From Candidatus Mailhella excrementigallinarum (GTDB lineage: Bacteria; Desulfobacterota; Desulfovibrionia; Desulfovibrionales; Desulfovibrionaceae), in NCBI GenBank assembly GCA_944324075.1, contig CALUUZ010000019.1:1-53197 (forward strand): DNA of 53,197 nt, given 5' to 3'. Both the position numbers and the translations under genes were made by a program. This document shows, piece after piece, positions 1 to 53,197 of this stretch. The first letter of the stretch is position 1. Each line of letters starts with the position of its first letter. Under the pieces are notes generated by a model. It saw only the letters and a program-made list of their open reading frames with translations. It did not search any database and was not told the DNA's origin.

Positions 1-37
1 AGAACCGCCCGCCGCCGTTCAGCAGCGGCGAGAAGCG

Positions 38-66
38 TTTATGCACCCTTCCGCCTCTCCTGTCAA
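38..66 (-). promoter_or_regulatory. candidate divergent promoter reading out of the window
   Basis: On the minus strand TTGACA (66-61) is followed after 17 bases by CATAAA (43-38), a 4/6 match to the -10 box. It would transcribe leftward, toward a gene outside the window, and would make 38-149 a divergent promoter region with the leuD promoter. Inferred from motif match and spacing only. Confidence 0.35.
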
Positions 67-121
67 ACACTTTTTTCGCCTTTTTCAAAATATTTTTCGG
101 CATGCCCCACTTTCTCCTTTC

Positions 122-149
122 TTGACAGTATGTTATAATATAGTATTTT
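122..149 (+). promoter_or_regulatory. candidate sigma70 promoter for leuD
   Basis: A perfect TTGACA (122-127) is followed 16 bases later by TATTTT (144-149), and a perfect TATAAT (134-139) also lies in this AT-rich patch. Transcription from about 156 would give a leader of about 365 nt before leuD. The patch stands out from the surrounding GC-rich DNA. The exact -10 is uncertain because TATAAT would need a poor -35 upstream. Confidence 0.45.
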
Positions 150-521
150 TCGCCGCCCGTAAACCCGCTCCTGCCGCAAACTGCTCCGAGGGGCACTCCC
201 TGTGCCCCTCCCTCTTCTGACCCGGCGCTCATCACAAAAAAACTGGCATGCCCCGCGAGATAAAAGTCAAGGCCGTGTATGTCGAAAATCACAGCGGATC
301 GTGAAACGCAACCTCTCCACGTTTTTGTTCCGCGGGATATGTCGCACCGCAATCTCACTCCGATCCCGCTTCCGGCAGACAAGACGATTCTCACCCCGGC
401 TCTACGGAAACCTCCCACTTCTATCCCTTGCGGGGAAAAGCTCTTTTGCGTAGACTGAAAACTCAGCATCCGGATTATTTCTGGATACACGTCGCTCCCA
501 CATTCAGCAAAGGATTTTCCC
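150..521 (+). other. long untranslated leader of leuD with a hairpin
   Basis: No convincing gene is seen here. A perfect 9-bp inverted repeat (GAGGGGCAC 188-196, GTGCCCCTC 202-210, 5-base loop) lies just after the inferred start of transcription. A reading frame starting GTG at 202 opens with Pro-Leu-Pro-Leu-Leu, which faintly recalls a leu leader peptide, but it runs 83 codons with non-protein-like composition, so I do not call it a gene. The rest of the leader shows no recognisable riboswitch. Confidence 0.35.
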
Positions 522-1019
522 ATGAACTTCAAGGGCAAGGCGCATAAGGTCGGGGATCATATTGATACCGACGCGATCATCCCCGCGCGTTTTCTGGTTA
601 CCACGGATGCCGCCAAACTGGGCGAAAACTGCATGGAAGGGCTGGAACCCGGCTGGGTGAAGCGCGTGACCAGGGGGGATATCATGGTCGCAGGCCGCAA
701 CTTCGGCTGCGGCTCTTCCCGCGAACATGCTCCGGTCGCCATTCTCGGCGCAGGCATGCCCGTGGTCATCGCGCACAGCTTCGCCCGCATCTTCTACCGC
801 AACAGCTTCAACATGGGGCTGCTCCTGCTTGAAGTGGGTGATGACGTGGACAAGATCCATGACGGCGATGAACTGGATATCGACGCTGCCGCAGGCGTCA
901 TCCACAATCGCAGTACAGGCGAGGATATTCCCTTCCCGCCGCTGCCCTCCTCCATGGCCCAAATTCTGAACAAGGGGGGCCTTGTGCCCTACGTCCGGGA
1001 ACGCATGCAGAGCGCATAG
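522..1019 (+). CDS. leuD: 3-isopropylmalate dehydratase small subunit
   Basis: Small subunit of isopropylmalate isomerase, which with LeuC converts 2-isopropylmalate to 3-isopropylmalate in cytosolic leucine synthesis. The 165-residue protein has the short bacterial/archaeal LeuD layout, with the conserved [10 protein letters not shown] stretch near residues 16-25 and the [10 protein letters not shown] swivel-domain motif near 62-71. The start is set by AAAGGA eight bases before the ATG. leuC is not in the window and not within 500 bp upstream, where a divergent promoter region lies instead. leuB follows after 324 bp, so leuD and leuB are close but may be separate transcripts. Confidence 0.95.
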
Positions 1020-1029
1020 ATTGTTTATT

Positions 1030-1066
1030 GGGGAGGGGGGGCTTTTTGAAAAAAGCCCCCTCCCCC
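1030..1066. repeat. GC-rich hairpin after leuD
   Basis: A G-rich arm (1030-1047, ending CTTTTT) pairs imperfectly with AAAAAGCCCCC-TCCCC (1050-1066), ten bases after the leuD stop. There is no U-tract after the stem, so it may be a processing or stability hairpin rather than a clean intrinsic terminator. A related G3-4 A G3 hairpin precedes leuB. Confidence 0.5.
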
Positions 1067-1230
1067 TCATCCCGCAAACACTTTACATATGCGGATGATA
1101 CAGATTTTGGCTTCTGCCTCTGCGGGAAATGTACGCAAACTCGTTCATCTGACGGGAAAAGTGAATTCTGTTCATGAACTGCGGACAGTCTTGCGGTGCA
1201 GGGCCGCAGAATGCTTTAATCAGCATTTCC

Positions 1231-1259
1231 TTGACAGTTTTTATCCCCCTCCTGATGAT
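1231..1259 (+). promoter_or_regulatory. candidate sigma70 promoter for leuB
   Basis: TTGACA (1231-1236), a 17-base spacer and GATGAT (1254-1259, 4/6 match). It lies 85 bases before the leuB start and directly before a 16-bp perfect hairpin, which would therefore be in the leuB 5' leader. Motif-based only. Confidence 0.4.
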
Positions 1260-1280
1260 GAAGTTCTGAAGAGAGGGATA

Positions 1281-1315
1281 CGGGGAGGGAAACTTCTGTG
1301 AAGTTTCCCTCCCCG
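1281..1315. repeat. perfect 16-bp hairpin upstream of leuB
   Basis: The arms 1281-1296 and 1300-1315 are perfectly complementary around a 3-base loop (TGT). There is no T-run on either side, so it is not a classical terminator. It ends 28 bases before the leuB start codon, just upstream of the ribosome binding site, and could act on translation or mRNA stability. Confidence 0.6.
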
Positions 1316-1343
1316 CAAAACTCACACCCAACAAGGTTTTCCC

Positions 1344-2417
1344 ATGAAAAAACACATCTGTGTAATGCCGGGGGACGGCATCGGACCGGAAATTGTAGAA
1401 GAAGCATTGCGCGTGCTGAACGCTGCAGCGAAAAAATTCGGCCATGAATTCAGTACGGAAGAGGCTCTCATCGGTGGTTCGGCCATTGATGCCACGGGTA
1501 CCCCCCTGCCCGAAGCGACGGTGGAAGCCTGCAAAAAGGCGGATGCCGTGCTGCTCGGCGCGGTGGGCGGCCCCAAATGGGATACTCTCGACCCGGCCAT
1601 CCGCCCGGAAAAGGGCCTTCTCGGCATCCGCAAAGCCCTCGGGCTGTTCGCCAACCTGCGGCCGGCCACACTCTTTCCCGAACTGGCCGGAGCCTGTCTG
1701 CTGCGCCCGGACATTGTGGGCAAGGGACTGGATCTTATCGTCGTGCGCGAACTGACCGGCGGCATCTATTTCGGTAAACCTGCGGGAACGGAAGTACGCG
1801 ACGGCAAGCGCACCGGCTGGAACACCATGATCTACAATGAGGATGAAATCGCCCGGATCGCGCATGTAGCCTTTCAGGCAGCACAGAAGCGACGCAACAA
1901 GGTCTGCTCGGTAGACAAGGCCAATGTGCTCGACGTGTCGCGCGTGTGGCGCGAAGTCGTCATTGAAGTGAGCAGGCAATACCCTGATGTGGAACTCAGC
2001 CACCTGTACGTGGACAATGCCGCCATGCAGTTGGTGCGCGATCCCTCCCAGTTTGACGTTATTGTAACGGGCAATCTGTTCGGAGACATCCTCTCCGATG
2101 AAGCCAGCGTCATTACCGGCTCTATCGGCATGCTGCCCTCTGCCTCCCTCGGCTCCGCACAGCCGGGCCTGTTCGAGCCGATCCACGGTTCCGCACCGGA
2201 TATCGCGGGTCAGGGCAAGGCCAATCCTCTGGCCACCATTCTGTCCATCGCCATGATGCTGCGTCATGCCTTTGACATGAGCATCGAAGCCGATGCCATC
2301 GAAAACGCCGTACACAAGACGCTTCAGGCGGGATTCCGCACCGGGGATATCATGGAAGCCGGCAAGACGCTCCTTTCCACCCGGGAAATGGGCGACAAGG
2401 TTATTGCCAGTCTCTAA
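1344..2417 (+). CDS. leuB: 3-isopropylmalate dehydrogenase
   Basis: NAD-dependent oxidative decarboxylation of 3-isopropylmalate to 2-oxoisocaproate, the third step of leucine synthesis in the cytosol. The 357 residues match the family length. Visible hallmarks are the N-terminal [10 protein letters not shown] stretch, the ELTGGIYFG region, the CSVDKANVL segment carrying the catalytic lysine, and the metal-binding GDILSDEAS region followed by [14 protein letters not shown], typical of the LeuB branch of the isocitrate/isopropylmalate dehydrogenases. AAGG nine bases upstream sets the start. It has its own candidate promoter and a strong leader hairpin, so it may be controlled apart from leuD. 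Confidence 0.96.
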
Positions 2418-2784
2418 GGCGAGATTCCGCCGCGACTCCGGAGCGGATGCAGTTTCAGTGCAACTATTGTTTCGTTTTTCCGTGCCGCCGTTCTCTGAAA
2501 AGGAAAATGGCGGCACGGATATGGCGTGCCGCGCCAGAGCGGCTGAAAATATCTGCGGCTCAGCATCATGCTCTGCCCCGCAGTTTTCATGCCCCGGCCG
2601 GACCCTGTGCCGCAAGTGAATTGCAGCGACAGCGGCCAGGGACGGCGCGGATGTTCTCGTTACGCTCAACTCATGGAACAGGTTCAAGGGCTTCTCACCG
2701 CAGGCCCGGTGGAACCGGATAGGCAGATATGGCTCAAGATGCCTTCATATGCCCTTTGCGGAAAGATGTTTCAACGAAAGAACT
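2418..2784. other. intergenic region with degenerate repeat
   Basis: No gene is supported between leuB and the glycosyltransferase. Positions 2537-2640 carry a diverged copy of the dispersed repeat family described elsewhere in this annotation: a GAAAATATCTGC motif at 2543-2554 and the CCGCAAGTGAATTGC module near 2610-2624, in the same orientation as the 22682-22852 copy. Local palindromes such as GGCGGCAC/GTGCCGC are also present. Confidence 0.45.
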
Positions 2785-3879
2785 ATGAAGACACTGTTTT
2801 GGATCGGCGGCCCCGGGAGGTTCGATGCGCAGGCCCTGCGCGACTGGCATATTGTCCGTTCCGAAGTCAGACCGGGCGAGTTTTTTTCCTGGGAAGACTG
2901 CGTATGTCGCTGTCAGGGCGAACCTGATGCCGTGCTGGTAGGAGATTCCAGTCTGCCGCCCTTTGTGCTTGGTGTCGAGAATTTTCCCTGCCCTACCATC
3001 TTCTATGCTGTGGATACCCATATCCATAGTTGGCTGCCCTTTTACGGACAGGCCTTTGATGCCTGCCTTGTCAGCCTGCGCGATCATCTGCCGCTGTTTA
3101 CCAGAGCCAGAGGAGGCAGACTCCCTGCGGAATGCGTACTGTGGTATCCTCCCTGCGCTCCCGCACTGCCCGAAACCGAAGTTCCCCCTCATTTTCCCGA
3201 TATGCCCAAGGAATGGGATTGCCTGTTTGTGGGAACCGTCAACCAGGATACTACCCCGCTACGCAAACGCTTCTTCGAGCTGCTGGGTAAAAAAGTCCCC
3301 ATTGAAATCAGAACAGGAAACTACAGAACACTCTTTCCGCGCGCCCGCCTTGTCATCAATATCTGTGAAAAGGGAGACCTGAACTTCCGTGTTTTTGAGA
3401 GTATGGGCTGCGGCGCGGCCCTGCTTACGCCGCGTATCCGGAACGGACAGGAAATCCTGTTCCTTCCCGGCGAACACATGCAGCTCTATACCATTCCGGG
3501 CCTTGCCGAGCGCTGCTTTCCTGACGCCCCGCCCCTGACAGACAGCATGTTGGAAAGCATGGCCACCGTAGCGGCGGATAATGCTGAAAAGGCGATCCAA
3601 AATATTCTGTCCGACGAGGCCCGCAGAAATGCCATGGCCCACAGGGCATGGAATGAAATCAATTCCTTCCACCGTCCCGTCCATCGGGCGGCAACTCTGC
3701 ATCGCCTGCTTGAAAACATCTCCCCTGCTGCTGCGGCGGAACGGCGTCGGCATGCAGCAGATATCCGCGCGCGTTATCTCAAATTCATGTACCTGCTCTG
3801 GGGAGAGAGTCTGCCGGCGGAGCACCCGTTGAAAGAAGCCTATATGCGAGCCGCTTTGGGAAAGTTCCCCCATCCATGA
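2785..3879 (+). CDS. CgeB-like glycosyltransferase
   Basis: Putative sugar transferase of the CgeB/glycosyltransferase group 1 type, probably acting in surface polysaccharide or glycan decoration in the cytoplasm. The 364-residue protein has the Glyco_trans_1_2-like C-terminal signature: an LVINICEKGDLNFRVFESMG stretch followed by GCGAALLTPR, where the glutamate of FESMG is the usual nucleotide-sugar ligand. The N-terminal half is a divergent GT-B domain. I start at MKTLFWIGG because an in-frame ATG 36 bases upstream gives an extension unlike the family. It stands alone between a repeat region and a convergent hydrolase gene, so the acceptor cannot be deduced. Confidence 0.75.
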   Translation: MKTLFWIGGPGRFDAQALRDWHIVRSEVRPGEFFSWEDCVCRCQGEPDAVLVGDSSLPPFVLGVENFPCPTIFYAVDTHIHSWLPFYGQAFDACLVSLRDHLPLFTRARGGRLPAECVLWYPPCAPALPETEVPPHFPDMPKEWDCLFVGTVNQDTTPLRKRFFELLGKKVPIEIRTGNYRTLFPRARLVINICEKGDLNFRVFESMGCGAALLTPRIRNGQEILFLPGEHMQLYTIPGLAERCFPDAPPLTDSMLESMATVAADNAEKAIQNILSDEARRNAMAHRAWNEINSFHRPVHRAATLHRLLENISPAAAAERRRHAADIRARYLKFMYLLWGESLPAEHPLKEAYMRAALGKFPHP

Positions 3880-3918
3880 CAACCATGGGGCGCAGTTCCC
3901 GCTTCTGAAAAGACTTCC

Positions 3919-5226
3919 TCACATGGTTTCCCGCAGCTCCATTCCCACAGTGCGCGCATAGTTGCGTCCTGAAGTGGTCAGCATATCCTCGGACATGGCA
4001 TCAAGCGCATCAGCCTTGAGCAGACGGTACTCGGCGGCATCCGGTTCCAAAGCCAGGAGATGATCGGCCAGACGCAGCGCCCAACCCACATCCCCGTCAT
4101 GGAGGGCTGCTTGTGCGCGTTGGAAGAGCGCGTCCGCCCCTCCCGCCAGCTCAACCATGCGGGCCGCTTCCTCGCAAGCGCCGAATCCTGTCAGCAACGC
4201 GCGGGGATTTCCGTCGAACCAGCCCCAGTAGGAGGCATACAGCGCGCGTACCGTCCAGGCGACATTGCCGTAGTATTCCCCCAGTTCATCCAGCCCGGCA
4301 AGATGCTCGGGCAGCCGGATCGTGCGGACAAGCTCGTCCGGCCCAAGTCCCCGGTTCATGCCTGCCACCGTTTCCCGAAACACATGTTCCAGGGCATCGT
4401 GATAGTTGGTCAGAGCCTTGTCTACAGCCTCACGGCCGATCCAGGGATCGCCATGCCCGACCAGCAGTGCATCCGCCCTGTATTTCCGCAACATCGCCAG
4501 GGTGGCAATCCAGGACGGTACATCCCGGCAGGGCATGCCGCGCACCGGGTATACATTGGGAAAAGAACGGTACATGGCGTCCCCAGCGACCAACACGCCG
4601 TCATCGGGCAGCCATACGCACAAGGCATCCGCCGTTTCCGACGGAGCTGCGAACAGCTCCAGGCGAACACCGCACAGCTCCAGTTCCCGGCGCTCGTTTT
4701 CCAAAAAATGATCAGGGTGTATGGCCCCCTGTTTTCCATTGAACGCCGCACCAGACGGCATGACGGCGCGCAGGGGGGACAACCCCGTACCGCTGCGAAG
4801 CTCCGGCGGCAGTTTAGCTCCGTTCTGCCGCGCGCCTCTGGCTCCGAACTGCATCATGAGCCCGGCGGATTCAAACAAGGCGACTTCAGCCCCAAAATTC
4901 GATCTCGCCCAGATCTGGACCTCTCCGTCAGCAGCAAATACCGGGGAACCTCCCGTATGATCCCCATGCCCATGCGTATAAATAATTGCGCGTACCGGAA
5001 GCGGTGTAATCTTCCGAAACTCTTCCCTGATCTCCTGTGCTACGGACGGAAGCATGCCTGTATCCACCAGAATGACACCATCATTCCCCACTATCATGGA
5101 TACATTGGACTCATCATACGCCACAGCCTGCCATACCCGTTCTCCCGCTCTTATCATATGAGGGAACAAGGTACTCTGACGAACTTCCAGCCGCAGCGTC
5201 GCGGCGCTTTTTTCCCTTTTCATCAA
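3919..5226 (-). CDS. alkylsulfatase-like metallo-beta-lactamase-fold hydrolase
   Basis: Zinc hydrolase related to the SdsA/YjcS alkylsulfatases, which release sulfate from alkyl sulfate esters. The metal site THGHGDHTGG (His85, His87, Asp89, His90), an FPNVYPVRG segment, a GHGDP histidine, and the C-terminal YYGNVAWTVRALY-type dimerisation region all match that family. Two departures are visible. It is 435 residues rather than about 650, lacking the SCP2-like C-terminal domain, and an acidic metal ligand appears as Asp in VAGDAMY. It has no obvious signal peptide. AAAGGAAT precedes the start. The substrate is unproven; the whole promoter region lies in the 700-bp gap upstream. Confidence 0.75.
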   Translation of the reverse strand: MMKREKSAATLRLEVRQSTLFPHMIRAGERVWQAVAYDESNVSMIVGNDGVILVDTGMLPSVAQEIREEFRKITPLPVRAIIYTHGHGDHTGGSPVFAADGEVQIWARSNFGAEVALFESAGLMMQFGARGARQNGAKLPPELRSGTGLSPLRAVMPSGAAFNGKQGAIHPDHFLENERRELELCGVRLELFAAPSETADALCVWLPDDGVLVAGDAMYRSFPNVYPVRGMPCRDVPSWIATLAMLRKYRADALLVGHGDPWIGREAVDKALTNYHDALEHVFRETVAGMNRGLGPDELVRTIRLPEHLAGLDELGEYYGNVAWTVRALYASYWGWFDGNPRALLTGFGACEEAARMVELAGGADALFQRAQAALHDGDVGWALRLADHLLALEPDAAEYRLLKADALDAMSEDMLTTSGRNYARTVGMELRETM

Positions 5227-5526
5227 AAATTCCTTTGCGGTTTGAGACCTCCCCCTTCAGGGGGAAAAGAGGTGTTGACAAGACGGAGAAGCCGGTGAAA
5301 TCCTTTTCCGTAACCTTTCCCTTCAGGGAGGGCAATCCGCACGCCCCCTCTCCGTCGGCTGCTTCAGTCAGTCGGCGGATGGGACGTTTGTGGATTGAAA
5401 CATGCCTTTCCTCCGTGAAAACATTTTTTCAGTCGGCACTGTCACAGAGCCTTTCAATTTTACCATTCTCCGTCAAATGTTCCGCGCCGGCGGCCAGGGA
5501 TTCCGCAACGCCTCTCATAATCCCAT

Positions 5527-5595
5527 GCCGCCGCAATTCATCTGCTGCGTCAAGCTCCGGCTTCGGGCGTAATACTTGCAGATCAGCCCATGAGG
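5527..5595. repeat. dispersed repeat variant, copy 1
   Basis: This segment aligns nearly base for base with 25694-25760. Both run from GCCGCA through GTCAAGCTCCGGCTTCGGGC to a CATGAGG end. The internal CTCCGG and CCGCAATTC pieces are shared with the AGAGC-ended repeat family, so it is probably a diverged or partial relative. Confidence 0.55.
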
Positions 5596-5746
5596 AGCTG
5601 GTGGAGAGACAGCTCTGCCAGATGAACAGACACGCCGCATTCAGACTCCACTCTTCCGGGAAGAATACCGCTCGTGCGCCTCCCCGACCGACCCTGCCGT
5701 ATATGCTGTCCCTCTCTCACGGCATGGTTCTGACGAACCTTTTATA

Positions 5747-5758
5747 TTCGATATCGAA
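5747..5758. promoter_or_regulatory. candidate operator palindrome
   Basis: TTCGATATCGAA is a perfect 12-bp palindrome in an AT-rich pocket. On the minus strand it is followed immediately by TATAAA (5746-5741), which resembles a -10 box, so a bound regulator could block a leftward promoter toward the alkylsulfatase-like gene 500 bp away. The regulator is unknown. Confidence 0.3.
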
Positions 5759-5814
5759 CATATATCGTCATTCACCTGTCATGTAAAGAACCTCTCCTGT
5801 GTCCCTTGCAGAAA

Positions 5815-5845
5815 AGGCCGGTTCGGACACATCCCGAACCGGCCT
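5815..5845 (-). terminator. intrinsic terminator after bamD
   Basis: A 12-bp perfect stem (5815-5826 with 5834-5845) around a 7-base loop, followed on the minus strand by TTTTC. It lies 80 bp past the bamD stop and probably ends the trxA-trxB-bamD transcript. Confidence 0.75.
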
Positions 5846-5928
5846 GGCTGAAAACGATATCTGCCTTGCGGTGAGAATGTCACCCCTTCGGGAGACACTC
5901 CTGCTGTTTGAATCGACTCCCAAACCAG

Positions 5929-6651
5929 CTACAGCCAGCGGAAATAATCCTTCCAGGACCCCTGTCGTTTTTCGCGTTCAGCTTCCGCACTGTTTTCCCT
6001 GAAACGCAGATAGGCACTCTCGCCCTTTTTGCGGGCATATTCCGCCACATCCGTTACATCACCGTAATTCTCAAGAACATAGCGGTATCTCGTCCATGCG
6101 GCCTGATAATTGCCCATGCTCCAGAACACGTCACCGATATACACTTCACGCTGAGCCAGCAGACTGCGGCACTCCGCAATCTGCTCATGCGCCTTTTCCG
6201 CGTATTCCGTTCCGGGATAGCTCTGCTCAAGGCGCTGAAAATACTCCAGAGCCTCGGCCACCTCGGTGGAAGCCTGATCCACTGAACGATACGTGCTTTT
6301 CAGCGACATCCCCAGCTGATACAATACATAGGGAATGGCGCTGTGCCGCGGATGCAGGGTTTCAAAGTCTCTGTACGCCTCAGCCGCTTCCGCATACTTC
6401 TTGTTCAGAAAATAGGCATCAGCCAGCGACAGTTCAGCCTCTACCGCATAGGGGCTGAAAGGATAGTCATCCTTGATGCGGGCATAGGATTCCGCCGCCT
6501 TGGCATATTCCCCGGCCCGCATGGCGTCGTTGCCGTTCTCGTAAATTTCCTGCACCGTGTCTTCCGACACGGGCAGGAAGTATTCATCAATGAGACCGCA
6601 GCCCGACAGCAGGAGACAGACCAGCAACGACAGGACAGGCAGTTTAGCCAT
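5929..6651 (-). CDS. bamD: outer membrane protein assembly factor BamD
   Basis: Lipoprotein of the BAM complex, which inserts beta-barrel proteins into the outer membrane and works with BamA on the periplasmic face. The 240-residue protein starts with a short lipoprotein signal ending LLSGC (lipidated Cys18), followed by tetratricopeptide-type helical repeats of the YfiO/BamD pattern: [20 protein letters not shown], then [18 protein letters not shown], then later repeats to the C-terminus. Its start overlaps the end of trxB by 8 bases, so the two are translationally coupled. The link between envelope assembly and the thioredoxin pair is unusual but may simply reflect operon layout. Confidence 0.9.
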
Positions 6652-7585
6652 TCATTCGCTCCAGGTAGGACAGGGCGGCAGTGGCGGCGGTGGCTCCGTC
6701 GCCTACAGCGCTGCTCACCTGACGACACAATTTCGCACGCACATCACCAGCCGCGAACAGGCCTGGCAGATTGGTACGCATTTCGGCGTCAGTTCTGACA
6801 AAGCCCTGGGCATCCATATCCAGCGCGGCGGGCAGGAAGCCGGAAAGGGGCTGCATGCCTACATAAATGAAGAGACCTTCCACCGGAATGACGCGGGTTT
6901 TCCCACTGCCGACATGACGCACGGCAATGGCATCCATATTTTCCCCGCCCCGGATTTCATCAATCACATGACTGGTGACAAGCTCAATCTTGTCGGGCAT
7001 GGCGGCAATCTTATCCACATAGACCTTGCTGCCGCGAAACCCTTCGCGTCGATGAATCAGATATACCTTGTCAACAATGCGCGCAAGGTACAGGGCTTCC
7101 TCAAGCGCGGAGTTGCCTCCGCCCACCACGGCCACATTCTTTCCGCGATAGAAGTTGCCGTCGCATACCGCACAGTAGGAAACCCCCCGCCCGGTAAACC
7201 TGTCCTCACCCGGCGCGCCGAGCGCCCTATGATGCGCTCCGGTGCAGACAATCACACTCCGGGCACGCACGGACTCCCCGTCTTCGGCAAAGCGGGCCTC
7301 AAACCAGCCGCCTTCCTGCGCAGGGATCTCCAGGGAAACAATCTCGCCGCGCAGCCGTTCCACGGGATACTCATCAAGGTGAGCGGAAAACATATCCGCA
7401 AGCTCCCACCCCTTGATTCCCTTCGGAAAACCCGGATAATTCTCGATTTCCGCCGTACTGAGAACCTGGCCGCCCGGAGCGCCTTTTTCCACAAGCGCTG
7501 TACTCATCCCCCCGCGCACAAGATAGAGCGCGGCTGTCAGCCCGGCCGGACCAGCCCCAAGAATGAGGGCGTCGAAACTTTTCAT
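6644..7585 (-). CDS. trxB: thioredoxin-disulfide reductase
   Basis: FAD enzyme that passes electrons from NADPH to thioredoxin in the cytoplasm. The 313 residues show the N-terminal FAD-binding [13 protein letters not shown] motif (residues 10-22), the redox-active CAVC pair (Cys138, Cys141), the NAD(P)-binding [13 protein letters not shown] motif, and the C-terminal GLFAAGDVR motif. The start codon overlaps the trxA stop as ATGA, and the end overlaps bamD, so the three genes form one coupled unit served by the promoter at 8026-8054. Confidence 0.96.
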
Positions 7586-7902
7586 GCAAGCGCCTTGTCA
7601 AGCATGGCGGTAATGTTGGACTTGCCCACGGCTCCGGTGACCTGTTCCACAATTTCGCCGTTCTTGAACACAATCAGCGTAGGAATCGCGCGAATGCCGA
7701 AGCGGCCGGGCGTCATCGGGCTGTCATCCACATTCATCTTGTACACATTGGCGCGGCCGGCGTATTCCTGAGCAATTTCATCGATAACAGGGGCAAGGCC
7801 GCGGCAGGGACCGCACCAGGGAGCCCAGAAATCAACCAGAACAGGAGTGGAAGACTTGATGACCATGCTGTCAAAGGTTGCATCGGTAACTTGCTCGGAC
7901 AT
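7582..7902 (-). CDS. trxA: thioredoxin
   Basis: Small cytosolic dithiol protein that reduces disulfides in target proteins and is recycled by the TrxB encoded next to it. The 106-residue product has the canonical WCGPC active site (Cys30, Cys33), the preceding VDFWAPW strand and the cis-proline loop IRAIPTL. I start at MSEQ because GAGGAG lies eight bases before it; an upstream in-frame ATG would add eight residues and place the binding site inside the gene. First gene of the trxA-trxB-bamD operon. Confidence 0.96.
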   Translation of the reverse strand: MSEQVTDATFDSMVIKSSTPVLVDFWAPWCGPCRGLAPVIDEIAQEYAGRANVYKMNVDDSPMTPGRFGIRAIPTLIVFKNGEIVEQVTGAVGKSNITAMLDKALA

Positions 7903-8025
7903 GAGAAACTCCTCTGTATGCTGCATGTGAAGTTGGTGTCCGCCGGAGGCGGCTTATCCCCCGCAATGCCCGGACACGAACGGAATTGTCGGAAACAACA
8001 TATGGATATACGGTTCCATCTGAAT

Positions 8026-8054
8026 ATTGTAGGTTCGCCCCATGTCACTGTCAA
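8026..8054 (-). promoter_or_regulatory. sigma70-type promoter for trxA-trxB-bamD
   Basis: On the minus strand TTGACA (8054-8049), a 17-base spacer, then TACAAT (8031-8026). This is a near-consensus housekeeping promoter 124 bp before the trxA start, the best promoter match in the window. Confidence 0.75.
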
Positions 8055-8091
8055 GGGAGACGCTCCGGGGCAGGCTCTCCGTCATGCGGCC

Positions 8092-9201
8092 TTACGCCTT
8101 CGTCTGTGCGCACGGCCGGATTTCATCCCGCAGCCAGTCGAAAGGAATGGCCTGTCCCCGGGGAATGGCCGAAAGCTCAAGCGTGTGCCTGTATCCGGCG
8201 CGGGCCAGCAGCAGCCCGTTCCATGCCACCATGACGCCATTGTCAGTACACAACGCCGGAGAAGGCACATGCAGCTCCAGCCCCTCCTGCTCGGCCAGCT
8301 CCCTGAACACACGGCGCACGACACTGTTTGCGGCCACGCCTCCAGCCACGACGAGCGAACGAGGACGAAATACGGAAAGAGCGCGGCGCGCCTTGATCAC
8401 CAGAGTTTCCGCCACAGCCAGCAGATACGAGGCCGCCGCATCACACAGGAGTGAAGAAGCGCTGTCCAGCCGTTCCTTCGCCGGGCTTTTTCCCATGGGG
8501 AATCTGGCTTCGGGATGCCGTTCCAGCCATGTTGCCCCTGCCGTCTTCAGACCACTGAAACTGAAATCAAGATTGTCATTATGCGTATAAGGTCTCGGAA
8601 AAAGATTCGCATCAGCCTTTCCGCGCCTGCCCAGAGCATCCAGCAGCGCCCCGCCGGGATAGGGCAGCCCTGCCATTTTGGCAAACTTGTCGCAGGCCTC
8701 CCCTGCGGCGTCGTCCAGTGTCCGCCCCAGAACATCCATTTCCGCAGGCCCGTCCATACGGTACAAATGCGTGTGCCCGCCGGAAACCAGCACTCCAAGT
8801 GCAGGAAATTCCAGTTTTTTTTCCAAGCCTGCAACAAGGAGGTGCGCGTTGAGATGATTGACTCCGATGAGCGGAATGCCCCGCGCAAAGGCCAGAGCCT
8901 TGGCAAAGGCCACACCCACCAGCAGGCTGCCCAGTAATCCCGGGCCGCGCGTAACGGCAATGCAATCCACTCCGGCCCAGCCGGCCTCGGGGTCATCTTC
9001 CCAGCCGGCCCGCCGCCACAGTTCATCAAATAAAAGGGGCATCAGGCGCGCATGCTCTCGTGACGCCAGTTCCGGCACAACGCCGCCGAACAGCGCATGT
9101 ATGTCAATTTGCGTGGCCATGACGGAGGCAAGTATCCCTTCTTCATTGACCAGCGCCAGCGCGCTTTCATCGCAAGAGCTTTCCACCCCAAGCACAAGCA
9201 T
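8092..9201 (-). CDS. tsaD: tRNA N6-threonylcarbamoyladenosine transferase TsaD
   Basis: Transfers the threonylcarbamoyl group to A37 of ANN-decoding tRNAs, together with TsaB and TsaE in the cytoplasm. The 369-residue protein begins [16 protein letters not shown], has the conserved [12 protein letters not shown] segment, the [10 protein letters not shown] metal-binding histidines, and the [10 protein letters not shown] and FSGLKTA motifs of the ASKHA-type Kae1/Qri7 family. GGGAGG seven bases upstream fixes the start; an open frame continues 112 codons further upstream into fbp but has no such support. It lies 19 bp after fbp and is probably cotranscribed with it. Confidence 0.95.
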
Positions 9202-9220
9202 GGGCGTACCTCCCGAAGAA

Positions 9221-10228
9221 TCAGCCGCGCCGCCGGTAAATGGCCGCCACTTTTTCCACATCGCGGGCGGACCCGATGAACAGCGGCGTGCGATCATGAA
9301 TCGCTTCGGGTTTCTTTTCAAGAATACAGCATGCCCCGTCGATGGCGAGTCCTCCTGCCTGTTCAGCAAGCAGCGCCAGAGGTGCGGCCTCGTACATGAG
9401 GCGCAGCTTGCCCTGCGGCCTGCGATCCTCGGCGGGGTACAGAAAGATGCCTCCGTACAGCATTGTGCGGTGGAAATCCGCGACCAGAGACCCCACATAA
9501 CGCAGCGAGTGGGGTTCATGATCTGCGGGGCGGGCAAAGGTGTCTACCGCTTCCCGCGCGTATTCGTCCCAGTGTGCATAGTATGCGCTGTTGACGGAAT
9601 AGATGGAACCCGTCTCGGGGATACGCATATCGGGATGCGACAGCAGAAACTCGCCGATGCTCGGATCAAGCGTAAATCCGTTTACCCCCTGTCCGGTGGA
9701 ATACACCAGCATGGTGGAGGGACCGTACACGAAGTAGCCTGCCGCCACCTGCTCCAGCCCCGGGCGCAGCAACTCTTCCTTCCGCACTTCGCCCCGGGCA
9801 TCCTCTGCTCGGCGGTATATGGAAAATATCGTGCCGATGCTGACGTTCACGTCAATATTCGAGGAGCCGTCCAGAGGATCGAAGAAAATGAGGTAACGCC
9901 CTCTCTCCCTGTTCTCCATGCCGGGGGAGAGAAGCAGCGGTTCTGCCAGCTCTTCGGAACCGAGCGCGCACACCGCGCCGCAGGCCCGCATGCGGTATAT
10001 GAGCACATTGTTGGCGAACTCGTCCAGCTTCTGCACGCGTTCGCCCTGCACATTGACCTCCCCCGTACCGCCAAGAATATCCACCAGCCCGGCCTGCTTC
10101 ACATTGCGGGAAATTATCTTGGCCGAAACAATCAGATCATGAAGCAATGCGGTGAACTGTCCCGTGGCGTGGGGGGAGTTGGTTTTCTGGGTGGAAAGCA
10201 GATGCTCGGTCACTGTGATTTCAGGCAT
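9221..10228 (-). CDS. fbp: fructose-1,6-bisphosphatase class 1
   Basis: Hydrolyses fructose 1,6-bisphosphate to fructose 6-phosphate in gluconeogenesis. The 335-residue protein carries the metal-binding [12 protein letters not shown] motif (DPLDGSS near 117-123), the LGSEEL acidic cluster, and the C-terminal [18 protein letters not shown] region typical of type I enzymes. The start is MPEITV, preceded by AGAGGAA; a TTG six codons upstream is in frame but overlaps that site. Immediately followed by tsaD. Confidence 0.95.
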
Positions 10229-10319
10229 GAACCATTCCTCTGGCAAAATATATGTTCAGTGTAAGTTCCCGCGAAAATTCACACGCTTTCTTCCTGCCCT
10301 GCCGGGCATCCCTTTTCGT

Positions 10320-11093
10320 TCAACGGGCAGGGCTGGCAATCACCAGAGGCATGCCGCCAAGGTAACGGACAACCCATACCATTGCGTCATCGCCTTCACC
10401 CGCCTGCCCGAAAGAACGCTCGCCCAGCAGGACATCCCAATCCTCTCCGGCAAGGGGCGTCTCGTCATACATGCGATCCCCCGACCATAGCGTCACCCCC
10501 GGAGCGCGCGCCACGATATCGCCGGACGCGTCGGCATATGGCAGCAGGGAACGAAAATCAAATGTCGCTACAAAAAAGCCTACAGCTTCGGCTTCGCGCA
10601 TGATCGGGCGTGCCAGCATGATTTCAGGCCCCAGCGGCGTATCCTGCACACAGGCGCGCAGGGCGCGCGTCGAACTCTTCGGAGGAACAGCCAGCAGCGG
10701 CGTATAGTCAAGCTGCTTCAGCTGAATGGAAGGAACCGCGGCAAACACGTTGGCGTCTCCGTCCAGAATCGTCACTCCGGAAAGCCAGGGAAAGCGGCGC
10801 AGGAGCATATCCGCCGCATTCTGATCCGGTACCCCCATAGCCTCCAGAGTGCGTTCCAGCCCTGTAAGCTGCCAGTCCAGCGCCATAAGACGGGAAGCCA
10901 GCCTGCTTTCCCCTTCCGGCAGGGCTTCGGCAGATGTCAGATCCAGCTTTACCGGTCGGTTGACATAGGTATAGTACAATCCGCTGGTTTTTTTCCAGGC
11001 CGAGGTCTCCGTCAAAGTACTGCAACCCGGCAGCAGAACGAGCATACAGGCCGGCACGGCACACTTGAAAACGAGACGAAAAAAAACACGCAC
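10320..11093 (-). CDS. putative lipoprotein with Cache-like sensor domain
   Basis: I do not recognise a named family. The 257-residue product starts at GTG, with AGGAG six bases upstream, and has a lipoprotein signal ending LLPGC (lipidated Cys24). The body alternates strands and helices in a way that recalls periplasmic Cache/PAS sensor folds, for example SGVTILDGDANVFAAVPS and a later AVGFFVATFDF strand pair, but there is no transmembrane anchor or output domain. It follows the TPR gene by 22 bp, suggesting an operon with the TPR and FtsB-like proteins, hence a possible envelope or division role. That role is inference. Confidence 0.6.
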   Translation of the reverse strand: MRVFFRLVFKCAVPACMLVLLPGCSTLTETSAWKKTSGLYYTYVNRPVKLDLTSAEALPEGESRLASRLMALDWQLTGLERTLEAMGVPDQNAADMLLRRFPWLSGVTILDGDANVFAAVPSIQLKQLDYTPLLAVPPKSSTRALRACVQDTPLGPEIMLARPIMREAEAVGFFVATFDFRSLLPYADASGDIVARAPGVTLWSGDRMYDETPLAGEDWDVLLGERSFGQAGEGDDAMVWVVRYLGGMPLVIASPAR

Positions 11094-11115
11094 AGAGAAC
11101 TCCTGCTGAGGGCCG

Positions 11116-12447
11116 CTAACGGGCCCGATTTTCCAGACGAACGGCCAGCTTTTCCAGCATATCCAAAATTCCCCGCGATGAAGAGGCATCCACCGCGCGC
11201 ACCTGAACGGAACTTCCGCCCGACATGGCATCCGGTCCTGAAGCGTGGGCAGGGACCACGGCAGAGGTGAAGGAAGAACTCGCGGTAGCAGATGCGGCCA
11301 CGGGAGAAATCCCCGCATGGGACGTGCTCAGGGAAACGGAAGCACCGCCCAGGGCCGCGCGCAGGCTGTCCAGCCGCCGATAAATGGCCGGCAGGTCTTC
11401 CGGCAGCGCCGCTCCCGCCAGTTCCTCATAAATGTCGATGGCGCCGCGCAGATCTCCCTGTTCGGCCAGAATCTCTGCCATGGAACGGGTACGCAGCGAA
11501 CATTTTCCCTCGGTCGTCTCTTTCGCGTCGGATGCGGCTTCCGCCGGAACGCCGCATTTCTCCTCCTCCGCTCCATCCCTGCCGGAACCGCTCCTGAAAT
11601 CGTCAAGCTCACGCGCGGCCTCACGCAACGCGGCCAGCTCCACATCTTCCCCGGACGCCTCACCGGAAGCGTGGACGGAAAGTTCATCCGGCGCGATTCG
11701 GTCTCCCGCTGCAGCAGACACCGCCGCCGGAACTTCAACTGAATCTCCGGCGGAAAGGACCTGAACAGGGAAACTTTCTTCACGGGGCAGAACATCATCG
11801 CCAGACGCCACGGTTCCGACGGATTCCTCAGCCACGCCAGTTTCAAGAGCTTCCTCCGCGTCCCCCTGCACGCCGGCTTCCGGCTCCACCTTCTGCGGCA
11901 GAGCCCCCGGCTTTCCGCCGGATGCAGAACGCTGCATGGCGCGCAGTCCGGCGGAAAGCACCTCTGCCAGCGTCACGCTGGAATTGCGCAGCAAGGCCCC
12001 AAGCAACCCAAGGGACGCCGACAGGTCCGCCTGGGCTCCCTCCGCGGCGGAAAGTTCACTCCAGGCATCCCAGAATCCGGGATACTCCCTGAACAGAACG
12101 GCAAGGCGCGCCACCTCGGCGCCGCACTCGGCAGGATGTCCGCCCTTATGCAGCACATCTATCAGCAAGAGACGCGCCTCAATGAACTCGGGATGAGCTT
12201 CCAGCCCGCGCCTCAATACAGCAGCCGCCTCATCGGAGCAGCCCTGCTCGACGAGCAGACGGGCAAACGGCAGGAAGACCCTGGAACCTGGCTCAAGCTC
12301 CAGCACCTCGCGATACCAGTTAATCTTCTCCCTCTTCACGGCCTCACCGAGGGAGGTGCTTCCTTCTCCTGACTCCCGCGCGGGCTGAGGCGCCGAGAGG
12401 GAATCTCGATCCTGTCCGTCAGGGAACGCGTCATTCGGGGTGTTCAT
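11116..12447 (-). CDS. tetratricopeptide repeat protein with acidic disordered middle
   Basis: Protein of 443 residues, function unknown. After a polar N-terminus it has TPR-like helices (WYREVLELEPGSRVFLPFAR, then a repeat with AAAVLRRGLEAHPEFIEARL), a long Ser/Ala/Glu-rich low-complexity stretch in the middle, and another TPR-like unit near the C-terminus (AEILAEQGDLRGAIDIYEEL). The start MNTPND has AGGAG nine bases upstream and overlaps the end of the FtsB-like gene by 17 bases, so translation is coupled. Probably a scaffold protein; partners are likely the adjacent lipoprotein or division protein. Confidence 0.7.
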   Translation of the reverse strand: MNTPNDAFPDGQDRDSLSAPQPARESGEGSTSLGEAVKREKINWYREVLELEPGSRVFLPFARLLVEQGCSDEAAAVLRRGLEAHPEFIEARLLLIDVLHKGGHPAECGAEVARLAVLFREYPGFWDAWSELSAAEGAQADLSASLGLLGALLRNSSVTLAEVLSAGLRAMQRSASGGKPGALPQKVEPEAGVQGDAEEALETGVAEESVGTVASGDDVLPREESFPVQVLSAGDSVEVPAAVSAAAGDRIAPDELSVHASGEASGEDVELAALREAARELDDFRSGSGRDGAEEEKCGVPAEAASDAKETTEGKCSLRTRSMAEILAEQGDLRGAIDIYEELAGAALPEDLPAIYRRLDSLRAALGGASVSLSTSHAGISPVAASATASSSFTSAVVPAHASGPDAMSGGSSVQVRAVDASSSRGILDMLEKLAVRLENRAR

Positions 12448-12796
12448 CCGTTCCGGCTCCTGTCCATGGGGAGTTTTCCTCCCCGGCGTCATCGAAGAGA
12501 TAAAGGATCTCGTCATTGCGCACATAGTTGAGGCGCTGTCTGATTATCTTTTCCATATATGCCGGGTCGGTCTGTAAAAGACGTATTTCCAGACTGAGTT
12601 CCGCCCTGCGCTTGTCCAGGCCGGACAGCTCCGCGAAAAGGGCATTCTGCAGGCCCTTGAGGTTCCGCCATTCTCCCACGCTCTGATCGCCCCACATCAG
12701 ACGAACCGCCAGGGTGGCGTTCATGAAGAGCGCCAGGGCGAGAATGGCAAAGCGCCAGAAAAAGGAGAGCGAAGAACCGCCGTCTCGACCACTCAT
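12431..12796 (-). CDS. FtsB/DivIC-like septum formation protein
   Basis: Small bitopic membrane protein of 121 residues, likely a member of the FtsB/DivIC septum initiator family that bridges FtsL and FtsQ at the division site. It has a short cytoplasmic N-terminus, one transmembrane segment (about residues 12-32), a coiled coil (LKGLQNALFAELSGLDKRRAEL) and the family-typical DPAYMEKIIRQRLNYVRNDEI region that ends FtsB-like proteins. The C-terminal 20 residues are disordered. It begins the FtsB-TPR-lipoprotein gene set. Confidence 0.75.
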   Translation of the reverse strand: MSGRDGGSSLSFFWRFAILALALFMNATLAVRLMWGDQSVGEWRNLKGLQNALFAELSGLDKRRAELSLEIRLLQTDPAYMEKIIRQRLNYVRNDEILYLFDDAGEENSPWTGAGTDEHPE

Positions 12797-12829
12797 GTCT
12801 GAATCCCCTGCGATACAAGCCCCTTTTCG

Positions 12830-13465
12830 TCAGGACGCTTTCTGACGGGAATGTTCCGGGGAGGACGGCGCATCGGCCGCATCGCTCCGGGACAGGCTCC
12901 AGTCGCAGTAAAAACGATAAAAATAATTAACGCCCGATATTATCGTGAGAATCAACGCGATGTAAAGGATAAAAATCCCGACGCCGTGCACAGGCAGCCC
13001 CCAGAAAGAATAGTGAATCAGCAAAGGGACAATCGCCACAATCTGAAGCACGGTCTTCCACTTGCCGTACCTGTCCGCCGCGATGACCACGCCGTGATCC
13101 GCGGCGACGGCTCTCAGCCCGGTCACAGCCAGCTCGCGCACGATGACGAGAATGGTCACCCATGCGGGCACCCAGCCCAGCGCCACCATCTGCACCAGCA
13201 CCGAGCAGATGAGCAGCTTGTCAGCCAGAGGATCAAGAAACTTCCCGAATGTGGTGACCATACCTTCACGGCGGGCGATATACCCGTCCAGAAAGTCGCT
13301 GAGCGAAGCAAGCACGAACAGTACCGCGGCAATCCAGCACAGCAGGGGGCGGGGAAAATGCATCAGGACAACAATGGGCAGAACCGCTCCGATGCGGAGC
13401 AGGGTAATCCGGTTAGCCCAGTTGAGACGCTTTATGTGCGTCCAGAGCGACAGGAGGGAAGCCAT
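12830..13465 (-). CDS. pgsA: CDP-diacylglycerol-glycerol-3-phosphate phosphatidyltransferase
   Basis: Integral membrane enzyme making phosphatidylglycerol phosphate from CDP-diacylglycerol and glycerol 3-phosphate. The 211-residue protein has the CDP-alcohol phosphotransferase signature SDFLDGYIARREG followed by GKFLDPLADK, and several transmembrane helices. I start at MASLLSL, where AAGGAAT is correctly placed; the open frame extends 34 codons upstream with poor support. It sits upstream of the FtsB-like gene on the same strand with a 33-bp gap. Confidence 0.9.
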   Translation of the reverse strand: MASLLSLWTHIKRLNWANRITLLRIGAVLPIVVLMHFPRPLLCWIAAVLFVLASLSDFLDGYIARREGMVTTFGKFLDPLADKLLICSVLVQMVALGWVPAWVTILVIVRELAVTGLRAVAADHGVVIAADRYGKWKTVLQIVAIVPLLIHYSFWGLPVHGVGIFILYIALILTIISGVNYFYRFYCDWSLSRSDAADAPSSPEHSRQKAS

Positions 13466-13662
13466 GGCGTATTCCTTAAAAATCTTCCCGGAATATCCGG
13501 CAAAAACATTTCGGCCTGATCTGTCGAGCCGTGAGGCACGCTCCGCCCTGCGGCGGATGCCGCGCAATTTTCCCCGCAGCCCGAGAAAGCATGCATAGGG
13601 TTTTCATCGAGACGCCGTTTTGTCAATCCATTTTTCTCTCCGACAGAAGGGACGGCAGCCGG

Positions 13663-14325
13663 TCATTTCTGGCTCCAGCCGCAATTTCCCACCAGATCGA
13701 CGAAAGCCACCGAACCGCAGTCCTCCATGTTTACCCGTCCGTTTTCCTTGCGGACGCGAACGAGTCTCTGGGCTCCCCGCTGTCTGCCCGCCGGGATGAC
13801 CATAACGCCGGGATCAGCCAGCTGTTCCGCCAGAGCTTCGGGAATGCCGGGCCCCCCCGCCGCCACGATGATCCGGTCAAAGGGAGCCATCTCCGGCCAG
13901 CCCAGCGTCCCATCGGAGAGCAGCGTGCGTATGTTATGCATGCCAAGCGACGTCAGGCGCTCCCGCGCCTCCATGTACAGCGGGCGCAGACGCTCCACGC
14001 TGAATACGGTGAGCCCCATACGGTACAGCACGGCGGCCTGATACCCCGATCCGGTGCCCACTTCCAGCACGCTCATGCCGGGTTCCGCCTCCAGCATCTG
14101 GCACATGCGCCCGACGACCCATGGCTGGGAAATGGTCTGCCCGTGCCCTATGGGCAGAGGCCTGTCGTCATAGGCGGTGGGAACAAGCCCCTCCGGCACA
14201 AAAAAATGCCGGGGCAGGCTTCCCATGGCCTCCAGCACCCGGGCATCCCGGATGCCTCTGGCGACCAGCTGCTCGCGCACCATGCGCTGACGGGGTATGC
14301 GGTAATCCATATCTGCAAAGTGCAT
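13663..14325 (-). CDS. pcm: protein-L-isoaspartate O-methyltransferase
   Basis: Repairs damaged proteins by methylating L-isoaspartyl residues with S-adenosylmethionine. The 220-residue protein shows the family motifs: RHFFVPEG, a [17 protein letters not shown] stretch before the fold, the SAM-binding [14 protein letters not shown] loop, and [11 protein letters not shown]. The start MHFADMDYR is preceded by AAAGGA and gives a normal length; other in-frame ATGs upstream are possible. It is convergent with nothing and divergent from the CBS gene. Confidence 0.92.
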
Positions 14326-14518
14326 GTTGTCTCTGTCCTTTGTCTCGTCCGTCCTCATTCCGGCCGGACCCCGCCGAAGAGCGTCACCCGCCTCGTTCCC
14401 CTTGACGGGGACATCCGGATGGGCCACTATAGCTGGTAATTATCCAGACTTCAAATCCTTCCGCCGCTTCGGCGGCGTACAGAGCCGGCCTCCGGCCTCC
14501 ACGGACAAGGAGTGTCCC

Positions 14519-14941
14519 ATGCATCATGTTTCCGAACTCATGATAGATACCGTTTTCACCCTGCAGCCGTCAGACACCCTGAACGACGCGCGCACGCTCA
14601 TGAAGCTCGCGAAGATCCGCAATACCCCGGTAACCGATGATGAAGGCAACTTTGTGGGCCTTATCACCAATCGGGATCTTCTGGCCTGCACCATTTCCAG
14701 GCTCGCGGACATTGACGAAAAGGTTCAGGAGGAAATCGACACCGCCATCCGCGTTTCGGATGTCATGCAGTGCGATGTGGACTGCGTGACCCCGGATACC
14801 CCGCTGCGCGAAGCCGCCAGACTGCTGTTCGAGCACAAGTGCGGCTGCCTCCCAGTCCTGGACGGACGCAAGCTGGTAGGGATTCTGACCGAGGCGGACT
14901 TTCTGCGTCTTGCCATGATCCTGCTGGACAAAAATATCTGA
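14519..14941 (+). CDS. CBS domain pair protein
   Basis: Stand-alone pair of CBS domains, 140 residues, which usually bind adenine nucleotides and regulate partner proteins. CBS1 covers about residues 1-65 (VSELMIDTVFTLQPSD, then a VGLITNRDLL strand) and CBS2 about 75-140 (VSDVMQCDVDCVTPDTPLREA, then LVGILTEADFLRLAM). AAGGAG seven bases upstream fixes the start. It is followed after 57 bp by the M23 peptidase gene; a shared operon is possible but no functional link is visible. Confidence 0.85.
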   Translation: MHHVSELMIDTVFTLQPSDTLNDARTLMKLAKIRNTPVTDDEGNFVGLITNRDLLACTISRLADIDEKVQEEIDTAIRVSDVMQCDVDCVTPDTPLREAARLLFEHKCGCLPVLDGRKLVGILTEADFLRLAMILLDKNI

Positions 14942-14998
14942 CGCCCGCTGAAGCAACCCTGAAACATTCCCGGCGAACCATATTTCGCCTCTTTCGCC

Positions 14999-16327
14999 AT
15001 GAGAAAAAAATCGACCCTTCGTTTTTCACACATTTTTCTGCTGTTCTGCCTCGCCCTTGCGGGGGCGGGGGCTTACACGCTCCTGCATGACATGGCCGGC
15101 CCGGTTATTGCACTCGTTCCTGAAAGCCCGGAACGCCTCGGCCCGGCCCAGCCTCTTGAGCTGAGCCTCTCCGACGATTCCGGACTGCGCTCCGTTCAGG
15201 TCACAGTGCGCCGGGGAGGCAGGGCCATGACCGTGCTGCGCCGTGACTTTCCCAAGGATGTCAGGGAGGCGAAACTGAACTTCGACCTGAGCGAGACCCG
15301 TCTGCCCGACGGCGCCTTCGAACTGGAGATCAAGGCCCGCGACGCTGCATTCGCCGGATTCGGAGCGGGCAACTCCTCCACCCTCACCCTTCCCGTGCGG
15401 ATGGATACCCAGCCTCCGCGCATCGCCGTGCGTACGGTTCCGCCCGCCATACGCCGGGGAGGCAGCGCTCTTATTGTCTATACCGTAAACAAGGATGTGC
15501 GGGAAACCGGCGTCCGCTCCGAGGATCTTTTCTTCCCGGCCTACAAACAGGCCGACGGCTCCTGGGCATGCCTGTTCGCCTTCCCCTACCAGAAAACCAC
15601 GGCCACCTACTTGCCGGAAATCATGGCAAAAGACGACGCGGGCAATATTACGTCCAGCCGTCTTCTGATTAATGCCATCGGACGTGACTTCTCTTCGGAT
15701 ACACTTCCCATCAGCGAAAAGTTCCTGAGCATGAAATCCGCCGAACTCGCCCGGCTCTGCCCTGAAAAGCCGGATGCTCCCACGTTGGAGCAGTATATCT
15801 GCGTCAACAATGGGGAACGCCTGCGCAATGACGCGAAGCTGCTTGAGCTGGGCCAGACCAGCAACCCGTCTTTTCTGTGGAAGGGCAAATTCCAGCATCT
15901 GCCCCGTTCAGCCGTCAAGGCCAACTTCGGGGACGCCCGCACCTATACCTCCGGAGGCAAGAAAATAGATCATCAGGTTCATACCGGTCTGGATCTCGCT
16001 TCCGTGGCCCGCGCCGAAGTGCCCGCCGCCAATGCCGGACGGGTGATTTTTACGGAGGAACTCGGCATTTACGGCAATATTGCAGTGATCGATCACGGGC
16101 TGGGACTCATGACTCTGTACTCCCATCTCAGTGAATTCCGGGTCAAGCCGGGGGACGAGGTAAAGGCGGGGCAGACCGTGGGGACTACCGGCATCACCGG
16201 CCTTGCGGCGGGCGACCATGTCCATTTCGGCGTGCTGGTTTCCGGAGTGCCTGTTCAGCCTCTGGAATGGCTGGATGCCAAATGGGTGCAGAACAACATC
16301 TCCAGTCGCTTGAAAAGTGGACGCTGA
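14999..16327 (+). CDS. membrane-anchored M23 family metallopeptidase
   Basis: Putative peptidoglycan-processing endopeptidase or a regulator of one, anchored in the inner membrane by a single N-terminal helix (about residues 9-27) and acting in the periplasm. The middle 250 residues form Ig-like beta domains. The C-terminal domain is an M23/LytM fold with a complete zinc set: His328 and Asp332 of HTGLD, and the HVHFG motif (His407, His409). An intact site suggests an active enzyme rather than an EnvC/NlpD-like activator. There is no strong ribosome binding site; a small GGCGAA/TTCGCC inverted repeat lies just before the start. Confidence 0.87.
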   Translation: MRKKSTLRFSHIFLLFCLALAGAGAYTLLHDMAGPVIALVPESPERLGPAQPLELSLSDDSGLRSVQVTVRRGGRAMTVLRRDFPKDVREAKLNFDLSETRLPDGAFELEIKARDAAFAGFGAGNSSTLTLPVRMDTQPPRIAVRTVPPAIRRGGSALIVYTVNKDVRETGVRSEDLFFPAYKQADGSWACLFAFPYQKTTATYLPEIMAKDDAGNITSSRLLINAIGRDFSSDTLPISEKFLSMKSAELARLCPEKPDAPTLEQYICVNNGERLRNDAKLLELGQTSNPSFLWKGKFQHLPRSAVKANFGDARTYTSGGKKIDHQVHTGLDLASVARAEVPAANAGRVIFTEELGIYGNIAVIDHGLGLMTLYSHLSEFRVKPGDEVKAGQTVGTTGITGLAAGDHVHFGVLVSGVPVQPLEWLDAKWVQNNISSRLKSGR

Positions 16328-16358
16328 ACCGCTTTTTACGCATCATCCCGGTGAGTTC

Positions 16359-16463
16359 GGAGCATTTTGCCCCGACTCCGCTCGACTCCGGGGTGCAAGG
16401 CAAGACTCCGGTGAGCCGAAACGTGCGGGTCAGAACCCAGGGTTCCGGCTGACAGATGCATTC
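16359..16463. repeat. AGAGC-family repeat, diverged copy
   Basis: Begins GGAGCATTTT and continues with CTCCGGTGAGCCGAAAC, TGCGGGTCAGAACCCAGG and GGCTGACAGATGC, which align with the GGAGGCGTGAAACCTGCGGG and CTGGCCGGCAGATAT parts of the intact copy at 43562-43741. The central palindromic module is missing. Confidence 0.5.
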
Positions 16464-16472
16464 AGCAGCAAC

Positions 16473-16594
16473 ATACTTTCGTACCATATCATAAATGGTT
16501 GAATACTTTCGTATTCAATGCCGGCCCGGTTCGCCGAAAAGGCGGTTTCGGCCCGTTCGCGACGGCTCGTATTCCGCAATTCGGAATACGAGCC
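16473..16594. repeat. nested palindromes and direct repeat in intergenic DNA
   Basis: ATACTTTCGTA occurs at 16473-16483 and 16503-16513. The second sits inside the palindrome GAATAC-TTTC-GTATTC (16501-16516). Fifty bases later a 13-bp perfect stem (16564-16576 with 16582-16594, loop CAATT) contains the same GTATTC/GAATAC core. No T-tract follows, so a terminator is unlikely. Confidence 0.55.
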
Positions 16595-16696
16595 GAAAAC
16601 CGGGATTTTCCACTTCCCCTGAACAGGTCATGACAGGAAAAAACGCAGGAGCCGATGTTTTCCCGACATCGGCGCGAAACAGGGCAACAGGGGAAA

Positions 16697-17431
16697 ATGT
16701 CATTCATGGGGAATATCATGCGCTATATCATCAATCCGGAAGTCTTCCGCATCTACCCTGCGTTCCGCCGTGCCGTTCTGATAGCACGCGGCATGGATAA
16801 CAGCCGTGAGCATCCTGATGTTCTTGCCTTTCTGCGTGAATGCGAAGAGGCCGTCCGCCGTGACGAAGTTCTGGCCGCACCGTATGAACACCCCCTCCTG
16901 CACCCCTGGGCGGAGGCATTTTCCTCCATGCATCTCAATCCCAAGCGTTATCCGCCCTCGGTCATCAACCTGATCAGGCGCGTGCGCAAGGGGGCCGAAC
17001 TGCCGTACGTCAATACGCTGGTAGCGCTGTTCAACTGCATGAGCCTGCGCCGTCTTATCCCCTGCGGAGGCGACGATCTCGACGTCGTTGCCGGAGACCT
17101 TGTTCTCACCTTTGCAACCGGGGAAGAATGCTATGTGCCTCTGGCCCAGCCCGATGTGCTGGAACACCCTCCCGCGGGTGAAATCATCTATATGGATTCC
17201 GGAAGCCGGGATGTATTCTGCCGCGCCTGGTGCTGGAAAAACGGCGATCGCAGCAAGCTCCGGTCCTCCACCTCCCGTGCGGCCATCAATCTGGACATGC
17301 TGACGAAAAATGCGGAAAAGGAACTTCCCGCCGCGGCGGAAGAACTCGCCGCTCAACTGCGTGAATGGGGCGGCGCTGAGGTGGAAATCCACTACCTTTC
17401 GCCGGAAGTCCCCTCCTTCCGCATTGCCTGA
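16697..17431 (+). CDS. B3/B4 tRNA-binding domain protein
   Basis: The product of about 244 residues resembles the stand-alone B3/B4 proteins related to the beta subunit of phenylalanyl-tRNA synthetase, which are thought to bind or edit aminoacyl-tRNA. The match rests on the IINPEVFRIYPAFRRAVLIA N-terminus, the LPYVNTLVALFNCMSLRRLIP middle, and a GGDDLDVVAGDLVL stretch. AGGGG lies close before the ATG at 16697; MRYIINPEV at 16718 is an alternative start that fits the family slightly better. A palindrome-rich intergenic region precedes it. Confidence 0.7.
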   Translation: MSFMGNIMRYIINPEVFRIYPAFRRAVLIARGMDNSREHPDVLAFLRECEEAVRRDEVLAAPYEHPLLHPWAEAFSSMHLNPKRYPPSVINLIRRVRKGAELPYVNTLVALFNCMSLRRLIPCGGDDLDVVAGDLVLTFATGEECYVPLAQPDVLEHPPAGEIIYMDSGSRDVFCRAWCWKNGDRSKLRSSTSRAAINLDMLTKNAEKELPAAAEELAAQLREWGGAEVEIHYLSPEVPSFRIA

Positions 17432-17766
17432 CGCTTCCACCGCATTCAGCCGGAGCATGTCGCTCCAGCCCGCAGGCTTCAGTCTGAAACCGGAGCCGTG
17501 GACTGCATCAAGGTTTCTGCCGCATGCCCATGCGGCAGAACGTCGTCACTTCATATCTGCTGCCGCCCGCGCTTCCGACGGTCAAAAAGTCCCAATACCA
17601 CTCTGCGGCAGAGCAGAAACATAACACCTGATCTTATTTTTATTATCCACAGAATTCACTTTGGTCAAGTTTTCCGTTCTTCTTGCGTGCGGAGGTTTTG
17701 ACGCGCTATAAGAAGGGCTTCCCCCTTTCCGGGTTCAGTCTCCCGATGGGGTACAAGGAGAGTTTC
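17432..17766. other. intergenic region before the dehydrogenase gene
   Basis: No gene is seen. It contains fragments of the dispersed repeat (GCAGGCTTCAGTCTGAAACC near 17480) and a small hairpin TGCCGCATGcccATGCGGCA near 17518. An AT-rich stretch at 17620-17660 probably holds the promoter of the downstream dehydrogenase, but I cannot assign boxes. Confidence 0.4.
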
Positions 17767-20700
17767 ATGGCGCACAAAGGCCCCCACATTTCCATATCGC
17801 AGGATTTCGTTGTCAACCGCATCCTCCGCATAAATCTCGAAGCGTTCGAGAACTGGCCCGAATCCGTGCGGGAACTGGCAATCTCCATTGCGGAAGAGCT
17901 TTTCCTCATCGCCTATAATCCCTTTATCCAGCCCGAATCCGTGCGGGCCAGCGTAAATGAACGCTTCACCCGCGAATCCCAGGCTCTGGCCCAGCAATAT
18001 GTGACGACCATCAGCGAAGGCATCACCATTTTCTGGAGCGCCTACGAGGCTGAACGCCGTTTCCGTCAGGAACTCGTGGAGCGTCTGAAGGCTGTCATGC
18101 CCGAGGACTGTGTGCTCACCCGCCCCGGCTCCCTGGTGGAATGCGCCACTGACGCCACCGACCTGCGCATGGAACTCCCTCTGCTGGTTGTTGAGCCAGC
18201 GACTACGGAACAGGTCAGCGCTCTGGTGCGTCTGGCCAATGACATGAAGTTCGCCGTCATCCCGCGCGGCGGAGGTTCCGGCATGACCGGAGGAGCCGTC
18301 CCCATGCTCAAGCGCAGCGTGGTCGTCAACATGACGCGGCTTACTTCCATGAGCGTGGACCGGGAACATCTTGCCCTGACCTGCCAGGCGGGCGTCATCA
18401 CCCAGGACGCCATTGACCGGAGCGCGAGGGAAGGCCTTCTTTTCACGGTCGATCCCGCTTCCAAGACGGCTTCCACCATAGGCGGCAACGTGGCGGAAAA
18501 CTCCGGCGGCCCCTTCGCCTTTGAATACGGCACTACGCTGGATAACCTGCTGTCCTGGCGCATGGTCACCCCCACGGGAGAAATTATTGACGTGCAGCGG
18601 ATTGATCATCCCCGTCACAAGATTCTGCCCGAAGAAACAGCGGTATTTGAAGTGCGGGATCCGTCCGGCGGCATGCGCAGCGTGGTGGAGCTGAAAGGCG
18701 ATGAAATACGTCTGCCCGGCCTGGGCAAGGACGTGACCAACAAGGCACTGGGCGGTCTGCCCGGCATGCAAAAGGAAGGCGTGGACGGCATCATCACCGA
18801 GGCAACCTTCACCCTGCATGAAAAGCCTGTCTTTTCCCGCGTCATGGTGCTGGAGGTATTCGGCAAGTCCATGCGTCCCGCTGCGGAAATCATTCAGGAA
18901 ATTGTCGCTCTGCGGGATCGCATCCGCAATGAGGGAGATTATGCCCGTCTCTCCGCGCTGGAAGAATTTAACGTCAAATATGTCCAGGCCATCGGCTACC
19001 AGCGCAAGTCCATACGGCACGCGGGCGACCCCATTTCGGTAATCATCGTGCAGGTGGACGGAAATGATGAATATCTGCTCGATCAATGCGTCAACGAAAT
19101 TGTAGCCCTGGTGGGCGACAATGAATATGTGGCCGTAACCGTGGCGAAGGACGAAAAGGAAGGAGAACTGTTCTGGGAAGATCGCCACAAGCTTTCCGCC
19201 ATCGCCAGACGCACTTCCGGATTTAAAATCAATGAGGACGTGGTCATCCCCATGCGGGCGATTCCGGATTTCGCCCATTTTCTTGAAGCGCTCAATCTGG
19301 AAATGAGCGCGGCGGCCTATCGGTACGCCCTGCAGGAGGTCGGCCGTCTGCCCGGTTTCCCGCTGGAGGATCGCGAAGTCAACCGGGAATTCACCTTTGC
19401 CTCGCGCCTTGCCCTGGGCGAGGAACCCAAAACGCCGCGAACCGCTCCCGTGCCGGAAAACGGAAGTCACGCCGCGCGCCCCGGGATTTCTGACTCCGCG
19501 GAAGAACTTACAGACGAAGACGTGCTGCACCGGGCCGAGGCATTTCTGAAAACCCTGGAAGAACGTTACCCCCGTCTGGCGAAAAAAATCGAAAAAATCG
19601 CCGAATACATGCGGGCCAGCCGCATCGTCATCGCCAGCCACATGCACGCGGGCGACGGCAACTGCCATGTGAATATTCCGGTGAACTCCAATGACCCGCA
19701 CATGATGGAGCAGGCAGAAGAGGCCGCCATGCAGGTCATGGCCCGCGCACAGGAAATGGGCGGCGCGGTATCCGGAGAACACGGCATCGGCATCACCAAG
19801 ATATCCTTCCTCGGCAGGGAGAAAATGGACGCCCTGCGCGAATTCAAGAAAAGGGTGGATCCGCGCGATATTCTCAATCCGGGCAAACTGGTGCAGCGCG
19901 AACTGCCCGTGCGACCGTTCACGTTCTCATTCAACCGGCTGATTGAGGATATCCGGCAAAGCGGCCTGCAGGACAAGGAACGCTTCATCAAGCTGCTGAC
20001 AACCGTGCAGACCTGCACCCGCTGCGGCAAGTGCAAGCAGGTCTGTCCCATGGTCTACCCTGAACGCTCCTACCAGTACCATCCGCGCAACAAGAACATG
20101 GTACTCGGCGCAATTACCGAAGCCGTCTACTATGCCCAGGCCACCAGCGGCAAGCCGGCTCCGGCCCTCCTTGAGGAACTGCGGCATATGGTGGAGCACT
20201 GCACCGGCTGCGGCCGCTGCACCTCGGTATGCCCGGTCAAGATTGAATCCGCCTCTGTGGCGCTTGCCATGCTGGCATTTCTCAAGGAAGAAGGCATGGG
20301 CGGGCATCCGATCAAGGCCCGTGTCCTCAACTGGCTGGCGCACGACCCTGCCCGGCGCGTGCCCAGGGCCGCCAAAGCCGCCGCGCTGGGGCAGAAAGTG
20401 CAGAACCGGGTCATAGGTTTTGTGCCGCGCATGTGGCGCGAGCGCCTGGAAAGCCCCTTGTTCAACAACAAGGGGCCGGAACTGGGCATGGCCAATCTTT
20501 ATGAAGCCCTGCGCCTTGACCGGGGCGGACTCTTTCTGCCCGCGGCGCGGGAAGCCGACCGCGCCGCCAACGGCGTGGATGCCGTGCTTTATTTCCCCGG
20601 CTGCGGCGGCAGCCTTTTCTACCGGCGCATCGCGCTTTCCGCACTTGCTCTGCTGATGCGCGCGGGGGTTCCGGTCGTCATGCCCCGCAAACACCTGTGC

Positions 20701-21477
20701 TGCGGCTATCCGCTGCTCAGTTCCGGTGCAGAGGGCAACTACAGGGAAAACCTGGAGCGCAACCGCGAAGCACTCTCCGCTTGCATCCGTGAGGCGGCCG
20801 AAGCGGGGTTCCGTGTCGCCATGTCCCTGACAGCCTGCGGCTCCTGCCGGGACAGCCTGAGCCGTCATGGTCTGGCTCTTCCGGACGGCTCCCCGCTGCC
20901 CCAGAGTGATCTTGTCCAGCTTCTGGCGGACAGACTCCCCCACTGCGCCGTCCCCAACGGACAAAAACTGCTCTATCATGCTTCCTGTCACCCGGAATGG
21001 TCCGGAGTAAAGGCCGTGAAAGGCGGCGGCAAGGCCGCGCGGGCGCTGGAACGCCTGAGCGGTGCAAGCATAACGCTCACTCCCGGATGCTGCGGAGAAT
21101 CCGGGACGGGAGCCTATACCTCGCCCGGAATTTATAACGCGCTGCGCGAGCGCAAGCGCGGCCGTCTGGCCGCGGTGCTTCCCGCGCTTACTCCGGATAC
21201 CCCCATACTGGTCGGCTGCCCCTCCTGCCGTCTCGGCATTGCCCGAACCCTGATGACCATGGAAACAGAAGACGGCCTGAACAAGCGGCCCGTCCTGCAC
21301 AGCGCGGAGTGGCTCGCCGAAACCCTGCTTGCACCGGAATGCCCGGACGGCAACTGGCTGCGCCGTTTCCGCCGCCAGGCTCTCCGGAATATCCGGGAAG
21401 GGGTGCGCGTCATCGACATGGGAGGGGACTCTGCCGACGCCGCTCCGGACACTCCGGAAGAAGATGAGGATATGTAA
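17767..21477 (+). CDS. fused FAD-binding / Fe-S oxidoreductase, D-lactate dehydrogenase type
   Basis: Large oxidoreductase of 1236 residues fusing GlcD-like and GlcF-like halves, probably oxidising D-lactate or another 2-hydroxy acid at the inner membrane. After a distinct N-terminal segment of about 120 residues, the FAD_binding_4 domain shows PRGGGSGMTGGAVP (from residue 166), followed by an FAD-oxidase C domain. Two 4Fe-4S motifs follow (CTRCGKCKQVCP from Cys750, CTGCGRCTSVCP from Cys812), then two CCG cysteine-rich domains (CCG near 978 and 1108) as in heterodisulfide-reductase and GlcF proteins. AAGGAG precedes MAHKGP. Lactate is a classic electron donor for this group of bacteria; the true substrate is inferred. 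Confidence 0.85.
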   Translation: MAHKGPHISISQDFVVNRILRINLEAFENWPESVRELAISIAEELFLIAYNPFIQPESVRASVNERFTRESQALAQQYVTTISEGITIFWSAYEAERRFRQELVERLKAVMPEDCVLTRPGSLVECATDATDLRMELPLLVVEPATTEQVSALVRLANDMKFAVIPRGGGSGMTGGAVPMLKRSVVVNMTRLTSMSVDREHLALTCQAGVITQDAIDRSAREGLLFTVDPASKTASTIGGNVAENSGGPFAFEYGTTLDNLLSWRMVTPTGEIIDVQRIDHPRHKILPEETAVFEVRDPSGGMRSVVELKGDEIRLPGLGKDVTNKALGGLPGMQKEGVDGIITEATFTLHEKPVFSRVMVLEVFGKSMRPAAEIIQEIVALRDRIRNEGDYARLSALEEFNVKYVQAIGYQRKSIRHAGDPISVIIVQVDGNDEYLLDQCVNEIVALVGDNEYVAVTVAKDEKEGELFWEDRHKLSAIARRTSGFKINEDVVIPMRAIPDFAHFLEALNLEMSAAAYRYALQEVGRLPGFPLEDREVNREFTFASRLALGEEPKTPRTAPVPENGSHAARPGISDSAEELTDEDVLHRAEAFLKTLEERYPRLAKKIEKIAEYMRASRIVIASHMHAGDGNCHVNIPVNSNDPHMMEQAEEAAMQVMARAQEMGGAVSGEHGIGITKISFLGREKMDALREFKKRVDPRDILNPGKLVQRELPVRPFTFSFNRLIEDIRQSGLQDKERFIKLLTTVQTCTRCGKCKQVCPMVYPERSYQYHPRNKNMVLGAITEAVYYAQATSGKPAPALLEELRHMVEHCTGCGRCTSVCPVKIESASVALAMLAFLKEEGMGGHPIKARVLNWLAHDPARRVPRAAKAAALGQKVQNRVIGFVPRMWRERLESPLFNNKGPELGMANLYEALRLDRGGLFLPAAREADRAANGVDAVLYFPGCGGSLFYRRIALSALALLMRAGVPVVMPRKHLCCGYPLLSSGAEGNYRENLERNREALSACIREAAEAGFRVAMSLTACGSCRDSLSRHGLALPDGSPLPQSDLVQLLADRLPHCAVPNGQKLLYHASCHPEWSGVKAVKGGGKAARALERLSGASITLTPGCCGESGTGAYTSPGIYNALRERKRGRLAAVLPALTPDTPILVGCPSCRLGIARTLMTMETEDGLNKRPVLHSAEWLAETLLAPECPDGNWLRRFRRQALRNIREGVRVIDMGGDSADAAPDTPEEDEDM

Positions 21478-21530
21478 CACGGAAACAACTCATTGACATG
21501 CGGAGGAATAGGGCTCAAAACCTGTTCATG

Positions 21531-21552
21531 AAGGGAGAATCCTTTCTCCCTT
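21531..21552 (+). terminator. hairpin after the dehydrogenase gene
   Basis: AAGGGAGAA (21531-21539) pairs perfectly with TTCTCCCTT (21544-21552) around a 4-base loop, 53 bp after the stop. There is only a short TT at the end of the stem, so termination is plausible but weak. A TTGACA at 21493 has no good -10 partner. Confidence 0.4.
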
Positions 21553-21602
21553 GTCTCAAGGTATGAACATGTTGCGCCTGAACAGGCATCAAGGAGAATG
21601 TC

Positions 21603-22028
21603 ATGAAAAAACTGTTACTGCCCTTTGCCGCTCTGGCCATGTGCGCTTCCACTGTACTCCCTGCCCTGTCCCATGCGGCCGCTCCGGACAAGGCTGCGCA
21701 GATTGCCAAGCTGGACGGCTACGTATGGGAAGATACCAGCAACGACAACAAACTGAGCTTTCTGTTCGGACTGGAAAACGGCATCGCCGTGGAATACGCT
21801 CTGGGCATGGAACAGGCGAAACGAAACGGCAAGCAGCCCTCTCTGGACAATCTCGGGCTTTCCCCCTTTGAACGGGGCTGGGTCGTCGTTTTTGAAGACA
21901 TTCCCCGACAGGCCATTGTCGACCGTATCGACACCTTCTATAGCGGACATCCCGGTCAGCGTGATCGGCACGTCCTTGACGTTGTCTGGAAGGAACTGAT
22001 TGTTCCCGCACTGCCTGCAGGCAAGTAA
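21603..22028 (+). CDS. exported protein of unknown function
   Basis: I do not recognise this 141-residue protein. It has a clear Sec signal peptide (MKKLLLPFAALAMCASTVLP, probable cleavage after SHA near residue 25) and a mature part of about 115 residues with a WEDTSNDNKLSFLFGLENG segment and a C-terminal helix rich in hydrophobics. It has no cysteines in the mature part and no known motif. AAGGAG is well placed. A small exported glycine-zipper lipoprotein follows after a repeat element, so both may be envelope proteins with related expression. Confidence 0.7.
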   Translation: MKKLLLPFAALAMCASTVLPALSHAAAPDKAAQIAKLDGYVWEDTSNDNKLSFLFGLENGIAVEYALGMEQAKRNGKQPSLDNLGLSPFERGWVVVFEDIPRQAIVDRIDTFYSGHPGQRDRHVLDVVWKELIVPALPAGK

Positions 22029-22060
22029 CGGACACTTCCCCATCTTTGTGTGGTGTACCG

Positions 22061-22216
22061 AGTTTGAAAATATCTGCCGGCCGGACCTGTATTCCGGCGC
22101 GCAGGTTTCGCCCCTGAAGCCGGAACCTGCGCCGCAAGTGAGCCGGCTGTTCCAGTTTCGCGGCGAAGTCCTGCTCCGCCCGGGTCCGGGGGCATTCTCA
22201 AAGCGAAACATGTTCT
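22061..22216. repeat. AGAGC-family repeat, diverged full-length copy
   Basis: Runs from GTTTGAAAATATCTGCCGGCC through TGAAGCCGGAACCTGCGCCG and CCGCAAGTGA to CAAAGCGAAACATGTTCT. Module order and orientation match the copy at 22682-22852 only 466 bp away, but both ends and the central palindrome have drifted. Confidence 0.6.
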
Positions 22217-22240
22217 TGCAACAATAACAAGGATATCGCC

Positions 22241-22471
22241 ATGACCGCATATCTTCGCAAAAGTATCGTCGTTCTGCCTCTGGCTCTCATGCTCGCCCTC
22301 GCCTCCGGCTGCCAGCTTTCAAGTACCCAGAAGAATACCCTGATCGGAGGAACCGGCGGCGCGCTGGCCGGTGCGGGCATTTCGGCCCTCGCAGGGGGCA
22401 GCGCCGGCGTCGGCGCACTGGTCGGCGGCGGCCTCGGCGCCCTTGCGGGCGGCGTGTACAACTCTCTGTAG
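22241..22471 (+). CDS. small glycine-zipper lipoprotein
   Basis: The 76-residue protein has a lipoprotein signal ending LASGC (lipidated Cys24) followed by a glycine-zipper region rich in GGxxGAxxG patterns (GGTGGALAGAGISALAGG, then GALVGGGLGALAGG). Such OsmB/SlyB-like proteins are typically outer membrane or periplasmic and often stress-induced; here that is inference from composition. AAGGAT precedes the start. A strong hairpin lies just downstream, oriented as the terminator of the opposing paaK-like gene. Confidence 0.75.
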   Translation: MTAYLRKSIVVLPLALMLALASGCQLSSTQKNTLIGGTGGALAGAGISALAGGSAGVGALVGGGLGALAGGVYNSL

Positions 22472-22483
22472 CCCCCCAAAAAA

Positions 22484-22537
22484 CCAAACCGGCAGGCGCC
22501 TCTTCCTGATTTTCGGGAGAGGTGCCTGCCGGTTTGG
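22484..22537 (-). terminator. intrinsic terminator facing the paaK-like gene
   Basis: A 20-bp stem (22484-22503 with 22518-22537, one G-U pair) with a 14-base loop is followed on the minus strand by six T. It lies 310 bp beyond the paaK-like stop, with a repeat element in between. On the plus strand there is no T-run, though it may still shield the lipoprotein mRNA 3' end. Confidence 0.75.
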
Positions 22538-22681
22538 AGCAGTTCCAGGACTCTGCTCAAACACTCCGTTCAGGGGACACGCTCTCTGCCCGGCCAGAGC
22601 GGCAACGAATATGAAGCGTTCATAGGAAATTACTCCGGCGGGTTTAAAAGCGAAAAATGCCGTGTAGTGTGAATCGTTCCT

Positions 22682-22852
22682 GGAGCGTTTTGCTCTCGAA
22701 AACATCTGCCGGCCAGCCCCCATGTTCCGGCACGCAGGCTTCACGCCTGAAGCCGGAGCTTTACGCCGCAAGTGAATTGCGGCTGTCCGGCGTTGCGGCT
22801 TCAGTCTCGCCCTGCCCGACTGAAGCAGAGCATTTCATGAGCGAAATGCTCT
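22682..22852. repeat. AGAGC-family repeat, intact copy
   Basis: A 171-bp element with ends GGAGCGTTTT and GAAATGCTCT. Inside it are an ATCTGCCGGCCAGCCCC segment, the palindrome GGCTTCACGCCTGAAGCC, CCGCAAGTGAATTGCGG, the inverted pair GGCTTCAGTC/GACTGAAGC, and the terminal palindrome AGAGCATTTC-atgagc-GAAATGCTCT. It is the reverse orientation of 43562-43741. Its right end meets the stop codon of the paaK-like gene. Confidence 0.8.
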
Positions 22853-24170
22853 AATCCAGCCTCAAGTCCGTCACACGCTTGGATTTGCCGAAGGAACGCG
22901 GCAGCTTGCCGGGATCGACGATTTCCACAGCGGCGCGGGCCAGAAGAGCCTTGTGCAGTTCCTCCGCAAAACGTCCGGCCAGAGCATCGTCTCCATCGGC
23001 GGAAACATTGGCCCCGCGTTCCAGCTTGAGCAGCATGAAATCTCTGGCGCCCTCGCGGGTCAGCTCAATATGATATTCTCCCCCCAGCTCGGGATAATGC
23101 TGGATCACATCGCAAATCTGACCGGGATAGATATTGACGCCCCGGAAGATAATCATGTCATCGGAACGGCCCAGCAGACGGTCATGGCGCGGCATGGTAC
23201 AGCCGCAGGGGCATTCGCCGGGAATGAAGCGGGAAAGGTCGCGTGTCCGGTAGCGGATAAGCGGAGCAGCCTCCTTGCGCAGGCTGGTGACGACCATCTC
23301 CCCGATTTCGCCGGGGCGGACGGGTTCCAGCGTCTCGGGATCGATAATTTCCATATAGAACAGATCGGCCCAGTAGTGCAGCCCCTCATGAGCCTCGCAG
23401 TCAATGGCCGTGCCGGGGCCGTACATCTCGGTCATGCCGCCGATGTCAAAACAGTGTTCCAGCCCCAGTTTTTCGGTGATTGCGGCGCGCATCTTGGCGC
23501 TGCTGGCTTCCGCCCCGAAAATGGCCCGCTTCAGCTTCAGATTCTTCAGCAGCCCGTGCCGCTCCACCTCTTCCCCCATGAGCAGGGCCATGGACGCCGT
23601 ACATCCGATGCAGGTGGTGCCGAAATCCTGAAGAAGCTGAAGATGGATATCCAGATTGCCCGGACCGACAGGAATGGTCAGCGCGCCGAATTTCTCGCAG
23701 CCGAGCTGGAAACCGGCCCCGGCTGTCCATAAACCGTACCCCACGGCCACCTGCATGCGATCTGCCGGGGTAAGCCCGGCCAGCTCATAGCAGCGGGCCA
23801 TCTGAAACGCGAATGTGTCTATGTCGTTACGGGTATAGGCCAATACCTTGCGCTTGCCGGTGGTGCCGGAAGAGGCGTGGACGCGGAGTACCTCGGTATC
23901 CGGCACGGAAAGCAGGGGCAGAGGATAGCCGGCGCGCAGATCCTCGGTCGTGGTAAAGGGGAGTTTTCTCACATCATCGAGCGTACGGATATCCCCGGGA
24001 TGCGCATCCCCGAGTTTGGCGCGATACTGGGGGCTGCCCGTCAGGGCATGAGCCAGCGTCCAGCGCACCCCCGCAAGCTGCCGCTCCTCCAGTTCACCAG
24101 GGGAATAGCAGGGAATGAATCGTTTGCCCGGAGCGACCGACAGGGCGGGAACATGGTACGGCGTAGACAT
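22851..24170 (-). CDS. phenylacetate-CoA ligase family protein
   Basis: Adenylate-forming acyl-CoA ligase of the PaaK type, activating phenylacetate or a similar aryl acid with ATP and CoA in the cytoplasm. The 439-residue protein has the AMP-binding loop HASSGTTGKRKV, the GGMTEMYGPG motif, a YRTRDLSRFIPGECPCG stretch, RSDDMIIFRGVNIYP, and the C-terminal lysine region SFGKSKRV. GGAG eight bases upstream supports the ATG at 24170. The TAG stop overlaps the end of a repeat element. Related ligases without a phenylacetate pathway are common in anaerobes, so the substrate is open. Confidence 0.88.
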   Translation of the reverse strand: MSTPYHVPALSVAPGKRFIPCYSPGELEERQLAGVRWTLAHALTGSPQYRAKLGDAHPGDIRTLDDVRKLPFTTTEDLRAGYPLPLLSVPDTEVLRVHASSGTTGKRKVLAYTRNDIDTFAFQMARCYELAGLTPADRMQVAVGYGLWTAGAGFQLGCEKFGALTIPVGPGNLDIHLQLLQDFGTTCIGCTASMALLMGEEVERHGLLKNLKLKRAIFGAEASSAKMRAAITEKLGLEHCFDIGGMTEMYGPGTAIDCEAHEGLHYWADLFYMEIIDPETLEPVRPGEIGEMVVTSLRKEAAPLIRYRTRDLSRFIPGECPCGCTMPRHDRLLGRSDDMIIFRGVNIYPGQICDVIQHYPELGGEYHIELTREGARDFMLLKLERGANVSADGDDALAGRFAEELHKALLARAAVEIVDPGKLPRSFGKSKRVTDLRLD

Positions 24171-24198
24171 GGAAAACTCCACACGACTTGTCCGGCGG

Positions 24199-24227
24199 TT
24201 GTCATTTTCGCGGGATGCGGCTATTTT
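24199..24227 (+). promoter_or_regulatory. candidate promoter for purD
   Basis: TTGTCA (24199-24204), a 17-base spacer and TATTTT (24222-24227) in the 190-bp divergent region between the paaK-like gene and purD. Five of six and four of six consensus matches. Confidence 0.45.
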
Positions 24228-24360
24228 CCACCGGAACCACTTTGCGTGGAAGCTGTTCTAACACGGCTCCCACCAAAGGAAAAGACTCGCCGGGGTCTTC
24301 ATCGCTCCGACCTCGCCGGGTCCGTCACGACAACACGGCGCATCCGCGCCGGGAGTTCCC

Positions 24361-25686
24361 ATGCGCATACTTATCATCGGTTCGGGAGGGCGCGAACACG
24401 CCCTTGCCTGGAAGCTGAAACAAAGCCCGGAGGCGGATGAAATCTTCGTCGCGCCCGGCAACGGCGGCACGGCGTCACTGGCGCGGAACCTGCCGATTTC
24501 CGAGGGAGATGTGCCCGCCCTGGTCGCCTTCGCCCGCGAACATCATGTGGATTTTGTGGTGCCCGGCCCCGAACTGCCCCTTACGCTCGGGGTAGTCGAC
24601 GCCATGACCGAAGCAGGCATTCCCTGTTTCGGGCCGGTCGCCGCATGCGCACGGCTTGAAGGCAGCAAGGCGTTCGCCAAGGAAATCATGCAGGCCGCCG
24701 GAGTTCCCACCGCCGCCTGCGGCGTTTTTTCCGACAGGAAGTCCGCCGGAGCCTTTGCCGCGAAGCACGGCGCGCCCCTGGTGATTAAGGCGGACGGACT
24801 CGCCGCAGGCAAGGGCGTGGTTATCGCCATGACTGAGCATGACATCGACGCGGCGCTGGATGACATGTTTTCCGGCCGCTTCGGTGCGGCCGGACAAACC
24901 GTGGTCATGGAAGAATTTCTGCGCGGGGAGGAAGTATCCCTGCTCTGCTTCTGTGACGGAGAAAGGGCGTTGCCTCTGCCGTCCGCCCAGGATCACAAGG
25001 CCGCATATGATGGAGACAGGGGGCCCAATACCGGAGGCATGGGCGCCTACAGCCCCGCCCCCGTACTGCCTGACGACGAACTTGAGCGCATGGCAGATCT
25101 GACGGTGCGCCCTGTTCTGCGGGAAATGGCCCGGCGCGGCACCCCCTTCAGGGGCATCCTTTATGCAGGGCTGATGATGACCGACGACGGTCCCAGGGTA
25201 CTGGAATACAATGTGCGTTTCGGCGATCCGGAATGTCAGCCCCTGCTCATGCGCCTTGATGAAGATCTGCTCGGCCTCCTGCGCTCCTGCGTTGAAGGCT
25301 CGCTTGCAGACCATAAGCTCAGGATCAGGCATGAGGCCGCTCTCGGCGTGGTTCTCGCCGCCGACGGCTACCCCGGTTCCTATCCGAAAGGCATGGAAGT
25401 CTCCGGCATCAGTGAAGCGGAAGCCCTTGATGCAGTCCGCGTATTCCAGGCCGGGACACGATACGATAACGGCAGAATCCTCGCCAATGGCGGACGTGTG
25501 CTGTGCGTAACCGCCATGGGCGAAACTCTCTCTGCCGCCCGGACGCGGGCCTATGAAGCCATGGAACGTATCTCCATGCCCGATTCCTTCTGCCGCCGCG
25601 ACATCGGCAGCAAGGGGCTGGAGCATCTTCAAAGCGAAACTGTTCCCGGAGCGGAGCGGCGCGTGACGCCGCCGCAACGCTCCTAG
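24361..25686 (+). CDS. purD: phosphoribosylamine-glycine ligase
   Basis: Joins glycine to phosphoribosylamine with ATP in the second step of purine synthesis. The 441 residues show the N-terminal [16 protein letters not shown] motif, the ATP-grasp region [14 protein letters not shown], and the [10 protein letters not shown] and RFGDPECQ signatures of PurD. GGGAG lies upstream of the ATG. The last 15 or so residues (EQSRRNA-like charged tail) are beyond the usual end. purE follows after 81 bp that carry a repeat fragment, so the two may be cotranscribed. Confidence 0.96.
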
Positions 25687-25693
25687 CCGGCAT

Positions 25694-25760
25694 CGCCGCA
25701 GTTCCCCCGCAACGTCAAGCTCCGGCTTCGGGCGCAAAATCTGCGGGGCAGAACATGAGG
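25694..25760. repeat. dispersed repeat variant, copy 2
   Basis: Aligns closely with 5527-5595 over its whole length, including GTCAAGCTCCGGCTTCGGGC and the terminal CATGAGG. It fills most of the 81-bp gap between purD and purE. Confidence 0.55.
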
Positions 25761-25767
25761 AAAAACT

Positions 25768-26268
25768 ATGACGCAAGTTGCCATTTTCATTGGTTCCGCC
25801 TCGGATGAGCCTGTGATCAGTCCGTGTGCGGAGGTTCTGAAGAAGCTGGGCATCAGCTTCCGTTTCACGGTATCTTCCGCGCACCGCACGCCGGAACGCA
25901 CAGAGGCGCTGGTGAGGGAACTCGAAGAGGACGGATGCCAGGTGTTCATCTGCGCGGCGGGCATGGCCGCACATCTGGCCGGGGCAGTGGCTGCCCGCAC
26001 CACAAGACCTGTCATCGGCATTCCCGTGGCCGGTTCGGCTCTGGGCGGCATGGACGCGCTGCTTTCCACCGTACAGATGCCTCCGGGCTTTCCCGTGGCC
26101 ACGGTGGCACTGGACAAGGCCGGAGCACGCAACGCGGCGTGGCTGGCGGCACAGATTCTTGCCCTGCATGACGAAAGCCTGGCCGGAGCATTGCGTGCGG
26201 AACGTGAGGCCTTCAAGGTTTCCGTGGAGCGAGCCGGGGCGGAACTGCAGGAGAAGTACGCGAACTGA
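25768..26268 (+). CDS. purE: N5-carboxyaminoimidazole ribonucleotide mutase
   Basis: Class I PurE, which moves the carboxyl group of N5-CAIR to form CAIR in purine synthesis. The 166-residue protein has the conserved GSASDEP start, the SSAHRTPER histidine motif, [12 protein letters not shown], and the [22 protein letters not shown] stretch typical of octameric PurE. It follows purD, giving a small purine pair. The ATG lies just after the repeat fragment, with a GAGGAAAAACT binding site. Confidence 0.95.
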
Positions 26269-26324
26269 CTTTCCGGACCGCCCCGAAACGGCGGCCCGTT
26301 CACATTTTTGCAAGGAGAGCAGCT

Positions 26325-27347
26325 ATGGATGCCGCTGTCAGGCAACAGGCCAGAGAACGGATGAAAGGTTACTGCCGGGTTTGCCCGGTATGCGACGGAC
26401 GCGCCTGCGCCGGGGAAGTTCCGGGCATGGGCGGCCTGGGCACGGGGTCGGCCTTCCGCGCCAATGTGGAAGCGCTGAAAAAGGTGCGTCTGGCCATGCG
26501 CTGTCTGCACAGAGCAGTGCAGCCGAACCTGGCATGTTCCGTGCTGGGGCTTGATCTGGCCCTTCCCGTGCTGGCCGCGCCCATCGGCGGCGTATCCTTC
26601 AACATGGGAGGGGGGCCGGTAACGGAAGCCGATTACGCCGATGCCATCATGCTTGGCTGCCGGGATGCCGGAATCATCGGCTGTGGAGGTGACGGCGTAG
26701 GCGATGTCATCCACGAATGCGCCTTCGAGTCCATCCGCAAGGCCGGAGGACATGGAATCCCCTTTATCAAGCCATGGGACGGCGAAGAACTGAACCGCAA
26801 GCTGGACAAGGCCGCCGCCACGGGCTGCCCTGTCATCGGCGTGGATGTGGACGCGGCGGGTCTGATCACCCTGCGCAGGCAGGGACGCCCCGTGTCCCCG
26901 AAGTCACCGGAAGATCTCGCGGACATGGCGGCCCGCGTGCACGGCGCGGGCTGCAAGTTCATGATCAAGGGCGTCATGACGGAAGATGAGGCCCGCATTG
27001 CCGCCGACGCGGGAGTCGATGCCATTGTCGTGTCCAATCACGGCGGCCGTGTACTTGATCACACTCCGGGCACGGCGGAAGTACTGCCGGAAATCGTCAA
27101 AGCCGTGCGCGGTCGTGTGGATGTGCTTGCAGACGGCGGTATCCGTGACGGAGTGGACATACTTAAAATGCTTGCCCTGGGCGCGCAGGCGGTACTTGTC
27201 GGCCGCCCCTTCAGCACTGCCGCTGTCGGCGGGGGCCGTGACGGCGTCGCCGCCTATATTGAGGATCTGCGCGCGGGCCTTACCGCAGCCATGACTCTCA
27301 CCGGCTGCGCCGACATATCTTCCGTCGGCCCGCACATTCTGGCATAG
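26325..27347 (+). CDS. FMN-dependent alpha-hydroxy-acid oxidoreductase
   Basis: TIM-barrel flavoprotein of the LldD/glycolate oxidase family, 340 residues, probably acting on L-lactate or another 2-hydroxy acid in the cytoplasm. Family features are [10 protein letters not shown], the [16 protein letters not shown] region with the FMN-contacting lysine, the active-site [14 protein letters not shown] stretch (His and Arg), and [20 protein letters not shown]. The N-terminus has a distinctive [14 protein letters not shown] cysteine cluster found in a sub-branch of anaerobes, possibly binding metal. AAGGAGA precedes the ATG. It sits a few kilobases from the large D-lactate-type dehydrogenase, but no operon joins them. 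Confidence 0.83.
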
Positions 27348-27580
27348 GGCTTCTCCCGCGCGGGTCCCCCCTTCTCCCGCGCGGGCACGGACGGATATCC
27401 CCCCGGCCTCGCAAAACCTTTCCCGTGTGAATAACTCTCCGCGCTGCGCCTTCATTCCGGACAAAAGCCGTGATTTTCCCGCAAGCCAGTTTTCAATGGT
27501 GAAGTGAATCCCGCGAGACGCATGCTGCGCCTGCCGGAAAGACACCGTAAGCGCAAATGCCTTGAAAAGCGCAGGTCTTC

Positions 27581-28384
27581 ATGCTGCAAATCTATTTTCT
27601 GTATATCTGTACCGGCGCGGCGGCCGGATTCTTTGCCGGTCTGCTCGGCATAGGCGGCGGCCTGGTTGTTGTTCCGCTTCTGACACTCATCTTTTCCATA
27701 CAGGGCGACATGTCGCCGGAGCTGGCCATGCATGTCGCGCTGGGCACTTCGCTTTCCAGCATTCTGTTCACGGCCGTCTCCAGTTCACGGGCGCACGCAC
27801 GGCGCAAATCGGTGTTATGGAACTACGTCAGGGGAATGGCGCCGGCCATTGCGCTGGGAACCCTGTCCGGTTCGTTTCTCGCGGCGGGAATGTCCGGCGC
27901 GGGGCTCAAGATTTTCTTCGTGTGTTTTCTGCTTGTCGTCGCCACGCAAATGCTTATGGACTTTTATCCCAGAGCGCGGCAAAACGCGCCGGGCACGGGA
28001 GGGCTGAGCCTTGCGGGTTTTGTCATCGGCGGAGTTTCCAGCCTGGTGGGACTCGGCGGAGGAAGCCTGTCCGTGCCCTTTCTGCGCTGGTGCGGCGTGG
28101 AAATCCACAAAGCGGTGGGAACGTCTTCCGCCCTGTCCTGGCCCATCGCCATCGCGGGAAGCATCGGCTATATCTGGACAGGCTGGGATCAGCCCGGCCT
28201 TCCGGCATGGTCTCTCGGCTATATCAGCGTGACGGCCACGCTGGGCATCGCCTGCACCAGCATCTTTTTTGCTCCCCTGGGCGCAAGGCTGGCCCATGCC
28301 CTGCCCGTGGGCACGCTGCGCAAGGTTTTTGCCGTCTTCCTGTATATCACGGCAGCCCGTATGCTATGGAGCATCATCGCGTAG
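27581..28384 (+). CDS. TauE/SafE family membrane exporter
   Basis: Integral membrane protein of 267 residues with about eight transmembrane helices, from the TauE/SafE (DUF81) family proposed to export sulfite or organosulfonates. The family repeat is visible twice: GFFAGLLGIGGGLVVVPLLT near residue 15 and GGVSSLVGLGGGSLSVPFL near 150. In organisms that reduce sulfite or degrade sulfonates such a carrier is plausible, but the substrate is inferred. The ribosome site is weak. The upstream 230 bp hold a direct repeat TTCTCCCGCGCGGG (27351 and 27372). Confidence 0.87.
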   Translation: MLQIYFLYICTGAAAGFFAGLLGIGGGLVVVPLLTLIFSIQGDMSPELAMHVALGTSLSSILFTAVSSSRAHARRKSVLWNYVRGMAPAIALGTLSGSFLAAGMSGAGLKIFFVCFLLVVATQMLMDFYPRARQNAPGTGGLSLAGFVIGGVSSLVGLGGGSLSVPFLRWCGVEIHKAVGTSSALSWPIAIAGSIGYIWTGWDQPGLPAWSLGYISVTATLGIACTSIFFAPLGARLAHALPVGTLRKVFAVFLYITAARMLWSIIA

Positions 28385-28477
28385 CTCCTGCCCCGCAGAG
28401 ACGCAGTGTTCCGCTCCGCAGCCGCCAGAACAGACCCGCCCCCGTTTTCCTCCCAAAAATCATTTTCGAGTGTCGCC

Positions 28478-29359
28478 ATGCCCAAACTGTACACCGGAAA
28501 TCTGCCTTCCTCCCGCAAGCTGTCCCTGCATCCGCTGTGGAACATCTGGCTGCTCACGATAGGAGCGGGGTTCATGGCATTCGGTTCACAGGCTGTAGCG
28601 GCGCACCATGGTTTTCTCACCGGAGGCGTACTCGGAATGAGTCTGCTGGCATGGTACGGCACAGGCATTCTGAGCGCCCCGGCCTGGAACATCATTCTCA
28701 ATCTGCCTCTGCTGCTTTTCGGCTGGTTCAAGGTCAGCCGGCGTTTCGTCTGGTACAGTCTTTACGGCACTGTCGCCACCTCGGCCTGGGGCGCGTTGCT
28801 GGACAAGCTGCGCGTCCCGGTGGAAAACGATTTCTACGCCGCCATTCTGGCAGGCATCCTGGTGGGAACGGGAATCGGCATCATGCTCCGTTCCCAGGGC
28901 TCCAGCGGCGGACTGGACATGGTCAGCGTCTATCTGAACAAACGCTGGAACCTGCCCATCGGGCAATGTTCCTTTGCCTTCAACATTCTGCTTTTTCTCA
29001 CCAGCGTCACCACCATTCCCCTGGATATGGTCATCGTATCCGGCATTCTGGTTTTCATCTCCGCCAACACCACGGATTTTGTCCAGCGACTGTCCAACAG
29101 GCACAAGACCGTATTCATCATCACCGGGAAAGGGCAGGAAATCTGCCAGGCCATCATTTCCAACGGAGGCAGGGCCACAATCGTACCGGCTTTCGGGGCA
29201 TACACCCATGAGGCAAAGGAAGTGGTCATCACCATCGCCAGCAACTTTGCCCTGCGCTACCTTGAAGACCTTGTGGCCTCCCGGGATCCGCAGGCGCTTT
29301 TCGCCGTACAGAACAGCTTCTACATAGCGGGCGGCCAGTATAAGCACAAAACAAAATAA
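28478..29359 (+). CDS. YitT family membrane protein
   Basis: Protein of 293 residues from the YitT/DUF161 family, five or six transmembrane helices followed by a cytoplasmic DUF2179 domain. The pattern LTIGAGFMAFGSQAVAA, FLTGGVLGMSLL, and RSQGSSGGLDMVSVYLN is typical. The C-terminal part (HKTVFIITGKGQEICQAI onward) is the DUF2179 alpha/beta domain. Function is not established for the family. I start at MPKLYTG because the upstream in-frame ATG adds a non-family extension; no strong binding site is seen. It follows the TauE/SafE gene on the same strand. Confidence 0.85.
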   Translation: MPKLYTGNLPSSRKLSLHPLWNIWLLTIGAGFMAFGSQAVAAHHGFLTGGVLGMSLLAWYGTGILSAPAWNIILNLPLLLFGWFKVSRRFVWYSLYGTVATSAWGALLDKLRVPVENDFYAAILAGILVGTGIGIMLRSQGSSGGLDMVSVYLNKRWNLPIGQCSFAFNILLFLTSVTTIPLDMVIVSGILVFISANTTDFVQRLSNRHKTVFIITGKGQEICQAIISNGGRATIVPAFGAYTHEAKEVVITIASNFALRYLEDLVASRDPQALFAVQNSFYIAGGQYKHKTK

Positions 29360-29437
29360 AATATCTCCTCCTGGACATGCCATAGCTCTTTCATGATATG
29401 GACGTGACATCAATTACAGCAACAGGAGGAATTTTGT

Positions 29438-29644
29438 ATGGAAGCTCTTGCAGCCGGTCCTCGGCTCACGGAAAACGGAACCTTTCTCTCGACCGGGGAA
29501 TTGCTTGACGGCAAACAGCCGGGAGCCCTGATGGCTCTGGTCATCAATGGAACGATGGACAAACAGGCCGAGATGGCAAGCCGTCTTCGGACACATTCCA
29601 TGAATGCACTTGGCAAGGGACTGCGCATGGATATTGCCATATAG
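29438..29644 (+). CDS. small orphan protein, 68 residues
   Basis: I do not recognise this protein. It starts with the best ribosome binding site in the region (AGGAGGAATTTTGT before the ATG) and has a normal composition with helix-forming segments (ALMALVINGTMDKQAEMASR). No signal peptide, transmembrane segment, cysteine or repeat is seen, so it is probably cytosolic. It lies alone between the YitT gene and a 440-bp repeat-bearing gap. The strong translation signal argues that it is a real, well-expressed gene. Confidence 0.65.
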   Translation: MEALAAGPRLTENGTFLSTGELLDGKQPGALMALVINGTMDKQAEMASRLRTHSMNALGKGLRMDIAI

Positions 29645-29850
29645 CCCTATCTTCTTCATCTGCGTTCACAGGGCACGGACTGACCATGTCGTCCGGTTCG
29701 TGCCTCTCCTGCTCCGTCGAGTTTCGGAAACTGTATCGGGGCTATGCGCGGGACGGAGTTTCTGTTCCGGCACAGGGGCAGCATCTGCCGCCGCAAAGCC
29801 CGTGTTCCGCACAGTCCAGCGACAGCGCGCAGCCACGGGCGGCCCCCAGA

Positions 29851-29990
29851 GCCGTCGTGCGGCTGCGCAGCACAAAGGCTCCGCGCCGCGAAGCATTGCT
29901 TCCGCGACCTCCCGACAGCGCTCGATCTGCCTTGCCGATACCCGCCCCCGCCTGTGTCTTGCGCGGAAAACGCTGCGCGCGCTCCGCGCC
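29851..29990 (-). repeat. second GC-rich repeat, copy 1
   Basis: On the minus strand this runs GGCGCGGAGCGCGCGC, GCGTTTTCCGCGCAA, GGGAGGTCGCGGAAG and on to GCGCAGCCGCACGACG. It aligns with plus-strand 33389-33508. The whole 29645-30082 gap otherwise holds no convincing gene, although open frames exist in it. Confidence 0.5.
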
Positions 29991-30025
29991 CCCTTCCATG
30001 CAGACACTTGCCTTGAGTTCATATT

Positions 30026-30054
30026 TATGAAAAAATAAAGAACCTTAGTATAAA
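30026..30054 (+). promoter_or_regulatory. AT-rich candidate promoter of the DUF1538 gene
   Basis: A 50-bp AT-rich island in GC-rich DNA contains TATAAA (30049-30054) 29 bp before the start codon, with only a weak -35 (TTATGA) 18 bases upstream. Position and composition suggest a promoter; the boxes are uncertain. Confidence 0.3.
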
Positions 30055-30082
30055 TATACACCGATCCGGATACGGAGACTAC

Positions 30083-31636
30083 ATGATTTTTCTGGAAAAG
30101 CTCAAGGAGTCAAGCATCTCCGTTTTACCGATCATGGCCCTGGTCAGCCTTCTCCACTTCGCTCTCGCCCCGCTGGGAGTTCTGTTTGTCCCCTTCCTGC
30201 TGGGCGGCATCCTGATCATCGCGGGTTTATCCTTCTTTCTTGTGGGAGCCGATATCGGCGTTCTGCCCATGGGACAGAGAGCCGGGTCTGCCCTCGTGCA
30301 CAAGCGCAGCCTTCCGCTGCTGCTGGGTGCAGGTTTTGTCATCGGCTTCATCATCACCGTAGCCGAGCCGGATGTGCAGGTGCTGGCGGTGCAGGTCACG
30401 GAAGTGGCCCCTTCCATTTCAGGCCGGATGCTGGTGCTCATGATTGCGGCCGGCGTAGGCTTCTTTGTCAGCGTGGCGCTGCTGCGCGTGACCTTTCAGG
30501 TTTCCCTGCGCAGGCTGCTGGCTCTTTTCTATGCGCTGCTTTTTCTCTGTGCCGCCTTTTCCAGCCCGGAATTTCTTGGCGTGGGTTTTGACGCCGGAGG
30601 CGCGACCACCGGCCCCATGACGGTTCCCTTCATTCTCGCGCTGGGCATGGGGGTCGCTGCCGTACGCGGCGGCAACGCGGAAAACGACAGCTTCGGTTTC
30701 ATCGGTCTGGCATCCATCGGACCGATTATGGCCGTACTCTTCATGGGAATGCTGTCTCACGGCGGAAGCGCGCTCCCGGCGGAACATGCCGGAACGGGAC
30801 ATGCTGCCGCCTCAGTCGCGGCAATCTTTCTCGGGCTTGTGCCGGAAGTGCTGCATGAAGTGCTTGTCGCTCTCGGCCCTCTGTTCCTGCTTTTCGCCGT
30901 ATTTCAGATCACGCTGGTGCGCATGCCGTCTCATCAGTTGATGCGCCTGATCATGGGGCTTGTGTACACCTTTATCGGACTGGCGCTGTTCTTTCTTGGC
31001 GTCAAGGGCGGGTTCATGCCCGCAGGGCGTGAACTGGGCGCACTGATTGCGAGCGGCCAGCATTCCGTTCTGTTTGTCGCGGCCGGCGTTGTATTCGGTG
31101 CTCTGGTGGTATGCGCCGAACCCGCCGTATGGGTATTGACCGTGCAGGTGGAGGAAATTTCCGGCGGCAGTATCCGGCGCAGTCTGATGATGGCGGCTCT
31201 GTCCGTCGGTGTGGCCTGCGCCGTGGGCATGGCCATGTTCCGTATCGTGAACGGCGTCTCCCTGTGGTATTTCCTTATCCCCGGCTATCTGCTGTGCTTC
31301 GGGCTCATGCGCTTCTGCCCGCCGCTCTTTACCGCCATAGCCTTCGACTCGGGCGGAGTGGCTTCCGGCCCCATGGCGTCCACCTTTGTGCTGGCGTTTG
31401 CGCTGGGCGCGTCCGGCGCGCTGGGCGGCAACCCCATTACCGACGCCTTCGGCGTCATCGCGCTCATTGCCATGACGCCGATTATTGCCATCCAGGCTCT
31501 CGGCATTCTGGTCACCCGCGCCGGAAACAGGAAGACATTATCCCCGGAAAATGCTCCCCCAGGCGCAATGCCGGAGTCTCCCTCCGGAAACAGCCAGTCT
31601 GAAACACAGACCGCATCTTTGGAGGACAACGCATGA
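30083..31636 (+). CDS. DUF1538 integral membrane protein, internally duplicated
   Basis: Membrane protein of 517 residues with about 12 to 14 hydrophobic helices, belonging to the DUF1538 family, a putative transporter of unknown substrate. Two homologous halves are clear: AEPDVQVLAVQVTEV near residue 94 recurs as AEPAVWVLTVQVEEI near 345, and FDAGGATTGPM near 168 recurs as FDSGGVASGPM near 421. The last 40 residues are polar and likely cytoplasmic. GGAG precedes the ATG. Its stop overlaps the start of a PII-like gene as ATGA, so the two proteins are very likely made together and interact. Confidence 0.85.
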   Translation: MIFLEKLKESSISVLPIMALVSLLHFALAPLGVLFVPFLLGGILIIAGLSFFLVGADIGVLPMGQRAGSALVHKRSLPLLLGAGFVIGFIITVAEPDVQVLAVQVTEVAPSISGRMLVLMIAAGVGFFVSVALLRVTFQVSLRRLLALFYALLFLCAAFSSPEFLGVGFDAGGATTGPMTVPFILALGMGVAAVRGGNAENDSFGFIGLASIGPIMAVLFMGMLSHGGSALPAEHAGTGHAAASVAAIFLGLVPEVLHEVLVALGPLFLLFAVFQITLVRMPSHQLMRLIMGLVYTFIGLALFFLGVKGGFMPAGRELGALIASGQHSVLFVAAGVVFGALVVCAEPAVWVLTVQVEEISGGSIRRSLMMAALSVGVACAVGMAMFRIVNGVSLWYFLIPGYLLCFGLMRFCPPLFTAIAFDSGGVASGPMASTFVLAFALGASGALGGNPITDAFGVIALIAMTPIIAIQALGILVTRAGNRKTLSPENAPPGAMPESPSGNSQSETQTASLEDNA

Positions 31637-32340
31637 GCCTCACCGGCACTTCTTCTTCCGACAAGCTGATATGCGCCATCTCCGGACATGGACAGGGAGA
31701 GCGTCTGATGCGCCGGGCCAGAGAGGCCGGGGCACGCGGCGGCACGCTGCTGCCCGGACGGGGCACGGCCGCCGGCGGTCTGCTGGGTCTGCTTTGCCTT
31801 GGCGATCAGGAAAAGGATATACTCATCATTCTTGGTTCGGCAGAACAAATCCGGGAGGTCGCCAGAGTCTGGCGCGCCACCCGTTCCGAATCCCGTACGG
31901 CCGTCGGAATATCGTTCAGCCTCGATCTTGAAGCCGTGCTGCGTCCACAGCGCGGCTTCGCCGTCGACGCCCGTCCCCTCACCCCCGCCGCGGCTTCCAT
32001 GCCGGAGACTCCCATGAGTGAACAGCAAGCAACGTCGTATGACCTCATCTGCCTTATCGTCAACGCCGGTTTCGCCGATGACGCCATGGCCGCGGCGCGC
32101 AAGGCCGGAGCCCCCGGCGGCACGATACTCAAAGCACGCGGAACCGCCAGCGGGGAAGACGCGCAGTTCTTCGGACTGACCCTGTTCCCGGAAAAGGAGG
32201 TTCTGCTCATGCTGGTGCCCGGAGACAAGGCGGAAGCAGTGCGTCAGGCGGTGAAAGAGGCCGATTGCCTGAAGAATCCGGGGATGGGAATCGCCTTCAG
32301 CGCATCTGTGGACGATTTCTTTTCTCTTGGCAAAATCTGA
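31633..32340 (+). CDS. tandem PII-like regulatory protein
   Basis: Protein of 235 residues with two PII-like ferredoxin folds. Domain 1 (about 11-105) has LICAISGHGQGERLMRRA followed by GARGGTLLPGRGTA. Domain 2 (about 135-235) has LICLIVNAGFADDAMAAA followed by GAPGGTILKARGTA. The GGTxLxxRGT loop is the position of the ligand-binding T/B-loop region in PII-like proteins. A flexible linker rich in Pro and Ala joins them. Translational coupling to the DUF1538 membrane protein suggests it senses a small molecule and gates or regulates that protein, as GlnK does for AmtB. Ligand and transported substrate are unknown. Confidence 0.8.
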   Translation: MSLTGTSSSDKLICAISGHGQGERLMRRAREAGARGGTLLPGRGTAAGGLLGLLCLGDQEKDILIILGSAEQIREVARVWRATRSESRTAVGISFSLDLEAVLRPQRGFAVDARPLTPAAASMPETPMSEQQATSYDLICLIVNAGFADDAMAAARKAGAPGGTILKARGTASGEDAQFFGLTLFPEKEVLLMLVPGDKAEAVRQAVKEADCLKNPGMGIAFSASVDDFFSLGKI

Positions 32341-32463
32341 ACCGTCTTTTCCCCTGTCTTCGTCTGCCCCATCCGCCGGAGTTCAATTCCGCAGGCGAAT
32401 TGCGCCTGTTCCGGAATATGGCGGGGCCTCTCGGTTTCCCTCGCCGCAAATGCGGAGAGCTTC

Positions 32464-32589
32464 AGAGTATTTCGCCATTGAAATGCTCCACGGAGTCGGG
32501 CAGGGCGGGACTCCGGCGGAGGCGTGAAACCGCCTGCGTGCCGGAACATGGGGTCTGGCCGGCAGATATTTTCAGGAGCAAAATGCTCT
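32464..32589. repeat. AGAGC-family repeat, copy lacking the central module
   Basis: Ends AGAGTATTTC and AAAATGCTCT, with the terminal palindrome AGAGTATTTCgccattGAAATGCTC, then GGCGGAGGCGTGAAACC, TGCCGGAACATGGGG and TGGCCGGCAGATATTTTC. The CCGCAATTC palindrome and its flank are absent, so the element is 126 bp. Related palindromic sequence also precedes it from about 32380. Confidence 0.75.
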
Positions 32590-32610
32590 GGGGATATACC
32601 GGACGAAGTC

Positions 32611-33231
32611 TCAGGCCGAAAACATCCGGTTCAGCTCTTCAAGCAGAGGACGCAGTTCCTCTCCGCTTTCCACCACGCGCGCGTTGATTCCCGCCAGAGC
32701 TTCCGGCACATGTGCGCGACGCTTCATGACAAACGCGCTGTCCGCCGCGCGCAGCAGAGGGGCATCGGCCGCGCTGTCTCCCACCGCGACCAGCCGTCCC
32801 TTCCGCCGCAGCGCAAGAGCAACTGCCCCCTTGTCCAGCAGTCCTGTCACGCGAACCTGCCCTTTTCGCATGACTGCACGGGAACAGAAGACCTCACACT
32901 CCAGACGCCGCAATACAGGGACAAGCCAGATATCCAGATGCGATGTCGCCACCGCGCAGCACGCGGCATGCTCGCGGACAAAACCTTCAAGCTCCGGATC
33001 AAGACGCAGAGAGGCCATAATCTCATGGATGCGCGGCAGAGGCACCTTTTCCAGCAGTTTCACACGACGGCAAAGCGAGTCCGCCAGTCCCATGCTTCCG
33101 TCCAGCGCGGCGGAGGTGAGGCGCGCCATCTCCTCCGAGCCGTCGGCGTCCAGTTCCCTCCCCAGCAGAGGAAAACTCTCATCCAGAGTCAGAGTTCCAT
33201 CCAGATCAAAGGCAAAAAAGACGCTTCCCAT
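32611..33231 (-). CDS. HAD-superfamily phosphatase, phosphoserine phosphatase-like
   Basis: Cytosolic phosphatase of 206 residues of the HAD-IB type related to SerB. Motif I is FDLDGTLT (nucleophile Asp9, acid/base Asp11). The cap region spans about 20-85. Motif III is near a KGQVRVTGLLDKGAVA segment, and motif IV is VGDSAADAPLL with the metal-binding aspartates. The motif IV pair GDSAAD differs slightly from the usual GDGxND. Phosphoserine is the likely but unproven substrate. The start MGSVFF is preceded by a weak GGGGT; an ATG eight codons upstream is possible. Confidence 0.8.
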   Translation of the reverse strand: MGSVFFAFDLDGTLTLDESFPLLGRELDADGSEEMARLTSAALDGSMGLADSLCRRVKLLEKVPLPRIHEIMASLRLDPELEGFVREHAACCAVATSHLDIWLVPVLRRLECEVFCSRAVMRKGQVRVTGLLDKGAVALALRRKGRLVAVGDSAADAPLLRAADSAFVMKRRAHVPEALAGINARVVESGEELRPLLEELNRMFSA

Positions 33232-33732
33232 GATACCCCGCGCTGTCGCGCGCATACTGTGCCCCTCAGGGCAATTTTACCTGGTGCTGTCTGGCGTGGT
33301 GTCGAAAATGACCCTGACCGCCGGAGATGCACCGCGTCAGCGGCGCATGGAGCGACGCGCCGCGCATGGCAATACGGCATGACGGAGAGGCGCGGAGTGC
33401 GGGCATGGCGTTTCCCGCGCAAAGGGCAATCGCGTGTCATCAGGAGGTCGCGAAAGAAAGGTCGCGCGGAGCGGAGCCGATGGAGCGGCAGCCGTCAGAC
33501 GACGCAGGAACCTTACGGAAGGCGACAGCAGAAGGCGCAGGCGGAAAACCGGTGGATACATCCTGCCTTTCGCCCCCGGCGCGGTAAACATACACGTCCC
33601 GTAAGCCTCATCAGCATTGTTCTCCAGGACATTTTGCCATTGAAAGCATCCCTCTATGTTCCGGCCCGGTTCCATACAGCTTGAAGCCGATATGTTCTGA
33701 ATACGGGGCGGCTTTCCGCCCCGCAGGGTTCT
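33232..33732. other. intergenic region with second GC-rich repeat
   Basis: No gene is supported between the HAD gene and the end of glnN. It contains the second repeat at 33389-33508, a fragment of the AGAGC family (CATTTTGCCATTGAAAGCATCC near 33632), and an 8-bp stem (33704-33711 with 33716-33723) just past the glnN stop that has no T-tract. The promoter of the HAD gene must lie here. Confidence 0.4.
33389..33508 (+). repeat. second GC-rich repeat, copy 2
   Basis: GGCGCGGAGTGCGGGCATGG, GCGTTTCCCGCGCAA, CAGGAGGTCGCGAAAG, GCGGAGCGGAGCC and GCAGCCGTCAGACGACG align in order with the minus strand of 29851-29990. The two copies therefore form an inverted pair about 3.4 kb apart. Confidence 0.5.
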
Positions 33733-35919
33733 CTACTTCATGAACAGCATTTCCTGGTAACTGGGCAGAGGCCAGAGGTCATCGGCCACGATCATTTCCA
33801 GCCCGTCCACCACCTCGCGCAGGCTGCGCATGGCAGGCAGCACTTTGGCCTGACAATAGCGGGCCTCATCCAGCACACTCCTTTTCGGAGCGGCGTCACG
33901 CAGCTTTTCCAGCGCACGAATGGCCTTGTCCAGAGCCACGAGTCCGGAAGCGGTTTCCTTCAGCACGGAAAGCTCGGGATTGATGCCCAGTTCCCGCGCT
34001 TTTCCGGAGGAGTCGGCCAGTTCCCTCTGATAGCGGCTGACTGCAGGATAAATCTGGGTACGGGCCATGCGCAGGGCCAGATTGGCTTCCGTGCGCACGG
34101 TCTTGACGTACTGTTCCAGATAAATGTCCTGCCGGGCCTTGAGTTCCTGCCTGGAAAAAATCCCGTAACGCTCACACATGGACACCACTTCGGGATCCGT
34201 GAAGCGGGGCAGTGCATCCGGCGTGGACGGATAGTTCGGCAGCCCGCGGCGTTCAGCCTCGCGCTGCCAGATCTCGGAATAGCCGTCGCCGTTGAAGATG
34301 ACGGCGCTGTGCTCTTCCATGACTTCCTCAATCAGTTCCCGCACCGCCTGCCCGAGCCGGGAGGAGTCCCCGGCCATGCGCTTTTCCAGAAAGGTCGCCG
34401 CAAAATCCAGCGATTCCGTCATCATGGCGTTGAGCACCACCAGGGCGCCGGCGGCGGACGATGCCGCGCCCAGTGCCCGGAATTCAAAGCGATTCCCCAC
34501 AAAGGCAAAGGGGCTGGTACGATTTCGGTCGCCGGGGTCGGCGGGCAGAGGAGGCAGGGTATCCACCCCGACGTTCATCATGCGCCTTTTCCCCGCCCCC
34601 TTGACCTGCCCCGCGCGGAACTGCTCAAGTACATCGGTGAGCTGATCCCCGAGGAACAGCGACATGACGGCAGGCGGAGCCTCGTGCGCACCGAGCCTGA
34701 GATCGTTGGAAGCCGTGGCTACCGAAGCGCGCAGAAAGCCCGCGTGCTTGTGCAGCGCACGGATGACCGCGCAGAGGAAAACAAGGAACTGCGCATTTTC
34801 ATGCGGCGTCTCGCCGGGATCGAACAGATTGCCCAGTTCCGCATTGCCTATAGAATAATTGATGTGCTTGCCCGAACCGTTTATGCCATGAAAAGGCTTC
34901 TCGTGCAGCAGACAGGTCAGCCCGTGCTTGCGGGCCTTCTTGCGCAGTACGGTCATGATCAGCTGGTTGTGATCGCTGGCCAGATTGGACAGCTCGAATA
35001 CGGGCGCGATCTCGTACTGGCTGGGCGCAGCCTCGTTGTGTCTGGTCTGGACAGGAACGCCCAGACGGTACAAATCCCGTTCCACGTCGGTCATAAAGGC
35101 CAGCACGCGGCTGGGGATGACGCCGTAATACTGATCGTTGAACTCCTGCCCCTTGGGCGGACGCGCCCCGAACAGGGTACGCCCGGCAATGAGCAGATCG
35201 GGCCGCGCGGTGACGAAATGCTTGTCAATAAGAAAATATTCCTGTTCCAGTCCTCCATTGGAAAGCACCGGCAGGGAGCTTTCCACACCGAACAGCCTGA
35301 GCACGCGCAAGGCCTGCCTGCTGAGGGCCTGGCCGGAACGCAGCAGAGGAGTTTTCTTGTCCAGGGCCAGTCCTGTCCAGGAGAGAAATACCGTGGGAAT
35401 GCACAGCACCATGCCGCCCGAACTTTCCATCAGGTAGGCGGGGCTGGTCACGTCCCATGCCGTATACCCCCGCGCTTCAAAGGTGGAGCGCAGCCCTCCC
35501 GAAGGCAGACTGGATCCGTCGGCCTCGCCCTTGACCAGGGTACTGCCGCTGAAAGCCGCGATCACGCCTCCGCTGCCGTCGGGGGAAAGAAAACTGTCAT
35601 GCTTTTCCGCCGTCAGGCCAGTCAGAGGATAGAATACATGGGTATAATGCGTCGCCCCCCTTTCCATGGCCCAGTCTTTCATGGCATTGGCCACCACGTC
35701 GGCCACCGCGGGATCAAGCCGTTCGCCGCGGTCCATGGTCTTTCTCAGGGAGCGGTACACGGCCCTGGGCAGGTGACGGCGCATGGCCTTGTCGTCAAAG
35801 ACGTTGGAACCGAAAGTTTCCAGCGGACTTTCCGCCGTTCCGTCCGGAACCGGAGCCGGACTGGACGTCAGGCCGGCAATGGCGAACACGGCCTTGCTGC
35901 GGGCATTGAGGTCGCTCAT
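33733..35919 (-). CDS. glnN: glutamine synthetase type III
   Basis: ATP-dependent synthesis of glutamine from glutamate and ammonia in the cytoplasm. At 728 residues it is the size of GSIII, far longer than GlnA. Recognisable parts are the [19 protein letters not shown]-terminus, a [16 protein letters not shown] active-site stretch, the [18 protein letters not shown] region (as [13 protein letters not shown]), [19 protein letters not shown], and the C-terminal [18 protein letters not shown] segment. GGAGATAT eight bases upstream supports the start MSDLNARS over earlier in-frame ATGs. slyD lies 111 bp upstream on the same strand. Confidence 0.95.
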
Positions 35920-36030
35920 GGGCATATCTCCGTAAACAAGGTGACTGCGGCACAAATCAGTTCTGCCGCGGAGCGGCGTCAACCGGCCGGGGCAGGAGGC
36001 CGGGGACGGCCGGAGTCTGTCCGCCTGAAA

Positions 36031-36453
36031 TCAGCGGACATCCACAATGGTCAGGGCAAAAGTGAGATCCTGACCGGCCAGAGGATGATTGGCGTCGAGA
36101 AGCACGCCGTCCTCTTCGACTGCGGCGACCACCGCCTCCAGTTCGCCCTGATCCGAGGAGAGGTGCAGCCTCTGCCCCACAGCGGGCTCAATACCGGAAG
36201 GAAAACGCGAGGGGTCAACGGTGAAGCGGTACTCTTCATGTACAGGCCCGTACGCCTCTTCCGCGGGAATGGTTACGGAAAAGACCTCGCCCTTTTCCCT
36301 CCCCTCCACAGCCTTCTCGAAACCGGGGATCATCTGTCCCGCCCCCACTCGGAAGCTGAGAGGATGCCCCTCCCCGGAACGATCAAATTCACTGCCGTCG
36401 GCAAGGGTTCCCACATAATGCACAACCACGGTATCGCCATTTTTTATGGGCAT
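36031..36453 (-). CDS. slyD: SlyD-like FKBP peptidyl-prolyl isomerase
   Basis: Cytosolic prolyl isomerase and chaperone with the SlyD layout: an FKBP domain interrupted by an IF chaperone insert. The 140-residue protein has VVVHYVGTLADGSEFDRS, the GAGQMIPGFEKAVEGREKGE motif, PAEEAYGPVHEEY, and a C-terminal NHPLAGQDLTFALTIVDV strand. The His/Cys-rich nickel-binding tail of Escherichia coli SlyD is missing, so a role in hydrogenase nickel insertion is less likely. GGGAGAG precedes the start. It is divergent from the ATP synthase genes. Confidence 0.9.
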   Translation of the reverse strand: MPIKNGDTVVVHYVGTLADGSEFDRSGEGHPLSFRVGAGQMIPGFEKAVEGREKGEVFSVTIPAEEAYGPVHEEYRFTVDPSRFPSGIEPAVGQRLHLSSDQGELEAVVAAVEEDGVLLDANHPLAGQDLTFALTIVDVR

Positions 36454-36526
36454 GAAACTCTCCCGGCGCGGCGGACGCGCCCGAAACGGTGAATGAGTGC
36501 CCGGGCGTCTCCCGGGCGGAGCGCTG

Positions 36527-36553
36527 TTGACGCTGCCGTTACCCGGCGATACT
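36527..36553 (+). promoter_or_regulatory. candidate promoter for the atp genes
   Basis: TTGACG (36527-36532), a 15-base spacer and GATACT (36548-36553) within the 137-bp divergent region between slyD and atpZ. The spacer is short, so this is tentative. Confidence 0.35.
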
Positions 36554-36590
36554 TAGCATGGACGCCTCATAACTCCAACCATAATCAGCC

Positions 36591-37139
36591 ATGTCAGAAA
36601 AAAAGAATCCTCTCCCCTCTCCTGCCCGCCCCGGTTCCATGTTCGGACTGCTGGGCATCGCCAGCACCATGGGCATGCACATGATTTCCGGCCCCCTGGC
36701 GGGCGGCGGCATCGGCTGGCTTGTCGACCGCCAGCTCGACTCCTGGCCCGTGGGCTTCGGCATAGGCATTCTGCTCGGCATCGCGGCGGGCTTCCGCAAC
36801 GTATGGGTGGACGCCAGGCGCCTTGAACGCGGACAGGCGGAAATCGACGCGGCGCAGGCCGCCGAAAGAGAAAGCAGAACCGCGGCCGCGCCGGGCGGGG
36901 AAGGAAGGCGAAATCCCGGCGTCCCCAAGCGCCCGTTTCTGCCCGAAAAAAAGCATGAACAGGAATCCACCGGAAGTCTGCGGGAAAAACACTCCGGCGA
37001 CGCGCTTCCTGACGCTGACAAGGCATGGAAGGCATATGCCGAACCGGAACGGGAACTGACGGAAGAAGCCGGGGCTTCCGCGGCGGCCGATACGGAAAGA
37101 AACCGGAAAAACGGCGCCTCGCCGGGGAGAACATCATGA
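36591..37139 (+). CDS. AtpZ/AtpI-like ATP synthase accessory protein
   Basis: Small membrane protein found at the head of F0 operons, thought to help c-ring assembly or magnesium uptake. Of 182 residues, only the first 80 or so form the conserved part: two transmembrane helices (FGLLGIASTMGMHMISGPLA and a GFGIGILLGIAAGF segment). The remaining 100 residues are a charged, disordered tail that is unusually long for this family. The start has no strong ribosome site. Its stop overlaps the next gene as ATGA. Confidence 0.75.
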   Translation: MSEKKNPLPSPARPGSMFGLLGIASTMGMHMISGPLAGGGIGWLVDRQLDSWPVGFGIGILLGIAAGFRNVWVDARRLERGQAEIDAAQAAERESRTAAAPGGEGRRNPGVPKRPFLPEKKHEQESTGSLREKHSGDALPDADKAWKAYAEPERELTEEAGASAAADTERNRKNGASPGRTS

Positions 37140-37597
37140 TTTTACGCCATCTGACACGCATGAACGAACATCTGGAAGGAGCGCTGTGGAAAAAGGGCTT
37201 TCCGGAGGGGCTCACCCGCGACGCAGTGCGCCTGACCATTCTGCTTGCCCTCCTTCTCATCGCTGGCGGCACCATATTCCTGCCCGTATCAACCAGACTC
37301 TTCTGGGCCGGATTCGGGGCGGTGCTTGCCGCCTGGAACTTTTACAGCCTGTCGCACTTTGTTCTGCACCGCCTTCCCCGGGCCGCCCATGACGGCGCGG
37401 GAGAAGGCGGACGAAAATCTTTTTTTGCCGGGCAGCTCCTGCGATCGAATTTGAGACTTTTCATCACCGGAATTTTGTTGTATCTTGCTCTGGTTGTCTG
37501 TGAAGCCGACATTTTTTCACTGCTGGCGGGGCTTTCCGTCGTCGTGCTCGTCATCCCGGCACTTCTCTTCTTCCGGGGTTCCCGAGCCAAGCGCTGA
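37136..37597 (+). CDS. atpI: ATP synthase subunit I
   Basis: Membrane protein of 153 residues resembling AtpI, which aids assembly of the c-ring. Four hydrophobic helices are visible ([18 protein letters not shown], an [18 protein letters not shown] segment, [14 protein letters not shown], and [19 protein letters not shown]). The ATG overlaps the stop of the AtpZ-like gene, and atpB begins 46 bp later with a strong binding site, so these genes are one unit. Confidence 0.78.
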
Positions 37598-37643
37598 AAA
37601 CGGCTCCGCGACGGTGCAGACCCCAGCTCTTCAGGAGGCCCTC

Positions 37644-38369
37644 ATGGCAGCAGCAGGATTGCCCGAACCGCTTTTGCTTTCCACCGTGTTCAACATGGAT
37701 CATCTGAACATCGGCGGCAGCAGTGTGGACTTCAAGTATGTCTTTTTTACCTGGGTCGGCATGATCCTGCTCACAGTGACAGGACTTGTGCTGCGCAGAC
37801 GCATCAGCCTGAACGAACCCGGAAGGCTCCAGACTTTCTTCGAGGCTCTGGTGGGCGGGCTGGAAAATTTCATTATCGACAACATGGGCGAGAAAGGCCG
37901 CCGTTTTGTCCCCCTGCTCTGCGGCATCTTCATTTATATTTTCTCCATGAACCTTCTGGGGCTTGTGCCCGGATTCGATGCGCCCACCGCCAACCTGAAC
38001 ACCACCGTGTCCGTGGCGCTGTGCGTCTTTGTCTATTACAACTATGTGGGCATCAGGCAATGGGGGCCCGGTTACGTCAGACACTTCACGGGCTCCAACA
38101 AGGCTCTGGTGCCGCTGATGTTCCCCATCGAAATCATTTCTCATCTGGCCCGGCCGCTGTCCATGTCCCTGCGTCTCTTCGGCAACATTTTCGGCGAGGA
38201 AATGACCCTGCTCATTTTCTTCAGCTTCGGCGCCAGCGTATTTGTGGGGGTACTGTTCGGCACTGTGCCCCTGTACTTCCTCTTCCTGCTCGGCAAAACC
38301 CTGCAGGCATTCATTCTGTTCATTCTTGCCATGATCTATCTGCAGGGCGCCGTGGAACACGCGCACTAG
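37644..38369 (+). CDS. atpB: ATP synthase F0 subunit a
   Basis: Stator subunit a, forming the ion half-channels next to the c-ring in the inner membrane. The 241-residue protein has the essential arginine in the helix [20 protein letters not shown] (SLRLFGN), preceded by the [20 protein letters not shown] region, and a C-terminal [20 protein letters not shown] helix. AGGAGG five bases before the ATG fixes the start within a longer open frame. Followed by atpE after 71 bp. Confidence 0.95.
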
Positions 38370-38440
38370 GCGGAATCTGACAGCCTCGTGGGGGAATGGC
38401 CTTCGGGCCCAACAATATAATCCAGATTTAGGAGTTCGAC

Positions 38441-38755
38441 ATGCGTAAACTCGTCGTTACCGCTCTGAGCACCGTGATGATGGTCGCCACGGCTTCCATG
38501 GCCTTCGCCGCCGACGGGCCTTCCGTCGGCATGGGCATCAGCGCCCTGGGCATGGCCATCGGCATCGCCATCGCCGCCGCCGGCTGCGGTCTCGGTCAGG
38601 GCATGGCCATCAAGGCCGCCTGTGAGGGCACCGCCCGCAATCCTGACGCCAGCGGAAAAATCTCCCAGTCTCTCATTCTGGGTCTGGCCTTTGTGGAATC
38701 CCTGTGTATCTATGCCCTTCTGGTTGACCTTATTCTCCTTTTCGTGAAGCTGTAG
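38441..38755 (+). CDS. atpE: ATP synthase F0 subunit c
   Basis: Rotor ring subunit, a two-helix hairpin carrying the ion-binding carboxylate. The 104-residue protein has an N-terminal hydrophobic segment ending SMAFAADG that looks like a cleavable signal, then helix 1 ([19 protein letters not shown] with Gln53 in GLGQGMA), the polar loop ARNPDAS, and helix 2 with Glu86 in [12 protein letters not shown]. Gln53, Glu86 and Ser87 match in identity and spacing the sodium ligands Gln32, Glu65 and Ser66 known from Ilyobacter, though the following Thr is Leu here. AGGAG precedes the start. The F1 genes are not nearby. Confidence 0.95.
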
Positions 38756-38782
38756 GAAGAGTCGGGCCGTTTTCGGCTCCGG

Positions 38783-38811
38783 GGCGGGCAGGAATATTCT
38801 GCCCGCCTTTT
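38783..38811 (+). terminator. intrinsic terminator after atpE
   Basis: GGCGGGCAG (38783-38791) pairs with CTGCCCGCC (38799-38807) and is followed by TTTT and a pyrimidine-rich tail. It closes the atpZ-atpI-atpB-atpE transcript. Confidence 0.8.
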
Positions 38812-38917
38812 CCCTTTCCACTCCGGCTGCTGCCGCCGTTGTTCGCTCCAACGGTCGCAAGCCGTATGGAGCGCCCTCTTAAAAGGAGAGGAGCCATCAA
38901 GCCACCAAGGAAAAATA

Positions 38918-39559
38918 ATGAACGTGTCCCCGAAAAACGAACATATCCCCCGCGCCACCATTCAGCGTCTCGCCACCTATCTGCAGGTTCTTGAAGCCAT
39001 GCACAAGGAAGGTGTGCAGGTTATTTCCTCCGAACCCCTGTCCCGGGCCTGTGACGTAAACGCATCCCAGGTTCGCAAGGACCTTGCCTACTTCGGCGAA
39101 TTCGGCGTCCGGGGCGTAGGGTATTATGTTTCCTACCTGCTTGAAGCCATCAAGGTGTGCCTGCACGCCAACCGCGAATGGCGGGCAGCCCTGGTGGGAG
39201 TGGGAAATCTCGGGCGGGCGCTGCTCAACCATCGGGAATTCCGCCGCCGCGGCTTTACCATTGTAGCCGCCTTTGACTGTGATCCGTTCAAGATAGGGGA
39301 AACTGCCTACGGGCTTGAAGTTTACTGCACAAAAACCCTTATGGAGCGGGTACCGGAACTCAATATTGAAATCGGGATCATCACGACCCCTCCTGAACGC
39401 GCGCAGCGCGCAGCCTCGCAGCTTGTCGAGGCGGGCATCAAGGGCATTCTCAATTATTCCGCCGCCCGCATCAGTGTGCCGGACACCGTTTTTGTGGAAT
39501 ATGTGGACTTTTTCCATCAGATATATTCCCTGACCTTCAACATTTCCAACCGGCGCTGA
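38918..39559 (+). CDS. rex: redox-sensing transcriptional repressor Rex
   Basis: Dimeric repressor that senses the NADH/NAD ratio and controls energy metabolism genes. The 213-residue protein has the winged-helix domain (RATIQRLATYLQVLEAM to QVRKDLAYFGEFGVRGVGY), a Rossmann domain with VGVGNLGRALL, and a C-terminal swapped helix. AAGGAA precedes the ATG. Its position next to the F0 genes fits a role in respiratory control. I found no clear Rex operator (TTGTGAA-type palindrome) in its own upstream region. Confidence 0.95.
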   Translation: MNVSPKNEHIPRATIQRLATYLQVLEAMHKEGVQVISSEPLSRACDVNASQVRKDLAYFGEFGVRGVGYYVSYLLEAIKVCLHANREWRAALVGVGNLGRALLNHREFRRRGFTIVAAFDCDPFKIGETAYGLEVYCTKTLMERVPELNIEIGIITTPPERAQRAASQLVEAGIKGILNYSAARISVPDTVFVEYVDFFHQIYSLTFNISNRR

Positions 39560-39581
39560 AGTTCCGGAAGTTTTTCCCGGG

Positions 39582-39634
39582 CATGAAGCCCGAAAGAACC
39601 GCAATGCGGTTCTTTCGGGCTTCATGGCTCTTTT
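39582..39634 (+). terminator. intrinsic terminator after rex
   Basis: A 21-bp perfect stem (39582-39602 with 39606-39626) with a 3-base loop, followed by GCTCTTTT. One of the strongest hairpins in the window. Confidence 0.8.
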
Positions 39635-39721
39635 CGGTCCGAAAAGGATTTCATCCGCGCCGAGTTCTGTCCGGAACCCTTTTCCCCTGCCGGGGGCGGG
39701 CAAACCACAAAGGAACCTTCA

Positions 39722-40459
39722 ATGAACTTCCTGCCTGTATGGGCCGCATTTTCCTTCCTTACCCGTCTTGTCCCCTCCCGGATTTTCAGCGAACGGGATA
39801 TGGCGGACTCGATGCGCTGGGCTCCGCTTGTCGGTCTTGTACTCGGCGCAGCGGCCCTCATTCCCCTGTGTGCGGGCATCGCCCCTGACACGCCGATGCT
39901 GCGCGCCCTTATCTGGATTGCCGTCATGGCCTGGGCAACCCGCGCCCTGCACTGGGACGGGCTGGCCGACTGCATGGACGCATGGGGCAGCGGAGCACGC
40001 GGAGAACAATTCCAGGCCATCCTCAAGGACAGCCGCTGCGGCAGTTTCGGCGTACTCGCCATGATTCTGACTCTGGCGCTCCAGGCCGCCGCCCTTGCAG
40101 CGATTTTTTCCGACGCCTTTCCGGGAGCATGGTGGCCTGCGCTGCTGGCGCCGGCCTGGGGCAGAGCAAACATGCTGCTGCCGCCCGCTCTGCTGCCGCC
40201 GCATCCGGTTTCCACGCTGGGCCGCCTCATGGCTCCCGGATGCTCCCTGTGTCTGGCCGCAGTCTGGCTCGCGGCCCTGATCATTCCCTGCGCCGTTCTC
40301 GCCGGGCCGCGTCCGGCACTGATCACCCTTGCGCTGTCCCTTGCCGTTCAGCTTTTTCTGTATCGTCTTGCCCGACGTGAAAATGGCTTTAACGGAGATT
40401 TTCTCGGGGCATGCTGCATGCTTTGCGAAAGCGCCCTGCTGGTTTCGCCGCTGATATGA
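39722..40459 (+). CDS. cobS: adenosylcobinamide-GDP ribazoletransferase
   Basis: Membrane enzyme joining adenosylcobinamide-GDP and alpha-ribazole in the last steps of cobalamin synthesis. The 245-residue protein has the FLTRL-type N-terminus, the catalytic HWDGLADCMDAWGSG region, an LKDSRCGSFGVLAMIL stretch and several transmembrane helices. AAAGGAAC precedes the start. It stands between two terminator-like features; no cobalamin riboswitch is visible in the short upstream gap. Confidence 0.93.
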   Translation: MNFLPVWAAFSFLTRLVPSRIFSERDMADSMRWAPLVGLVLGAAALIPLCAGIAPDTPMLRALIWIAVMAWATRALHWDGLADCMDAWGSGARGEQFQAILKDSRCGSFGVLAMILTLALQAAALAAIFSDAFPGAWWPALLAPAWGRANMLLPPALLPPHPVSTLGRLMAPGCSLCLAAVWLAALIIPCAVLAGPRPALITLALSLAVQLFLYRLARRENGFNGDFLGACCMLCESALLVSPLI

Positions 40460-40525
40460 AAACCATTCCCGAAAAAAGTCCTCTCCGCCCTTGATTATCC
40501 TGAGAATCGGCGTTAGTTAAAAAGC

Positions 40526-40777
40526 ATGGAACTACTGGAACTATTGGAACAACGAGTGGAAGCCCTGCTCATGGAAGTGGAAGGCCTCCGCGACGAGAAT
40601 CGACGTCTCCATGAGGAGATGGCGACTCTCCGGCATAGTGTTGAGGACGCCGACGAGCTGCGTCGCCAGCTGGCACAGGAACAAGAGGTGCGGGCTGATG
40701 CGCTGAATCGGGTGGACAGGCTGCTGAAACGTATTGAGGGCTCCCTTGCCCGCAATGAAACTTCGGCGCAGGCCTAG
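40526..40777 (+). CDS. ZapB-like coiled-coil protein
   Basis: An 83-residue protein that is almost entirely coiled coil (LELLEQRVEALLMEVEGLRD onward, heptads to about residue 70), resembling the division-ring protein ZapB that binds ZapA. Direct placement 24 bp before zapA supports this reading, since the two cooperate at the Z-ring. Similarity of coiled coils is weak evidence on its own, so the name is not certain. Confidence 0.7.
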   Translation: MELLELLEQRVEALLMEVEGLRDENRRLHEEMATLRHSVEDADELRRQLAQEQEVRADALNRVDRLLKRIEGSLARNETSAQA

Positions 40778-40801
40778 CGCCGCCGCAGGGCGGTTCGGGT
40801 C

Positions 40802-41086
40802 ATGCAAACCTATAACCTCAACATCTTCGAGCTGGAAGTCTCTTTCAAGACGGAAGCGGAGCCGGAGCGGGTGGAAAAGGCCTGCGCCTACGCCGAAACC
40901 CTGTATGGGACACTCAAGCTCCACGGAAGCCACTTGGGCAGAGACAGACTGCTGACGATTCTCGTATTGGGAATCACAGACGATTTGTTACAGTTGAAAC
41001 AGCAGACGGCAGATCGGGATGAACGCCTGAAAGCCCTGCTGGAGCTCATAGACAAGCAGGAACGTCCGGTCGGATCCGACACCTGA
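40802..41086 (+). CDS. zapA: cell division protein ZapA
   Basis: Cytosolic FtsZ-ring stabiliser. The 94-residue protein has the ZapA pattern of an N-terminal beta region (YNLNIFELEVSFKTEA), a helix with the AETLYGTLKLHGSHLGRDRL segment, and a long C-terminal coiled coil (LVLGITDDLLQLKQQTADRD). It lies between a ZapB-like gene and 6S RNA, an arrangement seen for zapA in other bacteria. Confidence 0.85.
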   Translation: MQTYNLNIFELEVSFKTEAEPERVEKACAYAETLYGTLKLHGSHLGRDRLLTILVLGITDDLLQLKQQTADRDERLKALLELIDKQERPVGSDT

Positions 41087-41100
41087 TTCCGGACGCGGGA

Positions 41101-41281
41101 ATTCCCTGAAATGTTCGTGGGGATGCGACGATGCCGGCCTCACATTCGTCGTTAGGGAGCCGGTCGCCAAAGTGGTGTTCATGCCCGGTGCGCCGGGAAG
41201 TCTGAAGCTTCGGCCAGGCCCCCACCCTGGGACACCAGGTCTCGTGCTCGCGCATGCCTACGGCATTTCGGGGATTTTTTT
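41101..41281 (+). ncRNA. ssrS: 6S RNA
   Basis: Regulatory RNA that binds housekeeping RNA polymerase in stationary phase. The sequence starts ATTCCCTGAAATGTTCGTGG and ends CTACGGCATTTCGGGGATTTTTT. The ends form the 6S closing stem: CCCTGAAATG pairs with CATTTCGGGG, and CGTGGGGATGCG pairs with CGCATGCCTACG. The middle folds as a long arm with an unpaired central region. Position directly after zapA is the classic 6S location. The U-tract (41275-41281) is its terminator. Confidence 0.8.
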
Positions 41282-41446
41282 CCATATCGTCTTATTGTCT
41301 CAAGCGCTCCGTTTTCGCGGTTTGCGCACTCTTCCCTTGTTTCCCGACCATGCCGTGGTTCCATCCCGCGGGCGTTCTCCGCGATCCGGGGGCCGTCTCG
41401 GCAGACAATCGGACATACGTCCGTCAACATAGCGAGAGGAAGAGTT

Positions 41447-43015
41447 ATGACCATCAGCGTATTTTTTCTCGGCCTGGGCATTGCCGGCGTTCTTTTTGCC
41501 GGTCTGCTTGCAGGCTGTTTTGTTCAGCGCCACCTGAGCACGAAGCGCATAGGTGACGCCAATGATCTGGCACGCCGCATCATCGAGGAGGCGCGCAAGG
41601 AAGCCCAGGCCCAGAAAAAGGAAATTCTGGTTCAGGGGCAGGATGAACTTTTCAACCAGAAACGGGAACTGGAAAACGAATACAAGGAGCAGGAGCGCGA
41701 ACTGAAGGGGCGGGAAAAGAAGCTGCAGGACATGAGTGAGCGCATGGAAGAAAAAATGGAGCGCATCACGCAAAAGGAACAGGATCTGCTGCTTCAGGAA
41801 CGGGATCAGACCCGCAAGGAACGCCGGCTCGAAGAGCAGGAAGAAAAACTTTCTGCCCGAATGGAAGAGCAGGAACGCCGTCTTCAGGAGGTTTCCGGAC
41901 TCACGGCGGAAGAGGCCAAGAACCGCCTCTTTGAGGAAATAGAAGCCCGCACCCGGCACGAAGCCGCAAAAATGATGCGTCATATCGAAAGCGAGGCAAG
42001 GGAAGCGGCAGATCGCAAGGCCAAGGAAATCCTTGCCTGCGCCATCCAGCGTTATGCCGGAGACTATGTGGGGGAACAGACCGTCACCGCCGTGACTCTG
42101 CCCAGCGAAGACATGAAGGGACGCATCATCGGCCGTGAAGGGCGTAATATCCGCGCGCTGGAGGCTGCTACCGGCGTTGATCTGATCATCGATGACACGC
42201 CCGAAACCGTCATCCTTTCCGCATACAGCCCCATCCGCCGTCAGGTGGCGCGCATGGCGCTGGAACGCCTTATCCAGGATGGACGCATCCATCCCGCGCG
42301 TATTGAGGATATCGTGCACAAGTGCGAGCAGGAGCTGGATGTGCAGGTGCGTGAAGTGGGCGAACAGGCAACCTTTGATGCCGGCGTACACGGCATCCAT
42401 CCCGATATCGTGCGGCTGCTCGGCCAGCTCAAGTACCGTACCAGCTTCACCCAGAACGTACTCCAGCACTCACTTGAAGTCTCCGCCCTGTGCGGCATGA
42501 TGGCCGCCGAACTGGGCATGGATATCAAGAGGGCCAAGCGGGCCGGTCTGCTGCATGACATCGGCAAGGCCGTGGATCATGAGGTGGAAGGCTCTCACGC
42601 CGTCATCGGCGCGGATATCGCCAAAAAGTACGGAGAAGGCAAGGATATCATCCATGCCATTGCCGCCCATCATGAGGATGTGCGCCCCGAAACCGCGCTT
42701 GCGGTTCTGGTTCAGGCCGCGGATTCGCTGTCCGGCGCACGGCCCGGAGCGCGCAAGGAACTGCTGGAAAACTATGTCAAGCGTCTTGAGGATCTGGAAA
42801 ACATTGCCACTGCCTTTGACGGCGTTTCCAAGGCCTACGCCATCCAGGCCGGGCGGGAACTCCGCGTCATGGTCAATTCCGATAATGTGGACGATGACTC
42901 CACTTACCTGCTGTGCAGGGACATCGCCGGGAAAATAGAAGAAAATCTCACCTACCCCGGCCAGATCCGCGTCACGGTCATCCGCGAGCGCCGCGCGGTG
43001 GGCTTCGCCAAGTAG
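41447..43015 (+). CDS. rny: ribonuclease Y
   Basis: Membrane-anchored endoribonuclease starting mRNA decay. The 522-residue protein has one N-terminal transmembrane helix (about 3-25), a long coiled coil (about 30-200, rich in Glu, Arg and Gln), a KH domain ([19 protein letters not shown] near 227-245), and an HD domain with [17 protein letters not shown] and the [12 protein letters not shown] metal motif. AGAGGAAG precedes the ATG. The 165-bp upstream leader follows 6S RNA. hisI comes next after 71 bp. Confidence 0.95.
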
Positions 43016-43086
43016 CATTGCCCGAAGGTTGTGCCTCGCCGTTCGAGACATGCTTCCTCCCATTACAACACGTTCAGGATCGCGTC

Positions 43087-43530
43087 ATGACATCTTCTCC
43101 CCGTATCGCTGTTTCCCCGGACTTCCGGCCCGATTTCTCCCATCCCCACGCTCCGCGATGCGCTGGACGCGGGCTGGTGGCGGCCGTCGCCCAGGACGCC
43201 GCCAGCGGTGAAATTCTCATGCTGGGATGGATGGATGAAGAGGCATGGAATGCCACGCTCTCCACCGGAGAAGCCCATTATTTCAGCCGCAGCCGCGCAA
43301 AACTCTGGCACAAGGGAGAAAGCTCCGGCAACGTGCAGAAAGTCCGGGCCATCCGCCTTGACTGCGATGCGGACGCCGTGGTGCTGGAAGTGGAACAGAT
43401 CGGCGGCGCGGCCTGCCATGAGGGGTATCGTTCCTGCTTTTTCCGCCGGGCGGAACTCGCGCCTTCCGGAAAGACGGACATCTGTTGTCCCCGCGTCTTT
43501 GATCCCTCCAAGGTTTACAACAGGGCATAA
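43087..43530 (+). CDS. hisI: phosphoribosyl-AMP cyclohydrolase
   Basis: Opens the purine ring of phosphoribosyl-AMP, third step of histidine synthesis. The 147-residue protein has the family motifs LMLGWMDEEAWNAT, TGEAHYFSRSRAKLWHKGESSGN, the zinc-binding DCDADAV region, and CHEGYRSCFFR. The N-terminal 30 residues are longer than in many homologues. CAGGA lies just before the ATG. HisG is encoded 225 bp downstream across a repeat element. Confidence 0.94.
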   Translation: MTSSPRIAVSPDFRPDFSHPHAPRCAGRGLVAAVAQDAASGEILMLGWMDEEAWNATLSTGEAHYFSRSRAKLWHKGESSGNVQKVRAIRLDCDADAVVLEVEQIGGAACHEGYRSCFFRRAELAPSGKTDICCPRVFDPSKVYNRA

Positions 43531-43561
43531 AGCGGCCTGCGTCCCGTTTTTCCCGCATGTC

Positions 43562-43741
43562 AGAGCATTTCGCCATTGAAATGCTCTCCTTCAGTCGAGC
43601 GGGGGCAGACTGAAGCCGCGACGCCCCCTTCTCCGGTGTCGCCGCAATTCACTTGCGGTGCAGAGCGACGGCGGAGGCGTGAAACCTGCGGGCCGGAACA
43701 CAGGGGCTGGCCGGCAGATATTTTCGAAAACAAAACGCTCT
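43562..43741. repeat. AGAGC-family repeat, intact reference copy
   Basis: 180-bp element with terminal inverted repeats AGAGCATTTC (43562) and AAAACGCTCT (ending 43741). In order it contains AGAGCATTTC-gccatt-GAAATGCTCT, the inverted pair CTTCAGTC/GACTGAAG, GACGCCCCC, CCGCAATTCACTTGCGG, GGCGGAGGCGTGAAACC, TGCGGGCCGGAACACAGG, and GGCTGGCCGGCAGATATTTTC. It fills the hisI-hisG gap and ends at the hisG ribosome binding site. Confidence 0.85.
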
Positions 43742-43755
43742 AAAGGAGTTGTCCC

Positions 43756-44679
43756 ATGTCCGCCCCGCGTCAGATTAAACTCGGCATCCCCAAAGGTTCC
43801 CTTGAAGAAGCCACCATTTCTCTGTTTGAAAGGGCCGGGTGGAAAATCCGCAAGCATGTGCGCAACTATTTCCCGGATATCAACGACCCCGACATCACCG
43901 CCAGGCTCTGCCGCGTGCAGGAAATTCCCGGCTATATCCGGGACGGAGTGCTTGACGTGGCGCTGACCGGCAAGGACTGGCTGCTGGAAACCGGCGTGGA
44001 TTTTGCCGATGACCGGGAAGGCGACTCGGGGGGGGAATCTCCCGTCCGCATGATATCCGATCTTGTCTATTCCAAGGTCTCCAACCGCCCCGCGCGCTGG
44101 GTGCTGGCCGTGGCCGGAGATTCCCCCTACCGCAAGCCCGAAGACCTTGCGGGCAGGCGCATCTCCACGGAACTCAAGGGCGTGACCACCCGTTATTTTG
44201 AAGAACTGGGCATCCCCGTCCAGATCAGCTACTCGTGGGGCGCGACGGAAGCCAAGGTGGTGGAAGGACTGGCCGACGCCATTGTGGAAGTGACGGAAAC
44301 GGAAACCACCATTCGCGCCCATGGTCTGCGTGTCATTGATGAGGTTCTGGTAACCAACACCGTACTCATCGCCGGCCGCGATGCGATGCGTGATCCGTTC
44401 AGGCGGGCGAAGATTGAGCAGATAGATCTGCTGCTTCAGGGTGCGCTGCGCGCGGAAAGCCTGGTCTGCCTCAAAATGAACGCCCCCGCCGCCCGTCTGG
44501 ATGAAATCCTGAACCTGCTGCCCGCGCTCAACTCTCCTACCGTGGCCAGCCTGCGCGACCCCGCATGGCTGTCGCTGGAAACCGTGGTGGACAGCGGCCT
44601 GGTGCGCGATCTCATTCCCCGCCTGCGCAAGATCGGTGCGGAAGGCATACTTGAATACAGCCTGAACAAGGTTATTTAG
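43756..44679 (+). CDS. hisG: ATP phosphoribosyltransferase, long form
   Basis: First and committed enzyme of histidine synthesis, joining ATP and PRPP. The 307-residue protein is the long HisG form with a C-terminal regulatory ACT-like domain (about 230-307), so it should not need HisZ. Catalytic-domain features are the KLGIPKGSLEEAT start, RISTELKGVTTRYFEELG, and SGATEAKVVEGLADAIVEVTET as SYSWGATEAKVVEGL. AAAGGAGTTG, lying directly at the end of the upstream repeat, is the ribosome site. Its TAG stop overlaps the next repeat by two bases. Confidence 0.94.
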   Translation: MSAPRQIKLGIPKGSLEEATISLFERAGWKIRKHVRNYFPDINDPDITARLCRVQEIPGYIRDGVLDVALTGKDWLLETGVDFADDREGDSGGESPVRMISDLVYSKVSNRPARWVLAVAGDSPYRKPEDLAGRRISTELKGVTTRYFEELGIPVQISYSWGATEAKVVEGLADAIVEVTETETTIRAHGLRVIDEVLVTNTVLIAGRDAMRDPFRRAKIEQIDLLLQGALRAESLVCLKMNAPAARLDEILNLLPALNSPTVASLRDPAWLSLETVVDSGLVRDLIPRLRKIGAEGILEYSLNKVI

Positions 44680-44792
44680 AGCATTTCGCTCATGAAATGC
44701 TCGCCGCAGCATCGGAGCAGCCGCTATTCACTTGCGGCGTTAAGCTCCGATGGAGGCGTGAAACCTGCGGGCCAGAACACAGGCCCTGCTCC
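44678..44792. repeat. AGAGC-family repeat, right end truncated
   Basis: Starts AGAGCATTTC-gctcat-GAAATGCTC at the hisG stop, continues through CCGCTATTCACTTGCGG and GGAGGCGTGAAACCTGCGGG to CCAGAACACAGG, then loses similarity before the expected GGCAGATATTTTC end. Same orientation as 43562-43741. Confidence 0.75.
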
Positions 44793-44873
44793 ATACTCTT
44801 GCGCCTTCCTGCGGAGCGTTCCCGCGAGTCGAAAAAGACGCCTCGACGGGGGAACGCTCAATCGCCGCATGCG

Positions 44874-45338
44874 TTATGCGAATATCCCTTTCAGCATGAC
44901 AAGAGCGTCCTCATGGTTCACCGCGCGCGGGCACAGCGCCGCCAGAGGTTCACGCGCCACTTCTCCGACAAGTTCCTCAATGTCCGCGCCCCGAACATTC
45001 AGCGGTTCCAGGCCCAGGGTATTGTAAACAAAGTTCCGGTAGGCGGCGGAAGTCTTCGCTCCGATCTCTTCCGGACTCTCCGTACCGGAAAACCCGGCAC
45101 CGGGAATCAGTCCTGTCTTTTTCACCCTGGCGGGAACTGCGGGAGCGATGAACTCAAGCATGACGGGCGCGGCATAGGCGCAGGCCCGGCCGTGCGGCAT
45201 ATGGAGTCTGCTTCCGATGACATGGGCCATGGAGTGCCCCTCATGCGCGGCGGCCAGCCATCCGCCCAGCGACGCGCTTGCCAGCATGCGGCCGTGCGCT
45301 TCAAAATTTCCTCCCTCCTGACAGGCTACGGCAGATAT
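44874..45338 (-). pseudogene. iron-containing alcohol dehydrogenase remnant
   Basis: Only the C-terminal 150 or so codons of an iron-type alcohol dehydrogenase are left. The frame is open back to 45338, where a TGA blocks it. Recognisable is the metal-binding HEGHSMAHVIGSRLHMPHG stretch with the last two ligand histidines, and the helical C-terminal domain to the stop. The N-terminal NAD-binding domain and the first two metal ligands (about 250 residues) are missing, and no matching sequence is seen upstream. An ATG at 45287 has no good ribosome site. Probably a decaying gene cut by rearrangement. Confidence 0.75.
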
Positions 45339-45605
45339 TCAATGTTTTCAGAGGTGATTCCAGACGGCTCACCGAACAAGACGCCTCACCTGCCCGACCG
45401 GATATGCCCGGAGTCGGATGCAGCGGGTCTCGTATCTTCTGCTCTCCTTATCCGCGAGGCGAACCGCGCCGAACGTCCCTCACCGTCAGCGCGGCTCGCC
45501 TCAGACCCTATGCGTTCAACGCGCAAGTTCCATGATGATGTCTGCAATAACCTCTTCCGCAGGAATGACCGGGCTGACCTTGCAATATGGACAGCGGCAG
45601 TACCG
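45339..45605. other. gap holding an in-frame continuation of the MFS gene
   Basis: Positions 45605-45516 on the minus strand continue the MFS reading frame past its TGA stop for 29 codons with a protein-like sequence (YCRCPYCKVSPVIPAEEV, then a hydrophobic helix) before a second TGA. The rest, 45339-45515, has no recognisable content. Confidence 0.4.
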
Positions 45606-46742
45606 TCACGGACGCCCTCCCTGCGCCAGCAGTACAAGCAGGAGAAGAGCGGCCGCGCCCCCCAGAAACACGCCGCCATACCCGGCCAGTTCCAGCGCGC
45701 CGCCGAACAGCAGCGGCGAAAGCGACTGGCTCAGGCGAAAAACGGTCACATCCAGCGACATGACGGCGGAACGCTGTTCCCTGCCTCCCAACCCTGCCAT
45801 GACGGCGCTGAGGCAGGGGCGGATTGCTCCGTCCTGCAGAGAACACAGCCACAGGGGAACAAGCAGCGCCCAGAAGGAAGGCAGAAACGGCATGAGCGCG
45901 ATACCTCCGGCGGACAGCAGCGCCGCGGCGCGGATCACCGTAAACGGAGGAAAGCGCCTGTTGCGCGCCACAAACAGCGAACCGGCAAGCATACCCAGCG
46001 CCGACAGCCCGTAACACATGCCCAGCCCGGACGATGGCGTCCCGAAACGCAGGTGGGCGTATCCCGGAAAAAACGTCATCACCGCGCCCATGTTCACGCC
46101 GATATTGATGAAGGAAATACCCAGAACCGCCAGGACACGGCGGGAACGCAGGGCTTCCGCCATGCCCCGGCAGCAGTCCGGAAAGGACCTCCTGACGCCC
46201 GAGGAGGGAAGGCGCGTCAGGAGGCACGCCAGGAAAAGGGGAATAGTGAACAGGGAGGGAACCCAGAACGCGTAACGCCAGTCCATCCCTCCGGCCCATC
46301 CGGCAAGAAGGGTGAAAAACATGACGCCCGCGCAGATCGCCACATAGGTTCTTCCCATGAACCGGGAGCGTTCCATGCCCTCGGCCACGCCGCCGAGAAG
46401 CGTGGTGTTCAGCAGCCCGAGACATGCTCCACCCGCGCCCTGCACCATGCGCCAGAGCAGAAGGGCTTCAAGGCTCTGTGCCGTCCCACAGGCGAAGCCC
46501 CCTGCGCCGTACAGCAGGATGCACGGCAGCAGGATGAGCCGGGGAGAAACGCGATCCGCCAGGATTCCGAACAGCGGCGTCAGCAGAATGCAGGGGAGGG
46601 TGAACGCCGCCATGAGCAGTCCCATGGAGCTTTCGGGCATGGCGAACTCCTCCGCCAGCGCGGGCAGAACAGGAACCGTGGCGGGCATGGCGTATGCGGA
46701 AATGAATGAAACAGCATACGCTATCCACTGGACTTTCAGCAT
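45606..46742 (-). CDS. major facilitator superfamily transporter
   Basis: Inner membrane secondary transporter of 378 residues with about 12 transmembrane helices, most like drug or metabolite antiporters. The MFS loop motif is present between helices 2 and 3 (GILADRVSPRLILL), and helix 5 has an antiporter-like GAGGACLGL pattern. I start at MLKVQWIAY because AGGAGG sits six bases upstream; the open frame extends 60 codons further without support. In frame, 29 further codons follow the TGA stop. Substrate unknown. Confidence 0.85.
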   Translation of the reverse strand: MLKVQWIAYAVSFISAYAMPATVPVLPALAEEFAMPESSMGLLMAAFTLPCILLTPLFGILADRVSPRLILLPCILLYGAGGFACGTAQSLEALLLWRMVQGAGGACLGLLNTTLLGGVAEGMERSRFMGRTYVAICAGVMFFTLLAGWAGGMDWRYAFWVPSLFTIPLFLACLLTRLPSSGVRRSFPDCCRGMAEALRSRRVLAVLGISFINIGVNMGAVMTFFPGYAHLRFGTPSSGLGMCYGLSALGMLAGSLFVARNRRFPPFTVIRAAALLSAGGIALMPFLPSFWALLVPLWLCSLQDGAIRPCLSAVMAGLGGREQRSAVMSLDVTVFRLSQSLSPLLFGGALELAGYGGVFLGGAAALLLLVLLAQGGRP

Positions 46743-46903
46743 GCCATGCCTCCTTTCAGTGCCTTCCTGCCCTTGTTCTCCCGTGCGGGAACCATGTACC
46801 CGACCGTACACGGCTCCCGCCTCTCCCGAATCGGACGCCGTTCCCCGCGCCGCGCCGGCCGCGCAGCCGGGACGAAACTCCCTGGAAGCGCTTCCGTCTC
46901 CGA

Positions 46904-47003
46904 AGCGTTCCAGAGGCCGCAATTCACTTGCGGCTGCTCCGGTGTCGCGGCTTCAGTCTCGCTTCGCTTGACTCCGGAAGCATTTTCAAAACGAAAACGC
47001 TCT
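46904..47003. repeat. AGAGC-family repeat, half copy
   Basis: Right half only: CCGCAATTCACTTGCGG, GTGTCGCGGCTTCAGTC, GACTCCGGAAGC, then ATTTTCAAAACGAAAACGCTCT. Same orientation as 22682-22852. The AGAGC end joins the stop codon of the dehydrogenase gene on the minus strand. Confidence 0.7.
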
Positions 47004-47871
47004 AACCGGGATCACGACCGACCATCTTGTAAATGGCCGTTACGTCTTCCTGCCCTATCCCCTCTTCATGAGCGAGATTGAAAATTGCAAGCACCTTTTC
47101 CGAAATGACCAGATCAAGCCCCTTGTCCCGCGCCATTTCACAGGCCAGACGCATGTCCTTGCGTTCGAGATCGACCGCAAAGCGGGTATGGAAATCCTTG
47201 GCGGCCATGAAGGGGCCGTTCGTCTCCAGATGGAAGCTGTTGCAGCCGGTGCTGCGGCACAGTTCCACCACATCCCGCGCATCCATGCCCGCCGCCTCGC
47301 CGAGCCTGATGCTTTCCGCTATGGCAAGACAGATGACTCCGCTCATCATGTTGCTGATCAGCTTGATGGCGCTTGCCGCCTCCGCGGAAACCACCCGCAC
47401 GGGCTGCGCGATGCGCATGAATATTTCATCCCACAGACGATCAACCACTTCCTTTTCTCCGCCCACATACAGAGTCTGCTCCGCCCGCTCCGCGTGAGCC
47501 GGAGATTTGCCCTGCGTACACTGGATGAAGTGGAGGCCGTGTCTTCCGGCGTCCTGTTCCAGCTCCCTAGTGGCACTGGCCCCGATGGTGCTCAGATCTA
47601 TGTGGACGGCCCCCTTCTTCATGACGCCGTACAGCCCGTCGCCCATCATCATGTTCTTCACGTCATCCGGCATGGGCAGGCAGGTGAACACCAGATCGCA
47701 GTCGGCCATTTCCCTGACGTCCTTCACGGGCACGCCGGTATTCCCGGCTTCCATGGCCTTGTCGACGGAAGGCTGATACAGATCGAACAGCTTTACCGTA
47801 TATCCGAGCCGGATCAGATTGCGGGCTACCGGCCGCCCCATGTTTCCAAGCCCGATGAAACCTGTCAGCAT
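47002..47871 (-). CDS. 3-hydroxyisobutyrate dehydrogenase-like oxidoreductase
   Basis: NAD(P)-dependent beta-hydroxyacid dehydrogenase of 289 residues, cytosolic. The Rossmann motif GFIGLGNMGRPVARNL is at 4-20, the DLSTI motif at 92-96, and the catalytic lysine region AIKLISNMMSG has Lys170 and Asn174. The substrate loop, usually a Ser-Gly-Gly motif, reads CTQGKSPAHAERA here, so the substrate probably differs from hydroxyisobutyrate or tartronate semialdehyde. AAGGAG precedes the start. Last gene of the TRAP-linked cluster; its TAG stop abuts a repeat end. Confidence 0.83.
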   Translation of the reverse strand: MLTGFIGLGNMGRPVARNLIRLGYTVKLFDLYQPSVDKAMEAGNTGVPVKDVREMADCDLVFTCLPMPDDVKNMMMGDGLYGVMKKGAVHIDLSTIGASATRELEQDAGRHGLHFIQCTQGKSPAHAERAEQTLYVGGEKEVVDRLWDEIFMRIAQPVRVVSAEAASAIKLISNMMSGVICLAIAESIRLGEAAGMDARDVVELCRSTGCNSFHLETNGPFMAAKDFHTRFAVDLERKDMRLACEMARDKGLDLVISEKVLAIFNLAHEEGIGQEDVTAIYKMVGRDPG

Positions 47872-47984
47872 GGCAATTCTCCTTGCATGAAAGAATAAGT
47901 CGGTATTGAGAGAGCGCCGTTCCCGGCGCGGAATCCGAAGCCCGGGAACGGGGGAAGCGTCCCTGTTCCCGGAAACGGCATATG

Positions 47985-49928
47985 TTACAGGGAACAGACC
48001 GCCTGGAACGCGGATTCGTTGCCCGCAAGAATCTTGCCGGGGTTCACCGCGTCGCCTATGACGATCACGCGGATGCCGCGCTTCTTCAAAGGCTCCTCAA
48101 GAGGATTGCAGGGTTTGCTGCCTACCGCGATGACGATGTCGTCAACAGCGCCGAGGATCTTTTCCCCTTCAGGCCCTTCCACCCGCAGCGCGCCGTTTTC
48201 CATGCCCGTCACCCTGGTCTTCGGCATGCAGGTCACACCCTTTTCGGCAAAACGCTGCATCATCATGCCGCGGCTCATCATTTCCGCGTCAGGCGCCATA
48301 TCATCGCGCATTTCAATGACAGTCACCTTGTGCCCCGCGTCGGTCAGCAATTCCGCCGTTTCACAGCCGATAAGCCCGCCGCCGATGACCACGATGCGGC
48401 GGGAGAGCTTCTTTTTCCATGTTTCCGCGTCAGAGAGGATATCCTGTGCCATGTAGTGCCTGACGTCATTGACGCCGGGCAGGGGAGGAACAAGGGGAAG
48501 CGCCCCCGTGGCCAGCAGCACGACATCGGGCCTGATGGCTTCAATATCGTGGGCGGTCATGTTGCGGGAACAGAGCAGGGATACGCCGGAGGCATTCAGG
48601 GCGCGCGCCTGCCATGCGGCATAGTCGCCAAGCTCGCTCTTGAAGGGCGGCTTGTCCGCCAGATTAAGCTGGCCGCCGGGCTTGTCCTCCTTTTCAAATA
48701 CCGTCACCCTGTGCCCCCTGCGTACCGCGTACAGGGCGGCGGTCATGCCCACCGGGCCGGCGCCGACAACGACGACCTCAAGCTTCTTTTCCGCTGGCCG
48801 GATTTCCAGCTCGCGCCCGGCGGCCGGGTTCACCGTGCAGGTGACCGGCTGCTGCATCACGGCCAGACGGCCCACACATCCTTCATTGCAGCCGATGCAG
48901 GGGCGAACGGCGTCCGCGCGTCCTTCCTTCGCCTTGTTCGGCAACTCAGGATCGGCTATCAGGGCGCGTCCCATGGCTACAAAGTCCGCGCAGCCTTCGG
49001 AAAGCGCCTTTTCCGCCACGTCCACGGTCTTGATGCGTCCGGCGGCAATGACGGGGATGGCCCCGTTCACGGCTTCACGCACCATGCGCGCGCGTTCCAG
49101 GTTCCAGCCGTAGGGCATGGCCGCGGGCGGAATCATCAGGTGCAGGGCTTCATAGTTCCCGGCGGAAACATTGACCGCATTGACGCCCTCACCGACCATG
49201 GCCCTGGCAATGGCGCAGGCTTCTTCCGGCGTTGTTCCGCCTTCCGTTCCCTCAATGCCGCATACGCGGAAATTGATGGCCATGTCGTCCCCCACCTGGG
49301 AACGCACTTCACGCACCACTTCCCGCAGGAAACGCATGCGGTTTTCCAGAGAACCGCCATATTCGTCCGTGCGCTTGTTCATGTAGCAGGAGAGAAACTG
49401 GTTGATCAGGTATCCGTGCGCGCCATGCACGTCGATGCAGTCAAAGCCGGCTTCCCTGGCACGGCGGGCGGCCTGACCATGCAGAAGAACCAGCTCGCGG
49501 ATCTCGTCCCTGGAAAGCTCGCGCGTGTAATCATCGCTCCAGGCGCACTTCACGCGGGAAGGAGCTTCCGTCTCATAGCCGCCGTTCAGGGCCGGCATGG
49601 TCTGACGTCCGCCGTGAAAAAGCTGCACGGAGATTTTCGCCCCCTGGCGGTGCACGGCATCGGCAAGCCTGCGCAGTCCGGGGATCATGTCGTCGCTGTG
49701 GATACCGAGCTGATTGGCCATGGATTTGCCGGGCAGGCTGATATAGGCGCCGCCTGTGCAGATGAGACCCACGCCGCCCCTGGCGCGTGCCTCGTGGTAG
49801 GCGATGAAACGGTCGGTAACCCTGCCGTCAAGTTCGCACATGTTGGTGATCATGGGGGGAAACACAATACGGTTGCGCAGCTCCATGGGGCCGATGCGGC
49901 CGGGTTTCATGCAGAGAAGTTCGGACAT
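47985..49928 (-). CDS. Old Yellow Enzyme / 2,4-dienoyl-CoA reductase-like flavoenzyme
   Basis: Multi-cofactor reductase of 647 residues resembling 2,4-dienoyl-CoA reductase and trimethylamine dehydrogenase. Residues 1-340 are an FMN TIM barrel with DVHGAHGYLINQFLS (His168, His171, Tyr173). A 4Fe-4S motif follows (Cys344, 347, 351, 364), then FAD- and NAD-binding domains with VVVVGAGPVGMTAALYA and VVIGGGLIGCETAELL. It would reduce an activated C=C bond with NAD(P)H. AAGGAG lies before the ATG. Placed between a TRAP transporter and a hydroxyacid dehydrogenase, it likely acts on the imported compound. Confidence 0.87.
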   Translation of the reverse strand: MSELLCMKPGRIGPMELRNRIVFPPMITNMCELDGRVTDRFIAYHEARARGGVGLICTGGAYISLPGKSMANQLGIHSDDMIPGLRRLADAVHRQGAKISVQLFHGGRQTMPALNGGYETEAPSRVKCAWSDDYTRELSRDEIRELVLLHGQAARRAREAGFDCIDVHGAHGYLINQFLSCYMNKRTDEYGGSLENRMRFLREVVREVRSQVGDDMAINFRVCGIEGTEGGTTPEEACAIARAMVGEGVNAVNVSAGNYEALHLMIPPAAMPYGWNLERARMVREAVNGAIPVIAAGRIKTVDVAEKALSEGCADFVAMGRALIADPELPNKAKEGRADAVRPCIGCNEGCVGRLAVMQQPVTCTVNPAAGRELEIRPAEKKLEVVVVGAGPVGMTAALYAVRRGHRVTVFEKEDKPGGQLNLADKPPFKSELGDYAAWQARALNASGVSLLCSRNMTAHDIEAIRPDVVLLATGALPLVPPLPGVNDVRHYMAQDILSDAETWKKKLSRRIVVIGGGLIGCETAELLTDAGHKVTVIEMRDDMAPDAEMMSRGMMMQRFAEKGVTCMPKTRVTGMENGALRVEGPEGEKILGAVDDIVIAVGSKPCNPLEEPLKKRGIRVIVIGDAVNPGKILAGNESAFQAVCSL

Positions 49929-49956
49929 GATATTGCTCCTTTGAAGGTTTGTCGGC

Positions 49957-51867
49957 TTATCCGATAAGACGGGTCATCCACAGGGAAAGTTCTGGCAGAT
50001 AGGTGACGGCGATCAGAATGGCCACCATACAGACCAGGAAGGGAAGCAGCTTTTTGGCGATGCTTTCCACAGGCATGCCGGATATGGCGCTGGACACGAA
50101 GAGATTCGCGCCGACCGGCGGGGTCACGAAACCGATGCCGAGATTCACGGCCATGATGATGCCGAAGTGCAGCGGATCCACGCCCAGCTTCACCACCACG
50201 GGAACCAGAATGGGGGCAAGAATGATGATGGCCGCGCCGGTTTCAATGAGCGCCCCCACCAGTAGAAGGAAGATGTTGAGAAGAAGCAGCATCGCGTACT
50301 TGTCGGACGTGATGGAGAGCAATGTGGAGGCGATGGCATCCGGCACGCGCTCTATGGCCATGATATAGCCGAAGATGCTGGCCATGGAGATGAGCAGGAT
50401 GACCACCGCGCTGGTGATGCCGCAGTTCACGAGTATCTTCACGATATTGTGCCGCGTGATGCCCTTGTAGACGAACACCCCGACAAGCAGGCCGTAGGTT
50501 GCCGCCACGGCCGCGGCTTCCGTGGGCGTCATGAAGCCTCCGTAGATGCCGCCCAGAATGATCACGGGAACCATGATGGCCCACTTGGCTTCCCATGAAA
50601 CCCTGGCCAGCCGGGACGCGCTGAATCCGCTGCTGGTTCCGCGCCAGCCGTTTCTGCGCGAAATCCACCATGTGATCGCCATGAAGCCGGTACCGAAAAG
50701 CAGCCCGGGAATCACGCCGCCGAGAAAAAGCTTGCTGATCGAGGCCTTGGTCACCACGCCGTACAGCACAAAGGTGTTGCTGGGAGGGATCAGCGTGCCT
50801 ATTATCCCCGCGCAGGCCATCAGTGCGGCGGCGAACGCCTTGTCATAGCCGCGTTCCACCATGGCGGGAATGGTGATCATGCCGATGGCGGCAACGGTCG
50901 CCGTGGCGGAACCGCTGATGGCCCCGAACAGCATGCTTGCAATGACCGATGCAAGGGCAATGCCGCCCCAGGTCCCCCCCACCAGTTCGTCGCCGAGTTC
51001 CAGAAGCTGTTTGGACAGCCCTCCCTCCCCCATGAACACGCCTGCCGCAATGAAGAAAAAGACGGCCAGAATGGGGAAGGAATCCAGCGAGGTGAACGAT
51101 ATCTGCGCTACAATGTCCAGCGGCACGGAGCCGCTCATGATAATGCCGATCGCACCGGCCACGCCCAGGCTGATGGCGATGGGCACCCCCAGCAGCATGC
51201 AGAGCAGCAGCGTACCGATGAGTATCCAGACGATATCCGTTTCCGCGAACAGCAGTACGGGAATCGTCATCAGCGCGGCTATGGCGAGACCGATGAGAAA
51301 GTCCCGCGCTCCCGTTTCCCGGTACTGCCGGACGAGATCCTGCGCCAGACGCATGCTGATCAGCAGGAACGCGACAACCAGCACGGAATAGGGAATGGCA
51401 TATGGTATGCCCAGCGCCGTCGTTTTCTGCCCAAACGCAATCTGCGTGCTGATGACGTTCCAGGAAAGACGCAGCACCAGCAGGGAAAAGCCGAGAAAGA
51501 CAAGGCTGTCCAGCGTCCACAGGATGCTCTGCCAGCGCAGGGGCAGGCGATCCACCAGTACGGTGATGCGGATGGTTTCCCTGCGTCTTACGGACTGGGA
51601 AACGGCAAAATAGGTTGCCCAGATAAAGCAGAATATGGCCGTTTCCTCGGCCCATGCCGTGGAACCGGTCATTCCCAGCACGTCCACGATGATATAGCGG
51701 AATATGACCTGCCAGGTGATCAGCAGAATACTGATCAGCATGCAGACGACAATGACGGGTTTTTCCGCGTTTTCATTCAGCCAGCCAAGGGCTGCCCGAA
51801 AAAGGCCGGAAGACGGACATTCCACGCCGCGCGCACATGCGGCGGAATCCTTTGCGATCATGTTCAT
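49957..51867 (-). CDS. TRAP transporter permease, fused DctQM
   Basis: Fused small and large membrane subunits of a TRAP transporter, 636 residues. The DctQ part (about 28-195) has four helices with the VFRYIIVDVLGMTGSTAWAEE pattern. The DctM part (about 200-636) has the repeated helices and motifs such as GVAGAIGIIMSGS, AGVFMGEGGLSKQL, and ALMACAGIIGTLIPPSN, and it uses sodium-driven import with the DctP protein encoded upstream. AAAGGAGA precedes the start. OYE-like enzyme follows after 28 bp, so one transcript is likely. Confidence 0.92.
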   Translation of the reverse strand: MNMIAKDSAACARGVECPSSGLFRAALGWLNENAEKPVIVVCMLISILLITWQVIFRYIIVDVLGMTGSTAWAEETAIFCFIWATYFAVSQSVRRRETIRITVLVDRLPLRWQSILWTLDSLVFLGFSLLVLRLSWNVISTQIAFGQKTTALGIPYAIPYSVLVVAFLLISMRLAQDLVRQYRETGARDFLIGLAIAALMTIPVLLFAETDIVWILIGTLLLCMLLGVPIAISLGVAGAIGIIMSGSVPLDIVAQISFTSLDSFPILAVFFFIAAGVFMGEGGLSKQLLELGDELVGGTWGGIALASVIASMLFGAISGSATATVAAIGMITIPAMVERGYDKAFAAALMACAGIIGTLIPPSNTFVLYGVVTKASISKLFLGGVIPGLLFGTGFMAITWWISRRNGWRGTSSGFSASRLARVSWEAKWAIMVPVIILGGIYGGFMTPTEAAAVAATYGLLVGVFVYKGITRHNIVKILVNCGITSAVVILLISMASIFGYIMAIERVPDAIASTLLSITSDKYAMLLLLNIFLLLVGALIETGAAIIILAPILVPVVVKLGVDPLHFGIIMAVNLGIGFVTPPVGANLFVSSAISGMPVESIAKKLLPFLVCMVAILIAVTYLPELSLWMTRLIG

Positions 51868-51915
51868 GACGCCTCTCCTTTGAGGGAATGCCTCTGAAAA
51901 ATGCCGTTCAGCGGT

Positions 51916-52917
51916 TTATTTCTGGGTTTCCCGGATCAGACGGAGAAGTTCCGGATCAATGCTGTCAAACCTGTCGTAGATGGAGGCGGTCATCCGCTTC
52001 ATGCGCTCGCGCTCTTCCGGAGAAAGCTTGTGGATCGTCACGTTCTTCCCTCGCACGAACTCCTCGCCCCTGCGTACCACGTCCCTGTTATAGGCATACT
52101 CCAGCCGCTCGGCCTCGCGCGCGGCCTCAAGAATGAGCCGCTGTTCCTCCTTGCTCAACCCATCCCAGAACTTCCGGTTCATGAAGGCGAAGATGACGGT
52201 ATGGTTGTGGTCTGTCTGGAGAAAGAACTTGTCCACTTCCCACCGGCCGGAATTGTGCAGCGCATCATAGCCGAGCAGTTCACCGTCCACCGTGCCCTGC
52301 TGCAGCGCGGTGAACACGTCGGAATAGGCGATGGGAGTAGGGTTCATGCCCAGAGCCTCGGCGGTGGCCATGTCCACGGCAGAGGCCGTGGTGCGCATTT
52401 TCACCCCCTTCAGACTCTCCACGTCATCAAGAGGCTTCCTGGCAGTGGCGTATCCGCGATACGCGCTGTCCATCGACATGATCAGCTTGAGCCCGACCTC
52501 CGCGGCCTTTTTGTCCAGATACGCCGCTATCGGCCCGTCGCCGAACGCGGCCAGATACTGATCATGCTTGTCCGGGTTCAGCAGAAAGGGCAGATCAAAA
52601 GCGGCTGCCGTGGGAATGAAGTTACCCAGATTGGAGGAACCGCACATGGCTATTTCCAGACAGCCCAGCTGACAGCTTTCGGTCAGCACGCGGTCGGACC
52701 CCAGGACGCCGTTCGGGTAGAGATGAACCCTGATCCCCCCACCGCTGTTTCTTTCCAGGATTTCCTTGAATTTTTCGTAACCGTAGGTGAAGGCGATGCC
52801 GGGATAGCCTGTGTGGCCGAGCCGCAGCGTCAGCGGCTCGGCCGCGGCGAAACCGGGCATGCAAAACATGGCCGCGAATGACAGCACGGCCACCGTGGAC
52901 AGGGAAAACCTTCTCAT
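51916..52917 (-). CDS. TRAP transporter substrate-binding protein DctP
   Basis: Periplasmic receptor for the fused permease. The 333-residue protein has a Sec signal peptide (MRRFSLSTVAVLSFAAMFCM, cleavage near AAA-EP at 26) and the DctP fold: LRLGHTGYPGIAFTYGYEKF, the MRTTASAVDMATAEALGMNP region with the conserved carboxylate-binding arginine, PIAYSDVFTALQQGTVDGEL, and a hydrophobic NRKFWDGLSKEEQ segment. Ligands are likely organic acids. GGAG precedes the ATG. It stands 48 bp before the permease gene. Confidence 0.92.
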   Translation of the reverse strand: MRRFSLSTVAVLSFAAMFCMPGFAAAEPLTLRLGHTGYPGIAFTYGYEKFKEILERNSGGGIRVHLYPNGVLGSDRVLTESCQLGCLEIAMCGSSNLGNFIPTAAAFDLPFLLNPDKHDQYLAAFGDGPIAAYLDKKAAEVGLKLIMSMDSAYRGYATARKPLDDVESLKGVKMRTTASAVDMATAEALGMNPTPIAYSDVFTALQQGTVDGELLGYDALHNSGRWEVDKFFLQTDHNHTVIFAFMNRKFWDGLSKEEQRLILEAAREAERLEYAYNRDVVRRGEEFVRGKNVTIHKLSPEERERMKRMTASIYDRFDSIDPELLRLIRETQK

Positions 52918-52950
52918 GTCAAGCTCCGTCCGGAGAAAACGGGTGGAAAA

Positions 52951-52977
52951 GGCTCCGCCCGCAGTTCGGGCGGAGCC
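52951..52977 (-). terminator. hairpin between the amidohydrolase and dctP
   Basis: An 11-bp perfect stem (52951-52961 with 52967-52977) followed on the minus strand by TTTTCC. It may end part of the amidohydrolase transcript and set the ratio between it and the TRAP genes. Confidence 0.6.
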
Positions 52978-52989
52978 GGGAGCGCGGGC

Positions 52990-53197
52990 CTAGCTTTCAA
53001 GCCCAAGCAGGCGGGCGGCGTTGCCGTAAAGGTATTTTTCCATTACGTCGTCGCGCACCTTGTAGAGAGGATGGCTGCGGAACGCGAGGGTTTCCTCGAT
53101 GGGTTCCCTGATCGACGCGAAGGGGTAGGAACTGCCGTACACGAAGGTGTCGGGCAGGTTGTTCAGGTTCCAGGCATAGAGCTGCCCGCCGGGGAAG
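52990..53197 (-). CDS. amidohydrolase family protein, C-terminal part
   Basis: Partial gene, cut by the window edge at its 5' side; the last 68 codons are present. The visible sequence has the Amidohydro_2 C-terminal pattern: FVYGSSYPF, a SIREPIEETLAFR helix, and the closing EKYLYGNAARLLGLES. Such TIM-barrel metal enzymes act as hydrolases or decarboxylases on lactones and carboxylic acids. It heads the cluster read toward dctP and may process the transported compound or its product. Confidence 0.75.
   Translation of the reverse strand, partial: FPGGQLYAWNLNNLPDTFVYGSSYPFASIREPIEETLAFRSHPLYKVRDDVMEKYLYGNAARLLGLES

Follow-up and report, generated by a model that had tools for sequence, protein, structure and literature searches.

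A large family of hairpin-rich intergenic repeats in Candidatus Mailhella excrementigallinarum, probably MITEs mobilized by an IS630-type transposase

The window analyzed here, a 53,197-nucleotide stretch of DNA taken as a whole, belongs to a genome of 3,709,134 bp in 51 contigs that is densely populated by a composite palindromic repeat. Our data indicate that this family most probably consists of MITEs moved by an IS630 (Tc1/mariner-like) transposase. Each element would be a chain of small hairpins that encodes no gene and is enclosed by a pair of terminal inverted repeats (TIRs), and an IS630-family transposase acting in trans would recognize TIRs of the form TAGAGC[A/G]TTTY.., cut the element out and paste it into sites that are TA or TA-like. 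The spread may have been driven by an IS630 of the TAGAGCAT type, whose gene would have been lost later from the window's genome. Selection would then have left copies where they do no harm: in intergenic gaps, above all those separating convergent genes, and at the precise site of stop codons, where insertion of a GAGC end would turn the TA of a stop into TAG.

A DNA search of this genome with the copy at 43562-43741 gave 438 first-look candidates, and each of the 40 that were scored had an E value below 1e-38, at 79-100% identity. A covariance model was built from 29 aligned copies, 26 from outside the window and 3 from within it; this alignment (A1) held 27 of the first 30 loci (L001 being the window copy) and two more window copies, and left out L014, L021 and L029 as short, indel-rich or inverted in the core. 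The model detected at least 150 copies in the 3.7-Mb genome, the best 150 matches all having E ≤ 3.3e-24. In 453 kb, made up of the window and 400 kb from contig C1, we counted 76 distinct copies, which bears out the density of about one per 6 kb given in a preliminary description of the window and extrapolates to approximately 600-620 copies genome-wide. The model search that scored the window copies, which also covered 19 of 80 HisG loci, recovered all eight copies named in that description, with E values from 1.1e-53 to 6.8e-5 (Table 1); the scores of 43562-43741, 22682-22852 and 32464-32589 are partly circular, these copies being rows of the model, while those of the other five are independent of it. 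A repeat finder confirmed that the copies have modules in common in both orientations. At 32315-32589, two copies on opposite strands have hairpin A in common, perhaps through insertion or joining at the palindrome.

The 59 full copies that we aligned were 144-227 bp long, mostly 165-183 bp, and contained no gene of their own. They were bounded by TIRs reading RGAGCATTTY at one end and RGAGCGTTTT at the other, with terminal bases 2-9 at least 85% conserved, so that the AGAGCRTTTY ends described for complete copies were correctly read. From the opening 26-bp palindrome the modules follow in the order hairpins B, C, D and F and then a closing segment like ATATTTTCGAGAGCAAAACGCTCT. Short forms are devoid of hairpins C and D, as in the window copy at 32464-32589 (the preliminary description had noted one copy without a central module), and in long forms an additional hairpin stretch brings the length to 223-227 bp. 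Single hairpins were inverted in some copies (A in L008, D in L029), and such block inversions suggest cruciform formation or template switching in place of point changes. The loop of hairpin D read ATTCACT in 40 cases versus AGTGAAT in 4, although some of these four may belong to copies that were read on their opposite strand.

Table 1. Repeat copies in the window and modules of the copy at 43562-43741 (E values from the covariance model)
Feature	Position	Strand	Description
Full copy	43562..43741	+	180 bp, between hisI and hisG; E 1.1e-53
Hairpin A, 5' terminal palindrome	43562..43587	+	RGAGCATTTC N6 GAAATGCTCY; AGAGCATTTCGCCATTGAAATGCTCT in this copy; outer part is the 5' terminal repeat
Hairpin B	43590..43614	+	TTCAGTC..GACTGAA; GGAGTC..GACTCC in other copies
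Hairpin C	43619..43641	+	CGACGCC..GGTGTCG; missing from short forms
Hairpin D	43642..43658	+	CCGCA ATTCACT TGCGG; module recognizable in several other genera
Hairpin F	43686..43717	+	CTGCGGGCC..GGCCGGCAG
3' terminal repeat	43718..43741	+	reverse complement AGAGCGTTTTG..
Full copy	22682..22852	-	171 bp; E 1.4e-45; 5' end supplies the TAG stop codon of called gene 22851-24170 (minus strand)
Copy without central modules	32464..32589	+	E 4.9e-26
Diverged copy	32315..32489	-	E 6.2e-8; new, beyond the preliminary list; overlaps hairpin A of the 32464 copy
Truncated or diverged copy	44678..44807	+	E 2.4e-15; 5' end is the TAG stop of hisG
Truncated copy	46885..47003	-	E 5.1e-12
Diverged copy	2536..2695	-	E 6.1e-16
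Diverged copy	22050..22214	-	E 2.6e-12
Diverged copy	5446..5632	+	E 1.9e-6; new, beyond the preliminary list
Diverged copy	25620..25771	+	E 6.6e-6; new, beyond the preliminary list
Diverged copy	16311..16479	+	E 6.8e-5

Evidence for an IS630 partner comes from complete insertion sequences with the same ends in related genera. Using the Pfam profile PF13358 (DDE_3) for IS630 transposases, we obtained matches in 33 of 149 genomes of the family Desulfovibrionaceae, from which 36 loci (L191-L226), a subset of the matches, were fetched; the survey of ends covered 26 of them and left out L194, L196, L197, L198, L218, L220 and L223-L226. Four complete elements of 988-1000 bp (L203, L207, L208 and L209) lie in four different genera, none of them the window's, and all eight of their ends begin with TAGAGCAT, seven with TAGAGCATTT. 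The L207 and L203 proteins were assigned to IS630 by NCBIfam and to DDE_3 by Pfam. L192 and L201 matched strongly at one end (1 mismatch in 13 bases) and L202, L204 and L215 weakly (3-4 mismatches), these end matches being counted without a chance control. Different TIRs were found in seven loci (L199, L206, L211, L213, L214, L216 and L219, L206 being partly alike with TCAGAGCATAAA), and in eight of the 26 (L195, L200, L205, L210, L212, L217, L221 and L222) no TIR pair was resolved. Agreement between the ends of the insertion sequences and those of the window-genome copies extends over approximately 10 bases and is poor further in. Copies in G165, which have the long-form inner core in common with window-genome copies, bear TTAACTTT-type ends like those of the insertion sequences, and this also speaks for the partnership. 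In genome G148, the L192 end equals that of a 123-bp TA-flanked element (L198:190-312), a candidate member of the family, over 17 of 17 bases. Two IS630 elements of genome G050 have somewhat different ends, TTAAAGCA.. in L191 and TAAAGCAG../TAGAGCAG.. in L193.

Three arrangements at these loci are recorded here. L191 (positions 1-1096; contig C35 of G050), at the contig start, places the IS630 with TTAAAGCA ends against a MITE copy that is missing its last bases, and the IS630 was probably inserted into the MITE. At L198:6-312 (contig C27 of G148), a fragment of an IS630 transposase gene directly adjoins the 123-bp element, perhaps as a result of MITE insertion into that gene. Close to a run of A, IS630 genes also appeared divided between two frames (L203:1400-1420 and L193:1405-1420), an arrangement that would fit a frameshift-controlled transposase.

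The distribution of the transposase speaks partly against the IS630 reading. Among six genomes checked with PF13358, G050 and G148 had matches and G165 had none; the profile found nothing in the window's own genome (G000) or in eight listed same-genus genomes. The L207 transposase used as query likewise gave no match in the window's genome, and remnants of it were found in G116 and G064. A transposase gene with ends matching the repeat, which the preliminary description had proposed to look for, exists in four IS630 elements of other genera but was not found in the window's genome, an absence that we count against the IS630 reading and that would require the source to have been lost. In favor of the IS630 reading, matches to the covariance model co-occurred with PF13358 (10/19 genomes versus 23/130, p = 0.0017, with kinship ignored and the two 149-genome samples taken as the same draw from their coinciding genome handles). 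Counted against it are the nine of these 19 genomes that have no PF13358 match, and G060 and G049, carriers of two of the four matching insertion sequences, which gave no model match under strict filters.

Copies in relatives were patchy. The DNA search matched 3 of 41 genomes (the window's own, G006 and, weakly, G011) and did not detect the family in 16 of 18 same-genus genomes. The covariance model gave matches in 19 of the 149 Desulfovibrionaceae genomes, its own included, under strict filters with 18 candidates scored per genome, so that some single weak matches may be due to chance. G050, the only genome of its genus among those sampled, was matched by the model at least 150 times with E ≤ 0.001. 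In a search with one of its copies as query, 40 of 469 candidates were scored, giving 39 copies at 96-99% identity to the query and another five at 85-94%. Such identities point to recent amplification in G050. Elements there read TA[GAGC..GCTC]TA, with TA on the left in 9 of 10 and on the right in 10 of 10 copies (two share one flank), and a further set had the left TA in 14 of 16 copies. Contigs C23, C26, C27, C34, C39, C13 and C16 of G050 start approximately 160-205 bp before a MITE copy, C23 and C26 with the same flank, perhaps as parts of a larger repeat containing a MITE.

The copy at 43562-43741 lies between genes that we identified by Pfam as hisI (43177-43530, PRA-CH) and hisG (43756-44679, HisG), where the gap of 225 bp comprises the 180-bp element and 45 bp. 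We compared this junction in 11 loci, six of which were read at the sequence level; hisI adjoins hisG in nine and was not found beside it in L045 and L046. In the six read at that level (L037-L042, from Mailhella, Desulfovibrio or Desulfovibrionaceae), the gap is at most approximately 45 bp and holds no element. In the more distant L047, L048 and L049, match coordinates place it at roughly 0, 70 and 125 bp. Since the gap itself is longer in L048 and L049, absence of the element from a junction does not amount to an exact empty site, and the empty sites anticipated in relatives were obtained at the level of the gene junction but not of the exact base.

Flanks in the window's genome differ from those in G050. 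Full copies were flanked by YR dinucleotides (52/59 on the left, 54/59 on the right), with TA in 19 of 59 on each side. Left and right dinucleotides agreed in 18 copies versus 13.6 in shuffles (p = 0.12), and among target duplications of 2-12 bp, searched over 25 offset pairs in the 59 copies, none rose more than 3 sd above shuffles. Left-right complementarity reached p = 0.016 at one of 18 positions (-7) but did not extend to the dinucleotide, and we take this as chance. Because terminal bases 2-9 are so well conserved, the YR flanks are too changed for simple decay; an IS630 mechanism does not account for them, and we count them, with sides no more alike than in shuffles, against that reading. 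No pair among the 59 copies reached 95% identity, the nearest-neighbor median being 87.6% and the maximum 94.9%. Together with the failure to find an IS630 transposase, this leaves the earlier proposal of an active or recently active element unsupported for this genome, where the family looks old and stranded; that proposal fits G050 better.

In another reading, the persisting unit would be the inner hairpin core, itself under selection and repeatedly re-capped by the ends of whichever IS630 is current; in the window's genome it would also have shifted from TA to YR targets. Since the cores common to the window's genome and G165 carry different terminal repeats, the core may be re-capped. We regard this as a minority possibility. 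If true, the element would be a long-lived passenger changing drivers, its core selected for transposition efficiency or host tolerance.

The position of the copies relative to genes agrees with the selection that we propose for IS630-mobilized MITEs. Genes were called by a simple purpose-written script, and a copy was taken as intergenic when at most half of it lay inside a called ORF. By this measure 75 of the 76 copies were intergenic, compared to a mean of 15.0 and a maximum of 24 in 500 random placements; the earlier statement that all copies are intergenic therefore holds for the sample except for one copy, and the ends at 44678 and 22852 overlap stop codons. Of 75 copies, 21 lay in convergent gaps, an arrangement seen in 42 of 341 gene pairs (p = 0.001). 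Depletion from divergent gaps was not significant (6/75 copies versus 41/341 gene pairs, p = 0.22).

Stop codons were a preferred position. We analyzed 98 intact ends, 97 of which had a neighboring gene on that side, and 15 of the 98 provide the called gene next to them with its TAG stop codon, where approximately 0.6 would be expected within 3 bp. The overlap was two bases in all 15 cases, T-A plus the G of the element making TAG, and no other intact end lay within 10 bp of a stop. Because TAG results when an element inserts at the TA of a stop codon, such insertions can be silent for the protein. These overlaps rest on our own gene calls: hisG, whose stop is made by the 44678 copy, is full length against relatives (aligned to residue 307 of 307) and was the only one of the 15 so compared, and an in-frame TAG truncating the other 14 would look the same. 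In G050, 18 of 18 copies were intergenic and 3 of 35 ends lay no more than 3 bp from a stop, the two-base overlap recurring at two of them.

The same positions raise the question of whether the family is a structured RNA or transcription-end element that host selection maintains because it acts at mRNA 3' ends. The excess of copies in convergent gaps and at stop codons and the stable hairpins (z -2.9 and -2.3) speak for such a role, as does the persistence of the hairpin pattern across genera while the sequence of hairpin B changes. In co-directional gaps, however, copies showed no orientation bias (26 on the same strand versus 22 on the opposite strand, p = 0.67). Covariation was slight: 92.5% of alignment cells were paired versus 92.0% in shuffles (6 of 500 as high), and pairs changed on both sides numbered 4 versus 2.6 (104 of 500 as high). 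No copy in the window reached the Rfam gathering score, the best weak match, on the 43562-43741 copy, having E 0.04. With the family also undetected by DNA search in most same-genus genomes, we consider a host function of this kind improbable.

A similarly low probability attaches to repeats of the REP/BIME type, which would be mobilized by a single-strand (Y1/HUH) transposase, for instance a RAYT. Palindromic, intergenic units without a demonstrated target duplication in the window's genome, and the few hairpins inverted relative to the family, would suit such repeats, and nine PF01797 matches were found in that genome. The two Y1 proteins that we classified, out of nine loci, were nevertheless both IS200-type above cut-off, one of them scoring far under cut-off for the REP-associated family (31.5 vs 80). 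None of the nine loci was flanked by intact repeat copies; those nearby were partial, one (L144:1936-1984) separated from one side of the Y1 match by approximately 150 bp and the others at least 580 bp away. To our knowledge, neither long units with two ends and TIRs nor TA flanks as in G050 are REP anatomy. Of the initial label "MITE- or REP-like", the first part is retained, the elements being short, non-coding, numerous, intergenic and bounded by TIRs whose ends are shared with IS630-family elements in relatives, but a strict RAYT-driven REP family is not supported by the Y1 loci. Two adjacent IS200-type transposase genes lie at the start of contig C30 of the window's genome (positions 247-1503).

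Some IS5-type transposases also use TA-like sites, and IS5-type genes (PF13586) occur in G006, G165 and G050, with the TIR of L271 (TAGAGGCTGTTATGA) having its first five bases in common with the family ends. MITEs moved by an IS5-type transposase (DDE_Tnp_1 or DDE_Tnp_1_2) are nonetheless the least probable alternative and a very unlikely one: the TIR pairs found in five of nine IS5-type loci (TAGAGGCTG, CTAGGGTGTG, TCAGGACTC twice and CTARGGCGTG) never continue as TAGAGCAT, and the window's genome has no match to PF01609 and a single one to PF13586, under cut-off, in a 509-aa frame.

Among known systems, the nearest to this family of putative IS630-mobilized MITEs are RUP and BOX of Streptococcus pneumoniae. 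RUP is a 107-bp repeat reported in 108 copies, and its mobilization by IS630-Spn1 was proposed from similarity of TIRs and target (PMC2229807, PMC3049150). The present family resembles it as a small intergenic repeat with TIRs like those of an IS630-family element and, in G050, with terminal TA; its copies are, however, longer, modular and several times more numerous, and the proposed partner of RUP resides in the same species, whereas our searches of the window's genome found no IS630 transposase. BOX is reported to be over-represented between convergent genes and to supply stop codons to 36 coding sequences (PMC3049150). Composite hairpin modules with a variable middle, the convergent-gap excess and the supply of stop codons are common to both families; the partner proposed for BOX is ISSpn2, no tandem boxB-like arrays were noticed here, and the likeness is one of description. 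Correia/NEMIS elements of Neisseria are TIR-bounded, have 107- and 155-bp forms with terminal TA and duplicate their target (PMC2229807); forms differing by an internal module and, as far as G050 is concerned, TA at the ends recall the present repeats, which differ in being a chain of GC-rich hairpins and are again likened by description. The transposase of ISY100 (IS630/Tc1-mariner) cuts and pastes almost only into TA, which it duplicates (PMC2170065); this fits the G050 flanks, although ISY100 is autonomous and the common ground is the proposed mechanism alone.

In the accessible portion of the literature on MITEs of Desulfovibrio or Bilophila, a scope that most subscription journals fall outside, we found no report of this family. 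The finding adds a large and dense repeat family in a gut-type sulfate reducer, would tie that family to a named transposase family, and illustrates clearly how insertion at a stop codon can restore a stop. Hundreds of MITE copies that either outlive their transposase or use a non-TA target also make a testable case. Apart from the repeats, the window contains a 6S / SsrS RNA at 41100-41278 (Rfam RF00013, 82.7 bits).
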